From positions 1 to 23,356 of the forward strand of contig JABUUR010000365.1 of NCBI GenBank assembly GCA_021443065.1: 23,356 nucleotides of DNA, read 5' to 3'. A program made the translations under genes and the position numbers. The notes beneath the pieces were generated by a model, which had not been told where the DNA came from, did no database searches, and saw nothing but the letters and a program-made list of their open reading frames with translations. Position 1 is the stretch's first letter, and every line of letters starts with the position of its first letter. The DNA is from Fibrobacter sp. (GTDB lineage: Bacteria; Fibrobacterota; Fibrobacteria; Fibrobacterales; Fibrobacteraceae). Shown piece by piece: positions 1 to 23,356 of this stretch.

Positions 1-7
1 GAATTTT

Positions 8-138
8 GGTTATCGGTTGTCAGTAGTCGGTTATCGGTTGTCGGTTATCGGTGGCTGGTGGTTGGTGAATTGACGAAAGAACGCTGCGCTATAGACGAAA
101 GACGAAAGAATTGTACTGGTTATCGGTTGTGAGCTATG
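8..138. repeat. degenerate 7-bp tandem repeats
   Basis: From 8 to 67 the sequence divides into consecutive heptamers: GGTTATC, GGTTGTC, AGTAGTC, GGTTATC, GGTTGTC, GGTTATC, GGTGGCT, GGTGGTT. The same GGTTATC-GGTTGT pair recurs at 118-131. Between the blocks lie copies of a GACGAAAGA word (73-81, and doubled at about 94-109). No coding potential is visible on either strand. It looks like a short-sequence tandem repeat, of the kind that expands by slippage. A shorter block of the same heptamers lies just after the lipoprotein gene at 2085-2105. Confidence 0.8.
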
Positions 139-523
139 TGCCCAAAGCCGTGCGCTGACCGCTCATTGCTCAAGGCACCTGTGCCGACCTCACACCTCTA
201 GGCTGATTTGCTGCCGAACCTCGTCACAGACCTTAGGATTCCTCTTGACGTGTGATTTTTGTAAATGTATATTAACGATATGCGGTGCTATACCCAAAGA
301 ATGGCGATTGGATCCATGCTAAGTCATTGCGCGAATTGCTGTAGTATTGCCGGCGCAAATTTTGTTGGCACGATATTTGAGGGGGGGGCACTTTTGTGCA
401 GATTGTAACCGTCTTGTAACATCGATTTTCAACAAATGTTTTCTGATGATCCATGACAGGATTATTTCTGCCATGGTTTTTTGTCGTGTTCATTTTGCAA
501 ATAACATTCAAAAGGACTAAACA
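139..523 (+). promoter_or_regulatory. long untranslated leader upstream of the lipoprotein
   Basis: No convincing gene is seen in this stretch of about 385 bases. It holds a G8 homopolymer at 381-388 next to a small GCAC/GTGC hairpin (388-399), and a terminator-like hairpin at 451-482. The ribosome binding site AAAAGGA sits at 510-516, seven bases before the ATG at 524. A minus-strand reading frame at 272-511 has no family resemblance and no ribosome binding site, so I do not call it. Confidence 0.45.
451..482 (+). terminator. terminator-like hairpin in the leader
   Basis: CCATGaCAG (451-459) pairs with CTGcCATGG (468-476), with one internal mismatch and an 8-nt loop. Six T residues follow (477-482). 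The shape is that of an intrinsic terminator. It lies only 41 bases before the lipoprotein start, so it could end an upstream transcript or act as an attenuator in the lipoprotein leader. The sequence does not decide between these. Confidence 0.5.
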
Positions 524-2086
524 ATGAATAAATTCAAAGCACTTGCCCTAGTGGGGGCTTTATCTATGGCTTTCTTCGCCTGCTCGGGGAGCGATGGTGT
601 CGATGGCATTGACGGTGTTGCCGGTGCCAATGGCGAAAACGGTAAGGACGGCCACGATGGTGTCAGTTGTACTATGACCCCTTTAAAGGATTCTACCGGT
701 TTTAAAGTGGTGTGCGGTGGCGACTCTGTGGGCGTCATCATCAATGGTCAAAACGGTACCAATGGAAACGATGGTGAAGACGGGTCCAACGGGGAAAATG
801 GAAAAAGCTGCACCGTGAAGGCGGTGACCAACGAAGAATCTGGTCGGCAGGGTGCAGAAATTTCCTGTGAAGACGGATCGAAACAGGTGCTGTGGAACGG
901 ATTGGATGGCGACCCTGGTTTAGATGGTTCACAGGGTCCTAAGGGCTCCGACGGTGTATCCATGGTCATTTGCGGTGCTGCGGAATACAATCCGGCAGAG
1001 CAATTCTGCTACGGCATTACCTTGTACAATTTGTGCGACAAGGCGGCTTACGAACCTGCGACACATTTTTGCAGCAGCGACAACAAGGTGCTTGAAAAAT
1101 GCGATGGCGAACCTTACGACATTGCCAAGGAACTTTGTGACGAGGCCTTGGGCAAGGTGATTACGGCAAAGAAATGCAACGGGGTGCTCTACAACCCCCG
1201 CCTGCAGGTGTGCGACAACGATGAACTTACAGACCTGGCATCTTGCGACACAGAACAATACAACATCGGTACGCAATTTTGCCATGAAAATCAAGTGTAC
1301 GATTTGTGTGGACTCGAAAGTTATGACCCTGATGAGAAGGAATGTGTAAACGGAACTATAGAGGATGCTTACAACATCGTTTATGGCTTAGAAAAAAAAG
1401 CAAAATTAACCAGTGATGAACTTTATGTGGTGGATAAGAATGGCGATACCATTGCTGTAGATATGGGCATTACCTCTGAAAAGGGCAACAAACTTTACAT
1501 TGCAACCGGCAATCTGATTGTCACTCAAGGCGGATTCGCCTACATTTCCAAGGATCCGGGGTACATTCCTAATGACCGATGGTATAAAGCAGGTGGTGGA
1601 GAATGGGATTTATTCGGTTGGGCAGACACCAGCGGACGAAAAACAAGCACCAGCTTGTCTGATTACCCGGGTTCCGCCCCTCCCACAAACATTTCAGGGA
1701 GAGTTGAATATGACATTGCGAAGTATAAATTGGGCGGTAACTGGCGTTTGCCCACGGGGGATGAACTAAAGAATTTGATAGACGGCAATAATGGGGAGAT
1801 ATCTAGTGTAACTCACACTAAAACAAATCCTGGTAGGCTTTGGAAAAATTCTGAACTAGGCACAGAGCTCTTTATTCCCTTTGCGGGCAACCGTAATGGG
1901 GCCACGCTCTACGATGTTGGTTCACGTGGCTTCGTCTGGTCTGGTTCGCTTAATACCAGCTATACGGACTTCGCTTACCGCCTGGACTTCTATGCGAGTG
2001 GCACGGTTTGGAACTACAACTACCGCTACACTGGTCGGTCAGTCCGTCCCGTCCTAGAATTCACGAGCCTCCCTTGCTTTTTTTAG
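524..2086 (+). CDS. secreted lipoprotein with collagen-like repeats, Cys repeats and Fib_succ_major domain
   Basis: A 520-residue predicted lipoprotein. The first 19 residues are a hydrophobic signal ending in AFFA before Cys20, a reasonable lipobox. Gly-x-y collagen-like runs follow at about 22-48, 75-95 and 127-145. Then come six copies of C-x4-Y-[NDE]-[PI]-x4-C (Cys pairs 150/162, 171/183, 193/205, 218/230, 241/253, 262/274). Residues about 320-512 resemble the Fibrobacter succinogenes major paralogous domain (TIGR02145), including NWRLPTGDE (406-414) and a VRPV ending. In other bacteria such C-type-lectin-like ends are diversified by DGRs, and a broken DGR-type reverse transcriptase follows 28 bp downstream. 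A surface-exposed ligand-binding or adhesion role is inferred, not shown. The start is supported by AAAAGGA at 510-516. The final residues after VRPVLEF are unremarkable, and the stop codon lies in a 7-bp repeat block. Confidence 0.85.
   Translation: MNKFKALALVGALSMAFFACSGSDGVDGIDGVAGANGENGKDGHDGVSCTMTPLKDSTGFKVVCGGDSVGVIINGQNGTNGNDGEDGSNGENGKSCTVKAVTNEESGRQGAEISCEDGSKQVLWNGLDGDPGLDGSQGPKGSDGVSMVICGAAEYNPAEQFCYGITLYNLCDKAAYEPATHFCSSDNKVLEKCDGEPYDIAKELCDEALGKVITAKKCNGVLYNPRLQVCDNDELTDLASCDTEQYNIGTQFCHENQVYDLCGLESYDPDEKECVNGTIEDAYNIVYGLEKKAKLTSDELYVVDKNGDTIAVDMGITSEKGNKLYIATGNLIVTQGGFAYISKDPGYIPNDRWYKAGGGEWDLFGWADTSGRKTSTSLSDYPGSAPPTNISGRVEYDIAKYKLGGNWRLPTGDELKNLIDGNNGEISSVTHTKTNPGRLWKNSELGTELFIPFAGNRNGATLYDVGSRGFVWSGSLNTSYTDFAYRLDFYASGTVWNYNYRYTGRSVRPVLEFTSLPCFF
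1928..2053 (+). other. candidate DGR variable region at the 3' end of the lipoprotein gene
   Basis: This encodes residues about 469-510. It is rich in codons ending in C or T whose first two bases vary (AAT, ACC, AGC, TAT, GAC, TTC, GCT, TAC, CGC), and ends in an alternating AAC/TAC run followed by GGT CGG TCA GTC CGT. Adenine-directed mutagenesis of AAC-type template codons gives this pattern, and the placement at the end of a C-type-lectin-like domain fits. I could not find a matching template repeat in the window, so the assignment rests on position and codon character. Confidence 0.5.
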
Positions 2087-2105
2087 TTGTCAGTTAACGG
2101 TAGTT
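2085..2105. repeat. heptamer repeat block between lipoprotein and reverse transcriptase remnant
   Basis: AGTTGTC, AGTTAAC and GGTAGTT follow one another and belong to the same degenerate heptamer family as 8-67. The block starts inside the lipoprotein stop codon and fills almost all of the 28 bp before the reverse transcriptase remnant. Confidence 0.55.
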
Positions 2106-2114
2106 TGAATATAT

Positions 2115-2831
2115 ATGATGAACTTATCGCAAGAGCAGTTGCTTATAGATTTGATTGGTGCCTACTATTGCGCTTGTAAAAATAAGCGCAAAACCATCAA
2201 TCAGCTAAAGTTCGAGATTGAGCAAGAAGAATACTTGATTGAACTTCGTGACGAACTTTGGGAACGATGCTACAAGCCCTCCAAGTCGATATGTTTTAAC
2301 ATCAAAGACCCAAAACCCAGGCAAATCATAGCCGCAAATTTTCGGGACAGGGTGGTACACCATTTATACTACAACTATGTTTATCCGTTTTTTTTACAAG
2401 CATTGTATTTACGATAGTTACAGCTGCCGCATAGGCAAGGACACACACTTTGGCTCCAGGCGTTACGAACATTTTGCACGTTCGTAAGCCACAACTATAC
2501 GCAGCCTTACTTTGTTTTTAAAGGGAATATCCGCGGGTATTTTATGTCTATCGACCGCACCCTTCTTTTAGAGCGGGTGTGAAACCTTCTTCAAAAAAAA
2601 CGAGGACTCCCTCATGGACATGGATTTTTTAGACACCTTTCTGAGCGGATTATTTTGCAAGACCCTCTTGAAAATTGCATCGAAAAAACGAGCCGATTGT
2701 ATCAAGGACTTCTTGAAAACATGAAGCTCGAGTTGCAACCGTCAAAATGCGAAATCATACCCGGCGAGAAAGACTTTGTTTTTCTGGGATTTGCCCACCA
2801 TCCGTTTTACAAGAAATTTCGCCTGCGGTGA
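2115..2831 (+). pseudogene. decayed reverse transcriptase, DGR type
   Basis: The first 100 codons (2115-2417) read as the N-terminal part of a DGR-like reverse transcriptase: LRDELWERCYKPSK, then DPKPRQIIAANFRDRVVHH, as in the phage BPP-1 Brt layout. The frame is lost in a T8 run (2388-2395). One T fewer continues the homology as FYKHCIYDSYSCRIGKD and on to HFARS. A second shift near 2482-2488 restores SHNYTQPYFVFKGNIRGYFMSID, where motif A has Asn in place of the catalytic Asp. A stop at 2580-2582 and a further shift near 2640 follow, leading to SERIILQDPLENCI. The next readable part, LENMKLELQPSKCEI...FVFLGF, belongs after motif C, so about 100 residues carrying motif B and the YxDD box are deleted near 2698. 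The gene is not functional. The family call is firm; the DGR subtype rests on the N-terminal motif and the neighbour. Confidence 0.85.
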
Positions 2832-2884
2832 AACGTTATATGGGGGTATGCTTACCCATGGGAAAAACTACCATACGGGAATAA

Positions 2885-2957
2885 TACCCGGATCGCGATT
2901 CGAACGCGAGTCTGATCCTTAGGAGGGACCCGTTCTATCCAACTGAACTATCCAGGC
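2885..2957 (-). tRNA. tRNA-Arg (CCT anticodon)
   Basis: The reverse complement folds as a full cloverleaf. The acceptor stem is GCCTGGA/TCCGGGT with a G-U end pair. The D-arm is GTTC...GAAC. The anticodon stem is GGTCC/GGATC around loop CTCCTAA, giving anticodon CCT. The variable loop has 4 nt, and the T-arm TCGCG/CGCGA encloses TTCGAAT. The discriminator base is A and CCA is not encoded. It lies 54 bp beyond the end of the reverse transcriptase remnant and is transcribed toward it. Confidence 0.95.
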
Positions 2958-2997
2958 AGGCTTGCTGGCTGTTGTACTGCCAGAGCAGGTGCAAATA

Positions 2998-3003
2998 TAG
3001 AAT
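2998..3003 (+). promoter_or_regulatory. possible -10 box before the SGNH gene
   Basis: TAGAAT lies 40 bp before the GTG at 3044, in an AT-rich stretch between the divergent tRNA and the gene. No clear -35 box was seen. Confidence 0.3.
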
Positions 3004-3043
3004 AAAGTGAATGTGATAAGGATGAATTTTCTAATTTTTTTAT

Positions 3044-4564
3044 GTGAAAAGAATTTATCTAGTTATAACGGTCGTTTTTTGTCTTTTGCTGCTGTTGCCC
3101 TTTACCGTACAGACGGTGGTGGATCTGCAAGGCGACAAGCGTTTTCGTAGCCTGGATATTTTCAAGGATGTATTCTACACACCTTTTAAGCGGCAGTCGG
3201 ACTTGTCTGCGGGGGCGTTAAGACTGCGTGAATCCTGGAAGGCGGCCCGGGAATCCATTGCCGCCGGTGCAGAAACTTCGGACGCATTGGAGCCGGTCAT
3301 CGGAGCCCTTTCTGACTTGCAGGCGGTGGCGCTTGCCGTGAACGCGTACGCGGAACTGGACAGTGGCGAGGCGTGCTACAAACTGCTAAAGTCTGCGGAT
3401 ACATTGCTTGCCGCCCTTGAGGATGCCCCGGAGTCTTTTTTTGCGGTGGATTCTGCCTTGAAGGCCGTGGTTGACGAATTTAGCGGGTTCTCCCTGGTCA
3501 AGGCTTTTTCTGACATAAGGCGATACGGCGTGTGGACCGGACGCTATATTCGCGCCTTCGAAAAGAAGGTGGAAGACGAAAACGCTCTGGTTCTTGCGGT
3601 TCGCCCCAGGTACCAGCTTGCGGTGTGGAATCTGTTGAAGGACCCCGGCGAAAAGGTGGTGCTGGGGGCTCGGGGTTCCAAGGAGGGCGAAGACTCCTGG
3701 CTGTACTACCGTCAGGATGTGGATTTTCTGGTGCAACCGTCACCTTTGGACCTTCGTTCTGCCAGGTTGGACAATCCTATTTCTGCCATAGCCAGGTTCC
3801 GGGACCAGTTGAAGGAAAAGGGTGTGGAACTGCTGGTGGTCATTGTACCGGGAAAGCCAAGCATCTATCCGGAATACCTGACGGGCGAGGGCGCCGACGC
3901 CATGATGGGTAAAGACGGCTCTCCCAAGTTCGGTCATGGCAAGATGATCCTGGATTCCTTGAACAAGCTGGGATTTTACACGGTGGATCTCTACACTCCT
4001 TTCTGGGATGCCAAGTGGTTCGATGAAAGGTTGGGCGCGTTGTATCTGAACGACGATACCCACTGGACTCCCCGGGGTGCCGAAATGGCCGCCGACTTGA
4101 TCTCGGAAAAGGTTCGCCGAATGATGGCGGATTCCGTTGTGAACTTGGGGGTGGAAAAGATGAAATACAAGGTGCAGGACAGCCTTGCCGACCGTATGGG
4201 GGATATCGGCGAAATGAGCGGGTTGAACAAGTTCAACACCTTCAAGGTGCAGCAGGTTGTCGGACATGTGGTTTCTCCGTTCAAGGATGATTTCCGCAAG
4301 TCGAAAATCTTGATTCTGGGGGACAGTTTTAGCCGCATCTACCAGACCGATGCCCCTGTGAATGCCGGTTGGATTGCCCATTTCGCAAAGAACATGAACC
4401 GCCCTGTGGCAAGCCTGGTAAGCGATGGCGGTGCCAGCACCCTGGTTCGCGAAAAGATGGCTCGCAAGGCCGGGGTTCTCAAGGGAAAGAAATTGGTAAT
4501 CTGGGAATTCGTGGAACGTGATTTGCGGTTTGGCGCCGAGGGCTGGAAAAACGTGGAATTTTAG
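3044..4564 (+). CDS. AlgX/AlgJ-like SGNH acetyltransferase/hydrolase family protein
   Basis: A 506-residue protein with one N-terminal membrane segment or uncleaved signal (residues about 4-24) and an extracytoplasmic body. The C-terminal half carries the AlgX/AlgJ SGNH-like fold: VELLVVIVPGKPSIYP (261-276), the acidic/His motif DTHW (338-341) and the nucleophile motif GDSF (426-429, Ser428). In this family these three residues transfer or remove acetyl groups on exported polysaccharides, usually with a membrane MBOAT partner. No MBOAT gene is seen here. The N-terminal 200 residues are helical and less recognisable. The start is a GTG with no well-placed Shine-Dalgarno; nearby ATGs at 3022 and 3042 are out of frame. 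It is the first gene of a run with the HTH gene (8 bp gap) and pmbA. Confidence 0.8.
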   Translation: MKRIYLVITVVFCLLLLLPFTVQTVVDLQGDKRFRSLDIFKDVFYTPFKRQSDLSAGALRLRESWKAARESIAAGAETSDALEPVIGALSDLQAVALAVNAYAELDSGEACYKLLKSADTLLAALEDAPESFFAVDSALKAVVDEFSGFSLVKAFSDIRRYGVWTGRYIRAFEKKVEDENALVLAVRPRYQLAVWNLLKDPGEKVVLGARGSKEGEDSWLYYRQDVDFLVQPSPLDLRSARLDNPISAIARFRDQLKEKGVELLVVIVPGKPSIYPEYLTGEGADAMMGKDGSPKFGHGKMILDSLNKLGFYTVDLYTPFWDAKWFDERLGALYLNDDTHWTPRGAEMAADLISEKVRRMMADSVVNLGVEKMKYKVQDSLADRMGDIGEMSGLNKFNTFKVQQVVGHVVSPFKDDFRKSKILILGDSFSRIYQTDAPVNAGWIAHFAKNMNRPVASLVSDGGASTLVREKMARKAGVLKGKKLVIWEFVERDLRFGAEGWKNVEF

Positions 4565-4572
4565 AGGAATGT

Positions 4573-4806
4573 ATGGCTAGACATGGAACTCCCACACCGG
4601 GACAGGCTATTTTGGAAGGCATGGAATGGCTTAAGATGGACAAGGCCGAGTTTGGCCGCCGCCTTGGCGTAAGCGTCGAAATCTTGGAAGCGTTGATTGC
4701 CGGGAACCAGCCGATTACCACGGAATTGGCTACGGCGCTTGAGTCTGTGACGGGGAGCCCCGCCGCCTACTGGAAAATGTTGGAACGAAAGTCAAAGAGT
4801 GTTTAA
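4573..4806 (+). CDS. HigA-like XRE-family HTH protein (orphan antitoxin-like)
   Basis: A 77-residue protein built like HigA antitoxins: TPGQAILEGMEWLKM, then a helix-turn-helix KAEFGRRLGVSVEILEALI, then ITTELATALESVTGSPAAYW. HigA proteins bind DNA and neutralise the HigB RNase, but no higB-like gene is next to it. It may be a solitary regulator of this operon. The start is set by GAGGA at 4564-4568, four bases before the ATG. The stop is one base before the pmbA ATG, so the two are probably translationally coupled. The XRE/HigA fold is well supported; the target is unknown. Confidence 0.8.
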   Translation: MARHGTPTPGQAILEGMEWLKMDKAEFGRRLGVSVEILEALIAGNQPITTELATALESVTGSPAAYWKMLERKSKSV

Positions 4807-4807
4807 G

Positions 4808-6136
4808 ATGAATATTGTTGACGCTGTAACTTATATTTGCGATATCGCCAAAGGCCAGTCCGAACAGTACGATGTGATTGCTTCTACATCCCATTCCGAG
4901 GGCTTGTCCGTATTTCAGGGGCAGGTGCAGAATACGGAAATTTCTGATTCTGTGGGCTTGGGTATTCGCGTAATCAAGAATGGCCGCCCGGGCTATGCCT
5001 ACACGGAACGCTTGACAAAAGAAGCCATTGCCCAGACGTTGAAGGATGCCCTCTGCCACACCCAGTGGACGGAGGCAATCGATATCCTGCTGCCCAAGCC
5101 CGTGGAAATGCCCGAGGAATACCCCAATTACAATCCAGCCTTGGAATCCCTGGATCTTAAGCAGTTGAAAGATTTTTGCATCGAGTTGGAAAAGCAGACT
5201 TTTGCAAAGTCCGGAGAAATCGAGAACATTCCCTACCTAGGGGCTGACATGACCAGCGGGTCTTCGGTCATAGCAAACAGCGAAGGCGTTTTCTATAAGG
5301 GCAAGTCCAATTCCGCCTCTGTGGGGGCGGGGGCGGTGGCTGTCCGCGATGGCGTAAAGAAACTGGGCAATTTTGTAAAGTCCGGCCGCGATTGGTCGCA
5401 GTTTAGCATCGACGAAATTGCCTCGAAGACTGCAGGCTATGCCACGGAACTTTTCGGGGCAAGGAAAATTGAAGGCGGCAAGATTCCTGTGGTTTTCTCC
5501 GAACGCGTGTCTGCCCGCATTATCGGGATGTACGCCTCTTCGTTTGATGCGGAATCTATGCAGCGTGGGCAGTCTTGCCTTGCGGGCAAAGAAGGTAAAG
5601 TCGTTGCAGGGGAAAAGTTCTCCATCGTCAACGACCCTCAGGGTGAAATGTTCCAGCACAAGTACCGCTGCGATTCCGAGGGTTGCATTGCCCGGCGTGT
5701 GGACGTGATCAAGAATGGCGTGTTTAACGAAGCCTTGTATAACCTGGAAACCGCAGCGAAAGCCGGACGTGAAACTACAGGAAATGGCGCCCGCAATTTC
5801 GGAAGCAAGATGGGGACATCCTTCCATAACTTGCTGGTGCCGCCTGGTGCGCTGACTACCGCGGAACTTTTAAAGCTGTTCCCCAAGTGCCTGCTGGTGG
5901 TGCGCCTGGAAGGCGGCTCCGGCTGCAACGCCGTCAGCGGTGAATTGAGCATGGGTGCCCACGGTTTCTGGTGCGAGAACGGCGTAATCCAGCATCCGGT
6001 TGACGGTGTGACCTTGAGCGGAAATTTCTTTGACATAATCCGGAACGTGGTTGACGTGGGCAACGAGTACAAGGATCCCTTCAGTACCTACCAGGTTCCG
6101 GCTTTGGCGGTAAGCGAACTGAGCGTAAGCGTTTAG
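4808..6136 (+). CDS. pmbA: PmbA/TldE family protein
   Basis: A 442-residue protein matching PmbA (TldE), the partner of TldD in a heterodimeric cytosolic metalloprotease. In E. coli that protease processes microcin B17 and degrades the unfolded antitoxin CcdA. Typical features are the C-terminal run EGGSGCNAVSGELSMGAHGF, then NGVIQHPVDGVTLSGNF, and the absence of a HExxxH zinc motif, which belongs to TldD. Length is close to the E. coli protein (450). ATG 4808 is preferred; an in-frame GTG at 4799 would overlap the HTH gene. No tldD is visible in the window. The stop is followed by tandem repeats and a hairpin terminator. Confidence 0.9.
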   Translation: MNIVDAVTYICDIAKGQSEQYDVIASTSHSEGLSVFQGQVQNTEISDSVGLGIRVIKNGRPGYAYTERLTKEAIAQTLKDALCHTQWTEAIDILLPKPVEMPEEYPNYNPALESLDLKQLKDFCIELEKQTFAKSGEIENIPYLGADMTSGSSVIANSEGVFYKGKSNSASVGAGAVAVRDGVKKLGNFVKSGRDWSQFSIDEIASKTAGYATELFGARKIEGGKIPVVFSERVSARIIGMYASSFDAESMQRGQSCLAGKEGKVVAGEKFSIVNDPQGEMFQHKYRCDSEGCIARRVDVIKNGVFNEALYNLETAAKAGRETTGNGARNFGSKMGTSFHNLLVPPGALTTAELLKLFPKCLLVVRLEGGSGCNAVSGELSMGAHGFWCENGVIQHPVDGVTLSGNFFDIIRNVVDVGNEYKDPFSTYQVPALAVSELSVSV

Positions 6137-6234
6137 CGGCTTGTCTGCGCGGCTTGCCTATGCTTGTCTGAGTGACTCGTCTGTACGGCTTGCCTATGCT
6201 TGTCTGAGTGATCCGTCTGTACGGCTTGTCTGCG
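6137..6234. repeat. 36-bp tandem repeat directly after pmbA
   Basis: Two 36-bp copies (6150-6185 and 6186-6221) differ at only two or three positions. They are flanked by identical 13-bp partial units CGGCTTGTCTGCG at 6137-6149 and 6222-6234. There are no spacers, so this is not a CRISPR array. Translated in reverse, the unit encodes a 12-residue repeat, but there is no sign that this is expressed. Confidence 0.85.
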
Positions 6235-6240
6235 CTGGAG

Positions 6241-6284
6241 AGGACTATTTGACCTTTTTTGGGTGAATAGTCCTTTGTTTTTTT
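6241..6284 (+). terminator. hairpin terminator of the pmbA operon
   Basis: AGGACTATT (6241-6249) pairs with AATAGTCCT (6266-6274), with an inner ACC/GGT pairing. TTTGTTTTTTT follows. It is the first of four hairpins with the same arms. Confidence 0.7.
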
Positions 6285-6311
6285 GTGTTGCATTTGCGTG
6301 TTGTTGGTAAA

Positions 6312-6507
6312 AAAGGACTATTACCCTGTTTTTATGGGGTTTAGTCCTTTAACAAGGGGGTGTAGCGATGAATTTCACCCCAACTTTTTGTTAATTTGTT
6401 TGTAAAACGGGAAATTTAAAGGACTAAACAGGCCTGAATTTTCTTTTAGTCCTTGACCTGCCTCAAAAGCGAAGGACTAAACCCTGGAAAACGCTCTTTT
6501 AGTCCTT
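6312..6507. repeat. three further AGGACTA/TAGTCCT hairpins
   Basis: Inverted repeats lie at 6312-6320/6342-6350 (AAAGGACTA, 21-nt interior with an inner ACCC/GGGT), 6419-6428/6445-6454 (AAGGACTAAA, 16-nt interior) and 6472-6481/6498-6507 (AAGGACTAAA, 16-nt interior). The loops differ while the arms are kept. The last arm overlaps the lgt stop codon, so in the minus direction it may help end the orn-PBP-lgt transcript. The same word occurs once more as the ribosome-binding region AAAAGGACTAAACA just before the lipoprotein ATG. Nothing coding is seen in 6137-6498. Confidence 0.8.
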
Positions 6508-7377
6508 GATTTTGCTCTTTTCGCCCTTTCTCGACCTGTAAATCAGCACAACGAGCCAGATCAGCCCCGTGATGATCATCAGGCTGCACAGGGTTTGGCC
6601 GCGGCTCATGCCGAACAAGTCGTTTCGCCCCAGATGTGCATCGGACTTTCTAAAGAATTCAATGAAGAATCTGAAAAAGCCGTATCCCATCAGGTAGAGG
6701 CAGGGCATCTTGTCCTTAAGCAGGGGGATGCGGCGAAGATTGTACAAGAGCGCGAATAGCACCACGCCTTCGAAAACCATTTCGTAAAGTTGGCTGGGGT
6801 GGTGGAGGATTGGGTTGCTCAGGGGACTGTCGTGGGCCAGCGGGAAATACATGCCGATGGCGCTGGTGGTGACCTCGCCAAAAAGTTCGCCGTTGATAAA
6901 GTTGCCCCAACGTCCCCAGGTGTATGCCAGGGGTGCCACCAAGAAGCAAAGGTTCAACCCCTTCCAAACGTCCATCTTGTTTTTCTTGAGGCCGATGATG
7001 GTGAAAATCGTTCCCAAAATGAGGCCACCGTGATAACTCATGCCGGCGATGCCTGCAAAGTGATAGCCGTTTGCGTCATGGATCAATGGCAAAATGATTT
7101 CGGTGGGGTTGGCCAGGTAGTAGCCGGGCTTGTAGAAGAAAACGTAGCCTAGGCGGGCCCCAAGGATGATGCCCACGATAATCCAGGTGAACAGGCTGTC
7201 CAACTGTTCCTTGGTATAGCCCATCTGCTCTTTCTTGATGGTTCGCCACATGGCAAAGTACGCCGTAACAAAGGCGAAAATGTACATGATGCCGTACCAG
7301 CGTACGGGAAAACCGAACAGCTCTATGGCTGTTCCGTCGAAATATGTGGGAATCAGATTCCACCAGGATAATTCCAT
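6499..7377 (-). CDS. lgt: phosphatidylglycerol--prolipoprotein diacylglyceryl transferase
   Basis: Lgt, 292 residues, is a polytopic inner-membrane enzyme that transfers a diacylglyceryl group from phosphatidylglycerol to the lipobox Cys of prelipoproteins. The family signature GRWGNFINGE is at 155-164, SYHGG with the conserved His at 114-118, and the FFRFFIEFFR segment with a conserved Arg near 234-243. About seven membrane segments are evident. It is the third gene of the minus-strand operon, 16 bp after the PBP stop. The upstream lipoprotein at 524-2086 would be one of its substrates. Confidence 0.95.
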   Translation of the reverse strand: MELSWWNLIPTYFDGTAIELFGFPVRWYGIMYIFAFVTAYFAMWRTIKKEQMGYTKEQLDSLFTWIIVGIILGARLGYVFFYKPGYYLANPTEIILPLIHDANGYHFAGIAGMSYHGGLILGTIFTIIGLKKNKMDVWKGLNLCFLVAPLAYTWGRWGNFINGELFGEVTTSAIGMYFPLAHDSPLSNPILHHPSQLYEMVFEGVVLFALLYNLRRIPLLKDKMPCLYLMGYGFFRFFIEFFRKSDAHLGRNDLFGMSRGQTLCSLMIITGLIWLVVLIYRSRKGEKSKIKD

Positions 7378-7393
7378 TTTTACACCTAGACCT

Positions 7394-8779
7394 TTATTTT
7401 GTTTTGTTTGTTACGTATCGATGTGCCCAATAATTTATCAACATTCCGGCCACTTGGGTTGTGGGCTGGGGGCGTAAACCCTGATTATCGTAGATTTGCA
7501 ACACCACGAGCACGATTGCCTTGCCGGGGTCTTCCTTGGACTGGGCAAATCCCATGAACCAGTCGTATCGACCTTTGGGGCTCTTGCCATCCAGGGAGCC
7601 TGTCTTGCCGCCGATGTTCAAGGCCTGGTAGTTCTTGCGGGCCATGTGCTTTGTGGAGATGTTCTTGCGGGCGGTGCCGTGGGTGACGGAACGGAGCATG
7701 GCCTGACGCAGCCCGTAGTAGGTGTTCTCCTTGAAGGTCCCTACGTCAAGGGCGATGCGGCCGGTGGGGGCGTATCCCTTCAGGTTGCCAGCCCAGGGGA
7801 TTTCCAGGGGCTTTTTCATGAGGATGGCGCGGGCCTGGGCCGCCGCCAGCAGTGGCGAAAGTGTGGTGGCGTCTGTAAAACCGCAACTTGCCTCGGCCAG
7901 GGCGAAACCTGTGTCGGGCGGTGCAAAGGATGACCTCCCGGGAATGCCTCCGGCGAAGTTCATGTTGTAGCCTAGCTTTCGGGCTGCGTCCTTCAGTTTT
8001 TTTGCCCCCACGTCCATGCCGATCAGCCCCAGGGGAGGGTTGTAGGAGTGGGCGTAGGCGTCTTGCATTTCCACCGTGGTTCCGTGATAGTTTGCAGGAA
8101 CCCGCAATTGATTCCTGTACAGGTGGTGGGCGTGGCCAATTAGCGGAATGGCGCTGTTCAACGAGTAACGGTTGTTGTCCATGGCTGCGGCAATGGTGAT
8201 GGTCTTTGCCAGGGATGCCGCAGGGAATGTGTTGCGTATGAAAAAGTCCGGCTTGCTCTGGATGGCGTTGTCCTTGCGTTCGCCCCATGCGATAATTTCG
8301 TTGCTCTTGGCATCCACCATAAGGATGATGGCGTTCTCCGGCTTGAATCGACGTAGCAGGTTGTCGATTTTTTCGGCCATGTACACGTCCTTTTGGCTTT
8401 TGATGTGGGTACTGTCCATGGTTTCTGGGACGGGGGCGTTATCTGGGGCGACTACCGCGGCTACGGTTGAACGGGTGTTTTGCAGGTTCTCGATGGACTT
8501 GCTTTTTTCCGGAGTCGGGCTTTGTTTTGCCGTCTTGCCTTCGGCCTTTTCTTTTGCGGGCTTGGCCGCGCCTTTTTTTGCGGAATCTGTCTGGGGCTCG
8601 AATACTTGACCGAAACCCCTTTCGGCCTTGGCGTAGCCGTTGTTGTCTCCGCTTTTGGCGAGGTTCAACCCGACGAATGTGCAAATTCCTATGAAAATAG
8701 CCAGGACGATGCAGCGGTTACGCATTCTTGCTGCGCGAGAGATTTGCTTTTTTGGTTTGCGATAAGGTTTCAATGCCAT
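7394..8779 (-). CDS. penicillin-binding transpeptidase domain protein
   Basis: A 461-residue membrane-anchored serine transpeptidase or carboxypeptidase acting on peptidoglycan. There is a basic N-terminus, one membrane helix (about 23-40), a Lys/Ala/Glu-rich linker (about 62-130) and then the penicillin-binding fold. All three active-site motifs are present: SLAK (189-192), SYN (245-247) and KTG (392-394). No glycosyltransferase domain and no PBP-dimer domain are recognisable, so it is shorter than the usual class A or class B enzymes. It sits two bases after orn and 16 before lgt. A specific role (elongation, division or carboxypeptidase) cannot be set from sequence alone. Confidence 0.85.
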   Translation of the reverse strand: MALKPYRKPKKQISRAARMRNRCIVLAIFIGICTFVGLNLAKSGDNNGYAKAERGFGQVFEPQTDSAKKGAAKPAKEKAEGKTAKQSPTPEKSKSIENLQNTRSTVAAVVAPDNAPVPETMDSTHIKSQKDVYMAEKIDNLLRRFKPENAIILMVDAKSNEIIAWGERKDNAIQSKPDFFIRNTFPAASLAKTITIAAAMDNNRYSLNSAIPLIGHAHHLYRNQLRVPANYHGTTVEMQDAYAHSYNPPLGLIGMDVGAKKLKDAARKLGYNMNFAGGIPGRSSFAPPDTGFALAEASCGFTDATTLSPLLAAAQARAILMKKPLEIPWAGNLKGYAPTGRIALDVGTFKENTYYGLRQAMLRSVTHGTARKNISTKHMARKNYQALNIGGKTGSLDGKSPKGRYDWFMGFAQSKEDPGKAIVLVVLQIYDNQGLRPQPTTQVAGMLINYWAHRYVTNKTK

Positions 8780-8781
8780 GA

Positions 8782-9327
8782 TTACTTAAAGATTGTCTTT
8801 CTATAATATTCCAGTTCGGCTATGCTTTCGCGGATGTCGTCCAATGCCTGGTGATTTTCCATTTTCTGGAATTCAGGCAGGTTGGGGTACCATCTAAAGG
8901 AAAGTTCCTTGATGGAACTGACGTCGATGTTGCGGTAGTTGAGCCATAGGGATAGTTTGGGCATATATTTATATATAAAGCGACGGTCCTGTGTGATGGA
9001 GTTTCCGCAAAGAAGGTTTCCTCCTTTTTCGGTGTAGGGCTTGATAAAGTCCATGACCATCTTTTCGCTGTCTTCTATGGTAAGTTTTGATTTTCTACAG
9101 CGGTCCACCAGCCCGCTTTGGGTGTGATGGCGGGTGTTCCAATCGTCCATGCCCTCAAATATATTCTCGGTGTGGTGCACGGCGAGTACAGGGCCTTCTG
9201 CAAGAATTTTCAGGTTCGCATCGGTTACAATGGTGGCTATTTCCAGGATAACATCCTTTTCGGGATCCAGACCGGACATTTCCAGGTCCATCCAAACCAG
9301 ATTCGGTGAACTTTTCCATTTTGCCAT
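8782..9327 (-). CDS. orn: oligoribonuclease
   Basis: Orn, 181 residues, is a DEDDh 3'-5' exonuclease that clears 2-5 nt RNA fragments and pGpG. The catalytic set is visible: D14 and E16 in WMDLEMSGLD, D114 in GNSITQDRRF, and H159 and D164 in ENHQALDDIRESIAELEYY. Length equals the E. coli enzyme. It is the first gene of the orn-PBP-lgt operon. The start ATG at 9327 is the natural one (MAKWKSSPNLVWMDLE). Confidence 0.95.
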   Translation of the reverse strand: MAKWKSSPNLVWMDLEMSGLDPEKDVILEIATIVTDANLKILAEGPVLAVHHTENIFEGMDDWNTRHHTQSGLVDRCRKSKLTIEDSEKMVMDFIKPYTEKGGNLLCGNSITQDRRFIYKYMPKLSLWLNYRNIDVSSIKELSFRWYPNLPEFQKMENHQALDDIRESIAELEYYRKTIFK

Positions 9328-9363
9328 ATGTGGTCAAATTTAGTTATTCTATCCGGTTTTCTC

Positions 9364-9382
9364 CGGGGTACCCCCGTTTTTT
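9364..9382 (+). terminator. small terminator-like hairpin between orn and fabF
   Basis: CGGGG (9364-9368) and CCCCG (9372-9376) enclose a 3-nt loop and are followed by six T. It points in the plus direction although no plus-strand gene lies upstream. A second hairpin, GAGGT/ACCTC, is at 9421-9438. The roles of both are unknown. Confidence 0.4.
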
Positions 9383-9502
9383 AGAGAAATTTGCTAATAT
9401 TGGGCCACTTTGGGTCGCGAGAGGTGGCGTTTGACCTCCAAAAATATCAATCAACGACTCGATATAAGATTAAAATCATATTTGCGTAAGTTTTTTAATT
9501 GC

Positions 9503-9508
9503 TATATT
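9503..9508 (+). promoter_or_regulatory. probable -10 box of fabF
   Basis: TATATT lies 40 bp before the fabF ATG. A TTGCGT at 9482-9487 is a weak -35 candidate with a short 15-bp spacer. TATATT boxes recur ahead of several other genes in the window. Confidence 0.45.
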
Positions 9509-9548
9509 GTGTCGCAAATCACTATCCACATTAAAAATTTGGGTTAAA

Positions 9549-10778
9549 ATGGAAGAAGTTGTAATCACCGGTATGGGTTGCGTGTCCGCTCTCGGCAACA
9601 CACCCGACCTCCTTTGGAATAACCTGCTTGCAGGCAAGTCTGGCATCACTCCGATCACTCGTTTTGATGCTTCTGCTTTCACCACAAAGTTCTCCGCCAG
9701 CGTCAATGAATTTGTCGCCGACGAGTATTTCTCCGCCCGAGACCAGTCCCGTTACTCCCGCAGCATCCAGTACGCTGTCTATTCTGCCTACAAGGCCCTT
9801 GCCGATGCGGGCATCGACCCTGCTGCAGAAGACCCCAGCCGCGCCGGTGTGATTATCGGTTCCGGCATTGGCGGCATGAAGATTTACACGGACACTTGCG
9901 TTGCCTATGCCAACCGCGGTCCTAGCCGTGTGTCCCCCTTCTTTATCCCCATGGCAATTACCAACATGCCCGCCGGTGAAGTTTCTAATCGCATTGGCTG
10001 GATGGGCCCCTGCTTTGCCGTGACTTCCGCCTGTGCAACCTCCAACCACTCCATTGCTGCCGCCTACGACGCCATCCGTCTGGGCCGTGCCGATGTGATG
10101 CTGGCCGGCGGTGCCGACGAAACGGTGAATGAAGTGGCTGTTGCTGGTTTCTGCTCCATGAAGGCTCTTTCAAAGCGCAACGACGACCCCACTACTGCCT
10201 CTCGACCCTTTGACGTGGATCGCGACGGCTTTGTCATTGGTGAAGGTGCCGGCGTGCTGGTTCTCGAAAGCCTGTCTCATGCCCAGAAGCGCGGTGCCAA
10301 GATCCTTGCCCGTGTGGCTGGCGTTGGCATGAGCGCCGACGCTCACCACATGTCCGCCCCTCGCGAAGACGGCGAGGGCGTGCGTCTGGCTATCGAAATG
10401 GCACTCCGCGACGCAAAGATTGAAGCCTCTGAAGTGGGTTACGTGAATACTCACGGTACTTCCACTCCGCTGGGCGACGTTGCCGAATGTTCCGCCCTTG
10501 AAAAGGTTTTTGGCCTTCGCGACACCCTCAAGATCAACTCTTCCAAGTGCATGATTGGTCACGCCCTTGGTGCCGCAGGTGCCTTGGAAGCCATCGTCAC
10601 CATCAAGTCTCTCCAGAATCAGATGATTCACGCCACTACCAACGTATTCAACCAGGACGAACGCATTCACTTTGATGTTTGCGCCAACAAGAATACGAGC
10701 CACTCCTTCCGTTACGCCATGTCCGATGGCTTCGGCTTCGGTGGTCACAATAGCGTTGTGCTCTTGGCTCGCGACTAA
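9549..10778 (+). CDS. fabF: beta-ketoacyl-ACP synthase II
   Basis: A 409-residue cytosolic condensing enzyme of fatty-acid elongation, which adds malonyl-ACP to acyl-ACP. The Cys-His-His triad is present: C162 in TSACATSNHS, H302 in NTHGTSTPLGD and H338 in SKCMIGHALGAAGA. The C-terminal GFGFGGHN is also present. Length and layout match FabF rather than FabB. The start is the ATG at 9549 (MEEVVITGMG); the longer GTG frame from 9507 adds residues without homology and overlaps the promoter. Codon use is strongly biased toward C-ending codons, as expected for a highly expressed gene. It stands alone, ended by a strong terminator at 10874-10902. Confidence 0.93.
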   Translation: MEEVVITGMGCVSALGNTPDLLWNNLLAGKSGITPITRFDASAFTTKFSASVNEFVADEYFSARDQSRYSRSIQYAVYSAYKALADAGIDPAAEDPSRAGVIIGSGIGGMKIYTDTCVAYANRGPSRVSPFFIPMAITNMPAGEVSNRIGWMGPCFAVTSACATSNHSIAAAYDAIRLGRADVMLAGGADETVNEVAVAGFCSMKALSKRNDDPTTASRPFDVDRDGFVIGEGAGVLVLESLSHAQKRGAKILARVAGVGMSADAHHMSAPREDGEGVRLAIEMALRDAKIEASEVGYVNTHGTSTPLGDVAECSALEKVFGLRDTLKINSSKCMIGHALGAAGALEAIVTIKSLQNQMIHATTNVFNQDERIHFDVCANKNTSHSFRYAMSDGFGFGGHNSVVLLARD

Positions 10779-10811
10779 CGCTGCGCAGGCTCTTGCAACT
10801 ACCGCCTGAAA

Positions 10812-10841
10812 CCTGCCCTGGGCAAATGGGCCGTGGGCAGG
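10812..10841. other. GC-rich inverted repeat after fabF
   Basis: CCTGCCC (10812-10818) pairs with GGGCAGG (10835-10841), with a further GGC/GCC inside. No T run follows. It may protect the fabF mRNA 3' end. Confidence 0.4.
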
Positions 10842-10873
10842 GTAGAAGGTGGTATTAAAGGGCATTTTTATGG

Positions 10874-10902
10874 AAACACCCGCTGTCGAAGCGGGTGTTT
10901 TT
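10874..10902 (+). terminator. intrinsic terminator of fabF
   Basis: AAACACCCGCT (10874-10884) pairs perfectly with AGCGGGTGTTT (10890-10900) around a 5-nt loop and runs into TTTTT (10898-10902). Confidence 0.9.
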
Positions 10903-10942
10903 CGTTTTCTGCAGGCGGCGTGGGTGAAGTTTCTGGAGATCT

Positions 10943-11078
10943 AGGCACAGAGGCCGGGATGACATCAGTCATTCTGGAGCGCAGCGATAGAATCCATTTC
11001 AGGATGACAACAAGAGTCTGTCACCCCGGGCTTGACCCGGGATCATCTTTGCTACGGATTCAGGCACACAGGCCGGAA
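10943..11078. repeat. intergenic mosaic repeat element
   Basis: Two near-copies of AGGCACAgAGGCCGG (10943-10957 and 11062-11076) flank two elements. One is ATTCTGGAGCGCAGCGATAG with its complementary AGAAT end (about 10970-10993). The other is GTCACCCCGGGCTTGACCCG (from 11020), whose CCCGGG words at 11025-11030 and 11036-11041 form a 6-bp hairpin. Repeats of this make-up, ending in AGAATGAC or ACCCGGG, are scattered between genes in many bacteria. I see no gene in 10779-11137. Confidence 0.6.
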
Positions 11079-11122
11079 AGAAAAATGGCTAATCGCTACT
11101 CATCGTACATTCGTCTCTTTTC

Positions 11123-11128
11123 TATATT
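11123..11128 (+). promoter_or_regulatory. TATATT box close to the DUF2279 start
   Basis: TATATT ends nine bases before the ATG at 11138. If it is the -10 box, transcription would begin at or next to the start codon, giving a leaderless mRNA. No Shine-Dalgarno is present. Confidence 0.4.
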
Positions 11129-11137
11129 TTATTTACG

Positions 11138-12079
11138 ATGAGAAAGGCGTTTAGAAACTTTTTGATTGCAACCTTGGCCTGTACTGGCTTTGCCCAGGCT
11201 GATGATTTTCTGGGTCCCCTGACTTGGCGCGATTCTACGTGGGATTACCGTACGGAAGACCCTGAGTACATCAAGTCTGAGGTTTCGGTACCGAAGCTTG
11301 CAGCCACCTTGGGTGTCGGGGCTTCGGCATATGCAGCAGCCTATGTCTTTGTTTTTGCCAAAGGTTGGTGGGATGAGGATAATCAAGGCTTTCATTTTGA
11401 AAATGACTTTGATTACGCCAAGAATATCGATAAGTTAGGACATTTTTCTGCAGGTGTATTGATTGGCGATGTGTTTTATGAAGGATACCGCTGGTCCGGC
11501 CTATCTGAGTTTAAATCTTATTTGTTTGCGGGCCTTACGGCGATGTCTACCCATATCGCTATCGACATTAAAGACGGCTTTGCCCCGGAATGGGGCTTCA
11601 GTATCTTTGATGTTCTCGCTGGTAGCATAGGTGGTTTCTTGCCTATGGCGGAACGTTACATTCCTGTGTTCAAGTATATAGACCTCAAGTGGAGTTATTG
11701 GGTTAACTCCAAAGTCTATTACGAGAATACTGATACTGGCATTTTTACAGACGACTATCCGAATCATACTTATTGGTGTTCTTTTAAGATTAACCGAATG
11801 TTGCCGGCTAGCGTTCGTGATTATTATCCAGACTGGCTTGCTGTTGCGGCCGGTATCAGCGTGGACGACGTAATTTTCCATAAAGGCTTGGGTAAACACC
11901 CCAAGGGCGGAAGTTATGAAATCTACATTGCCCTAGATTACGACCTGGAGGCCTTGCGCCCACAAAGCCGCTGGGCCCGCACTCTGGTCCGCTACTTGAA
12001 CTATATCAAGCTGCCTGCACCGACAATACAGGTTTACCCTGAGTTCCATGTTCACTGGCTGTACCCCATTAAGTTCTAG
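11138..12079 (+). CDS. DUF2279 (YfiM-like) exported protein
   Basis: A 313-residue protein with a cleavable-looking signal (1-21, ending GFAQA). The body has the DUF2279 pattern: an Asp-Lys-Leu-Gly-His-Phe core (NIDKLGHFSAG, about 96-106), a hydrophobic helical stretch with an IDIKDGF run, then WGFSIFDVLAGSIGG. The family's function is unknown; members are small periplasmic or outer-membrane associated proteins. The C-terminal third, rich in Tyr and Trp and ending in F, could be membrane-associated strands. No Shine-Dalgarno precedes the ATG. It converges on the outer-membrane barrel gene and shares its terminator. Confidence 0.7.
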   Translation: MRKAFRNFLIATLACTGFAQADDFLGPLTWRDSTWDYRTEDPEYIKSEVSVPKLAATLGVGASAYAAAYVFVFAKGWWDEDNQGFHFENDFDYAKNIDKLGHFSAGVLIGDVFYEGYRWSGLSEFKSYLFAGLTAMSTHIAIDIKDGFAPEWGFSIFDVLAGSIGGFLPMAERYIPVFKYIDLKWSYWVNSKVYYENTDTGIFTDDYPNHTYWCSFKINRMLPASVRDYYPDWLAVAAGISVDDVIFHKGLGKHPKGGSYEIYIALDYDLEALRPQSRWARTLVRYLNYIKLPAPTIQVYPEFHVHWLYPIKF

Positions 12080-12195
12080 TTGAACTTTTGCTAATAGCGC
12101 AAAGACTGGTTCTGCGTCTTGTTTTCGCATTTTGCAACATAAAGGCGATTACTAGTGAAAGGCGATATGCAAAGCAGTGTACAAGGCAATATGCA

Positions 12196-12230
12196 AAAAG
12201 GCCTTGGTCATTTGACCAAGGCCTTTTAAT
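12196..12230. terminator. bidirectional terminator between convergent genes
   Basis: AAAAGGCCTTGGTCA (12196-12210) pairs perfectly with TGACCAAGGCCTTTT (12213-12227). The A and T flanks let it work on both strands, for the DUF2279 gene and for the barrel gene. Confidence 0.9.
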
Positions 12231-12266
12231 TTTCATAAGACGGTGTAGGGCTAAGCCTGCGGTGTC

Positions 12267-13757
12267 TTAGAAGGTGAATATAGCTTCGAGGCCGAAGCGC
12301 AGACCCACGTCGCCTGCAATGGGGGCGTCGTCGCCGATGGCGATGTCGATCATACCGTAGGCGGTGAATTCAAGGTTTTCAACCGGCTTGATGTAGGCGC
12401 GGACACCGATGTCGAAGGTGGAACGGTCCTGGTCCATGTCCACGGTGTTGCTGTGGAATTCTACAGGCACGCCCAACTTGATGAATTCGGCAAGCTTGAG
12501 GGCCGGTTCTGCATAGACGAAGAAGTATTCAGGAATTTCTTCTGCTTGGTTGTTGGCGGAATTACCCTTGAAATTGTAGCCTTCCAGGTTGTTGTCGTCG
12601 CCTTCGAATACCAGGGCGAAGAACACGGCAGTGTTGATTTCCACCATGCCCAACTTGAAGCAGGGTTCTGCCAAGAAGGTGTGTGCCATGGAGGTCAGGT
12701 CGTCGGTGTAGGTATTGCCGTTCCTATCAATATGAGAAGCACCGGCGGTACCCTTATCATCATCGTCAATCAGGTAGTCCATGTGGAAGCCGTAGACGGC
12801 GCGGAAGCTGAATCCGCCGATGTTCAAGCCTGCGTCAACACCGGCATGGAGCTCGTTGTGGTCCAGTTCCTGGAAGGACTTGTAGTTGAAGTAGGGGCGG
12901 AGGTGCTGCTTTGCGTAGTTGAATTCGTAAGCGGCGTGAACGTCGTAGGCATAGCCGTTGTCCATGTACTTGGAGAAACCGTAGGTCAGTTCCAGGCCTG
13001 CCAGGTCGACTTCGATACCGCGGACCTTGTGGCGGATCATGCCGGCGGAGTTGATGCTTACGTCGTCGTACTTGTAGTAGGACTTGAAGGCACCTTCCTT
13101 AAGACGAAGGTCACCGACCTTCACGGCAAAGGCTTCGGAGGGCTTGTACTGTACATAGGCATCGTCATAGGCGAAACCAGCGCTTGCACCGTTATCGTTG
13201 TAGGCATCGATGCCCAGGTGTGCGGACCAGCTTTCGTTGAACTTCACATCGATGTTGAGGGTAGCGTCGGTATAGTATTTGTGGCCAACCCTGGACTCGG
13301 TCAGGTCGTTGGCTTCGGCATCCACTTCCACGTAGCCGGAAACCTTGACTTCCATGTTGGCGACGGAAGTGGGCTTGCCAAAACTTTCCTTGATGGCGGA
13401 AAATGCGGAGGTGGCGGCGGCACCCACTTCGGCGGGATTGGTGTTTTCTGCAGGGGCTTCGGCGGCCTTTTCTTCTTCAGCCTTCTTGGCTTCGGCGGCC
13501 TTCTCTTCTTCGGCCTTCTTAGCTTCGGCGGCGGCCTTCTCTTCTTCAGCCTTCTTAGCTTCGGCGGCGGCCTTTTCTTCTTCAGCCTTCTTTGCTTCCA
13601 TGGCCTTGGCTTCTTCTGCAGCCTTTACGGAATCTGCATTGACTTCGGCGACGGGCTGTGCAGGAGCGGCTGCGGGGGCTGCTTCGGGGGCGTTCTGTGC
13701 AAATGCGCCAGCGGCGGCGAGGCCGAGGACGATTGCAGACATTTTCATCTTGTTCAT
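12267..13757 (-). CDS. outer-membrane beta-barrel (porin-like) protein with Glu/Lys/Ala coiled-coil spacer
   Basis: A 496-residue protein. The signal peptide (1-20, ending AGAFA) is followed by an Ala/Pro segment and four tandem EAKKAEEEKAA(A) units (54-99), predicted to form a charged helix or coiled coil. From about 130 the sequence alternates in short amphipathic strands typical of a porin-like barrel (VSGYVEVDAEAND, YVQYKPSEAFAVKVGDLRLKEG) and ends in Phe, the usual C-terminal signal for barrel insertion. It is probably an abundant outer-membrane protein whose helical spacer reaches into the periplasm, perhaps to the peptidoglycan; that role is inferred. AGGAG at 13766-13770 gives a good ribosome binding site. 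Substrate specificity cannot be told. Confidence 0.8.
   Translation of the reverse strand: MNKMKMSAIVLGLAAAGAFAQNAPEAAPAAAPAQPVAEVNADSVKAAEEAKAMEAKKAEEEKAAAEAKKAEEEKAAAEAKKAEEEKAAEAKKAEEEKAAEAPAENTNPAEVGAAATSAFSAIKESFGKPTSVANMEVKVSGYVEVDAEANDLTESRVGHKYYTDATLNIDVKFNESWSAHLGIDAYNDNGASAGFAYDDAYVQYKPSEAFAVKVGDLRLKEGAFKSYYKYDDVSINSAGMIRHKVRGIEVDLAGLELTYGFSKYMDNGYAYDVHAAYEFNYAKQHLRPYFNYKSFQELDHNELHAGVDAGLNIGGFSFRAVYGFHMDYLIDDDDKGTAGASHIDRNGNTYTDDLTSMAHTFLAEPCFKLGMVEINTAVFFALVFEGDDNNLEGYNFKGNSANNQAEEIPEYFFVYAEPALKLAEFIKLGVPVEFHSNTVDMDQDRSTFDIGVRAYIKPVENLEFTAYGMIDIAIGDDAPIAGDVGLRFGLEAIFTF
13461..13598 (-). repeat. in-frame 36/33-bp tandem repeats in the barrel gene
   Basis: Four near-identical units encode EAKKAEEEKAAA twice (residues 54-77) and EAKKAEEEKAA twice (78-99). 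All unit lengths are multiples of three, so copy-number change would lengthen or shorten the helix without frameshift. Confidence 0.85.
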
Positions 13758-13916
13758 TTCTATACTCCTATAGTATTTATTTGTAAGAACGGGTCTAATT
13801 TAGCATATTTGTCTTGATTTGATATTTTCTTTACGTTATATGTGATGTCGTATATGAATTAAATTTTATAATTTAGTGCACAAAAGGTTACTATTTAACT
13901 ATATTATCCGTTGTAT

Positions 13917-13922
13917 TATATT
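13917..13922 (+). promoter_or_regulatory. probable -10 box of the helicase gene
   Basis: TATATT lies 24 bp before the ATG at 13947, leaving a short leader with AAGGCGAG as a weak ribosome binding site. Confidence 0.4.
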
Positions 13923-13946
13923 CGTGTAGATTATTAAGGCGAGACA

Positions 13947-16328
13947 ATGAACCCAGAACAGGAACTTGCCAAACTTGATGAGGAACAACGCCTTGCCGTG
14001 GTGACCACGGAAGGGTATGTCCGTGTTATTGCGGGGGCGGGTTCCGGCAAGACCCGTACCCTGACCCACCGTTACCTGTACCTGGCAAAGGAATTGGGCA
14101 TTTCTCCATCGAACATCCTCTGCGTCACCTTTACAAACAAGGCTGCAGGCGAAATGAAACACCGCGTACGTTCCATGCTCGGGGGCGACGACTCCGGTTA
14201 TATTTCCACCTTCCACGGTTTTTGCGTACAGTTCCTTCGTGAAGATATTCATGTCCTCAACTATCCCAGGGAATTCATGATCTTGGACGAGGACGACCAG
14301 AAATCCTTGCTGAAAAAATGCTATGCCGAACTGGGCTTTCATTTGAACGACATGAAAATTAGCAGTGCGTTGGATTTTATCGGAGGGCGCAAGGGCACAG
14401 AAACGGATTACGTTTCCTTGTTCGCAGAAAAAAATGCCGAAGGTATTCTGGAACTGATCGATGGGGCGCCCGATAAATGGCACAAGGTTTACTACCGCTA
14501 CATCTACGAACAGCGCAAGAATTTTGCACTGGATTTCGATGACCTGATTCTTGTGACCCTTTATATTCTGGAACATTTTCCCGAAAAACTGGAGAAATGG
14601 CGCAAGCGCATGATGTACGTGATGGTGGACGAATTCCAGGACATAGACTGCCAGCAGTACCGTTTGGCGAACTTGCTCAGCAGTTACCACAAGAACCTGT
14701 TTGTGGTTGGCGACCCCGACCAGACGATTTATACCTGGCGTGGCGCCGATGTAAACCGGATCCTGGAATTTGACAGCCTGCACGAGGGCTGCAAGACAAT
14801 CCTTTTGCAGAACAATTACCGCTCAACGCCCAGCATTCTCAAGATTCCCGATTCCGTAATCAAGAACAACGAGTTCCGTATCGACAAGGTTTTAAGGCCT
14901 GTGCGCGTGGGCGGCAAGACTCCTGTGTTCTATCACGGTAAAAACACCCGTGACGAGGCCAAGTGGATCGTGGAACGTATCAAGGGGGCTTTGGACAAGG
15001 GCGCCTCGCCCAAGGATATTGCCGTGCTCTACCGCATGCATTCCCAATCCCGCTCCGTAGAAGAAGCCTTGATGTCCGATCACTTGCCTTACAAGGTGTA
15101 CAGCGGTATCGGCTTTTACCAGCGTCAAGAAATCAAGGATGTTCTTTGCTACCTGCGCATGCTGGTCTATGCCGACGACCTGAGTTTTATGCGCGTGGTC
15201 AATACGCCCAAGCGCATGTTCGGCCCCAAGAAGCAAGAAATCCTTGCCAGGTACGCTTCACACCGCGGCATTTCCCTTTACGAGGCCTTGGTCGAAATTT
15301 ACGTGACTGCGGAGGCCGAAAGTGCTTCAGTAGAAAACGATGCTGTCAAGCCGGAACTGGATTGCGCCGCCTTTATGGCCCGCACCAAGGTGGGTGAGTT
15401 CGTGAAACTCGTCGAAAAGTACCGCTCCTGCAAAAACGACATGGCGGTGAGCGACGTGCTTGCGAAAATGCTCAGGGAATCCGGCTACGAAGAAATGCTC
15501 CGTATGGATGGCGACGACGACCGCCTAAGCAATTTGGCGGAACTTAAGCAGGGGGTCATGGAATTTGAAAAGACTTTTGAAGAAGACGCCACCTTGGACG
15601 AATACCTGCAGAACATCGTGCTGTTTACAAATGCCGACGCAGATTTCGCAGAGCAGAAACCTGCAGCTGCCCCAGGTACAATCCTTGGGATGAGCTCTGA
15701 CGCAGCCCAAGGCGAGGGCGTCGCCGACTCTACCGCGTTCGGCAAGGATAAAATTCAACTCATGACGATTCACAACGCCAAGGGCCTGGAGTTCCCCTAT
15801 GTCTTTGTCTGCGGATTAAACGAAGGCATTTTTCCCGTAAAGCGTGTCAAGAACAAAATCCAACTGGAAGAAGAACGTCGTTTGGCTTACGTGGCCTTCA
15901 CCCGTGCCGAAAACGTCCTTTGTCTCAGCGATTCCGAAGATGCCGCCGGTGGCGATGCTCAGTGTCGTTATCCTTCACGTTTCTTGCTGGAAATGAACAT
16001 GGACGAACTGGACGTTGTCCGAGGATTCAGCGACGAATGGTATCAGGAGGCTCGTAAATACATTGCGCATGTGGACTACGAACGGGAATTTTCCGAGAAT
16101 CTCGATGGAATCATGAAGGGCGGAATAGACGAATCCCAGGGTAACGTCGCAGGAAAAAAAGTGCCCACGGCCGTCTTTGAAGCGGGCGACCGTGTAATCC
16201 ACAGAATTATGGGGTCAGGCACTGTCACGGGGGTGGATACCGAAAACTTCTGTTACGAGGTGAAGTTCGACAGGATTGCGACGCCTCGAACAATCCAGTT
16301 TGATTATCCGTTGGAGAGCGAATCCTAG
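13947..16328 (+). CDS. uvrD: UvrD/PcrA-type superfamily 1 DNA helicase
   Basis: A 793-residue ATP-dependent 3'-5' helicase for repair and for clearing replication blocks. Motifs in order: the N-terminal LDEEQRLAV, Walker A AGAGSGKT (29-36), VTFTNKAAGEM (60-70), TFHGFC (88-93), Walker B VDEFQD (227-232), GDPDQTIYTWRGA (255-267), NNYRST, a late TIHNAKGLEFPYVFV, and EERRLAYVAFTRA. The last 55 residues (AGDRVIHRIMGSGTVTGVD) form the small Tudor-like tail of PcrA and UvrD, which in those proteins contacts RNA polymerase. An Ala-rich stretch near 565-590 is less conserved. UvrD and PcrA cannot be separated from sequence alone. Confidence 0.92.
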   Translation: MNPEQELAKLDEEQRLAVVTTEGYVRVIAGAGSGKTRTLTHRYLYLAKELGISPSNILCVTFTNKAAGEMKHRVRSMLGGDDSGYISTFHGFCVQFLREDIHVLNYPREFMILDEDDQKSLLKKCYAELGFHLNDMKISSALDFIGGRKGTETDYVSLFAEKNAEGILELIDGAPDKWHKVYYRYIYEQRKNFALDFDDLILVTLYILEHFPEKLEKWRKRMMYVMVDEFQDIDCQQYRLANLLSSYHKNLFVVGDPDQTIYTWRGADVNRILEFDSLHEGCKTILLQNNYRSTPSILKIPDSVIKNNEFRIDKVLRPVRVGGKTPVFYHGKNTRDEAKWIVERIKGALDKGASPKDIAVLYRMHSQSRSVEEALMSDHLPYKVYSGIGFYQRQEIKDVLCYLRMLVYADDLSFMRVVNTPKRMFGPKKQEILARYASHRGISLYEALVEIYVTAEAESASVENDAVKPELDCAAFMARTKVGEFVKLVEKYRSCKNDMAVSDVLAKMLRESGYEEMLRMDGDDDRLSNLAELKQGVMEFEKTFEEDATLDEYLQNIVLFTNADADFAEQKPAAAPGTILGMSSDAAQGEGVADSTAFGKDKIQLMTIHNAKGLEFPYVFVCGLNEGIFPVKRVKNKIQLEEERRLAYVAFTRAENVLCLSDSEDAAGGDAQCRYPSRFLLEMNMDELDVVRGFSDEWYQEARKYIAHVDYEREFSENLDGIMKGGIDESQGNVAGKKVPTAVFEAGDRVIHRIMGSGTVTGVDTENFCYEVKFDRIATPRTIQFDYPLESES

Positions 16329-16438
16329 TTTTTTACTTAGGATCTAGTTGATTTGATGTGTTTCCTGTTCGCGGTACTTGTAAAAACCGCGGCGGTTATT
16401 ATGTAGTGTCAAAATAGTTGCGTTTTTAAACCGCATCC

Positions 16439-17038
16439 TTACAGCGCGAAATGACAAAGAACAGCCATGCAGATTCCCGTGTAGACGCCTCCCAAAAGGT
16501 CGTCTGCCATGACTCCCCAGGCACCGGGGAATTTTTCGAGCCTATGGATTCCCAATGGTTTAAGAATGTCGAAGAATCTGAAAATGCCGAAGGTCAAAAG
16601 CAGCAGGAGTATGCCGGTTGGTGCCGTTGCTACCGCTCCTAGGGGCAAAAAGGCAAGGGCTGTCCATACGCCGCAGACCTCGTCAATGACAATCCAGCCA
16701 GGGTCCTCGGTCATTGTATCCTTCATGGCTTTTTTCACAAAGGGAATCGGTGCAAAAAAGGAAAGAATTGCAAGTAAAATAAAGATGTGGCTAAAGAAAA
16801 ATCGGCTTGCAGATTCAAGTGGGGTTCCATCGGCAAGGTGTGTCCCGTAATTGAAACAGAAGTAGGCTATAGGGAACGCTACGACGGCTGCGGCCAGGCT
16901 TCCCATGGTGCCGGGAGCCTTGGGGCTCATGCCGGCGCCAAAGAAGGTGCAGACCTGTGTCGAAATGAAATCAGTCTCTCGCCACTGGTGGGGGACTTTT
17001 TTCTTTCCGTACTTTTTCTTAAGTTCATCCTTGTTCAT
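16439..17038 (-). CDS. pgpA: phosphatidylglycerophosphatase A
   Basis: PgpA, 199 residues, is an inner-membrane Mg2+-dependent enzyme that dephosphorylates phosphatidylglycerophosphate to phosphatidylglycerol, the lipid Lgt uses. Conserved blocks are GAGMSPKAPGTMGSLAA (34-50), DPGWIVIDEVCG, FRFFDILKPLGI and GAWGVMADDLLGG, with several membrane segments. The start is the ATG at 17038, whose ATGA overlaps the hflX stop and implies coupled translation. A longer frame from 17128 would add 30 basic residues that merely read hflX in another frame. A charged tail of about 20 residues precedes the conserved part. Confidence 0.9.
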   Translation of the reverse strand: MNKDELKKKYGKKKVPHQWRETDFISTQVCTFFGAGMSPKAPGTMGSLAAAVVAFPIAYFCFNYGTHLADGTPLESASRFFFSHIFILLAILSFFAPIPFVKKAMKDTMTEDPGWIVIDEVCGVWTALAFLPLGAVATAPTGILLLLLTFGIFRFFDILKPLGIHRLEKFPGAWGVMADDLLGGVYTGICMAVLCHFAL

Positions 17039-18354
17039 ACTTCGTAAATCCCGGGCTCCCGCCAATCCTCGGTACGGTTGCCGTTTAAACTTTTGTCGGT
17101 GACGCTTTCTGCGGGGTGGGCGGGCCATGGCGATTCCACCTCTTCCCTGATCTGGATGGCTGCGCTTTCGCGCTTCTTGTGCCAGGCTGCCAGTTGCTCC
17201 TTGAAGGCTGATCGCAACAGTTCCATGCCGATGTTTTCCTTGGCGCTGACCTGGATTGCCTCGGGGTAGTTTTCACGCAGTTCGGTTCGTCGGGCATCGT
17301 CGCAGGTCTCCACCTTGTTGAATACCCGCAACCGGGGTGTCTCGGGGCTGATAATGCCCTGCAACGTCTTGTGAGTCACTTCCAGATGTTCCCGGTAATC
17401 GGGGGCGCTTCCGTCAACCACCTCAAGAATGCAATCTGCATGGGCCGCCACGCCCAGGGTGCTCTTGAAGGTTTCGATCAGGTTGTGGGGGAGTTTCCTG
17501 ATGAATCCAACGGTGTCGGACAGGATAATGTTCTCGCCGTCCAAGAATAGTTTGCGGGTGGTGCTGTCCAAGGTTGCAAAAAGTTTGTCTTCGACGTAAA
17601 CGTCGGCGCCGGTAAGACGGTTGGTCAGCGTGGATTTTCCGGCGTTGGTATAGCCCACGATTCCTAAGTGAAAAATGTCGTTGCGATTGATGGCCTGGCT
17701 TTCCCGGGCATCTTCGATTTTTTCAAGCTTCTTCTTCAGTTCCTGGATGCGCTTGCGAATCATGCGGCGGTCCGTTTCCAACTGGGTTTCCCCAGGCCCC
17801 TTGGTGCCAATGCCTCCGTTGTGCTGGCGGCAAAGGTGGGTCCACGCTCCCGTCAGGCGTGGCATCATGTATTGCAGTTGGGCCACTTCCACCATGAGGC
17901 GGCTTTCGGCGGTTACCGCATGCTTTGCAAAAATGTCCAGGATGAGTCCGGTGCGGTCCAGCACCTTGATGCCGGGCAGTCGCTGTTCCAGGTTTCGCAC
18001 TTGGGATCCGCTCAGGTCGTCGTCGAAAACAACCATCTTGGCGTCGTTTTCTTCGAGGGCAATCTTTACCTGGTTCACCTTGCCTTCGCCGATGAGGGTG
18101 GCCGCATTGAATTGCTGTACCCGTTGCAAAAAACTCTGCACGACTTCGGCGCCGGCAGTTTCTGCCAGACGGGCCAGTTCCGCCAATTGTTCCGTGGCAA
18201 GCCATGGGCGGATTTTTGGCGTGGCGATGCCTACGAGAATGCAACGTTCCTTTTGAACCTTGTTCTCCTTGGGTCCGCGTTCTCCACGGCTTTCGCTCCC
18301 GCGATTGAATTCCGGGTCGTTGCCTCGGTTTCTTTGGTTGTCCTGTCTGCGCAC
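17035..18354 (-). CDS. hflX: GTPase HflX
   Basis: HflX, 439 residues, is a ribosome-binding GTPase that splits stalled or heat-damaged 70S ribosomes. The N-terminal HflX domain shows FNAATLIGEGKVNQV and the glycine-rich GGIGTKGPGETQLETDRR. The G domain has GYTNAGKST (from about 234), DTVGFIRKLPHNLIETF and FNKVE. The start is the GTG at 18354, backed by AAGGAA at 18361-18366 with six-base spacing. An open frame extends upstream to 18486 but runs through the promoter and into the divergent permease gene. About 35 charged residues precede the conserved domain, and a C-terminal extension of about 40 follows. It is co-transcribed with pgpA. Confidence 0.93.
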   Translation of the reverse strand: MRRQDNQRNRGNDPEFNRGSESRGERGPKENKVQKERCILVGIATPKIRPWLATEQLAELARLAETAGAEVVQSFLQRVQQFNAATLIGEGKVNQVKIALEENDAKMVVFDDDLSGSQVRNLEQRLPGIKVLDRTGLILDIFAKHAVTAESRLMVEVAQLQYMMPRLTGAWTHLCRQHNGGIGTKGPGETQLETDRRMIRKRIQELKKKLEKIEDARESQAINRNDIFHLGIVGYTNAGKSTLTNRLTGADVYVEDKLFATLDSTTRKLFLDGENIILSDTVGFIRKLPHNLIETFKSTLGVAAHADCILEVVDGSAPDYREHLEVTHKTLQGIISPETPRLRVFNKVETCDDARRTELRENYPEAIQVSAKENIGMELLRSAFKEQLAAWHKKRESAAIQIREEVESPWPAHPAESVTDKSLNGNRTEDWREPGIYEV

Positions 18355-18381
18355 TGGCTGTTCCTTTTTCGTACGGGAATC

Positions 18382-18420
18382 CAATATAAAAATTTTAGAA
18401 TGGAAAATTTTTTTATATTG
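18382..18420. promoter_or_regulatory. symmetric divergent promoter hflX / yejE-like
   Basis: An AT-rich inverted repeat, CAATATAAAAATTTT (18382-18396) against AAAATTTTTTTATATTG (18404-18420), puts a TATATT box on each strand (minus 18388-18383, plus 18414-18419). The minus box leaves a leader of about 22 nt with a ribosome binding site for hflX. The plus box lies only 8 nt before the permease ATG. Confidence 0.5.
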
Positions 18421-18427
18421 CCCAAAG

Positions 18428-19507
18428 ATGAAAATTCGATTGACCACAGAAACCAAGAACCGTATTAAAAGATTCCGCAAGAACAAACGGGCTTTTTACT
18501 CCTTGATCGTCTTGGTGGTGGTCTACCTCTTGTCCCTTACCAGCCCCTGGACGGTGAACGACGAACCCCTGGTGCTGCGTTACCAGGGCAAGACTTATTT
18601 CCCCGCCTTTGCCCGCTACAGCGAAAAGGAATTCGGGGGCAGTTACGAGACGGAGCAGGATTACGCCCAACTTTTTGCCGACGTTCGCCAGTGCGAAGAA
18701 GACGCCGCGGAGGGTTTTACCCGTGCGGGAGGCTGCCCTGAAATGTGGTCCATTATGCCGCCTATCGCCCACGACCCCTTGAAGGCCGACTTGAGCGGCG
18801 AAGGTACGCCACCCTTTGCCCCCAGCGGTGAACACTGGCTGGGCACCGATGCCAACGGCCGCGATGTGCTGGCACGGCTGATCCACGGCTTTAGAATTTG
18901 CATTTCATTCAGCCTGCTTTTGACGGTCCTGGGTACATTCCTTGGCATTGTCATTGGCGGTATCCAGGGTTATCTCGGAAAGTTCTGGGATACGGGTATG
19001 CAGCGCTTTATTGAAATCTGGTCTTCGCTGCCAATGCTTTATGTGGTAATATTGATCGGCAGTATATACGGCCGCAGTTTCTGGCTTTTGATTTTAATCA
19101 TGGCTGCCTTCAACTGGATTTCCTTGAGCTACTACATGCGCGGCGAATTCTTGAAGTTGCGCAGCATGACCTATGTGCAGTCCGCCAAGGTGCTGGGGCT
19201 TTCCCACCGCCATATTTTCTTCAAGGAAATTTTGCCCAACGCCATGACCCCGGTGGTTACCCTTTTCCCCTTTACGCTGATTGGGGGTATCGGCAGTCTG
19301 ACTTCCCTGGATTTTCTGGGGTTCGGCTTGCAGCCCCCTACGCCCAGTTGGGGCGAATTGATGAGCCAGGGGTTGAACAATCTTTATGCACCCTGGATTT
19401 CCGTGAGCACGGTGGCAGCCCTTTTTGTAACGCTATTGTTGACCACTTTCGTAGGCGAAGGCGTGCGCGATGCCATGGACCCTAAGTCCGGCGACCGTTA
19501 CATTTGA
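18428..19507 (+). CDS. oligopeptide-type ABC permease, YejE-like
   Basis: A 359-residue inner-membrane permease subunit of the DppC/OppC class. The N-terminal 120 residues resemble YejE of the YejABEF importer: first membrane segment at about 22-38, then NDEPLVLRYQGKTYFP and YSEKEFGGSYETEQDY. The core has HWLGTDANGRDVLARLI, six membrane segments and the ATPase-contact EAA loop (YVQSAKVLGLSHRHIFFKEILPNA), then SLDFLGFGLQPPTPSWGEL. The ATG at 18428 is chosen because the longer upstream frame reads through hflX. No Shine-Dalgarno is visible. The partner permease (YejB/DppB) and a binding protein are not in the window. Confidence 0.88.
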   Translation: MKIRLTTETKNRIKRFRKNKRAFYSLIVLVVVYLLSLTSPWTVNDEPLVLRYQGKTYFPAFARYSEKEFGGSYETEQDYAQLFADVRQCEEDAAEGFTRAGGCPEMWSIMPPIAHDPLKADLSGEGTPPFAPSGEHWLGTDANGRDVLARLIHGFRICISFSLLLTVLGTFLGIVIGGIQGYLGKFWDTGMQRFIEIWSSLPMLYVVILIGSIYGRSFWLLILIMAAFNWISLSYYMRGEFLKLRSMTYVQSAKVLGLSHRHIFFKEILPNAMTPVVTLFPFTLIGGIGSLTSLDFLGFGLQPPTPSWGELMSQGLNNLYAPWISVSTVAALFVTLLLTTFVGEGVRDAMDPKSGDRYI

Positions 19508-19527
19508 TTTTGAAGGTTGGAGGTTCG

Positions 19528-20385
19528 ATGAGCGAAATTAAGACGGGGTTGATTCTTGAAGGGGGTGCCATGCGTGGCCTCTTTACCTGCGGCATCCTTG
19601 ATGTGCTGATGGAACATGACATCGAGGTGGATGGTGCCGTGGGCGTTTCTGCGGGGGCCTGCTTTGGCTGTAATATAAAATCTCGCCAGCCGGGGCGTGC
19701 CTTGCGTTACAATCTTAAGTACGGCAGGGACAAGCGTTATTGCAGTTTTAGTTCCTTGTTCAAGACCGGCGACTTGTACAATGCCGATTTTTGTTACAAG
19801 CAAATTCCGCAAGTTCTCGACCCCTTTGACTACGATGCACTGGTAAAGAACCCCATGGATTTTTACATGGTGGCCACAGATGCCCAGACTGGGGCTGCTG
19901 CCTACGTGAAATTGACCGACGGCCTGGGAGATGACCTGGAGTGGATGCGGGCTTCGGCCTCCATGCCCCTGGTTTCGAACCTGGTGGATATCAAGGGTCG
20001 CAAGTACACGGATGGGGGCATCTCGGATTCCATTCCCCTGAAGTACTTTGAATCCATCGGTTACAATCGCAACATTGTAATCTTGACGCAGCCCCGCAGT
20101 TACGAGAAAAAGAAAAACATGCTGGTGCCTTTGATGCGCCTGGTTTACCGCAGGTATCCCAAACTGGTGGATGCGGTGGCCAACCGTCACGTGATGTACA
20201 ACGAAGAAACCCGCTATGTCTTTGAACAAGAAAAACTGGGCAAAGTCATGGTGCTGTGCCCCGAGGTTTCTCTGGGTATCTCCCGTACGGAAAGCGACCC
20301 TGAAAAATTGCAGCGCGTGTATGACCGGGGGCGGGAACTTGCCTTGCTGCGCCTGGACGAAATCAAGGCTTTCTTGAAAAAGTGA
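19528..20385 (+). CDS. patatin-like phospholipase family protein (YjjU-like)
   Basis: A 285-residue serine lipase-fold protein. The oxyanion motif GGAMRG is at 12-17, the nucleophile elbow GVSAG at 39-43 (Ser41), and the catalytic Asp in DGG at 162-164, so the Ser-Asp dyad is intact. No signal peptide or membrane segment is evident, so it should be cytosolic or peripheral. It resembles E. coli YjjU. The start is the ATG at 19528 with GGAGG at 19519-19523; the in-frame TTG at 19504 overlaps the permease stop and is less likely. It sits between an ABC permease and an ABC ATPase. The substrate is unknown. Confidence 0.88.
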   Translation: MSEIKTGLILEGGAMRGLFTCGILDVLMEHDIEVDGAVGVSAGACFGCNIKSRQPGRALRYNLKYGRDKRYCSFSSLFKTGDLYNADFCYKQIPQVLDPFDYDALVKNPMDFYMVATDAQTGAAAYVKLTDGLGDDLEWMRASASMPLVSNLVDIKGRKYTDGGISDSIPLKYFESIGYNRNIVILTQPRSYEKKKNMLVPLMRLVYRRYPKLVDAVANRHVMYNEETRYVFEQEKLGKVMVLCPEVSLGISRTESDPEKLQRVYDRGRELALLRLDEIKAFLKK

Positions 20386-20416
20386 TTTTTGAAAATTTTC
20401 CAAAAAGGATTTGAAC

Positions 20417-21484
20417 GTGTCCGGTGTAGAAAATAAATCTCCTGAAAATTCCTGCAGCGTGGTGCTGAATGTCCATGACTTGTCCGTTGCCTTTTGCAAC
20501 GGCACCAAGGAAGGTTCCATGGTGCAGGTGACGGACCGCGTTTCCTTTGACATCAAGTCGGGCGAGTTTTTTGCCCTGGTGGGGGAGTCGGGCTGCGGCA
20601 AGAGCGTTACCGCCATGAGCATTTTGCGACTTCTCCCTCAGCCTTCTGCAAAAATCATTAGCGGTTCCGTGGAGTTCGGCAACGCGGACCTGGCGGTGCT
20701 CCCCCTCAAGGAACTGCAGAAAATTCGGGGATCCGAAATAGCATGTATTTTTCAGGAACCCATGCAGGCGTTGAATCCTGTGTTGACCATCAAAAAGCAA
20801 CTGCTGGAAGTTTTCAGGTTTTGCAAGACCGCATCGTCACTGTCCAAAAGCGATAGGGGCGACAACGGAGAAATGGCTGAAATCCGTCGCATGCTGAATC
20901 TGGCGGGTTTCACCGATCCGGACCGGGTGCTGAATTCTTACCCTCACGAACTTTCCGGAGGCATGCTGCAGCGCATTTGCATTGTTATGGCGTTATTGCC
21001 CAAGCCAAGACTCATCATTGCCGACGAGCCTACAACCGCCTTGGATGTAACGGTGCAGGCGCAGGTATTGGCAGTGCTGAAAGAAATGGCTGAGAGCATG
21101 GGGACCGCGGTGCTTTTGATTACCCATAACATGGGTATTGTTTCGCAATATGCAAACCGTGTGGCCGTAATGTATGCCGGCCGCATTGTAGAAGTGGGCC
21201 CTGTGAAATGCGTCATCACAAACCCTCTGCACCCTTATACGCAGGGGCTGCTTGCCGCCATTCCCGAAAGCCATAGCGAAATGAAGAACCTTAAATCTAT
21301 TCCGGGCTCTGTTCCGCAACCTAAGGATTTTGTGGCGGGCTGCCGCTTTGCGGAACGTTGTGAAAAGTGCGCCTGCGGTAGTGCCGAACTTAAATCCAAA
21401 TGCTATTCCCCGGAACTCCCTTTCGAAAAGAAGTCCCGGGAATTTTCCTCTGCGCAGGAGCATCGGGCATACTGTTTTGCGTGA
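20417..21484 (+). CDS. OppD/DppD-type oligopeptide ABC transporter ATPase
   Basis: A 355-residue single-domain ATPase. Walker A GESGCGKS is at 56-63, then a Q-loop FQEPMQALNP, signature LSGGM, Walker B LIIADEPTTALD and switch His in LITHN. The C-terminal oligopeptide module is present: NPLHPYTQGLLAAIP, then GCRFAERCEKC with the Cys cluster of iron-sulfur type seen in this subfamily. GTG 20417 is preferred because AAGGA at 20405-20409 lies seven bases before it; a TTG at 20411 would be too close. YejF is a fused double ATPase, so with one domain this protein needs an OppF-type partner not found here. It probably energises the YejE-like permease. Confidence 0.88.
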   Translation: MSGVENKSPENSCSVVLNVHDLSVAFCNGTKEGSMVQVTDRVSFDIKSGEFFALVGESGCGKSVTAMSILRLLPQPSAKIISGSVEFGNADLAVLPLKELQKIRGSEIACIFQEPMQALNPVLTIKKQLLEVFRFCKTASSLSKSDRGDNGEMAEIRRMLNLAGFTDPDRVLNSYPHELSGGMLQRICIVMALLPKPRLIIADEPTTALDVTVQAQVLAVLKEMAESMGTAVLLITHNMGIVSQYANRVAVMYAGRIVEVGPVKCVITNPLHPYTQGLLAAIPESHSEMKNLKSIPGSVPQPKDFVAGCRFAERCEKCACGSAELKSKCYSPELPFEKKSREFSSAQEHRAYCFA

Positions 21485-22633
<1,149 letters not shown>

Positions 22634-22711
22634 TTACGAAGCAGTATTTTGAATTTTCGCTCTGGCGCTTTTTCGCAACGTTCGAGTTTGGTATTCCTTC
22701 AACGAGTTTTT

Positions 22712-22717
22712 TATATT
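22712..22717 (+). promoter_or_regulatory. probable -10 box of the hypothetical gene
   Basis: TATATT lies 24 bp before the ATG at 22742. With AAGGAA at 22731-22736 this gives a short but complete leader. Confidence 0.45.
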
Positions 22718-22741
22718 TGACAAGAAAAATAAGGAATTTAT

Positions 22742-23302
22742 ATGGCAAAAGAATTTAAAATGAAAATGAACCTGGCCTCCCGCCTGGACAAGTATTCCTT
22801 GAAACTTCAACAACTGATGGTGAAGTCCAAGTTTACCCTGAAGGCCATGGAATATGGCGCAACCCACGTAATGCTTCGCGAACTTATGAAATATGGCGTG
22901 GAACTGGATGGCGTGTTCAACAGCGTCGGTGATTTCTGCTTTTCCAAAACCACACTCCCTTTGGAAGAATATGCACTGGACATGCAGATTGAATTTGACG
23001 CAGTTGTGTTGAAAGCTCGTCTTGTGAGTGTCAGCATTTCAAACAAGCGGGTGAAAGACGGCAACACCGAAACTGAATATTCCTTCAATTTTGAAAAGGA
23101 TGCCGACAAGGAAGACTTCGATATGGTCATTCCATATTTCAAGGTGAAAGAGCCCGACGAAGAGCAGGACGATGCAAACAAAGTGGATAAGGGCGGCCTC
23201 CAGGACTTGGTTACTGAATTGGAGGGCGGTGGAAAGGGCAAGTTCAAGCGCAAGAAAAAACGCCCCTTTATCTACTACGATACATATTTCACCATTGTTT
23301 AA
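22742..23302 (+). CDS. hypothetical protein, 186 residues
   Basis: I do not recognise the family. The protein has no signal peptide or membrane segment. The first half is basic and helical (KMKMNLASRLDKYSLKLQQL). Residues about 60-125 look like alternating strands (YALDMQIEFDAVVLKARLVS). An acidic stretch (KEPDEEQDDANK) leads to a Gly/Lys-rich basic patch (GGGKGKFKRKKKR) and an aromatic C-terminus. The charge-split tail could bind nucleic acid or another protein, but that is a guess. The ribosome binding site AAGGAA is five bases before the ATG. Codon use matches its neighbours, so it is likely a real gene. Confidence 0.75.
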   Translation: MAKEFKMKMNLASRLDKYSLKLQQLMVKSKFTLKAMEYGATHVMLRELMKYGVELDGVFNSVGDFCFSKTTLPLEEYALDMQIEFDAVVLKARLVSVSISNKRVKDGNTETEYSFNFEKDADKEDFDMVIPYFKVKEPDEEQDDANKVDKGGLQDLVTELEGGGKGKFKRKKKRPFIYYDTYFTIV

Positions 23303-23356
23303 AAACCACGTCCAGGTTGATGCCGCCGTGGTTGGTGCGGATCTTTTTGTCGTAGC
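23289..23356 (-). CDS. C-terminal end of a minus-strand gene (partial)
   Basis: The reverse strand from the window edge reads YDKKIRTNHGGINLDVVF then KQW and a TGA at 23289-23291. Its codons (GAC, CGC, ACC, AAC, GGC, CTG) fit this genome. It would overlap the hypothetical gene tail-to-tail by 14 bases. Only 21 complete codons are visible, so the product cannot be named. Confidence 0.45.
   Translation of the reverse strand, partial: YDKKIRTNHGGINLDVVFKQW

Follow-up and report, generated by a model that had tools for sequence, protein, structure and literature searches.

A reverse transcriptase remnant and an intact lectin-like target gene in Fibrobacter point to a diversity-generating retroelement that probably collapsed between its repeats

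Degraded diversity-generating retroelements (DGRs) are known, and the ways in which they are switched off and their targets frozen are, in the literature accessible to us, little described. The accessible parts of PMC7517822, PMC10907252, PMC3521204 and PMC4891356 mention that only the reverse transcriptase (RT) is left in Anabaena sp. 90, that Thiohalocapsa has degenerate loci and that Pseudogulbenkiania has a mutated RT close to distal targets. As a group, these same excerpts also report targets without RT or template repeat (TR) in 8 of the 17 listed T. denticola isolates, and the causes that they name for DGR loss are transposons or duplication. PMC7517822 suggests, in the portion available, that the machinery is removed once a good variant has been obtained. 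A collapse mediated by recombination between the variable repeat (VR) of the target and the TR is not described in the open literature searched, PMC8144416 and PMC12875486 included, a scope outside which most subscription papers fall. Cassette orders are diverse, 122 patterns being reported in the portion of PMC6642488 at hand.

The locus studied here lies in Fibrobacter sp., assembly GCA_021443065.1. The window, that is the whole stretch of DNA analysed (23,356 nt), covers positions 1-23,356 of the forward strand of contig JABUUR010000365.1. The assembly amounts to 2.2 Mb in 535 contigs and is judged 70% complete; the window is one entire contig and thus stops at the contig end. On the + strand, an intact ORF (524..2086) encodes a putative lipoprotein target of 520 residues, and 28 bp separate its end from the start of an N-terminal RT ORF (2115-2417). 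The RT remains extend from 2115 to about 2890 and are bordered by a tRNA-Arg (CCT) called on the - strand (2884..2958). An Rfam search over 1-3100 returned this tRNA and one weak match far under its cut-off. Twelve loci that share the neighbour gene on the tRNA side show no match to the N-terminal part of the RT or to the lectin part of the target (E 0.01), so that the window cassette was probably inserted beside the tRNA-Arg. The arrangement given in a preliminary description of this DNA, an intact target ORF followed after 28 bp by a dead RT with a DGR-type motif, is therefore present in full.

Residues 1-93 of the RT are read in a single frame (2115..2393, +, delimited by homology searches) and contain the DGR-type N-terminal motif DPKPRQIIAANFRDRVVHH. 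This N-terminal part matches phrog_1423 (E 2e-22). Its sole match among solved structures, up to E 1, is Brt, the RT of Bordetella phage BPP-1 (E 2.9e-6), which was also retrieved in the phage search (E 7e-6, 35% identity over the N-terminal part). Judged on this part, the portion that was compared, the remnant is of DGR type. A phylogeny placing it with group II intron or retron RTs had been set beforehand as a point on which the reading would fall; in sequence searches, the N-terminal part goes with DGR RTs. Downstream, frame-shifted pieces of the RT (2392..2830, +) were located by tblastn of relatives against the window and by reading the frames: YDSYSCR at about 2392-2484, motif A without its Asp at about 2490-2579, DPLENC at about 2631-2690 and FLGF at about 2700-2812. 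The frame changes near 2393, a stop occurs at about 2485, and another frame, from about 2490 to 2579, itself ends in a stop. What we take to be the first catalytic residue, the motif A Asp, is replaced (KGNIRGYF vs RLDVSGFF in the related locus L033). In addition, roughly 70 codons, including the SQ and YVDD motifs, are absent ahead of the FLGF end piece. The window RT thus lacks the motif A Asp, SQ and YxDD of a catalytically intact enzyme and is dead.

The N-terminal part of the RT is recognisable beyond chance: on its own it retrieved 25 of 111 family genomes and 34 of 167 in the phylum, its own genome being included in both counts, as well as 20 viral loci and 48 genome-contig loci. Two further viral scans gave for the most part contigs already among these. 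The genome contigs are mostly titled Bacteroidales or one of its families, with few others. The best match is 59% identical over this part of the RT. In a tree of 93 columns, the window groups with Bacteroidales and viral DGRs and not with those of Fibrobacterota (SH-aLRT 67); this second tree was built without 10 rows that were short or near-duplicates and without five loci with cut or distant RTs, the window was unresolved in a first tree, from which three had been dropped, and the rows of both trees comprise no group II or retron RT. This weak tree suggests that the window element is akin to DGRs of Bacteroidales MAGs and viral contigs, and a transfer of the cassette from Bacteroidales is plausible.

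The target runs from a lipoprotein-like start through Gly-X-Y stretches and Cys-rich repeats to a C-type-lectin-like C-terminus, its assignment as a putative lipoprotein coming from FFAC at the start, read by eye. The collagen-like Gly-X-Y region (residues 22-145; 587..958, +) is matched by PF01391 in two stretches (E 1e-6, best at residues 22-46) and, over its whole length, by SclB/SclA models far under their cut-off; a Galaxin_repeat match in the target is also under cut-off. The name Fib_succ_major (FISUMP, TIGR02145) initially given to the target has to be dropped, the match reaching 13.8 bits for a curated cut-off of 41.65. Lcl_C (PF07603) comes nearer and is still below its cut-off (24.7 and 27.1 bits vs 34.9); it delimits the lectin-like domain (Lcl_C/FISUMP-like) at residues 403-510 (1730..2053, +). 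Its identity to 17 target domains from DGR loci, on genome and viral contigs, is 34-46%. Since matches within its own family reach similar identity (at most 34% over more than 120 residues, at most 43% for shorter ones), the lectin part is not placed by identity alone. Scans of genome contigs and viral contigs with the lectin part confirmed no relative, and a search of the phage collection (E 1e-5) gave none. A structure model of this part has a mean pLDDT of 43, too poor for its fold to be used. The target may be displayed at the cell surface and may have retained its function.

An adenine-biased TR/VR pair was identified in 80 related loci: 25 from Fibrobacterota, 19 viral and 36 on genome contigs, the latter including L220 (titled Bacilli) and L226 (Staskawiczbacteria). 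Hence the A-biased templates whose existence in related genomes the preliminary description had made a touchstone do exist. Pairs were retained with at least 8 mismatches, more than 85% of them at A, or with at least 6, more than 80% at A; L205 (16/20 at A), L218 (24/30), L210 (30/48) and L211 (4/13) were left out. In total, 1,749 of 1,813 TR/VR mismatches lie at TR adenines, a share partly due to selection since the pairs were filtered for A bias, and 14 at VR adenines, a near absence that the filter does not affect. Near-identical loci (for example L037/L038, L044/L045/L046, L139/L140 and L153/L154) are each counted, both in these 80 and in the set of 98 loci used below. Four phage records whose RTs are related, that of BPP-1 among them, have TR/VR pairs as well.

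In these related loci, the usual order is target (VR), avd, TR and RT. Taking the best pair per locus, 77 of the 80 have a TR that ends 20-164 nt upstream of the RT anchor, the exceptions being L037 and L038, where it is downstream, and L226 (501 nt). The VR ends 531-2038 nt upstream of the anchor in 78 loci and 190 nt upstream in L037/L038. In the window, the target's own repeat ends 92 nt ahead of the RT anchor, at the usual place of the TR, its end at 2059 having been set by homology by the analyst. Six of 98 loci have a lectin domain of full length (126 or more of 130 residues) that ends no more than 220 nt from the anchor, namely the window, L190, L198, L229, L037 and L038; the 98 are the window and the loci with at least 500 nt upstream, shorter ones being left out. 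Target and RT in tandem had been taken for the DGR gene order. Given the order of the related loci, their adjacency in the window is best read as a deletion scar, presumably the spacer between repeat and RT (2060..2114, +), which looks like a TR-side flank with no hairpin and a T run.

Such a junction is directly visible in a relative. L198 and L200 share one contig of a Paludibacteraceae MAG and form a natural after-and-before pair: L200 has a target with its VR, an accessory gene, a TR and an RT, while L198 matches the target side of L200 up to the repeat and the TR side after it, into a broken RT. The last residues of the L198 target derive from the TR-side flank. L198 is a deletion between its two repeats. 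Its target ends 135 nt ahead of the RT anchor, and that of L190, in a Bacteroidaceae MAG, 103 nt ahead. L190 has the same layout as the window with a whole RT (382-aa ORF, SQ and YVDD). Neither locus contains an avd match or a TR, and the search of the L190 genome for a TR yielded none, its one match being partial (73%) and lying in another lectin gene. With one avd query, no match was found in the genomes of the window and of L190, and the single match in the genome of L198 fits the place of the accessory gene of L200. Some matches of L190 to the TR sides of L201, L194 and L211 pass the repeat end; its matches to the VR sides of these loci do not. The fold energies of the flanks (-27.8 for L190, -28.4 for L198) fit either side, both values falling in the VR and the TR ranges.

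The collapse layout therefore occurs in 3 of the 98 loci, the window, L198 and L190, with the junction directly seen only in L198. In the window, for which no close relative was found (best N-terminal RT match 59%), the junction is seen only by spacing and flank type, and it probably has the same origin. L190 and the window both come from metagenome assemblies, in which a misjoin at the repeats is possible. L229 was considered as a fourth repeat collapse and set aside: it keeps a VR-type, strongly folding flank and the N-terminus of its RT is cut. Another type of deletion can thus also join target and RT. L224, L225 and L228 appear to have lost their TR in other ways.

The presumed VR body of the window (1874..2059, +) was delimited by alignment to templates of related DGRs; the TR of L201 aligns with it without a gap. 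For a codon test built on 35 TRs and 37 VRs, the window repeat was aligned to the 35 templates, which gave 18 codons at columns that read AAC or AAT in 60% or more of the templates. Each of the 18 has C or T as its third base, compared with 25 of the 40 codons in the remaining columns (Fisher p 0.0014), and Asn has been replaced at 13 of the 18. Pooled known VRs have C/T-ending codons at 636 of 644 such positions. As a control, 16 genes of the family that are lectin-like and had not been chosen for being DGR targets (those of 29 loci with enough aligned columns, some of which may themselves be DGR targets) gave 237 of 279 at the same columns. Since 2 of these 16 also reach 18/18, the codon signature is non-specific and no more than suggestive of past diversification. 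The A content of the window repeat, 0.177, lies inside the 5-95% range of VRs (0.113-0.190), the template mean being 0.262. The repeat is a putative VR: it has homology to DGR targets and templates and a VR-like A content, its codon pattern is shared by some control genes, its own TR is absent and its fold model stands at pLDDT 43. From homology and layout, the window target was likely diversified in the past. A self-templating element whose single VR is its own template, an idea raised by the whole RT without TR in L190, is disfavoured because A contents (0.177 in the window, 0.148 in L190, 0.202 in L198) are near the VR range and not near zero, and because the window RT is dead.

On the 3' side of the window repeat, 110 nt fold with -14.4 kcal/mol (RNA parameters), an energy at which no VR-type hairpin is present. 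In the 80 loci, values range from -80.1 to -21.6 on the VR side and from -45.5 to -5.4 on the TR side; the window flank is weaker than all VR flanks and inside the TR range. Its GC content, 0.36, equals the lowest value among the 36 VR flanks of genome-contig loci, and its weak folding may be a matter of composition, because an AT-rich flank itself weakens folding; decay alone could also erase a VR hairpin. The target ORF runs 24 nt beyond the repeat end. This is unusual beside the viral loci, where the target stop lies exactly at the repeat end in 15 of 19 cases and within 8 nt in the other four; in Fibrobacterota, however, 4 of 25 targets read on 41-69 nt past it.

Nine avd-type queries revealed no avd-like gene in the window, the best tblastn match covering 10 residues at 4598-4627 with E 0.036. 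Nor did a TR emerge there, the best score of 13.0 being at the level of three shuffles (11.5, 11.5 and 13.0). With the broken frames and the lost Asp of the RT, this bears out the earlier statement that the RT is dead and that neither avd nor template is visible. The 70% complete assembly yielded no second copy of the repeat, no other RT match, no avd (one query) and no other relative of the lectin part (E 1e-3), and the genome search proposed at the outset, for a repeat copy and an intact RT elsewhere, found neither in it. Its 20 Fib_succ_major matches do not include the target. Overall, a decayed DGR beside a lectin-like target holds as far as the DGR-type RT remnant and the intact target are concerned; the tandem as a DGR gene order is not supported, nor is the view of one satellite target among many, given what the assembly yielded. 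The absence of RT, TR and avd in the assembly and of a VR hairpin favours a frozen target over one diversified in trans. Lacking the RT motifs, the TR, avd and the VR hairpin, the locus is a DGR remnant and not a functional member.

The explanation that accounts best for these observations, and which we hold to be likely, is a recombination between VR and TR that deleted avd and the TR and froze the target. The ancestral cassette would have had the order target (VR), avd, TR and RT. The two repeats, near-identical at their 3' ends, would have recombined there, or slipped, with loss of avd and the TR, joining the VR to the TR-side flank just ahead of the RT. Once deprived of its template, its accessory protein and the VR hairpin, the element would have been unable to write. 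The RT may then have decayed through frameshifts, an internal deletion and loss of the catalytic Asp, the last target variant remaining an open frame.

An element with the order of L037/L038 (target, RT, avd, TR) that lost avd and TR on its right, beside the tRNA, is an unlikely source of the locus, albeit the most serious competitor. This order, with an A-biased TR/VR pair, occurs in these two loci of the window's own genus, many cassette orders are listed in the part of PMC6642488 consulted, and nothing is left between the RT and the tRNA-Arg in the window. Yet the VR ends 190 nt ahead of the RT anchor there and 92 nt in the window, the VR flanks of L037 and L038 fold strongest or near-strongest of the set (-75.6 and -72.9), and L037 falls inside the Fibrobacterota RTs with the window outside, on weak support (the window being unresolved in the first tree). 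A piecemeal decay, in which a deletion independent of the repeats took avd and the TR and the spacing of 92 nt arose by chance, seems to us somewhat less probable again. L229 is an instance of such a deletion, L224, L225 and L228 point the same way, and the window RT bears several lesions; against this, the start of the RT is complete, the spacing and the lack of a hairpin both agree with the TR side, and L198 demonstrates that repeat-mediated collapse happens.

It is improbable that an RT and a TR located elsewhere in the genome continue to diversify the target in trans. About 30% of the genome lies outside the assembly, and distant targets of one DGR are reported in the excerpt of PMC3521204 seen; the 2.2 Mb nevertheless yielded no TR-like copy, other RT or avd match, and the repeat is not followed by a VR-type hairpin. 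We give almost no credence to an RT of group II intron or retron origin lying by chance beside a lectin-like gene. The RT end piece has a weak match to a group II model (17 bits for a cut-off of 300, E 0.0024), and this model is the best NCBIfam match of two relatives, far below its cut-off (106.7 and 92.5 bits). However, the N-terminal part matches only BPP-1 Brt among solved structures, together with DGR-bearing phages including BPP-1, the relative L138 matches Brt at 1.1e-34 vs 1.1e-8 for the best group II maturase, and TR/VR pairs adjoin the RTs of the relatives.

If the junction in the window did arise by recombination between VR and TR, a broader and more tentative idea is that such events are a recurrent, built-in off-switch of DGRs, built in because avd lies between direct repeats of the cassette itself: a single crossover at their conserved 3' ends would fix the current variant and disarm the machine. 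The direct repeats flanking avd are a simple route to such collapse by recombination. L190, with its whole RT, would then be a young case, and selection could lock in a good variant. In practice, DGR searches that rely on TR/VR pairs miss frozen targets of this kind, and where a target adjoins an RT and no template is present, the arrangement may be a scar that can be recognised as such.

Compared with published degraded DGRs and orphan targets, the window resembles them in that parts are lost and targets remain; repeat collapse is undescribed in the accessible portions of those reports. The DGR of phage BPP-1 (L178) has, like the window, an RT of DGR type, and its annotated TR and VR differ with 17 of 18 mismatches at A; unlike the window, it is a phage tropism cassette. 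The Fibrobacterota DGRs (L033-L056) have related RTs that mostly form a separate group, and their repeats end in SVRCLKD or SVRLVKD, unlike that of the window. Where their TR lies ahead of the RT, spacing is 20-57 nt in 18 of 19 loci and 90 nt in L056; the target of L049, read from its ORF, starts like a collagen-like lipoprotein, as that of the window does. The chromosomal DGRs of Bacteroidales MAGs (L182, L201, L216, L221 and others) have, where tested, an avd-type gene, a TR and a VR hairpin, whereas the window is without all three and its RT is broken. They nonetheless share with the window an RT N-terminal part 41-59% identical in pairwise comparison, a target lectin domain in the 34-46% range given above (viral targets included), and a range of TR-to-RT spacing that includes its 92 nt.

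The locus of the dead reverse transcriptase (RT) remnant and its target gene is bordered by a tRNA-Arg (CCT) gene at 2884-2958 of the window. A tRNA-Arg (CCT) lies, in either orientation, near the same neighbouring gene in 11 of 12 relatives. The copy in the window is 100% identical to that of the relative G019 and only 77% identical to that of G051, though the neighbouring gene of G051 is the closest to that of the window. This mismatch perhaps reflects a swapped or flipped segment. Near the contig end, at 8-138, the window also carries repeated GGTTATCGGTTGT-type units.

The C-type-lectin-like C-terminus of the target has 15 matches in the genome G098, of which the best two and one more contain an internal stop codon. 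A search of the same genome with the in-frame N-terminal part of the RT remnant gave no match.

At loci L037 and L038, from two genomes that share the window's genus, the diversity-generating retroelement (DGR) is ordered target, RT, avd-type accessory gene and template repeat (TR); the distance from the RT anchor, a fixed RT position, to the end of the downstream TR is about 2.1 kb. The avd-type genes of L038 and of three other loci (L034, L040, L045) encode proteins of 240-280 aa, whose resemblance to Avd is limited to the C-terminal half and weak in most; the N-terminal half of the L038 protein has a MutS_I match below the cut-off. In a Bacteroidaceae MAG (L190, 3676-7134), a whole DGR RT directly follows the target; no TR was found in its genome, and a single avd query on that genome gave no match. 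Template searches at four further DGRs (L224, L225, L228, L229) found none, and in some of these an avd-type gene adjoins or runs into a shortened RT.

In the DGR of Pseudomonas phage Cruim01 (L181), the Rfam RT-15 RNA spans 3681-3873. Because its end meets the start of the TR (from 3871), RT-15 may be part of the DGR RNA.
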